Below, piece by piece: positions 1 to 35,501 of a stretch of DNA of 35,501 bases. The position numbers and the translations under genes were made by a program. The notes below the pieces were generated by a model, which worked only from the letters and a program-made list of their open reading frames with translations, did no database searches and was not told the DNA's origin. Within the stretch, counting starts at the first letter, position 1, and each line of letters begins with the position of its first letter. The stretch is from a virus, in IMG/VR virus record IMGVR_UViG_3300036823_000154, positions 1 to 35,501 of that record. The stretch is one strand, 5' to 3'.

Positions 1-359
1 GACAGGGGAACAATATGGTCTTCGGTGAGGTGTTTGACTTTTTGATCGGTGAACGGCTCTTTCATGCCGCAGGCCAAGCAGCAGAATAGATATTTAGCTT
101 TAAGATCTAGCCATTGCTGAAATGTATGAGTGCCGGTAGCGGCGTGCTTCTTTGCCTTAACCCGGCTGTCATAAAAGCGCGCCTGAATGACGTGTTGCCT
201 ATACCATCGTTTACTATGCCGACGCGCGACTTCAGGATGTTTCTTCTTATATTCTTTAATCCTAGCTAATATCCTTTCTTTGTTACGCTCATAGTAGGCA
301 TGACTTTTGGCCTGTTGATGCTCTTTACCTTGTAGATTAAGACTTATTGTTGCTGACAT
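1..359 (-). CDS. HNH homing endonuclease, partial (C-terminus beyond window edge)
   Basis: The first 119 codons of a gene that runs off the left edge. The start is the ATG at 357-359. The N-terminal 70 residues are very basic and rich in Tyr/Lys/Arg, as in DNA-binding arms of phage HNH proteins. A Cys pair (CCLAC, about residues 93-97) is followed by LTEDHIVPL at the cut end, which is the first half of an HNH/Zn active site. The same TEDHIVPLS signature occurs in the complete HNH protein at 10480-11061, so the two are likely related. It is expected to be a free-standing nicking or cutting enzyme that moves its own gene. It follows the holin-like gene and is preceded by a structured element at 389-472. 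The missing second half prevents judging whether it is active. Confidence 0.85.
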   Translation of the reverse strand, partial: MSATISLNLQGKEHQQAKSHAYYERNKERILARIKEYKKKHPEVARRHSKRWYRQHVIQARFYDSRVKAKKHAATGTHTFQQWLDLKAKYLFCCLACGMKEPFTDQKVKHLTEDHIVPL

Positions 360-388
360 TGTGGTTAGTCAGATGTTTGTGGGTAGAC

Positions 389-472
389 CTCCCCACGCCA
401 GTAGCAATCCTGTAGGAGCAAGCCGCGCGGCTTAGCTGGGATTCCCCGTCCGTGAGAGCTACTGGAGTGGAG
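389..472 (-). ncRNA. Compact structured RNA element between holin-like and HNH genes
   Basis: A long imperfect hairpin. The outer stem pairs 398-405 (CCAGTAGC) with 458-465 perfectly and continues, with a mismatch and a bulge, through 389-396 with 467-472. Directly inside, 406-410 (AATCC) pairs with 439-443 (GGATT). The apex is 417-419 with 435-437 plus the palindrome 420-433 (AAGCCGCGCGGCTT). One side carries an unpaired stretch of about 14 nt (444-457). It lies about 30 nt upstream of the HNH start, in its likely leader. No U-tract follows on either strand, so it is not an ordinary intrinsic terminator. The pairing is seen; the role (leader control of the HNH gene, processing site, or part of a mobile unit) is inferred. 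The protein is not IscB/IsrB-like, so it is not obviously a HEARO RNA. Confidence 0.5.
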
Positions 473-475
473 GTT

Positions 476-739
476 CTACTGCTGGCCAGAAACAGGCTTC
501 GGCACTGTGGGGGCGGCGGCGCTTGATGCTGTTGCTTGTGCTGAAGCAACGGCTGCGGCGTTCACACCTGACACATGGAAGACCGTGATGAGCACGAGGC
601 CCAAGAGGTTCACGAGAGTCGAGAGCCAACCGATGTTCGGGAACACCGGAACAATCGCCGTGACAAAGTTGTAAACGACGAGAACGGCGGTAGACCAAAA
701 AGTCTTGCTGGAAAGGAAAGAATATTTCGTTACGTTCAT
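476..739 (-). CDS. Holin-like two-helix membrane protein (87 aa)
   Basis: A small protein with two hydrophobic segments, at about residues 13-34 and 38-58, separated by a short turn, then an Ala/Pro-rich polar tail of about 25 residues. Size, topology and place at the end of the late operon next to a peptidase gene fit a class II-type holin, which opens the inner membrane at lysis. No family-specific motif was recognised, so the call rests on topology and context. The ATG at 739 lies 27 nt after the stop of the peptidase gene. The spacer has no SD site but carries the mini-hairpin GGTCGAAACC found at other junctions. An alternative is a phage-coded membrane protein of unknown role. Confidence 0.6.
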   Translation of the reverse strand: MNVTKYSFLSSKTFWSTAVLVVYNFVTAIVPVFPNIGWLSTLVNLLGLVLITVFHVSGVNAAAVASAQATASSAAAPTVPKPVSGQQ

Positions 740-754
740 TGAACTGTTTGCTAT

Positions 755-764
755 GGTTTCGACC
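755..764 (-). promoter_or_regulatory. Mini-hairpin GGTCGAAACC in the leader of the holin-like gene
   Basis: A three-base stem (GGT/ACC) with a CGAA loop on the transcribed strand, sitting between the peptidase stop (767) and the holin-like start (739). The same decamer is found before the 78-aa gene at 8140. Related forms occur at 13035-13048 and 16751-16769. It replaces the SD site expected here. Function unknown. Confidence 0.35.
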
Positions 765-766
765 TT

Positions 767-1645
767 TTAGATTTCTTTTTGTATCAGAGCGAGGGCTGCC
801 TCAATATCGTTGAGAATCTGCTCGGCAAGCGTGAGCTGGCCGGTCGAAAGCGCTTGCGTGACGCTCGCGGGCACGGGGACATTTGTCGTAAGAGCCTGCT
901 TTACTGCCGGCGGAACGTCCACGGCTGTGCCAGCTTCGAAGATAAAAGTGGTTGGGGAATTGACGTACTGCTTCGCGATCTTCTTGAAGGCGAAGGCATC
1001 GTTCGGGTCGGCGGAATCCACGATGTAAATGAAATCGGCGTCGTATCCGTACGCAGTGATGAAGTGCCCGTACTCCGGAGTAGTGAACGTCGGCGTTGAT
1101 GTTCCCCAGAATCCGTCGTCGCACTTGACGAGCAGGAGGACGGCCTTGTTCTGGTAGATCGCCTGACAGATTGATTCGAAATCGGTATTGCCGAAACCGT
1201 AGCTGCCGATCTTTTTCGCGCTTGCGTTCGTCACCATGTCGGACGTGACAGCGGACGGATCCGAATACGTCGTAAGCGGAAGCGTAACGTCGTTCTCAAG
1301 CGGCTCGAAGTCATCCGCTCCATCGTTCGTGAGGGACTTGAAGATGGAGCGCATGTCCGTTCCCGATTCGAGCGGATAGCCGTCGATGGCCTTGATCTTG
1401 ATCCACGAAAAGCGGGGTGTATATCGCTCGTTTACGGCAGGCGTAAGGTCGTGTTCGAGGATCGCTTGGAAGTGGGATGAGGCGTGCGCGCCACAACACG
1501 GGGTTTGTCCCTGATAGTTCCGGACGAGCCACGAGACATCAGGGATGAATGAGGCGGGAATTGCTCCGGGTGCCTGAACGGAGCCGAGCAGAATATCGCG
1601 GGGATCCGGCTTCCGTTCAAGTGCGCCGAGGTTCTTGGGGGGCAT
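767..1645 (-). CDS. Papain-like cysteine peptidase, candidate endolysin (292 aa)
   Basis: The ATG at 1645 is chosen because the longer frame upstream is low-quality Arg/Ser-rich sequence overlapping the previous gene. Residues 43-54 (NYQGQTPCCGAH) match the Q...C active-site strand of C1/papain-fold peptidases: Gln45 would form the oxyanion hole and Cys51 would be the nucleophile. GHFITAYGY puts the catalytic His at 194, and VDSADPN near 210 gives the third residue. The tail (about residues 235-292) is Ala/Leu-rich and helical. It lies between an XhlA-like membrane gene and a holin-like gene, so a lytic role (peptide cross-links of the wall) is inferred; a virion-associated protease is the alternative. 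No amidase, lysozyme or CHAP-type endolysin is seen elsewhere in the window. No signal peptide is visible. Confidence 0.75.
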   Translation of the reverse strand: MPPKNLGALERKPDPRDILLGSVQAPGAIPASFIPDVSWLVRNYQGQTPCCGAHASSHFQAILEHDLTPAVNERYTPRFSWIKIKAIDGYPLESGTDMRSIFKSLTNDGADDFEPLENDVTLPLTTYSDPSAVTSDMVTNASAKKIGSYGFGNTDFESICQAIYQNKAVLLLVKCDDGFWGTSTPTFTTPEYGHFITAYGYDADFIYIVDSADPNDAFAFKKIAKQYVNSPTTFIFEAGTAVDVPPAVKQALTTNVPVPASVTQALSTGQLTLAEQILNDIEAALALIQKEI

Positions 1646-1698
1646 TGCTGTTAATTGTGATGGTTTCTTAGCAGGTGTCCAGAGTGCATAACTTGTGG

Positions 1699-1989
1699 CT
1701 ACTTTCGAACAGTGAAGTAGACGGTAAGCGCGCCGAGAATGAGACCCGCGAAGACATAGAGAAGATTCCACACGTATCGCTTGCCCGCACTCTCGCCGTT
1801 CTGTTTTTCCCGCCATTTATTGATCTCGGCGACGGCGTCTTCAAGCTTGCCTGTGCGGCCGTTCGCATAGGCCTGCTTGGCGTCGATCGCGTCGAGGCGG
1901 CCGAACATCTTTCCCATCGCAAACATGATCTGGCCGTGTTCAGAGGTCGGACTGCCGGGCTGGGTTGGGAGTTTTGCTTCGTCGTCCAT
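1699..1989 (-). CDS. XhlA-like lysis-associated membrane protein (96 aa)
   Basis: The start chosen is the ATG at 1989, two bases past the stop of the upstream zinc-ribbon gene. A polar N-terminus is followed by an amphipathic coiled-coil-like stretch (about residues 25-65) and one hydrophobic segment (about 72-91) ending in a short basic tail. This is the layout of XhlA/haemolysin-type accessory lysis proteins, which sit beside holin and endolysin genes. The match is by topology and position, not by a diagnostic motif. It may anchor to the inner membrane and assist the holin-like protein encoded two genes downstream. Confidence 0.55.
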   Translation of the reverse strand: MDDEAKLPTQPGSPTSEHGQIMFAMGKMFGRLDAIDAKQAYANGRTGKLEDAVAEINKWREKQNGESAGKRYVWNLLYVFAGLILGALTVYFTVRK

Positions 1990-1991
1990 GG

Positions 1992-2156
1992 CTATCGGGC
2001 TGATTGTTCCTTGCCGCGACAGGCGTCGCATTCAACCTTTTCAATGCCGTGCTTCTTGAGATCCTTTCCGGCGGGATGATCCGGACGCACCTCAAGGGTG
2101 CCGCACTTCGTGCCACATTTGCACAAGAGATCGATGGTTATGGTTGGTCGGTTCAT
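1992..2156 (-). CDS. Small zinc-ribbon protein (54 aa)
   Basis: A 54-codon gene. The ATG at 2156 follows the fibre gene stop by six bases, and the TAG at 1992-1994 lies just before the next ATG. Four Cys in two pairs (CKCGTKC near residues 12-18, CDAC near 44-47) suggest a single zinc-binding knuckle or ribbon. It fits tightly into the operon with no spare sequence, which supports its being real. It is one of several tiny Cys-pair proteins in this genome. No specific function can be given. Confidence 0.65.
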   Translation of the reverse strand: MNRPTITIDLLCKCGTKCGTLEVRPDHPAGKDLKKHGIEKVECDACRGKEQSAR

Positions 2157-2162
2157 GGTGCT

Positions 2163-3920
2163 TTATACGAATACGGAATTTTGTTCGACGATAGCGAGGC
2201 CCGCGCCTCCGGCGCCCCCGGCGCCGCCGGTATTGCTTGTTCCGGCACTTCCGTTGGTCCCTTTGCCTGCTAGACCTGCTCCGCCTCCAGAACCTCCCCC
2301 GCCCACTTCACCAATGCTTGCGGTATGGCCCGAGCCTCCTGTGCCGCCGCTAACCGTGACGGTACCGGTATTTGCCGTGAGGGTGTTATAGACGATGCAC
2401 ACTGATCCGCCGCCACCGCCACCGCCTCCACCGTCCGCTGCCGTGTCATTGCCCCCGGCCTGTCCACTTGCATTGATCGTTCCCGTGAAGTTGAACGCGC
2501 CGGCAACTTGGATGTACAAGCCCCCACCTCCCGTTCCGCCGACGCCAAGCGACGTACCTCCGCCCGCGCCGGGGCCGACAGGTATGGCATCTCCGATTGC
2601 GGATACCGTGTTCCATGTCTGCGATGCTCCGCCTAATCCGGCACTGCCGGTACCGCGGCCAGCGCCATCGGAGCCAGCAAAGACATCTGACACGAGACCA
2701 TAGCCGTTGGTCACAGCTCCTGCGCCCATGAGCCTGACATCGATACAAGGGTTGGTGGAGGAGGTAATCGTACAGTTGCCCGCGCATTTCAGGATTGCAG
2801 TTGACCCGTTCGTAGCCGCGCTTGAGAAACCGAGGACACCGGTGCCGGTAATGGAGATTGAGCTATAGTTTTTGGTCAGCTTTGAGGCACTGCTGAAACT
2901 TAAGGTCGTTGTGCCGCTCGTAATAGAGAGGGCGCCGTCCGCTCCAGTGCCGCCAAATTTCGCCGCCGCAGCGTTCAAGCCACCGATTTGCAGAACGGTT
3001 GCGGCGTATATGTTTTTGCCATAAATATTGTTCCATTCGTTACCGGAACTTTCGCCGATATTGCGGGTGTCTGTTACATCCGGGGCAAGGTCTTCGGCAA
3101 TCGCGCTGAATACCGGGCCGTAGCTAGCCGTTGGCCGTACATCGTTCGAGATGTATCCTTCGCCGCTCTGTTGATTTTCGTTGTCGTAGAGCGCGGTTTC
3201 CGAGACGACGTTGTAGAGCTCGCAGATTGCGAGCTTGTTCGCGGGATACGTCGGTGTAGTAGGCGATGATACTTCGGTTCCACTCGTCCACGCGAGCGTG
3301 CCTGATGTATCGATGGTAAGAAGGTCGATACGAGGATGTGAGGACGGCGCGGTGACGGTTGGCGTCGAGGCGCCGGTGAAAAGATACCGCGTCCCGTTGA
3401 TGTAGTAGGTTCCGTCCTCCACGTAGAGCTGCATCGTCTGCGCTGTCCATGAGCCGGAGGTCACTGTGATGCCGGTGATATTGAAACTCGTGAGCGGGCC
3501 AGTGAGACCGTTCACGTTCTTATTGAGTGAGAAGGGAACGATGGTGGTCGATGAACCGGGCCATGCCCAGCCGACATACGAAAGCAACGTTTGGTTCGCG
3601 CCAGAGGCCGCGACCTGCGTTGACGTGGTGAGGTCGGGGCGGCGGAGGAAGTTTACGAGATTCGTGACGAAGGCGAGAGCGCTCCCACCAATCAAAACGT
3701 TGTTTGCGGTGGAACCGATTGTCGTCACCGCCGTTACGGTTACTGTCGTTCCGTTGATAGCGATGGGGACCACCTGCCCGTTCGTTGGCTCTGTCCCGAG
3801 CGAAAGCGCGCCGAGCTGCTGATGTGCTAAAAGGAAACTGCTGGCGCGAGCGTCGTCACGCTTGTCGTTGTTTTGTGATGCGAGGATTGATTGGCCGGGG
3901 CCGATTGGGCGGGATTTCAT
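2163..3920 (-). CDS. Tail fibre / adhesin with glycine-rich tip (585 aa)
   Basis: The N-terminal half (about residues 1-330) is Thr/Ser/Asn-rich beta sequence typical of a phage fibre stalk, with a motif like those of tail-attached collar segments (residues 160-240, a YYINGTRY strand and a 'DLLTID' strand). From about residue 440 the protein becomes glycine-rich, with a run of nine Gly followed by SVCIVYNTL, then further GG(S/A)GG repeats to the end. Gly-rich tips of this sort are known from phage adhesins whose polyglycine helices present variable receptor-binding loops. Position after the hub and the 184-aa fibre-like gene supports a host-recognition role. The ATG at 3920 follows the previous stop (3923) with almost no gap and lacks an SD site. 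Confidence 0.75.
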   Translation of the reverse strand: MKSRPIGPGQSILASQNNDKRDDARASSFLLAHQQLGALSLGTEPTNGQVVPIAINGTTVTVTAVTTIGSTANNVLIGGSALAFVTNLVNFLRRPDLTTSTQVAASGANQTLLSYVGWAWPGSSTTIVPFSLNKNVNGLTGPLTSFNITGITVTSGSWTAQTMQLYVEDGTYYINGTRYLFTGASTPTVTAPSSHPRIDLLTIDTSGTLAWTSGTEVSSPTTPTYPANKLAICELYNVVSETALYDNENQQSGEGYISNDVRPTASYGPVFSAIAEDLAPDVTDTRNIGESSGNEWNNIYGKNIYAATVLQIGGLNAAAAKFGGTGADGALSITSGTTTLSFSSASKLTKNYSSISITGTGVLGFSSAATNGSTAILKCAGNCTITSSTNPCIDVRLMGAGAVTNGYGLVSDVFAGSDGAGRGTGSAGLGGASQTWNTVSAIGDAIPVGPGAGGGTSLGVGGTGGGGLYIQVAGAFNFTGTINASGQAGGNDTAADGGGGGGGGGSVCIVYNTLTANTGTVTVSGGTGGSGHTASIGEVGGGGSGGGAGLAGKGTNGSAGTSNTGGAGGAGGAGLAIVEQNSVFV

Positions 3921-3922
3921 GA

Positions 3923-4477
3923 TTAGGAATTTACAAATTGGACGTCAATTTCGAGGGTCGTATCGACGCCTGCACTCTTGCTGTATGGCGTACCGAACAG
4001 CGCGTGGTTGAACATATTGCCGGTCCCGATTGTGGATGAGCCGCCGATGAATGAGCCGCACTCGTAATACGTCTCGTTCGCAAGGACGGCATCCGGAAAG
4101 AAGAACTGAAGGGACGCGGTGGTGAATCCGTTGTCAAAGGCATAGCTGACAGGAGCGCGGTTCGTCGGGGTCGTGAGGGCGGTGTCCGAATTGGCAGGGG
4201 TCGTGGAACCCGTCCCGATCTCACCCCATGCGATGCCCAGAGGGAAATTCGATGATCCGTTATAGGCGCTGATGAGGTACTGCACGAGAATGTCGATCCC
4301 GTAGTTTGAGGAATCGACGATGAGGTTGTGCTGTTCGACCTCAATCTTGCCGTCCGCGAGAAGCTTTTGTGCGAGATCAACCTTGCCTAAAGCTTTGAGG
4401 CTCTCGTAGAGATGGAGCGTTCCGGCCGGATGTGAGCGGATAATGACCCTGCCTGTGATTCTCAGCCCTTCATTCAT
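3923..4477 (-). CDS. Baseplate/fibre-linked structural protein (184 aa)
   Basis: The N-terminus (about residues 1-60) is a compact domain with an IRSHPAGTL strand, a helix and 'EVEQHNLIVDSSNYG'. The rest is beta-rich (Thr, Asn, aromatic). Proteins of this shape are common next to hub and fibre genes in metagenomic siphophages, where they are thought to join the distal tail to the fibre. The gene lies between the hub and the glycine-tipped fibre, with start ATG at 4477 after a 20-nt AT-rich spacer. The exact role is unknown. Confidence 0.6.
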   Translation of the reverse strand: MNEGLRITGRVIIRSHPAGTLHLYESLKALGKVDLAQKLLADGKIEVEQHNLIVDSSNYGIDILVQYLISAYNGSSNFPLGIAWGEIGTGSTTPANSDTALTTPTNRAPVSYAFDNGFTTASLQFFFPDAVLANETYYECGSFIGGSSTIGTGNMFNHALFGTPYSKSAGVDTTLEIDVQFVNS

Positions 4478-4497
4478 TGGATATGTAATAAGTATAG

Positions 4498-6027
4498 TTA
4501 CGAATAGGTGCAGAAACCATACCGCGGCTGTGGAGAAGTGGGACCATAGAGATAAGGCTTTGTCCCGGACGAGGCGGTCACGGTCTCAGTGATCGTGAGG
4601 TTTTCCCCTGCCACCTCAAGGTTCTCGGTGACCGTCGAGTCGTCTACCGGTGTTTGACTGGCTTCCTGCTGGAGGATGGTCGTCATGAGATCGGTGAAGG
4701 TGACATTGTCCGAACCAATGCATTCGACCTGATATTCGAGCATGCCGTTGATGTTCAGGGTGTCGTCTCCCGGGGCGTAGCCGACGGCCTCAATGCGCTT
4801 GATGATGAGGAATTTGATAATGCCGAAGGCTGGAAGATCGACGAAGATGCTTTGCCCGACGGCGCAGCCGGGAATGAGGGTGTTGAACTTGACGTCGTAG
4901 ACCGGATGGCCGAACTGGAGGATCTGGGCCGTGGCGCGCGCCTGCGCCTCAGGCACGGTCGCGATTTTTGTATCGGAGATGGCGCCCTGTCGCTCACCAT
5001 ATGCGGCAACACTCGCTGCGTCTGACGCATGAGCGACGATGGGGACCGATGCAGTTCCATATACCTTGACGGTCTGCCCCGATGAAGGCGCGCCCGCGGT
5101 GAACTGTATCCACCGCTGAGTGCCGTTGTAGAGCACGTCCACCGTGGACGGGTCGGTCGAGTTTGCTGTCCCTACCGTTTGCGGCACGCCGTTCAATGTC
5201 ACGGTGAGAGCCGCGTAGGGATATTGAGAGCCGGACGTGTCGGTGTAGGAATAGGCGACAGAGAAGAATTGCGTGGTGCCGTCAGTGAGGAAGGTATCAG
5301 GGGTATTCGCGGCAGTGAATACACGCGGATACGTCCCGCCGATAACGTACACGCTGTTCTGCATGTTCGTGATCTGAAGGTCCACATCGAGCGAGTTCCA
5401 CTCGATCTCGCCGCTTGTCGCGTCCACAGTGATCGGGGCCGCGCCGCCTGCCCCTACCGCGCCGCCGCCCGAACCGTCGTCAATGTCGTATAGGCCGAAG
5501 TGGAGGTCCTTGTTGGGATCAATGAACCAGTCCCAGCCGATGAGTGTCGCGAGGGACTGAAGCGCCTTGCTCGGTTGCTGGTAATTGAACTTGATTGAGG
5601 GCACGAGGAAATTCCCCGTTTGCACATTGTTGGTGGTGAAGCCCTTGCCGGCACAGAACGTGGTGATGATGTCCACGGCAATATCATGAGGGTCCAGATA
5701 GGCGTAGTTCTTCTTCACGAGCGTTCCGTCGAGGAGATAGCCCCAATCTGTGCAGGTCACCTGCCATGTAATGAGGAGCCCGCTAATGATCGGCTCGACC
5801 TCGGTGACCGTGCCTCCGAAGATGATGCCGGTTGAATCGTACAGCTCGATGGTGTCGCCTATGACGGGAATGGTCTTTACAGGGTAGGTCTGCCCGACGC
5901 CCTGACGGACGTTGAACTTCAGCGTCCCCACTTCCTTCGTGAGGACGCTCACCATGTCCACGGACTTCCAATCGACCGACTTTGTTATGTCTGTCGAATT
6001 GTCATAGATGCGTACTGCGCTTGCCAT
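4498..6027 (-). CDS. Baseplate hub / tail-tip protein (509 aa)
   Basis: It begins with a short DITKSVDW-type strand, followed by a beta-barrel-like region with GDTIELYDSTG and FGGTVTEVEP, then a WDWFIDPNKDLHFG segment (about residues 165-185) and a long beta/alpha region. These are hallmarks of gp27-like hub proteins of siphophages (gp18/Tal-type N-terminus), which cap the tail tube and plug the baseplate. It starts one base after the tape-measure stop, as expected for the tape measure-hub gene order. There is no obvious peptidase or lysozyme domain at the C-terminus. Confidence 0.8.
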   Translation of the reverse strand: MASAVRIYDNSTDITKSVDWKSVDMVSVLTKEVGTLKFNVRQGVGQTYPVKTIPVIGDTIELYDSTGIIFGGTVTEVEPIISGLLITWQVTCTDWGYLLDGTLVKKNYAYLDPHDIAVDIITTFCAGKGFTTNNVQTGNFLVPSIKFNYQQPSKALQSLATLIGWDWFIDPNKDLHFGLYDIDDGSGGGAVGAGGAAPITVDATSGEIEWNSLDVDLQITNMQNSVYVIGGTYPRVFTAANTPDTFLTDGTTQFFSVAYSYTDTSGSQYPYAALTVTLNGVPQTVGTANSTDPSTVDVLYNGTQRWIQFTAGAPSSGQTVKVYGTASVPIVAHASDAASVAAYGERQGAISDTKIATVPEAQARATAQILQFGHPVYDVKFNTLIPGCAVGQSIFVDLPAFGIIKFLIIKRIEAVGYAPGDDTLNINGMLEYQVECIGSDNVTFTDLMTTILQQEASQTPVDDSTVTENLEVAGENLTITETVTASSGTKPYLYGPTSPQPRYGFCTYS

Positions 6028-6028
6028 C

Positions 6029-7897
6029 CTAGAGTGCGTAGTTCTTCACGCGAATGTTCTGAACGATGGAGTTCGCGAGGAGGTTGCCGATCTGACGGAT
6101 GGTGCTCGCGTCGGCCGGAAATACGCCGCCATTGATGTTGATGACGATTTGCTGCATGCCTCCCGCTGCGCCGCCCATTGCGGAGAGCGGCATGACGGCT
6201 TCAGGGCCTGCTTCGCCGATGAGGGCAACGGTGGGAACGCTCACGATGCCGCCGGTCGCCAAGTGTGGGATCTGGGGAATGTCAAATCCGATGTCCACCG
6301 CCTGCGTTCCGATCTTAGTGCCGGGAATCGTGATCGCAGGAATGTTGATGTGCAGAGCGTCGATGGCGCTGATGAGAGAGTCGAGGATGCTGATCACGTC
6401 ATTGATCTCGGTCTTGAGCCCGCTGACGATGGCGTTCCAAATATTCGAAAAGAAGTTGGATATGTCGGTCCAGATGGCATTCCAGTCGGATGAGATCTCA
6501 CTCATGACGCTGTGGACGGCGCTCTTGATGAGGTTGAGGCCGTTCGTGTTGTAGTTGATGATGAAATTCCACGCGAGGGAGAACGCGTCGTCCATCATCT
6601 CCCATATCGCTTCTACGTCCGCGACAAGCGCGCTCCAGTTTGAAATGATGAGCGCCCCGAGAACGACTACGGCCGCGCCAAGGGCGATGAATGGCAATAG
6701 AGGAAGCGAGGCGGCGAGCGCAAGGGCACCGAAGACCGTCGTTACGAGCGCGACTACGGGAGTTATCGTGATCCAAGCCACAGCCAAAAGGCCAACGACG
6801 AGAGCGAGTCCTGCAACAGCTGCCGCGCCGAGTACGATCGCGTCGGTGAGCTTAGGATGGGCAGTCGTCCACGCAATGACATCGCTGATAATCGGCTCGA
6901 TGTCTTGGGCGAGTTTGTCGAGTAGGGGTAAGAGATCGTTTCCGATGGCGGTGCCGAGGGCAGTGATCTGGTTGCCCAATTGGGTGAGCGCAGCGCCGGG
7001 CGCTCCGGCCGCCGCCTGAGCTACGCCTCCGATGGAGTTCTGAAGCGTCTGCAGGATGAGCGCGTCGGCGCCTGCGGTGTCCCCCACCTTCGCCATGTTC
7101 TCGATGATGGTAACCGTTGCTGCTGGAAAATCGATGTTGCCCTGACGGATGAGCTGGTTCAACCCCGCGACGGGGTCGGTAAGTGCGTTCGTGAGTATTC
7201 GCGTCGCGTTCGGTAGGTCGCTTCCCATCTTTGTGGCGAGATCGGCTGCCATCTGGGTCGTTTCCTCATATGAACCCTGAAGGTTGGTGTGGCTGAGGAT
7301 CAGCGCTTCCGATGCGAGAGCCTCTTGTTGCGTGAAAAGAGTGGTGGATTGCACCTGCTGCGCGTACGCCTGAATCTGGTCAAGCGGGATCGCCGAGCCG
7401 GTGTCCTTGAGGATTTGTGCGACCTGTGCGGATGTTTCGTCCCACTGCTGGGCCGATGATATTGCGTCGTCTATCGCGCCCTTAATGGCAAGGAACGCTA
7501 TTCCGGCAATGGCGGCCAATCCGGCGTAGGCTCCAGCCGATCCCCCCTTCGCCGCCACGCTTGAGGAAGCGATCTCCGCATTCGCTTCTGCGATCGTGGC
7601 TGCGGCTTCCTGCGCGGTGATTCCTTCCTCCACCATAAGGTCGATCATCTCTTCGTTGCTCGCGTTCACGAGATCAGCGGCAACGGCAAAAGACTGCTCT
7701 TGTGTAAGCAGTGCATTTTCTATTTCTCCGGTGGTTGCATTCACCTGTAAACCGAACTCGGCGAAACTGCCGGCGGCGGCATCGGTCGAGGCGGCCACTT
7801 CATCGGCCATTCCTGTGACTGACGCGCTGACCCCGTCGATCGTTTCCGATGCTTCATCAACGGCTGTTATGAGAATTTGAAGCTCGGAATCTCCCAT
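6029..7897 (-). CDS. Tail tape measure protein (622 aa)
   Basis: An Ala-rich alpha-helical N-terminus is followed by a TAL-type region around residues 170-340 (repeated TQQEAL and DPVAGLNQL motifs), a strongly hydrophobic segment at about 355-420 able to span a membrane, and amphipathic helices. The C-terminal signature ATGGIVSVPTVALIGEAGPE (about residues 540-560) is widespread in siphophage tape measures. The protein sets tail length and passes through the host membrane during DNA injection. At 622 residues it is short, implying a tail near 90-100 nm by the usual rule of about 0.15 nm per residue. It follows the chaperone genes, separated by the non-coding block and a 78-aa gene. Confidence 0.92.
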   Translation of the reverse strand: MGDSELQILITAVDEASETIDGVSASVTGMADEVAASTDAAAGSFAEFGLQVNATTGEIENALLTQEQSFAVAADLVNASNEEMIDLMVEEGITAQEAAATIAEANAEIASSSVAAKGGSAGAYAGLAAIAGIAFLAIKGAIDDAISSAQQWDETSAQVAQILKDTGSAIPLDQIQAYAQQVQSTTLFTQQEALASEALILSHTNLQGSYEETTQMAADLATKMGSDLPNATRILTNALTDPVAGLNQLIRQGNIDFPAATVTIIENMAKVGDTAGADALILQTLQNSIGGVAQAAAGAPGAALTQLGNQITALGTAIGNDLLPLLDKLAQDIEPIISDVIAWTTAHPKLTDAIVLGAAAVAGLALVVGLLAVAWITITPVVALVTTVFGALALAASLPLLPFIALGAAVVVLGALIISNWSALVADVEAIWEMMDDAFSLAWNFIINYNTNGLNLIKSAVHSVMSEISSDWNAIWTDISNFFSNIWNAIVSGLKTEINDVISILDSLISAIDALHINIPAITIPGTKIGTQAVDIGFDIPQIPHLATGGIVSVPTVALIGEAGPEAVMPLSAMGGAAGGMQQIVININGGVFPADASTIRQIGNLLANSIVQNIRVKNYAL

Positions 7898-7903
7898 GAG
7901 GTT

Positions 7904-8140
7904 TTATGCGTCGGCGGGTACGGATTTGTCAGTCCATCTGCAATTGCGGCAGTAAGGATGGGTGGCTCTCATGCTGGGAACCAGCGCGGCGAGAATGGCG
8001 ACCGGAATTAGGATCACTTCGACGGGGAGAGTAATCAGGAGTATGCCGCAAACGACGACCGCCGCCAGTATCCATCGTAGGACGCTCGTCTTAATGATTT
8101 TGTATTGCCCGCAATTGGGGCATTTGTTGCTGTCTGTCAT
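7904..8140 (-). CDS. Zinc-ribbon two-helix membrane protein (78 aa)
   Basis: CPNCG at residues 8-12 and CRNC at about 64-67 form a split zinc ribbon. Between them is a hydrophobic stretch (about 23-55) long enough for two membrane passes separated by PVEV. Cys pairs near both ends would place the ribbon on one face of the membrane. The gene sits just before the tape measure, between it and the large non-coding block. The start ATG at 8140 has a leader containing GGTCGAAACC instead of an SD site. Function unknown; it may be a moron. Confidence 0.65.
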   Translation of the reverse strand: MTDSNKCPNCGQYKIIKTSVLRWILAAVVVCGILLITLPVEVILIPVAILAALVPSMRATHPYCRNCRWTDKSVPADA

Positions 8141-8157
8141 TGAATTAATACGTGGTT

Positions 8158-8169
8158 AGGTTTCGACCT
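8158..8169 (-). promoter_or_regulatory. Mini-hairpin AGGTCGAAACCT before the 78-aa gene
   Basis: A four-base stem with CGAA loop, 18 nt upstream of the ATG at 8140, with GGGTCGAA just 5' of it. It is identical in its core decamer to the element before the holin-like gene. It closes the 3' side of the structured region on the transcribed strand. Confidence 0.35.
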
Positions 8170-8700
8170 TTCGACCCCTTTAACTATGCGTCATAGCGGG
8201 GTGTCTGACAATACCCGCTATCCCCATCCCTTGACAACACGTACCCACTATGATAATGCTAGAAAAATTGGGCCAAGCTCCTCGGTCGTTGATTTAAGCA
8301 CCTGCTTAGAACATAAGCAGGCACACATCTTCTCCTGTGTTTGGATTGATTCCGAATGGGACACAATGTGGTAAAGACCTGAAACATTGGTTTCCGCGGC
8401 TTAATTGAGATCAACGATGGGATAAGTGATGACACCTCAATTGTCATCACCGAAATGTCTATGTACCGGCATAGATGGGAGTGGTTGGCCCCACATACCG
8501 CCGCAAGGCGGTTTTGTGGTTCTTGGATTGAGTTGGAAAGGAACGTGGGGGGCGCTTTCATAATAGGGGGTTGTAGGAAGCTGCCGAATATATTGAATAA
8601 GGCAGGGCGCGTATCGATTAGGTTCGCGCCGATTAAGCTCCATACAACTGTCCTATTCTGGGTACGTGCGGTTAAGGGATAGGAACGATAAATCGACCTT
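8160..8700 (-). ncRNA. Large structured non-coding region, candidate ornate RNA
   Basis: About 540 nt with no convincing ORF. On the minus strand it would start near 8700 from the promoter at 8707-8734. Helices seen: 8671-8678 (GTTAAGGG) with 8176-8184 as a long-range closing stem with one bulge; a likely three-way junction within about 8569-8651 (outer arm GTTGTA/TACAAC, inner arms TGCC/GGCA and GGCGCG/CGCGCC); 8491-8519 (CCACA-ACCGCC, GCAA loop); 8426-8434 with 8442-8450 (nine pairs); 8301-8308 with 8314-8321 (eight pairs, five-base loop); 8193-8200 with 8214-8221 (eight pairs). Size and ornament recall phage-borne large RNAs such as ROOL or GOLLD, but no family could be recognised. The pairing is seen; the RNA and its strand are inferred. 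Confidence 0.5.
8231..8257 (+). promoter_or_regulatory. Possible plus-strand promoter inside the non-coding block
   Basis: TTGACA at 8231-8236 and GATAAT at 8252-8257 with a 15-base spacer, shorter than the 17 preferred by sigma-70. The inverted repeat 8193-8221 lies just upstream and could be an operator. A transcript would run right and meet the 8491-8519 hairpin, which has TTTT after its inner stem and might stop it. It could be chance. Confidence 0.35.
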
Positions 8701-8706
8701 CCTTTA

Positions 8707-8734
8707 ATTAAAGCGCGATGGCCCGAGATGTCAA
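8707..8734 (-). promoter_or_regulatory. Sigma-70-type promoter TTGACA-16-TTTAAT after the tail chaperones
   Basis: On the minus strand TTGACA (8729-8734) and TTTAAT (8707-8712) are 16 bases apart, matching 11 of 12 consensus bases. It begins two bases after the stop of the frameshifted chaperone (8736). The start of transcription would fall near 8700, immediately before the first hairpin of the non-coding block. It would drive that block and, by read-through, the tape measure to lysis genes. Confidence 0.6.
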
Positions 8735-8735
8735 A

Positions 8736-9223
8736 TCATGCCTTCGCCTTGCGCTTTGCTTCTTCTGCTTCGTTCTGAAGCATCAGCATGAGGTTCGTCA
8801 CGAACCAGTGTGGTTGCCGGCGGTATGTTTCCCAGCCCCACTTCATTTCTCTGCAGAGCAGGATAGCTTTGAGTTCAGGCGGCAAGTAGGCGCGCCCGAC
8901 GGCGAAGAACTCGTGCCAGATCAGCTCTGCGCTGGAGTCTTCGCCTCCGTAAAATCCCCGTTCACGATCTTCGTGACCTCCTTGCTGAGGAAGAGATAAT
9001 CGCCGAGAGGAAGCGCGCGGAGCAGGGTTGGGATGTCTTCCATTTTGCCGTCAATGGAAACGACTGCGATAGTGACAAGCCGTTTTGCGAGCTCGCTCTT
9101 TGAGAGTTCGGCTCCTTCTTTAGCGTCATTGATGTCGAGGAACTCTCCGGCGGAGATGTATTCCTTGAGCTCAACTGCTACTCCCGAAGGCGTGGTAACT
9201 GTTTTCGATTTTCGTTCTGACAT
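8736..9223 (-). CDS. Tail assembly chaperone GT-type fusion made by -1 frameshift (about 162 aa)
   Basis: Downstream of and overlapping the end of the 100-aa chaperone is a second open frame, -1 relative to it, ending at TGA 8736-8738. It has no usable start of its own but encodes a conserved-looking tail with KWGWETYRRQPHWFV and a charged AEEAKRKAKA end. This is the classic G/GT arrangement of siphophages. A slip at T-TTT-ACG (8954-8951, codon 91 of the first frame) lets the tRNA re-pair perfectly and gives 91 + 71 residues. No classical XXXYYYZ heptamer is present; an SD-like AAGGAGG lies about 25 nt upstream. The -1 frame is open from about 9054, so the exact slip site is inferred. The product helps assemble the tube protein around the tape measure. 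Confidence 0.75.
8921..9223 (-). CDS. Tail assembly chaperone, G-type (100 aa)
   Basis: A small, charged, mostly helical protein directly after the tail tube gene and before the tape measure, the fixed place of gpG in siphophages. The segment around residues 20-60 (GEFLDINDAKEG and SKSELAKRLV) resembles tail-assembly chaperone folds. It stops at 8921, after the shift zone where the -1 frame for the T-domain is entered. The leader 'CACCACAATG' lacks an SD site. Confidence 0.8.
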   Translation of the reverse strand: MSERKSKTVTTPSGVAVELKEYISAGEFLDINDAKEGAELSKSELAKRLVTIAVVSIDGKMEDIPTLLRALPLGDYLFLSKEVTKIVNGDFTEAKTPAQS

Positions 9224-9243
9224 TGTGGTGAGGATTTTGTTTA

Positions 9244-10245
9244 TTACGCGCTGGTAGCCGCGGTGTTGGTGGTTACGACGTTCAACATCTCGGAATTCGC
9301 GGTCGAGTACGTCGCTTTGAACTTCACGGTCTGATAGACGAGGTCCTTGACCTTGATCGGGCGCGAGAGCTCAGTGAAATACACTTGGTCGAGCGTGACG
9401 GCGACCGTGGGGTGGGATGAGCTGCCGATCGTGACATCCGTGTTTTGGAGCTCAATGAGCATCGCCTGCGGGATGTTCGGCGTGGCGAGCGCGACCGTCT
9501 TGAAGTCGGCCTCGTTCTGCCAGATGGCCTCAAGCGAACCGGTCACTTTGAACTCTTTGTTCAGGTAATCGATCGGGGCTGTGCTGCCGAGCACGTCGTC
9601 GTCCTCGATGCTTGCGTCGAGCGATAGCTTGCACGACTTCAGCGGGATGGCGGTCGCTCCGGAAAGCCCGGAGACCGAGGTCGCGTACTTGAAGGTCATG
9701 TACTGCGGGAGGAAGCGGTTCTCTGCGGCGATGGACGGCGTGAAGGAGCTTTGCGATACGCCCTTCTGCGCTTTCACCGAAAGGGAGAGCTCCGCGAACT
9801 TCTTCAGCTCCACGTCGAGATCCATTTTGTGGATGACGCCGAGCGCGTGGGAGTAATCGACGCCGGAAAGCGGATCGTGGATGAAGAGGGTCAACGACTG
9901 GTGCTGTGCGCTCTCGCCGACGGTAGCCTTGTGGTCGTAGACGATGGTCTCGCCCGAGTGCGTGCTGTCCGCGCTGGCGCCGAACATCGCGTACAGGATC
10001 AGCGGCAAGCTGAGGTCCGTGAGGGGAACCTTGAGCGTGCCTTCTGCCCAGTTCTTCACGCGGAACTGCCCGACGGAATCCTCGATGATGCCGTATGCCT
10101 CGTCCTGCGTGACGTTCTCGTACTTCTCGTCGAGGGATGCGTCGCTGAAGGGAAGCCAATGGTTGGCCGATGAAATGGCGGTGCCGCGGGTGACTTCTTT
10201 CGCGATGCCGATGCTGAACCGCCGGCCTATTCCTTTTACTGACAT
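9244..10245 (-). CDS. Major tail tube protein (333 aa)
   Basis: The N-terminus GRRFSIGIAKEVTRGTA is typical of phage tube proteins: a fixed glycine and a 'KEVTRGT' strand that packs against the next subunit. It continues with alternating beta strands (e.g. YENVTQDEAYG, GTLKVPLT) and a Thr/Ser-rich C-terminus, as in tail tube proteins with an added Ig-like domain. The length (333) allows a tube core of about 200 residues plus insertions. It sits between the tail terminator region and the tail chaperones, as expected. The start ATG at 10245 follows the upstream stop by two bases. Confidence 0.85.
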   Translation of the reverse strand: MSVKGIGRRFSIGIAKEVTRGTAISSANHWLPFSDASLDEKYENVTQDEAYGIIEDSVGQFRVKNWAEGTLKVPLTDLSLPLILYAMFGASADSTHSGETIVYDHKATVGESAQHQSLTLFIHDPLSGVDYSHALGVIHKMDLDVELKKFAELSLSVKAQKGVSQSSFTPSIAAENRFLPQYMTFKYATSVSGLSGATAIPLKSCKLSLDASIEDDDVLGSTAPIDYLNKEFKVTGSLEAIWQNEADFKTVALATPNIPQAMLIELQNTDVTIGSSSHPTVAVTLDQVYFTELSRPIKVKDLVYQTVKFKATYSTANSEMLNVVTTNTAATSA

Positions 10246-10247
10246 GG

Positions 10248-10490
10248 TTATTCGTTGTTGGTTTCTGATTCACCGACCTTTCCCGGATTCACCGGCTTCC
10301 GTCTTTCGAGGTAGATTGCTTCGGCATCCTGACGGGTGGCGGCGCGGATCGTGATGGCCTGATAGCCATTCGATTCGGGGTAAAAATAGTCGTTTTCGAG
10401 CTGCGAGGTGGCTTTGATGGTGGTCGGCTGGACGTCCTTATTCTCGACGTCGGAACCTTCGATCATTTTGTTTGGGGAATTAAGCTGCAT
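10248..10490 (-). CDS. Small tail-region protein (80 aa)
   Basis: An acidic and polar protein of unknown family, with one short mixed region (about residues 30-66: ENDYFYPES, AITIRAATRQDAEAIYLERR). It lies between the HNH gene and the tail tube gene; its ATG overlaps the last codons of the HNH gene. Its place suggests that before the HNH insertion it followed the tail terminator gene directly. It may be a tail accessory factor. Confidence 0.6.
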   Translation of the reverse strand: MQLNSPNKMIEGSDVENKDVQPTTIKATSQLENDYFYPESNGYQAITIRAATRQDAEAIYLERRKPVNPGKVGESETNNE

Positions 10491-11148
10491 GGAGATAGTT
10501 GATTATTTGTGTTCTCTTTTTGGAATTACAGCTTTGGCATAGAGGCTGTATATTCTCGATGTCGTTGGAACCGCCGCGGGACAATGGAACAATGTGATCC
10601 TCGGTGAGAATGATGTGGGGTTCGGGTCGATTACAGGCAACACATCGGGATCTGCACCGTTGCTTCAGGGCCTCCCATTGTTCTCGTGTGTGGGAACCGG
10701 CAGCATTTCGCTCAAGTAGATAGCGTTTTTCATTGAGCGCTAGGGTATTGGAATACCCGCCCTTCCATCGCCAGTGAGCTGGGCCGCGCGGAAGGTTGGC
10801 CTTTACTGCGGCGATGTGTTCTGGAGTCAACGGTTTCCCTTTATGCGCTGCGCCGATCTTCGCGCGCGTTTCCGCAGTTACGATTTTCCCGGTATGAATA
10901 ATGCGAAGTCGAGCTTTGTGTTCTTCGGAAACAGGGTGTCCCGGCATTCCTTTCTTACCACCCTGTCCCTTGCGCTGTTCGTGTGGAATTGCACGTTGAG
11001 CATCACCAATCTTCCGTCGAGCCTCCGCCGAGACGTAATGACCTTTGTGGGCCTCGCTCATTTTCCGGCGGGTTTCGAGGGTGGGATGTTTACCCCGGTG
11101 AGATTCGCTGAGGCGTACCCTATGAAGTTCAGTGATTGCGGAGGGAAT
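10480..11148 (-). CDS. HNH homing endonuclease with NUMOD3-type repeats
   Basis: The first ATG is at 11061, but the frame stays open upstream and encodes another copy of the same repeat (LSESHRGKHPTLETRRK), so the protein probably starts earlier, perhaps at ATT 11146-11148. Several NUMOD3-like helices (MSEAHKGHYVSAEARRK; VSEEHKARL; TPEHIAAVK) form a DNA-binding array. The C-terminal half has CVACNRPEP, LTEDHIVPLSRGG and CQSCNSKK, a Zn-bound HNH site. It is inserted between the tail terminator (stop 11166) and the 80-aa gene, which it overlaps by 11 bases. The role is gene mobility by nicking or cutting near the insertion site. It is similar in its active site to the partial HNH gene at the left edge. 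Confidence 0.85.
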   Translation of the reverse strand: MPSAITELHRVRLSESHRGKHPTLETRRKMSEAHKGHYVSAEARRKIGDAQRAIPHEQRKGQGGKKGMPGHPVSEEHKARLRIIHTGKIVTAETRAKIGAAHKGKPLTPEHIAAVKANLPRGPAHWRWKGGYSNTLALNEKRYLLERNAAGSHTREQWEALKQRCRSRCVACNRPEPHIILTEDHIVPLSRGGSNDIENIQPLCQSCNSKKRTQIINYLHAA

Positions 11149-11165
11149 GAATGTGGTGATTAGTT

Positions 11166-11630
11166 TTATTGCACTGCGGCGGGAACGAGAACCTTTGCCT
11201 TAATTGTGATGTACATCGTTATAAATGTCACGGAGCCGCTGCTCACAGGCCCGGGCGGGTCGAGGATCGCCGGATTAACGCCTCCCACGGCCATGCCCTG
11301 CAGGGTGACGTCGTTGTCGAAAACCTGAAGCACTGCGTCCATTAGGCCCTCCAGATAGGTGGGGTCGGTTGTCGGAAGGTTCTCCGGCGTCGTGATGACC
11401 ATGACATACCACGTGTATTCCCTGAGGTTGGTAGCGACGTCTTCATATTCGGACTGGCTGACGGTCGGCGGGATGACGAGCGCGGCCGGAAATGCGCCCC
11501 ACGTCCGGTCAAGAGGATTCAGCTTCGTGTAATCGTCCGCGGCCACCGATCCGAGAACGCCGCTCGAAACGAGAGACTGCAGGTCCGTGACGATCGCGCT
11601 TTTTATATTTTGTGAGGGAGTATTACCCAT
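11166..11630 (-). CDS. Tail terminator / completion protein (154 aa)
   Basis: An alpha/beta protein with N-terminal helix (residues 5-25), a central AALVIPP strand and a C-terminal ITMYITIKAKV strand. The layout and length fit the siphophage tail terminator (gpU / HK97 gp11-like) group, which caps the tube and binds the connector. It follows the gp10-like gene with an 8-base overlap, the standard order. The family call is by size, order and strand pattern rather than by a unique motif. Confidence 0.65.
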   Translation of the reverse strand: MGNTPSQNIKSAIVTDLQSLVSSGVLGSVAADDYTKLNPLDRTWGAFPAALVIPPTVSQSEYEDVATNLREYTWYVMVITTPENLPTTDPTYLEGLMDAVLQVFDNDVTLQGMAVGGVNPAILDPPGPVSSGSVTFITMYITIKAKVLVPAAVQ

Positions 11631-12093
11631 TGGCCTGTGAGGCGATCGCCTCGTTTACCTGATCGAGCGCTTGGACGAAGAGCGTCTCGATGTCTGGCTG
11701 CGCGGCCATAACGATTCTCTCCATGAAGGGATTGGCCTTTGTGCCGGGATGATGTACGACGGGGCCGAAGATCTGACCGGTAGCCGTGTTCGCAAGGACG
11801 CGCTTGTTCACGGCTTTGATCTCATGCGGGCCGGTACCGAACTCCACATAGGGTGCGTAGCTCGCGCGGGGATACCAGCGGGCCTGAAGGTTACCGATCT
11901 CGAACGCCCAGTTTTGCACGAGGTAGCCGGTCTTTATGGGGACCGTGGCTCCGGTGGTGAATTTCGCAAGGATCGCTTGCGCGGCGACGATGGCTTTCTG
12001 GATGATCGGTTGCGAGACTGAAGGATAGTTCGCAAGGGCGTTTTGGAGCTTTGGAAGATTGGGTATTGAAACTGAAAATGTGGCTCCTTGCAT
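11623..12093 (-). CDS. HK97 gp10-like head-tail protein (156 aa)
   Basis: Contains the family pattern: PIKTGYLVQNW (loop), YAPYVEFGTGPH (residues about 82-93, aromatic-x-VEFGT) and HPGTKANPFM (about 115-125). The VEFGT-PH and HPGxKxxPFM pair is diagnostic of HK97 gp10-like tail components, which take part in head-tail joining. The start ATG at 12093 lies four bases after the stop of the adaptor gene. Confidence 0.88.
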   Translation of the reverse strand: MQGATFSVSIPNLPKLQNALANYPSVSQPIIQKAIVAAQAILAKFTTGATVPIKTGYLVQNWAFEIGNLQARWYPRASYAPYVEFGTGPHEIKAVNKRVLANTATGQIFGPVVHHPGTKANPFMERIVMAAQPDIETLFVQALDQVNEAIASQANG

Positions 12094-12097
12094 GAAA

Positions 12098-12970
12098 TTA
12101 GAAGACGTTGCCGACGCGGCGATAATTTGCGATGGTGTTGCGGTCGAGGGCGTCGAGCTGGTCTCTCCACGCGGTTGTAGCTCCCTGAATTGCCTCGCTC
12201 GCCTTGCCGTCGAGCTGTCGGCGCTTCCATAGGCGGGTAACGAGGTTCTCGCACACTCCCGTGAGGTCGGAAGGGAGCTGATGGGTCGAGCCGTTGCCGG
12301 CGTTCTGCCAATCGACGGGAAACCCTGCGATGTAGGTCGCGCGGATCATGTTGTTGTAGAGGCCGGGAATCGAGCCGTACACGCGTATGATGCCCGACCG
12401 GCCCTGCTGGTCGAGTTCATATTGGTCCTGAATGAAATCGGTCCAATTCGGATTGCTCGGTGTGCCCGAGCGCCACTGGAATGAGATGAGGCCCGAAATC
12501 TCGAACACCGCGCCTGTTTGGGTGACGCTCGCAGGCTGGCTCATCGTGAGTGCGCCGCTGCTTCCTACGGATGCAATGGTTGTCCCTTGAGGGAAAAGGC
12601 CCTGTATGTTGTAAAGCTGCATTCCGGTGACGATGCCGGTGTAAGGGGTGACGCTTACGTTCGCGGATCCCTGCGTGAGATTCCCCGTGACGATGAGATA
12701 GGTGACCGGTGCGTTCCGAAGTACGAGGCGCTCCTGCTTTCTTCCTTGTGCGGTATAGACCTCGTTCAGGTATTTCTTTTGGAAGAAATGGCCGTCATTC
12801 GGATACATCTCAAGGCCGGTCTTGCCGCACTCGCGCTCGATGTAGTCCGTGGCGCCGTTTATCATGCGCGTCAAAACCGCGTCCTTGTCATCAATGGTGA
12901 TGTCGAGGCGGTCCTTAACACGCTGGAGAGTGGTCAGAGAATAAGGATAGACTTTCTCGGTGGTTGTCAT
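12098..12970 (-). CDS. Head-tail adaptor, HK97 gp6-like, with inserted beta domain (290 aa)
   Basis: The N-terminus (LTTLQRVKDRLDI, then DAVLTRMINGATDYIE) and the C-terminus (LPSDLTGVCENLVTRLWKRR) are the helices of gp6-type adaptors that bind the portal. Between them, at about residues 60-200, lies an extra Thr/Gly/Val-rich beta region (GNLTQGSANVSV; GTTIASVGSSGALT), which makes the protein much longer than the usual 100-200 residues. This insertion could form a surface domain at the connector. The start follows the hairpin at 12997-13027. Confidence 0.8.
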   Translation of the reverse strand: MTTTEKVYPYSLTTLQRVKDRLDITIDDKDAVLTRMINGATDYIERECGKTGLEMYPNDGHFFQKKYLNEVYTAQGRKQERLVLRNAPVTYLIVTGNLTQGSANVSVTPYTGIVTGMQLYNIQGLFPQGTTIASVGSSGALTMSQPASVTQTGAVFEISGLISFQWRSGTPSNPNWTDFIQDQYELDQQGRSGIIRVYGSIPGLYNNMIRATYIAGFPVDWQNAGNGSTHQLPSDLTGVCENLVTRLWKRRQLDGKASEAIQGATTAWRDQLDALDRNTIANYRRVGNVF

Positions 12971-12996
12971 TATTACGGAGGGATGGACCCTCGTGT

Positions 12997-13027
12997 CGTG
13001 GCTCTTACCTCACCGGGAAGAGCCACG
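12997..13027 (-). promoter_or_regulatory. Perfect 10-bp hairpin upstream of the adaptor gene
   Basis: CGTGGCTCTT (12997-13006) pairs with AAGAGCCACG (13018-13027) around an 11-base loop. It lies in the 79-base gap between the decoration-like gene and the adaptor gene, 27 nt before the ATG. No U-tract follows, so attenuation, mRNA processing or stability control is more likely than full termination. A second small hairpin (AGGT-TCGAAA-ACCT) lies at 13035-13048. Confidence 0.55.
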
Positions 13028-13049
13028 GGAACGAAGGTTCGAAAACCTA

Positions 13050-13502
13050 TTAGGTGTTCGAAACGGTCGAGTCTACCGGCAATTGGCCGTTCTCGCCGAG
13101 AATAATCTGGGCAAAACCGACGCTCGCCGGGGAAGTGCCGCTTGTGAAAGCAGGCGTAATGACCGCCCGAAGGTACCGCTTCCGATTAAGGTTGAGGCCT
13201 TCGATGCGCGCCACATTTTCCGCGTTCGCGCCGTGCACGTTGAGGGTGAATCCGATCACGGCACCGGTATTGTCGAGCGCATTCGCCCACGTCGAGTTAT
13301 CGGCGGATTCCTGCAGGGTTACTGCAAGGGTCGCTGCGGTTGGCGAGCCAGATGCGCTTACGCCGAGGGCGTATATCGCGGCATTATCAGCTCCTGACGT
13401 GTCAACGGACACGCCGTCTACCGCGCTGGAACCACTGAAACTCTGCGGTACGAGGGTCGTGCCGCCGACAACTTTGGTGTTGTCATATACATTGTTACGC
13501 AT
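13050..13502 (-). CDS. Putative capsid decoration / head protein (150 aa)
   Basis: Beta-rich, Ser/Ala/Thr-rich protein with a jelly-roll or Ig-like look (TLAVTLQESADNSTWANAL, residues about 60-78; GLNLNRKRYLRAVITP near 105-120). The 'VTLQESxDNxxW' strand occurs in phage head proteins placed right after the major capsid gene. Decoration or head-associated role is inferred from position. The C-terminal FAQIILGENGQLP is also common in this group. Confidence 0.6.
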   Translation of the reverse strand: MRNNVYDNTKVVGGTTLVPQSFSGSSAVDGVSVDTSGADNAAIYALGVSASGSPTAATLAVTLQESADNSTWANALDNTGAVIGFTLNVHGANAENVARIEGLNLNRKRYLRAVITPAFTSGTSPASVGFAQIILGENGQLPVDSTVSNT

Positions 13503-13650
13503 TGAATGAGATGTTTGGCCCCTGCCTTCCTTCGACTTTAATCGGAAGGGACGAAACGCTTGCGCGCTTCGACGGGCGGTTTATGAACCCCGTCCGCTCC
13601 GACCCGCGCCGAGGAAAGGGGCGCAGAGCCGGGAGGCGGACATAGGCGGA
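13503..13650 (-). other. Structured 3' region of the capsid mRNA
   Basis: The 148-base gap after the capsid stop has three stems: 13592-13600 with 13632-13641 (nine pairs, one bulge), with an inner GCGCC/GGCGC arm; 13553-13559 with 13564-13570 (GCAA tetraloop); and 13525-13530 with 13544-13549. No U-tract is present. It probably sets the level or half-life of the capsid transcript relative to downstream genes. No ORF is convincing here. Confidence 0.5.
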
Positions 13651-14880
13651 CTAGGACGCCGCCGTATAAATGACGGTGAACGCTTTGGGGAGCACGACCA
13701 CGAATGCGTGGCGGTGCTTGTAAACGATGCCGCGCTGATCGGAAAGAGCCACCTCTTTGCCGCCGAACGAGCCGGACTCGAACTGGGCCACGCGCAAGTC
13801 GCCTTTGTCGCCGAACGCGCACGCCTTCATGTTTCCGAAGATCATGAACGACGTGTTTGCCTGCGAGCCAACGGTGGTTGCGGGGAGCCAGCGGTTCGTA
13901 TAGACGGGGAAGCCGCCCATATTGCCCGCCTTGAGGATCGGGCCGCCGGTCGGGTCTTTCTGAAGACCTGCGTCGTTGGCCGCGAACCCGCCCAAGAACA
14001 AGTACGGAATGCCGGACGTCGAAGCGAGCTCCGAAGCGATCGCAGCCCAGACGGTGCGGTGCATGTACCATGCGGCGCCGTCCAAGATGGACTCTTCGAG
14101 GGTTGCGATGACGTTCTGCGCGTCCGTGACCGGATTGAACTTCGCGTATGTCGTGCTGCCTGAAGCCAGCGTGTACGTGTTGACGTTCGCGGTGTTCAGG
14201 ATGCCGACGAAAGGACCCGGAGCGGTGGACGGAGTGCCACCAACGAATCCCTGCTGGTCAACCATGTTCGCGAGCGCCTCGCCTGCCATCGCCATGAGCC
14301 AGTCCGCGAGCTGCACCGAGGCATCGGCCAAAAGGTCGTTGCCGACGGTGAACGCGAGCTGCCACTTGCGGGCGATGAGGACGGCCTGTCCGAACGTGAG
14401 TCCGGTGACCGTGCCGGGGAGGTCCACGCCGACGTAAGAGCCGGTGAGGAAGGAGCCGGTGTAATTGGGGATGCCCAATTCATCGGTCTTCATCGGCCAC
14501 TGCTGGCACTGCTTCATGATCGTACCGACCGAAGCGGCGATACGAAGGATCGCTGCCGCAACTTCCGGTTCGACCAAGTAGCCGCCGCGGTTGTCCTGCT
14601 CCTCAATGAGCGCCTCGTTCGCCTTCATGCGCAACGCGCCTTCCTTGTTGCCGCGGAAGACGGCCTGCACCTGCTTCGCGAACGCGATCTTCTGCTCCGT
14701 GTCCAGTCCGGTGATGTCGCGGCCCTTTACCGATCGCTCGATAAGCGCCATCTCGACCACCTTGCGGGCATTCTTTACGGAGATCTCCTCCATCGTAGGG
14801 ACGAGGGATTTCTCCATGAAGTCGTTGAAGCCCGTCTTTACGGTCTCTTCAACTGACTTCAAAATCTTTTCAGTTTCCAC
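13651..14880 (-). CDS. Major capsid protein, HK97 fold (409 aa)
   Basis: The start is GTG at 14880. Residues 1 to about 95 form a charged helical delta-like domain (MEKSLVPTMEE; ARKVVEMALIERS). The mature part begins near GGYLVEPEVAAAILR (about 98-112), typical of gp5 capsids just after the protease cut. Further markers are KWQLAFTVGNDLLADA and DWLMAMAGEALANMVDQQ (spine helix and P-domain), NVIATLEESILDGAAWYMHR, and MIFGNMKACAFGDKGDLRV with KHRHAFVVVLPKAF near the end. It builds the icosahedral shell. The gene follows the protease-scaffold gene by 23 bases. Confidence 0.95.
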   Translation of the reverse strand: METEKILKSVEETVKTGFNDFMEKSLVPTMEEISVKNARKVVEMALIERSVKGRDITGLDTEQKIAFAKQVQAVFRGNKEGALRMKANEALIEEQDNRGGYLVEPEVAAAILRIAASVGTIMKQCQQWPMKTDELGIPNYTGSFLTGSYVGVDLPGTVTGLTFGQAVLIARKWQLAFTVGNDLLADASVQLADWLMAMAGEALANMVDQQGFVGGTPSTAPGPFVGILNTANVNTYTLASGSTTYAKFNPVTDAQNVIATLEESILDGAAWYMHRTVWAAIASELASTSGIPYLFLGGFAANDAGLQKDPTGGPILKAGNMGGFPVYTNRWLPATTVGSQANTSFMIFGNMKACAFGDKGDLRVAQFESGSFGGKEVALSDQRGIVYKHRHAFVVVLPKAFTVIYTAAS

Positions 14881-14903
14881 TGATTAGGTTGTGGGTTGTA
14901 GGT

Positions 14904-16748
14904 CTATCTGCCCGAAGAACGCGCAAGCCTGATCTTTTCATTGATCTGACGAAGAGCACCCTCCGAAGCAGTTTTGACCTGCCTCACGAGCCGCTGAGTG
15001 AAGAGGTAAGTCTCCAGCTCGGCTGCTGCTCCTGAGGTGCTCGACCTTGAGTTCAGGGCCTTCTCGTCGCCCTCGGGCTTTTCGCCTTCAGGCTTCGGGG
15101 AAGGTTCCTCCCCTCCGTCGCCTTCGTCGGAGCCGATAAGCTCCTTAAGGGCCGCGGTGACATCGTTGTGGTGGGAATCCATCTTTTCCAAGATGGCTTT
15201 CAGTTTCTCCTTGTTCTTGGCGGAAATGGCCCGGCCGGCTTTCTGCATGACTTTAACGAGGTCTTCATCCGTCAAGTCACCAACGGAGACACCAATATCT
15301 AAGGACTTCTTTTCGTCATCGTCGCCGCCGCCGAACTCAGCTTCACAAAGCTCCTTATGCGCTTTCTCATGGCGGTCAAGTTCCTCGCCTACCGCTTTCG
15401 TGAACTCTTCGATTGCCTTTGTTTTCTCGTCGTCTCCGTCGGCCGCCTCGTGGGCTGACTTGAACTCATCAATAGCCTTGTCGGACGCCTTCACATGAGT
15501 GAGGTGCTCCTCCTGCATGGCTGATTTGAAGTCGTCAATGGACTTCTTTTGATCTTGAAGCTCGTATCCCTCGTCGATGGCCTTCATCGTGTTCGTAAGG
15601 TGCTCGTCCTGCTCGCCGTCGATCGACTTCTCGAACTCATCAATGCCCTTGAACTCATCAATCGCCTTCGCAAAGGCCTTCTGGTGCCGTTCGTGTTCTG
15701 CTTTGAAGTTGTTCTTAAGTTCGTCTTTCATTGATGTGTTGGAGTTTTTCTGTGACTTTTCGTTGGGGACGCATATGAGTGTTCCGGGACTGTCGGGATT
15801 TTCCGTGAGCGTTCCGGGTGTCCCATCCTCAAGCTCACACGTATCGCCGACCCGTTCGGTCTTCTCCGATTTCTCTTCCCACGGCGGTGTCTTGCCGAAC
15901 TCCTTGTAATGCGACGCAATATGAGCCTTTACTCTGGCGATGTCGCCGGATGGAATATCAACTCCCCCTCTTCCACCTTGTAAGGCGGCGGCCGCTGCTT
16001 TCACTCCGTTCCAAACTGCCTTGAGGTCGGAGGCACGGTGATGGGGGAGCTTATAGGCGGATTTGACGTCGGCATTGTCTGAATCGAACCACGCGCAGAT
16101 GGACTTCAGCTTGTCCATGTCATCGCCGCACGCTTTTACTTCCGCAGGGCCGTCCCATGCTTCATCGGGATCCGCGGTGCCGTGGTCCTTGTAAGCGACG
16201 GCGCCTTTTGCCTCGTAGAAATAGCCCTTCGTCACGAGCTCTTGCGTGGACACTCCGAGCGCGCTCACTTGGCGCAATGAGAGGGCGAACTTGCCGGCGG
16301 GCACCGGACAGAAGCTCAATTCGAGGAGTTCGCGGGTTCCGTCGTCGTTCTGGATGTAGCCGGGGGAGACGGCGCGTAGGATCTTCTGCTGGTAGAGCGC
16401 GCAGGCCATGTCCGCCTCGGGATTCACCCCTGCCGGCGCGAATTTGCCCGTAGCGATCGCCTTGTTACCTTGAATCTGAATGTCAGTAACGATGCCGATG
16501 GGGAACGAGGAATAATTGTGCGCCCAGAGAACGACGGGATTGAGGTCGAAATATTTTAGGTCCCACTTGGACTGGTCGAGCTCGTCGCCCTGACGGTCTT
16601 CGTCGGCCGTGCTCATCACGACTTCAAATGTCCGGTCTTCCCCGGACGCTTTGACGGTCTTGATGAACTCTTCTGTCTGTTGGGACGCTAAAGCCGCCTT
16701 GATGTCATCGGCGATCTTTTGGGAGAATTCCTTGAGGGGTTCGTTCAT
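14904..16748 (-). CDS. Prohead protease fused to a linker module and scaffold-like domain (614 aa)
   Basis: Residues about 35-175 carry the HK97-type (S78) protease: FEVVMSTADEDRQGDELD, NPVVLWAHNY with the catalytic His, and LLELSFCPVPAG near the active Ser position. A second module (about 180-300: YKDHGTADPDEAWDG, SAYKLPHHRASD, AHIASHYKEFGK) is often seen in phage proteases. The rest (about 340-614) is long charged coiled coil with repeated AIDEFK and EEHL motifs, ending in an Arg-rich tail; this looks like a scaffold. An in-frame ATG at 15729-15731 (residue 340) sits at the domain border and could start a separate 275-aa scaffold. It would shape the procapsid and then cut the delta domain. 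Confidence 0.88.
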   Translation of the reverse strand: MNEPLKEFSQKIADDIKAALASQQTEEFIKTVKASGEDRTFEVVMSTADEDRQGDELDQSKWDLKYFDLNPVVLWAHNYSSFPIGIVTDIQIQGNKAIATGKFAPAGVNPEADMACALYQQKILRAVSPGYIQNDDGTRELLELSFCPVPAGKFALSLRQVSALGVSTQELVTKGYFYEAKGAVAYKDHGTADPDEAWDGPAEVKACGDDMDKLKSICAWFDSDNADVKSAYKLPHHRASDLKAVWNGVKAAAAALQGGRGGVDIPSGDIARVKAHIASHYKEFGKTPPWEEKSEKTERVGDTCELEDGTPGTLTENPDSPGTLICVPNEKSQKNSNTSMKDELKNNFKAEHERHQKAFAKAIDEFKGIDEFEKSIDGEQDEHLTNTMKAIDEGYELQDQKKSIDDFKSAMQEEHLTHVKASDKAIDEFKSAHEAADGDDEKTKAIEEFTKAVGEELDRHEKAHKELCEAEFGGGDDDEKKSLDIGVSVGDLTDEDLVKVMQKAGRAISAKNKEKLKAILEKMDSHHNDVTAALKELIGSDEGDGGEEPSPKPEGEKPEGDEKALNSRSSTSGAAAELETYLFTQRLVRQVKTASEGALRQINEKIRLARSSGR

Positions 16749-16825
16749 TTCATAGGATTCGACCCTATGTTGCCTTCAGCATAGCAACGGGTGAAATGGG
16801 CGCAATGACGAGGGGTGTGCATAAC
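16749..16825 (-). promoter_or_regulatory. Leader of the protease gene with competing hairpins
   Basis: 16751-16769 forms CATAGG/CCTATG around ATTCGAC. A second stem, CTATG with CATAG, uses overlapping bases, and GTTGC pairs with GCAAC across the same region, so two folds exclude each other. The layout resembles an attenuator or translational switch. The first hairpin abuts the protease ATG. No ORF lies in these 77 bases. Confidence 0.35.
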
Positions 16826-17164
16826 TCAGTTCGCGCGGGGCAGTTGAGGCTCGACGATGATCTTTATTCCCGACCAAGTGAGCTGTTCGGTCGCTGACCA
16901 TGTGGCCGTGATCTGCGCGAGGAACGTGCCGGGGCTCGGGAAGTTCCCTTGTGCGACCGTATAGTGGCACGTCCCGTCGGCGGCCGTATCCATCGTCATG
17001 GAGCCGGTGAAAAGCAGCTCATCCTCGGCATCTTGGCTGTCCTGCACGTTGATGACGAGCGCCGCGTCGGTCAAATCCACGGCATTGCCGTTGCCGTCTT
17101 GAAGCGTGAATGGGATCTTGTATCCGTAGTCGCCCTGCCCGACGATCTGAGGCTGAAGGATCAT
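16826..17164 (-). CDS. BppU-N-like structural protein (112 aa)
   Basis: The ATG at 17164 overlaps the previous stop (ATGA); a longer upstream frame is the shadow of two small genes and was rejected. The protein is an Ig-like beta sandwich: YGYKIPFTLQDGNGNAVDLT, AALVINVQDS and a C-terminal WSGIKIIVEPQ. These match the pattern of the N-terminal domain of baseplate upper proteins (BppU) that hold fibres. Its place after the spike gene and before the protease is unusual; it may hold the spike to head or tail. Confidence 0.65.
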   Translation of the reverse strand: MILQPQIVGQGDYGYKIPFTLQDGNGNAVDLTDAALVINVQDSQDAEDELLFTGSMTMDTAADGTCHYTVAQGNFPSPGTFLAQITATWSATEQLTWSGIKIIVEPQLPRAN

Positions 17165-17352
17165 AGTTCGAGTGTTCGCTGGTTGCTCGACGGATTGGAG
17201 AGCGTGAGCGTCCTGAACCGCAGCACGAGTGTTCTCATCACGCCGTAGCTGTTTGCGACGATCCGCATACCGAGCACGACAAGCGGAGCCGCTGAAGGGG
17301 TCTCGCGTTCCGAGGCGTAAACGTTCGTGGCGTAGCCGGAGAATCCGTACAT
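17161..17352 (-). CDS. Small beta-strand protein (63 aa)
   Basis: The ATG at 17352 overlaps the TAA of the 37-aa gene (TAATG), and the stop overlaps the ATG of the next gene (ATGA), a tight coupled array. The protein (MYGFSGYATNVYASERE, then two hydrophobic strands VVLGMRIVANSYG and LVLRFRTLTL) has no recognised family. It is probably structural, given its place in the fibre cassette. Confidence 0.55.
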   Translation of the reverse strand: MYGFSGYATNVYASERETPSAAPLVVLGMRIVANSYGVMRTLVLRFRTLTLSNPSSNQRTLEL

Positions 17353-17465
17353 TAGCTTGCGCTTTCGCACTTTGAGCAGAACGACTTTTTGGAATCCCAA
17401 TCATAAATCGGGGCGCCACAGCACTTTGAGCGAAGACCGAACCAGATGAGAAGTGTATTGATCAT
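17352..17465 (-). CDS. Tiny zinc-ribbon protein (37 aa)
   Basis: A 37-codon gene whose ATG (17463-17465) overlaps the stop of the spike gene. It has a short hydrophobic start (MINTLLIWFGL), CCGAP at residues about 15-19 and CSKC at about 31-34, making one four-Cys zinc knuckle. Double stop-start overlaps on both sides make it credible despite its size. Function unknown. Confidence 0.6.
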   Translation of the reverse strand: MINTLLIWFGLRSKCCGAPIYDWDSKKSFCSKCESAS

Positions 17466-20400
17466 GGCGTCGCGTTTGAGCAGAACTGTACTACCGCTCC
17501 AGGAAAATTAGATGGGGTATTCGTAACCGAAACGGGTATGTTTGTAGGAAATGTAGACGTGCTAGCGTTCGTCCACGTTTGCGTCCAACCCGTGACTTGG
17601 GTTTGGTTTCCATATCGTTGATAAGATGAGGTGGTGTCGGTCAATTGGAGGTTGAGATAATACCGGCCCCCCGCGAGCATCGTCGTCGGCAGAGTGATGG
17701 GGATGGATTGATTTGCTGCAAATCCAGCCTCCGTCGTGGTTGCACTCGCGAGGACCGAAAGGGAGGAATTGGTATCGGTACTTGTTGATGCCATTCCCGA
17801 AATTGCGCCCCAAACCCACGCTGTGCTCGTACTCGCGCCCCCTACGAATGTAATGCCACACACATTCTCCGCAAAGGGAAGTTCAAACTCTTCGGAATAC
17901 ACTGTGTTCTTAGACGCTGACGTAGCGTTCGTCGCCGCCACTACCCATTGATAAGGTTTCACCCACTTATATTGCGGATTGCTCGTATTCACTGGCACTA
18001 AATTTCCACTCCCATCGGTAGCAACAATCGAGGACGTGACACTCGGCACATCAACTTTCGTGCTCGTACCGCCTATCACGATCGCGCTCCCCGACCCGGA
18101 GTTGCCGATGGTCGTCGTGCCGTTCGTGTCCCCTTCAAGGATTGCGCCGCCGTCCTGCGAATCAACGATTTTGAGGTCGTTCGTGCCATCGGGACTAAGC
18201 TGTTCGCACCACCACGCCGTCGATCCTGTTCCCACGCACTGCGTGTCGTAATTGCCCGTCGATCCCCGGAAGCTGTTGAGCGCGCCGTTGCCGGATGAGG
18301 AGAAGTTGCCTTGCCCGTTCGTGACCGTGAGACCACCGCTCGTGACCGTCGTCGAGGCGAGTATCGTGTTCCCGTTCATCACAAAGACATCATTCGTGCC
18401 GCCGGAGCTGTTGTCGGTCAAGGTCGAGGTGACGTTGCTGAACACCTGCTCGATGGCGAAGTTGTCAGTCGCAGAACTCCCAAACACGAGCTCGTTCGTC
18501 AAAAGCTCACCGTAGCCGATATTCACAATGTTGCCCGACGTGTTGATGACCGCCCCGTTCGTCGCGGAGGAGAGGTTTGAGATGTCAAAAGTATTGCCCA
18601 CACCGTTCACCACTTCCAAGAGCGTGGACGAAGGATTGGTCTGCCCGTAAAGGTCAAGCCCGGTGAAATAGTTGGCATTCGAAGTCGATGCCACGAGAAG
18701 GTCAATGTCGTTGTGATCCTCGTGGACGTTCGACGTGTAGTTATCCGCATTGAGAGTGCTGTCGCCTGAAAACACGATGCCCTTTCCTTGAAGCGCGGAG
18801 GAGGTCGCGGTTTTCGTGAAGCCCGTGACGTAGAGGTCGTGGATGTTCGACACCTGCGCCCGTTCGACGTTCAATCCGATAAGGCCCGAAGACGATCCCA
18901 CGATCGAGAAGTTACCGACGTTCGCTTTCGTGATCGAGCCGGAGTTGTCGCCGAGATTGATCGCGGTGCCCGACCCCTCGTACGTGATGCGGGTACTTGA
19001 TTCCACTTCTCCGAACAGCCCGAAGCCCGCGCACGTCGAGGGCACGGTAAGTCCCGTAGAACCGAGGTCGTAGATGCCGTTTTTCACATACACGATTCCC
19101 GGCGATGCGAGCGCACAGTCAGCGGTGATCGCGGGCTGAATCGAGGTGAAGTCGCCTTCTCCCGCGACCGGCGACACAAGCTCGGCATAGGTCGCGCCGA
19201 TGTGGGTGCCGGATGCGTTCACAATTCCGCCCGAAGCAGTCGTCGTGCCGTTCAGGGTTGAAGTTGTGGCTACGTATAAGCTTCCATTATCATTTAGCGT
19301 CGCCGTGCTTGTGGTCGTAGTGCCGACGGCGAGTGCGCCAGTCATATCAGCATTCCCAGAAATATGGACGGTATTCCCATCATCAGTAACTGTTCCGAAG
19401 TCCGTATTGCCATTACCCTGAATGGTAACCCGCTGGACTTGGTTCGTATAAAATCCAATGGGATTTGTGGAAGTCTGTTCGATATAAAGATGACTTAAAC
19501 CGAAGATGATCTGTTCCATATTTAAGCCAAGCGCCCCTGTCCCCGTCGGTTCACTAAATGCTATTTTACCTCCCCGTGCGGAAGTGGCTCCTCCTTCAAA
19601 AACAATCTGGTCTAGTCTGTTAGAACCGGCATTATCCTGCACTGAATAAGTCTGAATCGGAACAAATGCCGAGTTACTCGTCGCTACGGTGATGTTTAGG
19701 GGTGCAATCGCGTAAGCGGTGGAAGTTCCGATGTTCACCACATTATTGAATGTCCCATTTGCAGCGGAAAAGGAATTGGAGCCGAGGTTTACGTTGCCCG
19801 TCGCACCCGTGTAGGGGACGTAGGTTGTGGCCGCCGTGGAAGTGGAAAGACAGTTCGCCGTGAAGACTCCCGTGGAAGTGGAATAGGTGAGGCATCCTGC
19901 AGCAGACAAAGAATTAAGGACGCTTTGAATGGTCGTTGATGTGAACCCTGAAGGATTGCCAGAGAGCGGGTAGAACTCCGCCGTGCCGGAGGCAGAGGTA
20001 AGAAAGACGCCGGGGATTACGGAGAATGTCGTTGTCGCTCCGGAAACTGTCGAGGTGATCGTCATCCCGTCGCCGACGATATGGAATGCGAGGGCCGGAG
20101 TGCCGTTTATTGAGGTTGTGGCAAACGGCGTGACGCCAAGCGAGGAGGACGTGATCGTAACGGCTCCGCTTGATCCATTCACGCTCGAAACGTAGACGGT
20201 GCTCGACGTGAGGTAGTCGGTCTTGCTGTAGGTGGCGATCGAGCCGAGGCCGAGGTTGCTCCGCGCGGCGGTCGTCGAGGCCACATCCGAGAGATTATTC
20301 GTGACGAGGAGTGCGCCATTCAGGGACGTAAGACAGGAGGCGCAGGAAAACTGGCCGGTCGAACTGGTGTACGTAAGAGGAGAGGCTGCCGAAATGAGCT

Positions 20401-20809
20401 GGAGCACTTGTACGGTTGACAGGGATATTTTGATCGTCGAGGTCGCGGGGTTCGTGACTGTAATGTACGAACCGTCGCCCACAATCGAGAACGAACTCGT
20501 CGCAGCGCTTACCGGGTAGATCGTGACGGTCGAGGTGGTTTGAGGCGGGACGCTGATCGTGATCGTGCCGCTCGCGCTTTGTACGGAGCAGTTCCCGCTG
20601 CAAAGGAGGTATCCGGGCGTATACGAGCTCGATCCGGTACCGATAAGCGTTTGCCCGGATGCGGGAGCTGATTGCGTGCCCGTTCCACCAACTCCTGTTG
20701 GATAGGGCGACGCTATGGCATCGACGGCCCAGATGAGGCCAAGCACGGCAAGGACCGCGACCGCGATGAGCGCGGCCTTGCGCAGGTTGATCTTGAGGTG
20801 GATGGTCAT
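17462..20809 (-). CDS. Large beta-helix spike with N-terminal signal/anchor (1115 aa)
   Basis: Residues 1-10 are basic, followed by a hydrophobic stretch at about 12-34 ending AVDAIAS, a clear signal peptide or anchor. Next come Ser/Thr-rich repeats (GVGGTGTQ, NLSDVASTTAARSNLGLG at about 175-192) typical of fibre shafts. A pectin-lyase-like right-handed helix follows at about 550-800 (GDFTSIQPAITADC, GIVYVKNGIYDLG, then repeated short strands), as in tailspikes. The C-terminal 160 residues form a separate beta domain. It binds or degrades surface polymers by analogy. The export signal is odd for a virion part and hints at a host-surface protein or a periplasm-assembled spike. It overlaps the upstream and downstream genes by four bases each. 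Confidence 0.8.
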   Translation of the reverse strand: MTIHLKINLRKAALIAVAVLAVLGLIWAVDAIASPYPTGVGGTGTQSAPASGQTLIGTGSSSYTPGYLLCSGNCSVQSASGTITISVPPQTTSTVTIYPVSAATSSFSIVGDGSYITVTNPATSTIKISLSTVQVLQLISAASPLTYTSSTGQFSCASCLTSLNGALLVTNNLSDVASTTAARSNLGLGSIATYSKTDYLTSSTVYVSSVNGSSGAVTITSSSLGVTPFATTSINGTPALAFHIVGDGMTITSTVSGATTTFSVIPGVFLTSASGTAEFYPLSGNPSGFTSTTIQSVLNSLSAAGCLTYSTSTGVFTANCLSTSTAATTYVPYTGATGNVNLGSNSFSAANGTFNNVVNIGTSTAYAIAPLNITVATSNSAFVPIQTYSVQDNAGSNRLDQIVFEGGATSARGGKIAFSEPTGTGALGLNMEQIIFGLSHLYIEQTSTNPIGFYTNQVQRVTIQGNGNTDFGTVTDDGNTVHISGNADMTGALAVGTTTTSTATLNDNGSLYVATTSTLNGTTTASGGIVNASGTHIGATYAELVSPVAGEGDFTSIQPAITADCALASPGIVYVKNGIYDLGSTGLTVPSTCAGFGLFGEVESSTRITYEGSGTAINLGDNSGSITKANVGNFSIVGSSSGLIGLNVERAQVSNIHDLYVTGFTKTATSSALQGKGIVFSGDSTLNADNYTSNVHEDHNDIDLLVASTSNANYFTGLDLYGQTNPSSTLLEVVNGVGNTFDISNLSSATNGAVINTSGNIVNIGYGELLTNELVFGSSATDNFAIEQVFSNVTSTLTDNSSGGTNDVFVMNGNTILASTTVTSGGLTVTNGQGNFSSSGNGALNSFRGSTGNYDTQCVGTGSTAWWCEQLSPDGTNDLKIVDSQDGGAILEGDTNGTTTIGNSGSGSAIVIGGTSTKVDVPSVTSSIVATDGSGNLVPVNTSNPQYKWVKPYQWVVAATNATSASKNTVYSEEFELPFAENVCGITFVGGASTSTAWVWGAISGMASTSTDTNSSLSVLASATTTEAGFAANQSIPITLPTTMLAGGRYYLNLQLTDTTSSYQRYGNQTQVTGWTQTWTNASTSTFPTNIPVSVTNTPSNFPGAVVQFCSNATP

Positions 20810-21366
20810 TGGTACTGTGCGATATGTGGTTCGCCTGCGAGTGAGGCGTCGGGAGGGGTTATATAGCTAATCGTAGTGCCTGAGAACGTGTAGTCAATAC
20901 CCTGAATCTGCGGCTGACGCGCGAGCGAGATCTGGATTGAGTTCGGATCGAACGGCTCAATGCCGCCGTCGAGGGTGAATGTGGTATTCGTGCCGTCTAT
21001 GTCCCCGTCCACATTTACGAGGCGCCACGGCTTCTGAAGATTGGAGCCGATGTCCGTAATCATCTTCGCGGTGATGCCGAGGATGAGCGTGTAGGTCTTT
21101 CCGGCGGTGTTCTTCGTCGAAGCGGCGGTTCCTTCTTGCGCGCGGACTACGGTGAGCGTGTTGCCGGAAACGGCGGTGATCCGGACGAGCTCTGCGTTCG
21201 GATCGTCAGAGGGGTCCGGATAGTCGGTTGAGTTCCACCACGTGACGTTGAAGGACGGCGAAGGAAGAGAGGAGCCGCCGGACGTGAGAACTATCGTCGT
21301 ATCGGTCTCGCCGTAGCCGGTGCTCACAGTGAGCTTAATGAAATTCTGTACGCTGTCTAATGTCAT
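20806..21366 (-). CDS. Fibre-base structural protein (186 aa)
   Basis: N-terminal beta domain with TDTTIVLTSGGSSLP, a WWNSTDYPDP loop, VRITAVSGNTLTVVRAQEGT (about 60-80) and NTAGKTYTLI. These form a motif set seen in phage virion proteins that precede fibres. The second half (about 110-186) has a short hairpin domain with FTLDGGIEPFDPNSI. It sits between the HNH gene and the large spike, overlapping the former (stop 21363) and the latter (start 20809). It probably links the spike to the particle. Confidence 0.6.
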   Translation of the reverse strand: MTLDSVQNFIKLTVSTGYGETDTTIVLTSGGSSLPSPSFNVTWWNSTDYPDPSDDPNAELVRITAVSGNTLTVVRAQEGTAASTKNTAGKTYTLILGITAKMITDIGSNLQKPWRLVNVDGDIDGTNTTFTLDGGIEPFDPNSIQISLARQPQIQGIDYTFSGTTISYITPPDASLAGEPHIAQYQ

Positions 21367-22016
21367 ACGAGGGCGAGTAGTGGTCGCACCTGTTCGATCA
21401 GGGCGTTCTCTTCTGATCTTTTCTTACCGTGACAGGAATCGCAGAGCGTAATAAGGTTCAGCGGCGAATTGTCGTGGGAAATACGATACGCAATGATGTG
21501 GTGGACATGGAGCGGATGACCGCATCTGTCCTTGTGTTGCCACTCAGCCATGTCGCATTCGGCACACATGAAACCATCACGGGCACGGATGCGAAGCTTG
21601 AGCGCATCCCATTCTTTGCCGCGCCACCAGATTTTGCCACCAAGCCAATTGTGATGGAGTTTGCCTGTTCTACCTCGCATCCAATTGCGCTCCAGCTTCG
21701 CTGCGCTGATCTTTGCGCGGGATTCTGGTCGCTTGGAGGGATTGAGCGCGCCGGCAACCTTTGGGTTGGGAACACCTCGTCGCCACTGTTGTCTCTCTAA
21801 CACTTCACGCGCGGCGCTCACTACCTTCATCGGGTCGATGAGCTTGTTTTCGTAGCCATACTTGAGAGCTTCGGAACCGTTACAAAAACATCTGCGCTTT
21901 GCGCGCGTCGTACTGCGAAGAAGATCCGCACCGCAATAAGCGCACGCAACATGAACTCTCTTGAGTTTCACTATTCGACCGCGCCATGGATAGTTGAGTC
22001 TTGTTACCTGTTCCAT
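21363..22016 (-). CDS. HNH homing endonuclease with extra zinc finger (217 aa)
   Basis: An N-terminal finger (CAYCGADL and CFCNG, residues about 26-49) is followed by a basic linker with a NUMOD3-like helix (SKRPESRAKISAAK) and an HNH core: CAECDMAE (about 154-161), LHVHHIIAYR (about 173-182) and LCDSCHGKKR (about 196-205). It is inserted between portal and fibre-base genes; its stop overlaps the next ATG. It is a free-standing homing enzyme likely to spread the gene between related phages. It differs from the HNH type at 10480 and at 25963, so insertions were independent. Confidence 0.87.
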   Translation of the reverse strand: MEQVTRLNYPWRGRIVKLKRVHVACAYCGADLLRSTTRAKRRCFCNGSEALKYGYENKLIDPMKVVSAAREVLERQQWRRGVPNPKVAGALNPSKRPESRAKISAAKLERNWMRGRTGKLHHNWLGGKIWWRGKEWDALKLRIRARDGFMCAECDMAEWQHKDRCGHPLHVHHIIAYRISHDNSPLNLITLCDSCHGKKRSEENALIEQVRPLLALV

Positions 22017-22025
22017 TTCGTGTTG

Positions 22026-24389
22026 TTAAATCTGTATATCTTGAGGACGGAGATAGCATGAACACAGCGGATGTAATGGCGGTGAACTCACATCACCATA
22101 GTCGAGGGACATCGTCTTCGCGTCGTCTCCTTCACCAACGGTGAGGCTTGACCCGTTCTCAAAGAAGTTGTCGTCGATACCGATCGTCTTCCCGTCCATC
22201 GCCTGACAAAAGCCGCACACGTTCGAAAGCTCGCTCGTATACCAGCGGACGGTCTTCACGACGCCGGACTGCTTCCACGCGGTCTTCAAGGCATCGTTCG
22301 CCGTCCGGAAGGATTCGGTCTTCGCGACCATCGCCGCGCGCTTCTCGTCGCTCCATTCGTAGATTTCCTCGACCGTCTTCGTGATGTCCGAAAGCGACGC
22401 GCCGGACTGGAGGCCGTCGTTGATCTTCGTCTCAAGCACTTCAAGCGTCGTCTGCTGGTAGCTCTCGGCCATCCGCTGGACAGAGGCCTTCACGGTCGCT
22501 CGCGTCGTGTCGTTGAAAGGGTTCAGCTCCGGCTTGCCGATCTCCGCCGCCGCGCTCCGGGCCTGATGTTCGAAGAGCGTCTCCATGATCGGCGTCACGG
22601 CGTTCGTCGTGATAGAGATCCAATTGTCGATATTGAAAAGCTTTGAGGGGTCAATGCCCTTCTGAATGGCGGCGGGAAGATTGGCGAGCACTTCCTTCTT
22701 CTGCTCATCGTTGATCTTGCGGACCGTCTCCGTGATCTCTTTTTCCGCTGCTTGCGTATACTCGCTGAACTCTTTCCAACGCGTCTCATCCTGCTCCTTC
22801 GTCGAGACAAACTGCTTCGTGGGATTAGCGAGCCTCTTCTTCAGTTCCTCGGTGATCTTCTCGGTGAGCGACTCCGTCATCGCGACGCGGGCCTTTGCAC
22901 GTGCGGCGAGCTTGGTCCGTATCGGCCGGAAGGCCACCCTTGCGCCGTTCGCGGCCTTTTGGACCTTCGCCTCGATAGCCTTGCGAAGCGCCTTGTCCGG
23001 ATGTCCGCCCGCGGCTTCGGGCGTCACATCGCCATCACCCACAGGCTCGCCTGACGGTTGCATGGTCGTCGGGCTCATAAGCACATCGCCGCCTTCGACC
23101 GGCCCAAGCCCCATGAACTCGTCACGGGCTTCGTTGATCGTGAGGATCGGCTGGCTGGCTACCACCGCCTGCATCTCAACCGTCCGCGCGCCGCGATCCT
23201 CCGGCACAGGATCGATGAAGCTGATGTACAGGTCATCCCCGTAACGCGGCACGAGCTTCTCGTTCAGGAAATCGCAGATGCGCTGCATATGCGGCTTCAC
23301 GACGCGCTTCGAAAAGACGTAGTCCGCTGTCTCCGCGGTACTGCGATTAGTATCTGATTCGGCGGTTCCGAGTATCGTCTTCGACACTCCGAAAAGCGCA
23401 AGGATGCGATCCCTCATGTCCTCGGAGAGGTTCTTGAAGTCCATGTCCTTCGGATTCGTGCCGGCGGGCGTCCACTTCACACCCTTCGGGAGCACGCCGA
23501 TGCGCTGCATGTTGTCGATGCCGCCGTGAACGTCCATGAAACCGATCTTCAGGGACTCAACCTGCGTTTCGGAGACCATGTCGGTCTCAAGGAAGCCTGC
23601 CGGCCGGGCGCCATTGATGAAGAACTTGCGGTTGAACTCCATCGCATAGTTATCATTGTCGATATACTCCGCGCCCGCCTGCACGATGCCGCGGCCCTCA
23701 AAGAAGTTCATCGGGTCCGGCGAGCGGAAGTGGATGATGCAACCCGGATCGAAGATGATGTTCCTCGATTCGAGCTTCATCTTGTAGCCGGTGATGCGGA
23801 ACGGGAAATGGTCCCGGTCGATGACCGGATGAATCTTCGACGGGTCGAGGAGATAGATCGCCTCGGGCTTCGTGAGGTCATCCTTCACCGGCTTGCCGCT
23901 CTTGTCGGTGAGGAGCCAGTAACAATTGCCGACGAGGTCGAGGTGAGACGACGTGAGGTACTTCAGTTCCGACCCGATCATGTCCGGGTTCACGCTATCC
24001 AAAAGGTCGAGCAGATCGTGCTGGGTCTTCTCCTTGTGGTCTTCGCCCTTCACTTCGAACAAGCGGAAGTCGATGTTCTGGACTTCGCGGGCTTTCGCGT
24101 TCACCGCCGCATAGACATATCCGCGGTTGTTCGCGAGTGCTTTCTCCGCATCGATGTGATGTCCGCCGCCCGGACGCTCAATGGCGAACTGGTTGCCGCT
24201 CGTGTCGATGTCGCCGAACGTACCGCCTGCGGACTTCGTCAAGCCGTAACGCGAGAAGGTGAGACCGCCCTGCGGCTGCTCGTAGAGCTCCGGGTCGATA
24301 CGGGTGATGAGCTTTCGAAGCTGGCGAGCGGGCCAGCTCGGAGCTTTTGAAGTGAGGGAACGAGGTTGTTTGGGAGTGGCTTGCGCCAT
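22026..24389 (-). CDS. Portal protein fused to MuF-like head domain (787 aa)
   Basis: Residues about 60-420 are the portal: NRGYVYAAVNAKAREVQ, a STLHLDLVGNCYWLL-like helix, IHFRSPDPMNFFEG and DRILALFGVSKTILG, the latter typical of HK97-type portals. From about 470 a helical linker leads to a C-terminal MuF/Mu-gpF domain (about 690-787): AKTESFRTANDALK, TSELSNVCGFCQAMDGK and PPLHPLCSCYL. MuF domains ride with the portal and are often next to it; here they are one chain. The portal forms the DNA entry dodecamer. The start ATG at 24389 has no SD site. Confidence 0.93.
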   Translation of the reverse strand: MAQATPKQPRSLTSKAPSWPARQLRKLITRIDPELYEQPQGGLTFSRYGLTKSAGGTFGDIDTSGNQFAIERPGGGHHIDAEKALANNRGYVYAAVNAKAREVQNIDFRLFEVKGEDHKEKTQHDLLDLLDSVNPDMIGSELKYLTSSHLDLVGNCYWLLTDKSGKPVKDDLTKPEAIYLLDPSKIHPVIDRDHFPFRITGYKMKLESRNIIFDPGCIIHFRSPDPMNFFEGRGIVQAGAEYIDNDNYAMEFNRKFFINGARPAGFLETDMVSETQVESLKIGFMDVHGGIDNMQRIGVLPKGVKWTPAGTNPKDMDFKNLSEDMRDRILALFGVSKTILGTAESDTNRSTAETADYVFSKRVVKPHMQRICDFLNEKLVPRYGDDLYISFIDPVPEDRGARTVEMQAVVASQPILTINEARDEFMGLGPVEGGDVLMSPTTMQPSGEPVGDGDVTPEAAGGHPDKALRKAIEAKVQKAANGARVAFRPIRTKLAARAKARVAMTESLTEKITEELKKRLANPTKQFVSTKEQDETRWKEFSEYTQAAEKEITETVRKINDEQKKEVLANLPAAIQKGIDPSKLFNIDNWISITTNAVTPIMETLFEHQARSAAAEIGKPELNPFNDTTRATVKASVQRMAESYQQTTLEVLETKINDGLQSGASLSDITKTVEEIYEWSDEKRAAMVAKTESFRTANDALKTAWKQSGVVKTVRWYTSELSNVCGFCQAMDGKTIGIDDNFFENGSSLTVGEGDDAKTMSLDYGDVSSPPLHPLCSCYLRPQDIQI

Positions 24390-24392
24390 TGA

Positions 24393-24755
24393 TTAAAGGA
24401 ATTGTTCGATATACTTCAGCCTTTTTTCAGGCGCGGTAAGCACCAGAGCCTTGAGGCAAAATCCCCACTTTAAATCTCGGTCGTGCCATTCGTAGCCGAT
24501 CGGATAGTGCATGCCCTTTTTGATTTCCAACTTGTACTCGGCGTAGGTGTCACCATATTCATCTACCCATTCCGAACCCCAAAACGCTTTCGCGAAATCA
24601 TGAGAGAACAGAATATTGGTGGCTCTTGCTCTCAACATTGCGCGCAGACCAGCTTCCACCTTCCCACGCTTCGGAAACGCGGGGATAAAAGCTGATGCGT
24701 CCCACCCGTTCTTCGCGGCTTTTTCGACTAGCCCCACTGAGAATCTCGTCGTCAA
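24393..24755 (-). CDS. Conserved phage protein of unknown function (120 aa)
   Basis: The start is probably TTG at 24755, since no ATG fits the frame between the upstream stop and residue 1. It has the motif NILFSHDFAKAFWG (about residues 48-61) and a C-terminal LKWGFCLKALVLTAPEKRLKYIE. The 'SHDFAKAxWG' plus terminal 'KYIE' pattern recurs in phage and host proteins with no assigned role. It lies between a zinc-ribbon gene and the portal gene, overlapping neither. Confidence 0.6.
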   Translation of the reverse strand: MTTRFSVGLVEKAAKNGWDASAFIPAFPKRGKVEAGLRAMLRARATNILFSHDFAKAFWGSEWVDEYGDTYAEYKLEIKKGMHYPIGYEWHDRDLKWGFCLKALVLTAPEKRLKYIEQFL

Positions 24756-24759
24756 TCAT

Positions 24760-25164
24760 CTACGCGGTGATGATTTTTCCCTGCTCGATCTGGAAGGTGT
24801 GCGTCTTCGTGTAGGGACACGTGAGCGGCGTCTCGATGGTGAGCGGTTCGAGACTCGTGATCTTGTGCTGGCCGGTCGTGGCGAGCGGGCCGTTGCAATC
24901 CGGGCAGTTGATGATGACCGTGTCGATCTCAGGCCAGAGAAGCTCGACGATTTGTTTGATCTCGTACTTCGGGCTGAATAGCCTCCACTTCCAATAGCGG
25001 AAGGCATCTCCAATCATCGTTCCACCCTGCTTGTCGGCAGGCGGCTCTATCGGTTCGCTATGAAATCTCCGGATCGGCTCGCGCTTGGGAATGAAAACAA
25101 ACTCGCCGGGATGAAGGAGGTCTTCGGAGTGGGGCACACGCTTGACTTCTAGCGCGGTGAGCAT
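24760..25164 (-). CDS. Zinc-ribbon protein upstream of the portal (about 134 aa)
   Basis: CPDCNGPL (about 40-50 residues from the end) and a single later TCPYTKTH suggest a zinc ribbon with a His/Cys second half. The N-terminal part (EVKRVPHSEDLLHPGEF, FIPKREPIRRF) is basic. ATG 25164 is preferred; ATG 25017 (MIGDAFRYWKWR) would give an 85-aa form and cannot be excluded. Function unknown. Confidence 0.55.
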   Translation of the reverse strand: MLTALEVKRVPHSEDLLHPGEFVFIPKREPIRRFHSEPIEPPADKQGGTMIGDAFRYWKWRLFSPKYEIKQIVELLWPEIDTVIINCPDCNGPLATTGQHKITSLEPLTIETPLTCPYTKTHTFQIEQGKIITA

Positions 25165-25227
25165 TTGGGAGGGATTAGCTTCAGCGTAGCAACTCCGCTG
25201 CATTCGGCAAGAGTGGATAACGGCTGC

Positions 25228-25440
25228 TTACTTCGCCGCCTTCTTCTGCTTCGCCCATCTCTTGCGCTGTGCCGCGGCGATCTTCTCGCGTCCTTCCGCG
25301 CTCATCGTAAACTTGCGCTTCGCGGTATGGCCGGACGATACGGGGCCACCGCGGCTGGCGCTGTTGCCGGTCAGTAAGGCGCGGGCTTGTTTGAGGATGC
25401 TGATCTCGGAATCAATTGAGGTAAGGATTTCATTCATCAT
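25228..25440 (-). CDS. Small basic protein with AAAQRKRWA motif (70 aa)
   Basis: The C-terminal SAEGREKIAAAQRKRWAKQK is a motif of short bacterial and phage proteins, probably a DNA- or RNA-binding helix. The N-terminus (ILTSIDSEISILKQARALL) is a coiled-coil-like helix. It starts with MM (25440 or 25437). It lies between terminase and the zinc-ribbon gene. The role is unknown. Confidence 0.6.
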   Translation of the reverse strand: MMNEILTSIDSEISILKQARALLTGNSASRGGPVSSGHTAKRKFTMSAEGREKIAAAQRKRWAKQKKAAK

Positions 25441-25607
25441 GGGAAATAGTGTAACTCAGTGACCCCGTCTTTTTGTCATGCAGGTACGATAGTAACCGGA
25501 ATCGCTGATGATATGCCCCGCGGCGTTTGCAACTCTTCGGCGTCCCAAGACGTCGCATTACCATCATCATGGCAAAGTGTTGAGACCGGCGGTGAGGAGG
25601 CTCATCT

Positions 25608-25805
25608 ATGGTAGACGCCGCAAGACTAATAGCAACACTGTTGGAGATCGAACAGGCCGGGATGAAATATGGCATCGTGAGCATCTCCCAATTGGCCATT
25701 AATGCTCAGGGCGACGTTCTTCGTCTGGAGCAGGAGCTGATCGCCACCCTCGAAGATAATGAAACGCTCCACCTGAAATCCAATGAGGCTTTTCGTCTAC
25801 ACTGA
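25608..25805 (+). CDS. Small helical plus-strand protein (65 aa)
   Basis: The ATG at 25608 is preceded by GAGGAGG with a good spacing, one of the best SD sites in the window. The protein is amphipathic helix throughout (LIATLLEIEQAGMKYG, DVLRLEQELIATLED). It is read against the late operon, between TerL and the 70-aa gene, and may be a moron or an antisense-placed regulator. No family recognised. Confidence 0.55.
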   Translation: MVDAARLIATLLEIEQAGMKYGIVSISQLAINAQGDVLRLEQELIATLEDNETLHLKSNEAFRLH

Positions 25806-25838
25806 GTGATGTGAACAATCGTCCCTTCTACGCCGATC

Positions 25839-28256
25839 TCACGTCTCGATCCAGTGAATCTTCGGCAGCTCCAACCCCTGATTGACAAGCCCCTGCAAGA
25901 GATAAACCAAGCCGTCGCAGTTGTGAACGAGGATGCCGTTCGCAAAGAATTCGTGTGCGCCTTCAACGAGAAGATTGTAGACGGGCCTTGCGGACGAATC
26001 CTTGCGGATGGTCGCGGTGCCACTTTCGGCCTGCTCCGCTCTTGTGCCACGCTGCTGCTGCCGGGATGACATTGAGAAGCATATTTCGCCGGGATTCTCG
26101 AATCTGTTGTGGCGTGCGCGTGCGCATGTGATCGGAGATGTGCTTTGCCCCGTCTTTGGGGGCGAGATTAGAGATGCGGTTGTTGAGGGGATTTCCATCT
26201 TTGTGATGGACGTGAGTAGAGCGGTCGATCGGACCAAAGTTGTCGATCCAAAGTTGGCGGTGAAGGGAGACGGGAGATTTGTGATTGCCGTCATGCCGCC
26301 AGTAGTAAACGCGATGAGCGCGCTGTTCAGCTTCAGATTTGCGGCGGTAGACTTTGCCATCGTAAAGAATGGCAGGAGGCGGGTTCGCCCAATCCACCGA
26401 TTCATAATGGACAGCATCGCCTTTCCAGCGCCAATGATTCTCGCCAGAGGAAGCGGCGGAAAACCGCGCCCGCATTTCGGGACTCCATTTGTGTCCCTTG
26501 AATCGCTGACCGAGATTGCGAATCGAAACCTTGCCTGCACATTCGCGGGAACAAAACCTTCCGGTGCGCTCGCAAGCGTAGTATCGAAACTCTTTGCCGC
26601 ATACTTTGCACTTCCCGCTTTTATTTCCGAGATGTAGTCCTCCTTTCTGTTCCATACATAAATCATGTCGGATTCACGCATATTTGCAAGAGGGATAACT
26701 CCGCGCGGCGTAATCACTGGATGATCTGGCGTCCCAGTCAATCCGAAGCGAGTTATAACGGGCTGTATTCCAGTCATTCCTGCCCATAGGACGCGTTTAT
26801 AGCCCTTACGGGTCATTACCCGATCTCCGGGGCGAACGTCGCGTATAGGCACGTTTCCGCGCTCTGTCAGCACTTCTGTATCGCCATCTAGGCACATGTC
26901 ATCGTGCGACTCGACGCCGAGATTGAACATCTGCCCCAGCAGTTCCTCGCATCCGGCGCGCGGGAATAGCACCGTGCCGTTCTTGATGTACGGCGCCACC
27001 ACTTGAAGCCTCGCGCGCTTGTCGCCTTGCGGCTTCATCGGGATCACGGGTAAGAGCGCGCGCTCCATCTCCTGTATCGCGGCCTTCTGGTACGCCACGT
27101 CCTCCACGAAGAACAGGTTCGCGCCGCCGAGCTCGCCCGGCATACTCCGGACCTTCTGCAGGAAGCTGTGGAACGTGACGTGCTGGTTGTACGGTTTCGG
27201 CCGGATATAGATCTTCGGCGCGTGATCGACGTAGAACACTTCCCCGCTCGCGATCGCCGTGAAATCCGCGCCTTCTTTTTGGCTGATCGCAAGGTCTATC
27301 CCGTGGCCCTTGATCGCCGCGATGCCTTTCGGGAACTCGTCGTAGTAGTGGATGTCCTCGGGCTTGATGATCGCTTCGTCGTCAGAGACGATCTTCAGGA
27401 GCATCTCCCGCTGCCACGGTATGGCTCCCATGTCTCGCTCTTTGTCCTTCAGACTTTGCTCCGTGGGGTACATCGCGGGCCACGTGCAAATGCCGTCCTT
27501 GTCGATCAGCGGAAATTCGAGAACAGTGAAGCCCGTGCCCGGCGCTCTGAGACGTGAGAGGAGCGCGTCCATGTGCAAGAGGTTCCCGATGACGACAAGC
27601 TTCCCCTTCCGGGCGTCCAAGCCCGGCATGATCTCGCTGTGGAGCCACCGATCGGTCTTGTCGCGGTTCTCCTTCGTGCGGACCCATTCGCCGTCCTCCG
27701 GGTCGTCCACGACGATGAGCTTCGGTCGGTACTGGAGGTGGCGCAGTCCGCGGACCTTCTGCCCGCGCGACCGGGCCAAGATCCTTACGCCGTTCGAAAG
27801 GACGATGTTCTGCTTCTGCCACTCCTCGCCTTCGCCCTGAAGAGTGAAGTCCTCGATGACATTGCCTTTGATCTCGCCGTAGTCCTGCTTGATGAGGGAG
27901 TTCGTTTCGAGCTCGTGCTTGATCGCGGAGATGTTCAAAGTCGCCTGACGGGACGAGTCGGCGATGAGGATGATGAAGGGGTATTTCTCCGGGTATTCGA
28001 GCGCGGCCCACAAGGGAAGCGCCAAAGAGCCGAAGGTGCTCTTACCGGAGCCGCGGAAGCCGAGGATGAGGACCCGGCGCTCAGCCTCGTCCTCAAGGGC
28101 GTGGACAAGCTGTGCGTGGAACGTGGCCGGTGGGTCGGTGAAGTAGCCCGTGAGGTAGATCAGCGAAAAGCCGAGGAGCGTCTTTCGGCTCTCCTTGCGG
28201 CCTTCGAAGTTGTCGAAGGCGAGGCTAAGGCTGAGTCGTGGTGGTTCGGGCGGCAT
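25839..28256 (-). CDS. Terminase large subunit with intein (805 aa precursor)
   Basis: ATPase domain: Walker A GFRGSGKST (residues 66-74), Walker B LIVVDDPEDGE (about 180-190). Nuclease domain: HGIDLAIS (Asp321), FFVEDVAYQ (Glu385/Asp386) and HDDM (452-454). The chain is interrupted after Met454 by a 325-residue intein (455-779) and resumes at Cys780 as CDGLVYLLQGL. Removal would give a 480-residue terminase whose last nuclease motif reads HDDMCDGL. It pumps DNA into the procapsid and cuts concatemers. It overlaps the end of TerS. An AAAGGAGG lies directly against the ATG, too close for a normal SD site. Confidence 0.95.
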   Translation of the reverse strand: MPPEPPRLSLSLAFDNFEGRKESRKTLLGFSLIYLTGYFTDPPATFHAQLVHALEDEAERRVLILGFRGSGKSTFGSLALPLWAALEYPEKYPFIILIADSSRQATLNISAIKHELETNSLIKQDYGEIKGNVIEDFTLQGEGEEWQKQNIVLSNGVRILARSRGQKVRGLRHLQYRPKLIVVDDPEDGEWVRTKENRDKTDRWLHSEIMPGLDARKGKLVVIGNLLHMDALLSRLRAPGTGFTVLEFPLIDKDGICTWPAMYPTEQSLKDKERDMGAIPWQREMLLKIVSDDEAIIKPEDIHYYDEFPKGIAAIKGHGIDLAISQKEGADFTAIASGEVFYVDHAPKIYIRPKPYNQHVTFHSFLQKVRSMPGELGGANLFFVEDVAYQKAAIQEMERALLPVIPMKPQGDKRARLQVVAPYIKNGTVLFPRAGCEELLGQMFNLGVESHDDMCLDGDTEVLTERGNVPIRDVRPGDRVMTRKGYKRVLWAGMTGIQPVITRFGLTGTPDHPVITPRGVIPLANMRESDMIYVWNRKEDYISEIKAGSAKYAAKSFDTTLASAPEGFVPANVQARFRFAISVSDSRDTNGVPKCGRGFPPLPLARIIGAGKAMLSIMNRWIGRTRLLPFFTMAKSTAANLKLNSALIAFTTGGMTAITNLPSPFTANFGSTTLVRSTALLTSITKMEIPSTTASLISPPKTGQSTSPITCARARHNRFENPGEICFSMSSRQQQRGTRAEQAESGTATIRKDSSARPVYNLLVEGAHEFFANGILVHNCDGLVYLLQGLVNQGLELPKIHWIET
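25920..26894 (-). mobile_element. Intein in the terminase nuclease motif (325 aa)
   Basis: Block A starts at Cys455 (CLDGDTEVLT). Block B is TGTPDHPVIT (about residues 513-522) with its His. Block F/G is VYNLLVEGAHEFFANGILVHN ending in His-Asn before Cys780, all the residues needed for class 1 splicing. Between the N- and C-terminal splicing parts, the intein frame is the out-of-frame reading of an HNH gene (25963-26655) and is not itself a recognisable endonuclease. The insertion site is at the conserved Asp-Asp of the terminase nuclease, a typical intein niche. The splicing parts look intact. Confidence 0.88.
25963..26655 (-). CDS. HNH endonuclease nested out of frame inside the intein (230 aa)
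   Basis: This gene lies on the same strand as TerL but in another frame, entirely within the intein. It has a zinc finger at the N-terminus (CKVCGKEF at about 16-23, then CSRECAGK), then NHWRWKG, and a clear HNH_3-type core: HVHHKDGNPLNNRISNL (about 147-163) followed by KHISDHM, and a typical AAAAWHKSGAGRKWHRDHP end. Thus both frames stay open for about 690 bases. The ATG at 26655 is used; an AAAGGAGG lies at 26639-26646 just inside it with no start codon behind it. It would home the intein as a separate protein instead of a fused domain. Confidence 0.82.
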   Translation of the reverse strand: MEQKGGLHLGNKSGKCKVCGKEFRYYACERTGRFCSRECAGKVSIRNLGQRFKGHKWSPEMRARFSAASSGENHWRWKGDAVHYESVDWANPPPAILYDGKVYRRKSEAEQRAHRVYYWRHDGNHKSPVSLHRQLWIDNFGPIDRSTHVHHKDGNPLNNRISNLAPKDGAKHISDHMRTRTPQQIRESRRNMLLNVIPAAAAWHKSGAGRKWHRDHPQGFVRKARLQSSR

Positions 28257-28791
28257 CCTCCTTTGGGGCTTCGGTTTCGGCCTGATTCGGGGCTACAAGG
28301 GCCTTCGGCTGCTCCGGTGCGATGAGGCCCCAGTTCGTGAAAACGGCCGCTATGGCCTGCTTCTTGTCATCTGTAAGCGGTGTATTGCGGATCGTGGCAT
28401 CGAGAGTGCCGAGCTTGCGCTCGAAGACGCCGGCGTCGAACATTTTTTCAAATGCTGCGTTATAGGCTTCCCTTATCTCTCGGAGGGCTGCTGCACGGTC
28501 GCGTCCGGGCGTGAACTCGTTATTCGCAATCGTCCAGCCGACACGGGCAATCTCTGACATGGCGTCTTGAAACGACGCGAGCGCGACGTTAAGCGTCCAT
28601 GTATCGGCGCGCTTGGCGCGCTCTGTATGAATCGCCTTGAGCAGCGAGCCGATGTAATGGCGGTCGAGCGTCAATCTCTGAAGCTCAAGCGCTTTCCGAA
28701 TGCCCTCGGCGCTGATATGCGGATTCTGTACGATCAGGCTACGGATGCGCTCGCGATGATAGTGCTTGGTTTTTGTGGATAAGGGTGGCAT
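28225..28791 (-). CDS. Terminase small subunit (188 aa)
   Basis: The ATG at 28791 is favoured (earlier in-frame starts at 28881 and 28932 give extra Pro/Arg-rich residues). An N-terminal helix-turn-helix (HISAEGIRKALELQRLTLD, about residues 26-44) would bind the packaging site. The central helices (about 60-140) fit the oligomerisation core. The tail is Ala/Glu/Thr-rich. It precedes TerL and overlaps it by 32 bases, the usual order. The call is by HTH, length and order; sequence-specific motifs of a known TerS family were not seen. Confidence 0.72.
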   Translation of the reverse strand: MPPLSTKTKHYHRERIRSLIVQNPHISAEGIRKALELQRLTLDRHYIGSLLKAIHTERAKRADTWTLNVALASFQDAMSEIARVGWTIANNEFTPGRDRAAALREIREAYNAAFEKMFDAGVFERKLGTLDATIRNTPLTDDKKQAIAAVFTNWGLIAPEQPKALVAPNQAETEAPKEDAARTTTTQP

Positions 28792-28925
28792 GGCGCCGAT
28801 GGGAGGTTTTCCTAACCCTAGCGCAATGGCTGGTTTTCGCAAGATGTCGGTGTACTGGCCGCGCGGAAGATCAGATCGCATCGGAGAAGGCACCTGCCTG
28901 ATACGATGGTCGGGAGGTGTGGGAC

Positions 28926-29185
28926 ATGACAATTACTCCATTAGGCAAAGCTGAGATCTTCGTAAAATGCAGCGAGTGCGGCAGCAATCAACTCCGATTC
29001 CAGACGATGCTACCGATGACAGTCCTGTCACCTGCTCAGGTTGTGGCGCTGAACTTGGGCGTTGGGGAGATCTGAAAGCGGCGGCTAGTAATGCCGCCGC
29101 AGAAAAGTTCAAAGAATCTATCGCCACTACCTTCGGAAAGGCCTTCGAGGGCGTGGATGGTATCACCTTTAAGAAAGCCAATTAG
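28926..29185 (+). pseudogene. Zinc-ribbon protein gene broken by a one-base frameshift
   Basis: An ATG at 28926 with GGGAGG SD site starts a frame with KCSECGSNQLR (Cys15, Cys18), which soon runs into unrelated sequence. The frame one base back carries the rest of a zinc ribbon: PDDATDDSPVTCSGCGAELG and a helical GKAFEGVDGI end. Joined at about 28998-29000 they make a single protein of about 86 residues like the small phage/bacterial zinc-binding group with CxxCG...CxxCG. Loss of one T in CGATTTCC would explain it. No slippery heptamer is present, so programmed shifting is unlikely. It could be a sequencing error or a real null mutation. Confidence 0.65.
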
Positions 29186-29193
29186 ATTACTGA

Positions 29194-29394
29194 TTAGTGC
29201 GCACCGCTTTTCCCCAATGATTTAAGCATCGCCACCAGCGTCTTGATGTCGCTGTAGTCGCAAATGAAATCAATACGGCCCTTCATGAGATGGAGTCTAG
29301 CAACCTGCTCAGGAGTCAGTTCCTCGTTCAATGACTTCTCAAGCTCCTTCTGGCTCACGGCCGGCCCGAATTTTATGGTGTAGTGTTCGATCAT
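29194..29394 (-). CDS. Small protein (66 aa)
   Basis: The ATG at 29394 overlaps the stop of the previous gene (ATGA), which decides this start over a longer frame. It is a mixed, mostly helical protein (VSQKELEKSLNEELTPEQ, IKTLVAMLKSLG). It converges on the plus-strand zinc-ribbon gene with an 8-base gap. No family recognised. Confidence 0.6.
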   Translation of the reverse strand: MIEHYTIKFGPAVSQKELEKSLNEELTPEQVARLHLMKGRIDFICDYSDIKTLVAMLKSLGKSGAH

Positions 29395-29627
29395 TCCTTC
29401 GGTTCGATTACCTGAATAATGCTGCCGCTCTTGAGTAGAACGATGCTGCCCGTCTCCACATCTACCAGTGTGATCGCGTGTGGCGCGCGCTTCGGATCGA
29501 GCGGATTGTAGTTTTCCGGTTTGTTCGTCTCCCAGAAGCATTGATCCGTCACCATGTACGTTTTTTCGGCAAGCGGCGTGAATTTATCGGCCAACGGCTC
29601 AGATTTGGTCTTGGTCTTGTTCTTCAT
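29391..29627 (-). CDS. Small beta-barrel-like protein (78 aa)
   Basis: The ATG at 29627 is preferred because upstream codons (MATSPIFN) have no support. Lys-rich start, then TYMVTDQCFW and HAITLVDVETGSIVLLKSGSIIQVIEP, which looks like a small OB- or SH3-like beta sheet. It is translationally coupled to the 66-aa gene. Function unknown. Confidence 0.55.
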   Translation of the reverse strand: MKNKTKTKSEPLADKFTPLAEKTYMVTDQCFWETNKPENYNPLDPKRAPHAITLVDVETGSIVLLKSGSIIQVIEPKE

Positions 29628-29787
29628 ATTGAAAATGGGTGAGGTTGCCAACCGAGAAGCCCCTTTGCCCGACGGATGGGGCGGTTGCGCAGGTAGAAGT
29701 GCCTTGTTCGGGCAAAATACCGTCTAGATCGGTTTCCGCCGATTGTTTCCTGCCGCGCCATTACTGGTTCGCGTTCCCGGCCTGTGA

Positions 29788-30063
29788 TTAGTTTTCGGTC
29801 TTCTCTTCTGCCTCCGGGGATTTCTCGCCCTCCGCGGCTTTATCCGTGTCGGACGCTTCCTCTTCGGTCTTCTCTTCTGCTTCCGCATCTGGAGCGGTGG
29901 CCGTTTCCGGCTCCGCAGTCGGCGCGGCCTCAGTCGCAACTTCTTCCGGAGTCGCCCGAGCCGCGGGCTCAAGTCCGGCGTCATCCTTCTTCGGCTCAAC
30001 GGGCGGCTGCTCGGTTCCTGCTTCCTTGATGCCGCCGCCCGGCGCTGCTTCGTAATCTGCCAT
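29788..30063 (-). CDS. Acidic low-complexity protein (91 aa)
   Basis: Almost entirely Glu, Ala, Pro, Thr and Asp (for example EEKTEEEASDTDKAAEGEK); no folded domain is expected. Its codon bias makes long Arg/Lys-rich frames in other registers, which are shadows. It lies between the zinc-ribbon coiled-coil gene and the 78-aa gene, with 160 bases of non-coding sequence after it (29628-29787), where only a short ATCGG/CCGAT hairpin was seen. It could be a DNA mimic or a disordered scaffold helper. Confidence 0.6.
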   Translation of the reverse strand: MADYEAAPGGGIKEAGTEQPPVEPKKDDAGLEPAARATPEEVATEAAPTAEPETATAPDAEAEEKTEEEASDTDKAAEGEKSPEAEEKTEN

Positions 30064-30109
30064 TGTTTTGATAGTTAGATTTGTCTCGACCTTTTCATCG
30101 GGAATGAGA

Positions 30110-30613
30110 TCATAGGTGTTGTATCCGCTCCGCTATCGTCCGGTTGTTCTGGGCGAGCCCTTGGAAGTATTTTGCCGTCTTCTCGCCATTCGCGGCGTTC
30201 TCTTCCTCGGCCTTCGCCTGATCGCGCTTTGACTTGGCAATGTCTTCGGCCTCCTTGCGCTCCTTGTCAGACTCGTACTTCTCCTGTCCGGTCATCTGAT
30301 CGCGCTTGATGAGCTTCACAGATTCGCGGCAGTCGAGACATATATGCTCCTTCCCGATCTCGGTTGAGAGCGCAGAGGTACCGTGCTCGTGCCCGTTCTC
30401 GCAAACCCAATAGCCCTTCTCCTCCATCTCGCTCACCTCCTTGATCCGAGCGTCCATCTCGTCGGCTTCCCTGTTCAGCTTCTCGATGAGCGCCCGCTTT
30501 TCTGTGGAGAGGCGGAGCGAAAGGCCGGCGTTCAGCAGATTAGTTTCAGCCTCCATGAGCTGGCTGAATACGTACTTTTTCTTGGCCCACCAGCGGGCGA
30601 ATATCTGGAGCAT
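30110..30613 (-). CDS. Coiled-coil protein with central zinc ribbon (167 aa)
   Basis: An N-terminal coiled coil (about 10-65) is followed by YWVCENGHEHG (about 68-78) and CLDCRES (about 92-98), a Cys-His/Cys-Cys zinc site, and a second long charged helix (about 105-167). It starts at the ATG just after the stop of the 34-aa gene (TAAATG). No family known; it may be structural or a packaging accessory. Confidence 0.6.
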   Translation of the reverse strand: MLQIFARWWAKKKYVFSQLMEAETNLLNAGLSLRLSTEKRALIEKLNREADEMDARIKEVSEMEEKGYWVCENGHEHGTSALSTEIGKEHICLDCRESVKLIKRDQMTGQEKYESDKERKEAEDIAKSKRDQAKAEEENAANGEKTAKYFQGLAQNNRTIAERIQHL

Positions 30614-30718
30614 TTATGAGAGATGGATAAGGGTTTCGACGATGGCGGTCGCCACGACAAAAGTCAGCGCAATGACGCACAGGAGACGCACGGATGCCTT
30701 GAAGTACTTGGATGTCAT
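30614..30718 (-). CDS. Small membrane peptide (34 aa)
   Basis: A basic start (MTSKYFKASVR) and one hydrophobic segment (about residues 11-28). The ATG at 30718 is 19 bases after the -10 box of the promoter at 30738-30765, giving a very short leader without SD site. Its stop touches the ATG of the next gene. Real but small; possibly a regulator of lysis or membrane. Confidence 0.45.
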   Translation of the reverse strand: MTSKYFKASVRLLCVIALTFVVATAIVETLIHLS

Positions 30719-30737
30719 GGATTTAGGGGATGCTTTA

Positions 30738-30765
30738 ATTGTAAGATATGGGCGACGTATGTCAA
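30738..30765 (-). promoter_or_regulatory. Sigma-70 promoter TTGACA-16-TACAAT
   Basis: TTGACA (30760-30765) and TACAAT (30738-30743) on the minus strand with a 16-base spacer, 11 of 12 consensus bases. It is positioned to start the unit 30718 leftwards through the coiled-coil and acidic genes, perhaps into terminase. It lies back to back with the plus-strand membrane protein gene. Confidence 0.65.
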
Positions 30766-30781
30766 TCCACAGGAGATCCGA

Positions 30782-31192
30782 ATGGAAGGTGGCCTGTTCA
30801 CCCTTGGCGGCGTAGTAGTCGGTGCCCTGCTCGCGTTTTTTCTCACGCGGACGCAGAAACGGGAAGAGTGGTTGCGGGATCGGCGCGTGGAGGAATGCAA
30901 GCAACTGCTAAGCCAAATGACCGTAACAGCGTTCGAAATCCATGACTGGAAATTCAACATACATGGAGACACTAATGCATCAACAAGGGCCTATAACGAT
31001 TCAGCGAAGGAGTTTCAAAGAATCCTCGGCAGTAGTTTATTTATTGCGAATGAAATCGAGAATGCCCACATAGGCGCCAGATGGTTGGAAGCAACAAACA
31101 CATTGATTGCGCGCAGTAATGTGATTGCCTTCGATGCCGCCTACCATGCATTGAGGAATGAGATTGTCGATATTGGTCTCAAGTCGGTCTAG
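30782..31192 (+). CDS. Membrane-anchored helical protein (136 aa)
   Basis: The ATG at 30782 has AGGAGAT six bases upstream; a longer frame to 30623 is low quality. N-terminal membrane segment (about residues 3-23, TLGGVVVGALLAFFLT) followed by RTQKREEWLRDRRVEECKQLL and more helix. This plan is common in bacterial and phage proteins of unknown role. It is a plus-strand gene with SD site amid minus-strand genes, so a moron is likely. Confidence 0.65.
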   Translation: MEGGLFTLGGVVVGALLAFFLTRTQKREEWLRDRRVEECKQLLSQMTVTAFEIHDWKFNIHGDTNASTRAYNDSAKEFQRILGSSLFIANEIENAHIGARWLEATNTLIARSNVIAFDAAYHALRNEIVDIGLKSV

Positions 31193-31196
31193 TCTT

Positions 31197-31643
31197 TCAT
31201 TTCGCTACCGTATAGACGTAGTCGATATGTTCTGGGAGCCATAGCGTCTCGATCAGCCGCCTTGTAATCTTCCAGTCGCGGGTCTCGAACCCTTTGACCT
31301 CCAAAAGCTCGAAGGTCTCATCGTTGTGCTCAATGCGGAAGTCCACCTTATGCGTAAGGATCAGCTCGCCGGCCGGGCTCCTGATCTCGATCATGAACTG
31401 TCGCTTCCAGTCCTTGATGTCTCCGGCGCGCTTTCGCCAGTCCAGTGACATTGCCGTTTGCGCCTCAAACTTCGAATCATAGAAGTACCCGTTGTACTGG
31501 CATCGAATTGCGTGATATTTGCCGGCCGCAGCCTTCTTCGACCCACGCACCTTCCCGCAGAGGCAGACCGCGTCGTTCGTTTCCGAATCCACAAAATACC
31601 GGTGCTGATGACCCTTCGCGCCTCGCCGCTGGAAATATGTCAT
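31197..31643 (-). CDS. DUF1064-type PD-(D/E)XK nuclease (148 aa)
   Basis: A short Cys pair (CLCGKV) at about 27-32 is followed by SKFEAQTAMSLDWRKRAGDI (about 57-76), KVDFRIEHN (about 97-106) and FELLEVKGFETRDW (about 110-123). The E...D...ExK set is the active site of the DUF1064 phage family, thought to act on branched DNA. It is coupled by ATGA to the Cys-rich gene before it, and its stop is close to the end of the plus-strand gene. It belongs to the replication/recombination block. Confidence 0.85.
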   Translation of the reverse strand: MTYFQRRGAKGHQHRYFVDSETNDAVCLCGKVRGSKKAAAGKYHAIRCQYNGYFYDSKFEAQTAMSLDWRKRAGDIKDWKRQFMIEIRSPAGELILTHKVDFRIEHNDETFELLEVKGFETRDWKITRRLIETLWLPEHIDYVYTVAK

Positions 31644-31885
31644 TCCCTCCGGCGTCTAGGTTTGTCTGAAAGCGGCCGGCCATGTCCGCACGGACAATCG
31701 CATGGGTGGTCGTGGCTGTTGTTCTCCCGCCAGTCTCGGACGATGCGGGCGTGATCTTTCTGTGCGGCGTGCGTGAGCCTTCGGGCGAGTTTGTCGTCGT
31801 TATATTCTTGGCGCGGGACGAAACCATCACAGCCCTTGTGGTCATTGGCTTTGCATTCTTGGCTTTTGTAGTGCGGGCCGCGCAT
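31640..31885 (-). CDS. Cys/His-rich small protein (81 aa)
   Basis: The ATG at 31885 (MRGPHYKSQECKANDHKGC) is favoured; codons further upstream overlap the divergent gene. CKANDHKGC and HPCDCPCGH near the end provide many metal ligands. A -10 box ends 17 bases upstream of the start. It is coupled to the DUF1064 gene, so it may be part of the same DNA-processing step. No family recognised. Confidence 0.6.
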   Translation of the reverse strand: MRGPHYKSQECKANDHKGCDGFVPRQEYNDDKLARRLTHAAQKDHARIVRDWRENNSHDHPCDCPCGHGRPLSDKPRRRRE

Positions 31886-31901
31886 GGAGATATTTGATTT
31901 A

Positions 31902-31929
31902 ACTTTACCGTTGATAGCCGCGCAGTCAA
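31902..31929 (-). promoter_or_regulatory. Promoter TTGACT-16-TAAAGT before the Cys-rich/DUF1064 unit
   Basis: TTGACT (31924-31929) and TAAAGT (31902-31907) with 16-base spacing, 9 of 12 consensus bases. Transcription would start about 10 bases before the ATG at 31885, again a near-leaderless arrangement as at 30738-30765. Confidence 0.45.
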
Positions 31930-31964
31930 GGTGAGAGGCGTAAGATTTTGAAGAGGAGTTTGCG

Positions 31965-32219
31965 GTGGCAAACAGCAGCGCGCGGCGGTTCATCTATCTG
32001 TACAACCAGAGAGAACAGGACATCGAAGACGATCCGAGCGGGACGATCGAGATGCCGAGCGTCGGAAGCATCATCAGTCGGCGCGACAAGCAATTCAGAG
32101 TGATTCATGTCATAGCGCCGGTTTCTATGGACGGAACGACTCCAATTGTTCGCGTGTTTTTGAACGACGTTGCGAGGAGCATGAACCGCAATTCACGAGT
32201 AAAGCACCTGCCGAAGTAA
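31965..32219 (+). CDS. Small beta-rich plus-strand protein (84 aa)
   Basis: The start is GTG at 31965 with AAGAGGAG six bases before it. Ser/Arg-rich start (ANSSARRFIYLYNQRE), then PSVGSIISRRDKQFRVIHVIAPV and PIVRVFLND, a small beta barrel. It ends one base before the stop of the convergent wHTH gene (32221). Function unknown; moron-like by strand and SD. Confidence 0.65.
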   Translation: MANSSARRFIYLYNQREQDIEDDPSGTIEMPSVGSIISRRDKQFRVIHVIAPVSMDGTTPIVRVFLNDVARSMNRNSRVKHLPK

Positions 32220-32220
32220 T

Positions 32221-32547
32221 TTAGAAAAGTCTCGGGGAAGCTGGTGCCGGCCGTTCCTCTTTTTCGTTCGTAAACGCGTCCGGCAACACCGGGTGCTTCG
32301 CCTTCCAGCAATGCGCGGTCGATCCCGTGACCTTGCACGTCCGCTTGCCGGCGTCGAGGATCAGTCCCATCTTCCGGAGCTCAAGGCATCGCGGCGTGAT
32401 TCTGTTCACCGGCCATCCCAACCGCGCGGCGAGTTCGGCGTTCGTGGCGTCCGGAAAGAACCGGAGCGCATCGAACACTTCCTTTTGTTTCTTGCCGAGG
32501 TCTTGTGTCGCGCAGGCATATGCCCAGAGGCTTGTATCTTGAATCAT
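32221..32547 (-). CDS. Winged-helix DNA-binding protein (108 aa)
   Basis: The ATG at 32547 is chosen; the longer frame overlaps the divergent gene and is not protein-like. KKQKEVFDALRFFPDATNAELAARLGWP (about residues 18-45) and RCLELRKMGLI (about 51-61) form a helix-turn-helix with wing, as in MarR/ArsR-like or phage regulators. Two later Cys (CKVTGSTAHCW) may bind metal. It could repress the divergent promoter region at 32540-32630. Confidence 0.7.
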   Translation of the reverse strand: MIQDTSLWAYACATQDLGKKQKEVFDALRFFPDATNAELAARLGWPVNRITPRCLELRKMGLILDAGKRTCKVTGSTAHCWKAKHPVLPDAFTNEKEERPAPASPRLF

Positions 32548-32567
32548 TGGAACGGGGTGGATTATTT
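32539..32567 (+). promoter_or_regulatory. Possible promoter for the Gln/Gly-rich gene
   Basis: TTGAAT (32539-32544) and TTATTT (32562-32567) with a 17-base spacer. Weak -10. It overlaps the start of the wHTH gene, so that protein could self-limit and control this promoter. Confidence 0.3.
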
Positions 32568-32632
32568 GTTTGAAAGGAGGAGGGCGCGGTTCGACGGGCG
32601 CGCATCCAATAACGGTAAGGAGTACACAACCC

Positions 32633-32827
32633 ATGGCAGACGATAAACAGCAGGGTCACAATCAGCAGTCGGGCTCCGGTTCACAATCACAGCCTCAACA
32701 GGGCAACCCACCCGAGAAGCAGGGCGGACAGCAGCAAGGCGGACAGCAGCAGCCCGGCCAGCAGAAGAAGGACGGACAGGGCAACCAGCAAAATCAGGGA
32801 ACCGAGAAAACCGGAACGCAGCGCTAG
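32633..32827 (+). CDS. Gln/Gly-rich disordered protein (64 aa)
   Basis: The ATG at 32633 with TAAGGAG nine bases upstream decides the start; codons upstream in frame have no support. The protein is a run of Gln, Gly, Lys and Pro (KQGGQQQGGQQQPGQ) with no fold. It is followed by a strong intrinsic terminator, making a closed plus-strand cassette (promoter, SD, gene, terminator) typical of morons. Role unknown; low-complexity proteins of this sort may act as phase-separating or surface-coating factors. Confidence 0.6.
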   Translation: MADDKQQGHNQQSGSGSQSQPQQGNPPEKQGGQQQGGQQQPGQQKKDGQGNQQNQGTEKTGTQR

Positions 32828-32854
32828 AACTCGACGATTCCTCACTACTCTTGC

Positions 32855-32885
32855 GGCGGCGGTTTTCACCGCCGCCTTGCTTTTT
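32855..32885 (+). terminator. Intrinsic terminator
   Basis: GGCGGCGG (32855-32862), TTTTCA loop and CCGCCGCC (32869-32876), followed by TTGCTTTTT. It ends the Gln/Gly-rich gene and also keeps plus-strand transcripts from opposing the minus-strand SSB block. Confidence 0.9.
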
Positions 32886-33035
32886 GACGTGGAAGAGGCG
32901 CATTTCCCTCAGAGTGTGATGAGTTCGTGTCATTTTGCTTTCATTTTGCTTCTGAACTCGGAGAGGGCCTTTCCATAGGTATTGCACCCACCTCTCTTTT
33001 GCCCCGTGCTTATGGGAGAGGAGACCCTTGAGATT

Positions 33036-33329
33036 TCAATTAGACTTTTGGTACCACGGCTTCGCGATTATCTCGTAGTGATGGACGACATCGTTCTTCG
33101 TGAACGGACTGAGGTCGTTCCACATCTCTTCCGCATGGCGGCACCGCTTACGCTGGAACATGGACATGGGACACGTGCAACTGATGTTCGGGTCCGTCAT
33201 CGACCCACCCCAATAGATCGTCGTTGTGTAGATGACGGATGGGTCTTTGCTAGAAAGGAATGTCTTCTGGCGAAATATCCTCTCCTGCTCCCAGGCTTGG
33301 ACGATCTCCTTCACCATCTTGCTCATCGA
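33036..33329 (-). CDS. SWIM-like zinc finger protein (97 aa)
   Basis: PNISCTCPMSMFQRKRCRHAEEMW (in two parts: SCTCP and RCRHAEEM) has the CxC...CxH ligands of SWIM fingers, with an upstream YTTTIYWGG strand. The start is uncertain: ATG 33329 or 33320 would overlap the end of the SSB-like gene by about 70 bases, and the first ATG after it (MTDPNIS) would lose the leading strand. SWIM fingers bind DNA or proteins, often with recombination factors, and this one lies next to an SSB-like gene. The 207 bases after it hold only the terminator and an AGCAAAATGA repeat. Confidence 0.65.
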   Translation of the reverse strand, partial: SMSKMVKEIVQAWEQERIFRQKTFLSSKDPSVIYTTTIYWGGSMTDPNISCTCPMSMFQRKRCRHAEEMWNDLSPFTKNDVVHHYEIIAKPWYQKSN

Positions 33330-33762
33330 GTTGTATGGTCGGGATGTGTTCTGCCGACGCTTGCACTGCGACCTTTGAAATGCGCTTGCCATACTTGCCG
33401 TTCTTCAACTTGAACGCCTCCACAAAGAACTCCTCCCCGATCTCGATGTCCTCCAGATCCTCAATAAGGTAATAGAGATTGCCGTCCTCATTCTTGATCG
33501 GCATGTTCCACAGCTTCTCTACGCCGTTGTCGGTAATGACCATTTGGAGCTCTTCCTGCTCCGCGCCGTTAAAGCTTTTTCCTTTCCCGATTTTTTGGGA
33601 GACGATCTTCACCCGGTGCTGACCGTTCGGGACTTCGACATCGATCATTTGTCCGCCACCAGCGTCGATCTTCTTCTTATCCGTCACGCTGAAGAACTGG
33701 TTCTTATCCGCAATGGCGCCTTTCTCGCGCGCCTTGTCCGCCAACTGCTTTGCCAATGTCAT
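33250..33762 (-). CDS. SSB-like single-strand DNA-binding protein (170 aa)
   Basis: A central beta region (GQHRVKIVSQKIGKGKSF, LQMVITDNGVEKLWNMPI, EEFFVEAFKLKNG) resembles an OB fold. The C-terminus ends in an acidic linker and EDISPEDIPF, the tip used by SSB proteins to recruit partners. The core is diverged, so the call rests on the tail and beta pattern. It lies between a coiled-coil protein and the SWIM gene, as in phage recombination modules. Confidence 0.75.
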   Translation of the reverse strand: MTLAKQLADKAREKGAIADKNQFFSVTDKKKIDAGGGQMIDVEVPNGQHRVKIVSQKIGKGKSFNGAEQEELQMVITDNGVEKLWNMPIKNEDGNLYYLIEDLEDIEIGEEFFVEAFKLKNGKYGKRISKVAVQASAEHIPTIQLDEQDGEGDRPSLGAGEDISPEDIPF

Positions 33763-33805
33763 ACTTTTATAAATGTGATTAGTTGTTATGGGCGTTCGAC
33801 GCGCC

Positions 33806-34678
33806 CTATGCAGCCTGCAATTCGCTCACAATCTCATCGATGAGCTTCTTTATCCGCCCGACCTTTGCCTGCGCCTTCTTGCTTGTGACCTCGGGGAACT
33901 GGATCAACCGGAAGGTGCCGGCGAACGAATGGAGCTTCTCCGTATCCGGTCGCTCAGCTTCAATCCGATCCGCTTCGGCCTTCGCCGCGGCCTCAGCCGC
34001 GATGCGCTCATCCCCTTTACGCTTGGCATCGATTTCCGCCTGAATACGGGCTTGCTCTGCGGCCTTCCTACTGGCTTCTTCCACCTCGGCTTTGTGCCGC
34101 GCTTCTCGTTCTGCCTCAAGACGCTCGTCTTCGATAGCCTTCTTCTCCGCTTCAATCCGTTCCGCTTCAGCCTTGAGCGCACGATCACGCTCCTCCTGCT
34201 CCACGCGCTGCTGTTCAAGCTTCGTGGCAATAAGGGTATTCAATACCTCCCCAAATGCAACGTCGTCCAATGTGAGGAGTTCCGCTTCCGTGATTTCTGC
34301 GCCGATTTCGGCAACCTTCGCTTTCCGGTCCGGCAGCTTCTCGCGCTGCTCCTTTTCGAACTTCATACGCGCCTTCTCGTCGTCGATCTTCTTCTGCTCG
34401 GCAATAAGGTGATTCTCTACTTCGAGAATCGCATCCGTAATGCGCTTCGCCTCGGCATCTACCGCCCTGCCGTATTCGAGGCTATGGGCCTTTAGCTCCA
34501 CCCGGCGCTTCTCAACGTTCACCCGCTCACCCTTGATAAACAGCCGCGCCTCCCTCACCTTTTCATAGCCCTCCAAATCATCCAGTCCCTTGACGGTGAG
34601 CGGCAGGAACTCATCGCGGTACGATTCGAGCGCCGCATCCGTCACGCTGTATTTGACCAACTCCTTTATGTCTTCCAT
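33806..34678 (-). CDS. Coiled-coil recombination-associated protein (290 aa)
   Basis: About residues 15-75 hold a small conserved-looking helical part (KGLDDLEGYEKVREARLFIK, then RVNVEKRRVELKAHS) as in DUF1351-type phage proteins. From about 80 to 240 it is continuous Glu/Lys/Ala/Arg coiled coil. The last 45 residues form a further short domain (TFRLIQFPEVTSKKAQAKVG). It precedes the SSB-like gene. Its role may be to link exonuclease/annealing proteins; no nuclease motif is visible. Confidence 0.65.
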   Translation of the reverse strand: MEDIKELVKYSVTDAALESYRDEFLPLTVKGLDDLEGYEKVREARLFIKGERVNVEKRRVELKAHSLEYGRAVDAEAKRITDAILEVENHLIAEQKKIDDEKARMKFEKEQREKLPDRKAKVAEIGAEITEAELLTLDDVAFGEVLNTLIATKLEQQRVEQEERDRALKAEAERIEAEKKAIEDERLEAEREARHKAEVEEASRKAAEQARIQAEIDAKRKGDERIAAEAAAKAEADRIEAERPDTEKLHSFAGTFRLIQFPEVTSKKAQAKVGRIKKLIDEIVSELQAA

Positions 34679-34687
34679 GTTTATGCT

Positions 34688-34915
34688 TTATTCGTAATGA
34701 TTAATTTGTTCTTCGGACGATTCGACGTTCGTCCGTTCGATCTCTTTAAGGAAATATTCTTTGGTGTTTTCAGGGAAGTAACGACGACGGGCGGGGCGGC
34801 CTTGCATGAGTTCTTCCGCCTGCATGTAAGCTTTCGCCTGTTCGTTGCGCTCGTCCTGCTCCAGTTGTTCGAGAGCTGATGCGTGGTTGGCGGCGGTGAT
34901 TTCGGATTGGGTCAT
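34688..34915 (-). CDS. Small early protein (75 aa)
   Basis: The ATG at 34915 overlaps the stop of the upstream 55-aa gene (ATGA); a TTG start at 34930 is less likely. Helical Glu/Gln-rich N-terminal half (LEQLEQDERNEQAKAYMQAEE), then GRPARRRYFPENTKEYFLKEIERT. No family recognised. Confidence 0.6.
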   Translation of the reverse strand: MTQSEITAANHASALEQLEQDERNEQAKAYMQAEELMQGRPARRRYFPENTKEYFLKEIERTNVESSEEQINHYE

Positions 34916-35079
34916 GGTTTTATTGGGCAATTAGGATTTACGCAAACATCTCGCTTATCGTCATACGGCTCCATGCAAACACCACATTTGGGACAGCGCA
35001 CAGTATCGGGGACAAAGAGAACGATGAGCAGCGCGACGGTATAGCACATAAACATGAGGCCGATGTCGATATAGCTCAT
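34912..35079 (-). CDS. Membrane-anchored zinc-ribbon peptide (55 aa)
   Basis: The ATG at 35077-35079 overlaps the stop of the YopX-like gene, and its TGA overlaps the next ATG. One membrane segment (about residues 5-24, DIGLMFMCYTVALLIVLF) is followed by CPKCGVC (29-35) and CVNPNC (46-51), a zinc ribbon on the cytoplasmic or outer face. The two stop-start overlaps support it. Function unknown. Confidence 0.6.
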   Translation of the reverse strand: MSYIDIGLMFMCYTVALLIVLFVPDTVRCPKCGVCMEPYDDKRDVCVNPNCPIKP

Positions 35080-35369
35080 TTCAGTAGTTCAGGGTTTTCG
35101 TGGATGTTGCCGATGACCTCACAAGTTTGATTGACGAGAAGATAACGATTTATCGGGGCTTGGTTTGCCATTTGCCCCCAAATTGCCCAACCGCCAAACT
35201 CCTTATCCCAAAATACTTCTGACCTTTGCGAACCGCTATACATCGAAACAATATCCCCCTCATACATCTCGCGGCCGTTCCTGTCGCACAAACCGGTAAA
35301 TTGGTGAAATATATATCCGTGCTGTTGCGCCAGCTTAATGCTTCCCAACTCAATTTCGTCGGAGTTCAT
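35076..35369 (-). CDS. YopX-family protein, N-terminally truncated (97 aa)
   Basis: FHQFTGLCDRNGREMYEGDIV (within residues 22-42) and the C-terminal GNIHENPELL are the YopX signature. The usual N-terminus (KFR-W...) is missing. Before the ATG the same frame reads NGASW and then a TAG stop where the family commonly has Trp. The IS630 remnant begins right there, which suggests the gene lost its front when the element arrived. YopX proteins are common small early proteins of phages with no known activity. Start at 35369 is thus provisional. Confidence 0.75.
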   Translation of the reverse strand: MNSDEIELGSIKLAQQHGYIFHQFTGLCDRNGREMYEGDIVSMYSGSQRSEVFWDKEFGGWAIWGQMANQAPINRYLLVNQTCEVIGNIHENPELLK

Positions 35370-35385
35370 CCACGACGCCCCATTC

Positions 35386-35501
35386 TAGTGTAGTGTCTCA
35401 AGCAGATCGTCTTTTATTGAGTGCGGTCTGAGCGCGAGTAACCTTTTCGAGGATGTCGTTTGCCTTGGCGGTCCATATAAAGGGCTTTGGCTTCTTGTTG
35501 T
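35386..35501. mobile_element. Left end of an IS630-family insertion (partial)
   Basis: The transposase stop is followed within 15 bases by a CTAG (35385-35388), matching the CTAG/TA targets of IS630 elements; GTGTAGTGTCTCA would be the terminal repeat. The other end is outside the window, so the repeat cannot be checked. The boundary is inferred. Confidence 0.45.
35398..35501 (-). CDS. IS630-type transposase, C-terminal end only
   Basis: The last 33 residues of a gene that runs off the right edge (frame KKPKPFIWTAKANDILEKV, then RAQTALNKRRSA and a TGA at 35398-35400). The KPFxWTxxANDIL pattern is the end of IS630/Tc1-mariner-type DDE transposases. The catalytic part lies beyond the window. 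Whether the element is complete cannot be seen. Confidence 0.75.
   Translation of the reverse strand, partial: NKKPKPFIWTAKANDILEKVTRAQTALNKRRSA

Follow-up and report, generated by a model that had tools for sequence, protein, structure and literature searches.

Textbook mobile inteins carry their endonuclease in frame. The window analyzed here, the whole 35,501-nt stretch of viral DNA in IMG/VR record IMGVR_UViG_3300036823_000154, has a large terminase (TerL) gene that stays open through an intein, and the middle of that intein encodes a complete HNH endonuclease in another frame of the same strand. This raises the question of what the second gene is, how it would be made, and why the frame above it remains open. 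We read the locus, with high confidence, as a mobile terminase intein with its homing endonuclease encoded by a separate, overlapping gene that is started internally. The coordinates of its features are collected in Table 1.

Table 1. Terminase gene, intein and nested HNH gene in the window (positions of the 35,501-nt stretch)
Feature	Positions	Strand	Basis
TerL precursor ORF (N-extein, intein and C-extein), 805 aa	25839..28256	-	ORF list; phrog_38, E 6e-66
TerL N-extein, 454 aa, C-terminal SHDDM	26895..28256	-	Comparison with intein-less relatives L007-L052
Intein, 325 aa, CLDGDT...LVHN, followed by Cys+1	25920..26894	-	Hint_2, Intein_splicing, TIGR01443; Hint fold (gp41-1, 6qaz)
Intein N-terminal splicing domain (Cys1, block B TPDH)	26656..26894	-	Alignments; pLDDT 95-98
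Intein-frame linker under the HNH, residues ~83-300, predicted largely disordered	25995..26648	-	Mostly pLDDT 33-60
Intein C-terminal splicing domain, blocks F and G, ...HEFFANGILVHN	25920..25994	-	TIGR01443, E 1.6e-6; pLDDT 97
Nested HNH endonuclease gene, 230 aa, -1 frame relative to the intein	25963..26655	-	HNH_3; phrog_15471 HNH endonuclease, E 2.5e-13; I-HmuI (1u3e) nearest
HNH start codon ATG, formed by intein codons GTA TGG (Val-Trp)	26653..26655	-	
HNH protein N-terminal zinc finger, CxxC...CxxxC	26536..26613	-	Sequence
HNH_3 catalytic core	26161..26265	-	Pfam/hmm match
HNH stop TGA, within intein block F codons GTT GAA (Val-Glu)	25963..25965	-	
TerL C-extein, 26 aa, N-terminal CDGLVY	25842..25919	-	Comparison with intein-less relatives

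The HNH ORF is complete and occupies nucleotides 240-932 of the 975-nt intein, in the -1 frame. Its product matches HNH_3 (Pfam 37.5 bits, cut-off 24.8; E 1.9e-9), together with a weak, below cut-off match to NUMOD3 (E 0.006). Hint_2 and Intein_splicing matches in the TerL ORF flank the HNH region, TIGR01443 is also matched, and the two intein halves form one continuous ORF, unlike those of fractured split inteins. Within the stretch covered by the HNH, stops are absent from the intein frame and number six in the third frame. The starting observations of the earlier note, a complete HNH_3 gene with a zinc finger and natural ends (ATG...TGA) in an alternate frame and a TerL frame open throughout the intein, are thereby borne out. 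At the window's insertion site, TerL is uninterrupted in intein-less relatives. Elsewhere in the window, a second, unrelated HNH protein (PF01844, E 3.6e-6, 217 aa) is encoded at 21363-22016 (-), directly downstream of the portal gene, and a single 787-aa ORF at 22026-24389 (-) fuses portal and Mu-F-like head morphogenesis domains.

The splicing residues of the window intein (C1, TPDH, HN and C+1) are all present. A Hint fold search with the intein halves returned 19 PDB matches at E <= 0.001, nearly all inteins and the remainder Hedgehog Hint domains. The best of them was gp41-1 (6qaz, E 7e-6), which, unlike the window intein, is a split intein without a nested gene. By these motifs and folds, the TerL insert is an intein of the Hint superfamily; protein splicing itself is inferred. 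For the HNH protein, the nearest solved relative is I-HmuI (1u3e), the SPO1 HNH homing endonuclease, both by profile (E 5e-4) and, weakly, by predicted fold (best E 0.03, probability 0.99); unlike the window HNH, I-HmuI is encoded within a group I intron. Residues H150, H151, N159, N163, H172 and H176 (catalytic His/Asn/His of HNH_3) are conserved in the HNH alignment.

Two surveys extended the comparison beyond the window. For the first, a profile that covered the splicing halves and ignored the intein middle was run against IMG/VR and bacterial and archaeal genome contigs; the second was seeded from the HNH side. Together they yielded 140 non-identical intact inteins with this HNH family, and the HNH is offset by -1 in all 140 (in-frame 0, +1 0). 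The intein frame contains no stop across the HNH in any of them, and the third frame contains a mean of 14.2. Neither survey found an in-frame HNH of this family in an intact intein (0/140); because the detection profiles were trained on this family, they could overlook HNH domains of other families fused in frame. The set is diverse, with 29-70% GC and an HNH of at least 110 aa in 124 of the 140 loci, which form 113 clusters at 70% identity and 83 at 50%. It includes 14 bacterial or archaeal genome-contig loci and four INPHARED phage records, three of them from named phages. The splicing residues are retained almost without exception (Cys1 in 139/139, TxxH in 137/140, terminal Asn with C/S at +1 in 140/140), and the HNH stop falls most commonly within the block F residues Tyr-Asp, Tyr-Asn or Val-Glu.

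As far as reading frames can tell, at least 140 phages and prophages of diverse kinds share the double-coded design, and the nested arrangement is not unique to the window phage. The earlier note had asked for homologous inteins to be collected and had named a stop-filled overlapping frame, or an in-frame HNH, as what would refute a separate overlapping gene. No example of the former occurs among the 140, nor of the latter in the intact inteins surveyed; the HNH frame is intact with the intein frame open in every one, and its proposal that splicing and homing (both inferred) are the work of different proteins survives. Independent assemblies, along with the isolates Tetrasphaera phage TJE1, Highwayman and LS06, all show the identical offset, which rules out two compensating indels as its cause. 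As separate observations, L270 has two successive intein-like units (215 and 247 aa) with no HNH recognized, and the TerL genes of L111, L116 and L140 each have two Intein_splicing matches, one of the two in L140 also having a LAGLIDADG_3 match in the TerL frame.

The openness of the intein frame was evaluated with a chance model in which the HNH protein is fixed and back-translated with the phage's own codon usage. For the window, this resampling predicts 2.3 intein-frame stops and leaves the frame open in 7.4% of trials, compared with 0.005% for the other overlapping frame; an order-1 Markov sequence stays open over 231 codons in 0.6%. Within-gene codon shuffling of the window alone (P0 = 1.0 on the HMM-matched part) is uninformative because its codon set is already purged, and genome codon usage was substituted for it. 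Taken by itself, the window's open overlap is no more than mildly unlikely (P ~0.07). The earlier note's "very unlikely by chance" overstates the case for a single locus, since -1 is the permissive relation: free-standing relatives average ~6 stops in the -1-equivalent frame versus 18 in the other frame. This stop poverty alone could fix the offset, and common descent may add to it.

It is the comparative set that decides the matter. The equivalent frame of free-standing relatives (n=14) has a mean of 6.0 stops (1-12), where shuffling predicts 6.08, whereas in the nested genes tested (n=77) synonymous shuffling predicts 1.94 stops per gene and none is observed. Fractured loci (n=6), which have the halves in separate ORFs and the HNH between them, contain 6-12 stops in the frame that nested loci keep open. 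In L151, the halves lie in different ORFs, yet the HNH-matched part is without a stop in that frame. Chance is excluded because all 140 homologues have no stop and free-standing genes have 1-12, and the controls imply that the frame is held open only where translation has to pass through it.

Selection on the two frames was assessed from few close pairs (five nested). Compared with L005, the nested relative closest to it, the window has 99 differing sites in the HNH, and 77 of these are HNH third positions. Read in intein codons, the differences lie mostly at position 3 ahead of the HNH start, shift to position 2 within the HNH, and return to position 3 past its stop. HNH third positions are intein second positions, so each such change alters the linker. 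The HNH is identical at 211/231 positions, stop included. The linker matches at 147/230, which does not exceed the 148/230 of the third frame, where nothing is under constraint, and freedom from stops is thus essentially the only demand on the linker sequence. As inferred from these substitutions, the HNH frame is under purifying selection at the amino-acid level, and the linker frame shows essentially only stop avoidance. The constraint on both frames that the earlier note had inferred is upheld for the HNH and, for the intein frame, reduces to this avoidance. The predicted model, with ordered splicing halves and a low-pLDDT linker, agrees with this picture.

The HNH start is near-constant, just past block B, and is ATG in 63/75. 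A Shine-Dalgarno-like site precedes it in 31% of cases versus 15% in the background, a modest enrichment. None is present at the window's HNH start, and most of the 20 minus-strand starts checked in the window phage also lack one, which suggests that its host may use non-Shine-Dalgarno initiation. Programmed -1 ribosomal frameshifting off the intein N-half, which would give an N-extein-IntN-HNH fusion, could account for an offset that is always -1, the usual direction of such frameshifting, and in-phase X XXY YYZ motifs occur in 11/140 relevant windows versus 27/787 background windows. The slippery motif is nevertheless missing in 129/140, the start codon keeps a constant place, and the -1 preference is accounted for by stop density. 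Moreover, the distance from the nearest upstream -1-frame stop to the HNH start has a median of 12 nt, so that a shift could hardly be accommodated. With such scant motif support and so little room, frameshifting was rejected, and we consider it improbable. Internal initiation remains the best reading of how the HNH is produced, its expression being inferred.

With internal initiation, the proposed mechanism would run as follows. Translation in the TerL frame would give the precursor, whose Hint halves would fold together across the long, mostly unstructured linker, and the intein would splice itself out to leave active TerL. Ribosomes starting at the internal -1-frame ATG on the same mRNA would produce the free 230-aa HNH endonuclease, which would cut intein-less terL alleles, and repair would copy the intein in. 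Splicing would hide the insert and cutting would spread it, two proteins sharing ~690 common bases. There are no expression, splicing or cleavage data, and splicing, internal initiation of the HNH, empty-site cleavage and homing are all inferred. The nested HNH probably spreads the intein; the support is indirect only, from patchy distribution and scattered HNH loss.

The intein is present in 3/48 TerL relatives compared, the window counted, and the intein-bearing exteins are not one another's nearest. The L005 extein is 95.0% identical to that of intein-less L042 and 92.3% to that of the window, the L006 extein is nearest to intein-less L040 (90.9%), and intein-less relatives of the window reach 92% extein identity. 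Insertion sites within TerL genes differ among members. On the intein tree, mini-inteins occur at scattered positions (25 changes versus 25.4 with shuffled labels), and HNH fragments persist in some of them, a pattern that repeated loss would produce. Distances between inteins correlate with those between HNHs (Mantel r 0.35, 0/999 permutations), and nested, free and split labels cluster on the HNH tree (11 changes versus 20.4 shuffled). A single origin is not claimed because the trees are poorly resolved and support on the HNH tree is too low.

The HNH could instead be a retained TerL-associated packaging or cos-cleavage factor with no part in homing, the overlap merely saving space. Free-standing family members adjoin terL in CL2, PAE1, SN1, PhiSTP1, EauM-23 and BP10, and PMC12613952 cites Kala 2014 for HNH proteins being widespread in phage packaging. 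The HNH is nonetheless dispensable, because close relatives lack both intein and HNH. The scattered mini-inteins with HNH remnants and the differing sites of the element within TerL genes also count against a packaging role, which retains only a slim chance of being correct.

A group I intron that carries the HNH gene, with the TerL frame open merely by coincidence, is an alternative that is very hard to credit. Group I introns commonly harbor HNH endonucleases, yet no Rfam intron model reached gathering score in the window or in seven nested loci, and intron identity was rejected on this ground; conserved splicing motifs flank the HNH, and the intein frame is open in 140/140. Chance or decay, meaning an in-frame HNH displaced by two indels or a fortuitous ORF, deserves next to no weight even though the window overlap alone is open in 7% of resamplings, as the offset and an intact HNH recur over 83 clusters at 50% identity, the differences are biased to HNH third positions, no in-frame version was found in the surveyed intact inteins, and recurrence in 140 homologues rejects an in-frame fusion broken by paired indels.

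The separate overlapping endonuclease gene can be set beside known systems. Canonical full inteins, such as PI-SceI, carry the homing endonuclease domain in frame. The nested inteins resemble them in having a Hint splicing domain, an endonuclease between blocks B and F, inferred mobility and mini-intein derivatives, and differ in that the endonuclease is a separate protein from another frame and not part of the intein polypeptide. Fractured genes, reportedly described by Dassa et al. in 2009 (NAR 37:2560), are said to have split inteins whose halves are separated by a free-standing endonuclease gene. There too, endonuclease and splicing reside in separate proteins, whereas the window intein is continuous, splices in cis (inferred) and overlaps the endonuclease gene. 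The fractured layout with the same HNH family occurs in Lactobacillus phage CL2 (L060), L204, L206, L213, L218 and L232.

Several isolate phages merit separate mention. Free-standing or split-locus HNH relatives adjoin terminase genes in L054, L060, L064, L065 and L066. In Lactobacillus phage CL2 (KR905067), the annotated "large subunit terminase" at 506-2774 ends in an intein N-half, and the HNH gene, then the C-half and C-extein, lie downstream as an unrecognized split intein. Vibrio phage 1.245.O (L062, 1-3389) has a TerL annotated with an intein C-terminal motif and a separate "hedgehog/hint" ORF, with a weak TJE1 HNH match between the two, possibly another fractured intein. In Exiguobacterium phage vB_EauM-23 (L058, 1071-3255), TerL stops at the usual insertion site and is followed by an HNH gene and then the TerL continuation, with no Rfam intron at gathering score.

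The closest published precedent is the ShiLan methylase, which contains an out-of-frame HNH without splicing domains (PMC11855218). Like the window HNH, that of ShiLan has zinc fingers, occupies the -1 (third) frame relative to a host gene that stays open (rechecked here as offset 2, equal to -1), is patchily distributed and has no obvious ribosome-binding site. The window HNH differs in that an intact intein half lies on either side of it, within the large terminase; ShiLan revealed no splicing domains, and its insert is thought to stay within a dispensable enzyme. The two HNHs are only distantly similar (~20 bits per segment to the nested-HNH profile). No report of an out-of-frame endonuclease inside an intein was found in the PMC-licensed literature searched, a scope that leaves out a 2025 bioRxiv preprint. 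That preprint (10.1101/2025.01.02.630785), from the ShiLan group and on non-canonical intein architecture, is cited for overlapping frames in actinobacteriophages in PMC11855218; it may partly anticipate the nested-HNH finding.

A broader proposal, which we regard as evenly balanced between right and wrong, is that the out-of-frame layout is the standard, ancient design of phage terminase HNH inteins, kept across widely diverged phages. The endonuclease would borrow its start and stop from conserved splicing-motif codons, and -1 would be favored as the only stop-poor frame. A broken frame would then give split (fractured) inteins, and HNH loss would give mini-inteins.

Nested HNH inteins would constitute a large, overlooked class in which splicing and homing are separated over the same bases. 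Annotation pipelines miss these endonucleases because the HNH overlaps TerL, which is the sole annotated feature beneath the HNH match in the TJE1, Highwayman and LS06 records. With two proteins on the same bases, each base change is judged twice, for protein function in one frame and only for the absence of a stop in the other, and the family offers more than 100 natural replicates for testing the persistence of overlapping genes. These loci also suggest how full, mini and split inteins, which are in wide use as protein tools, might convert into one another.
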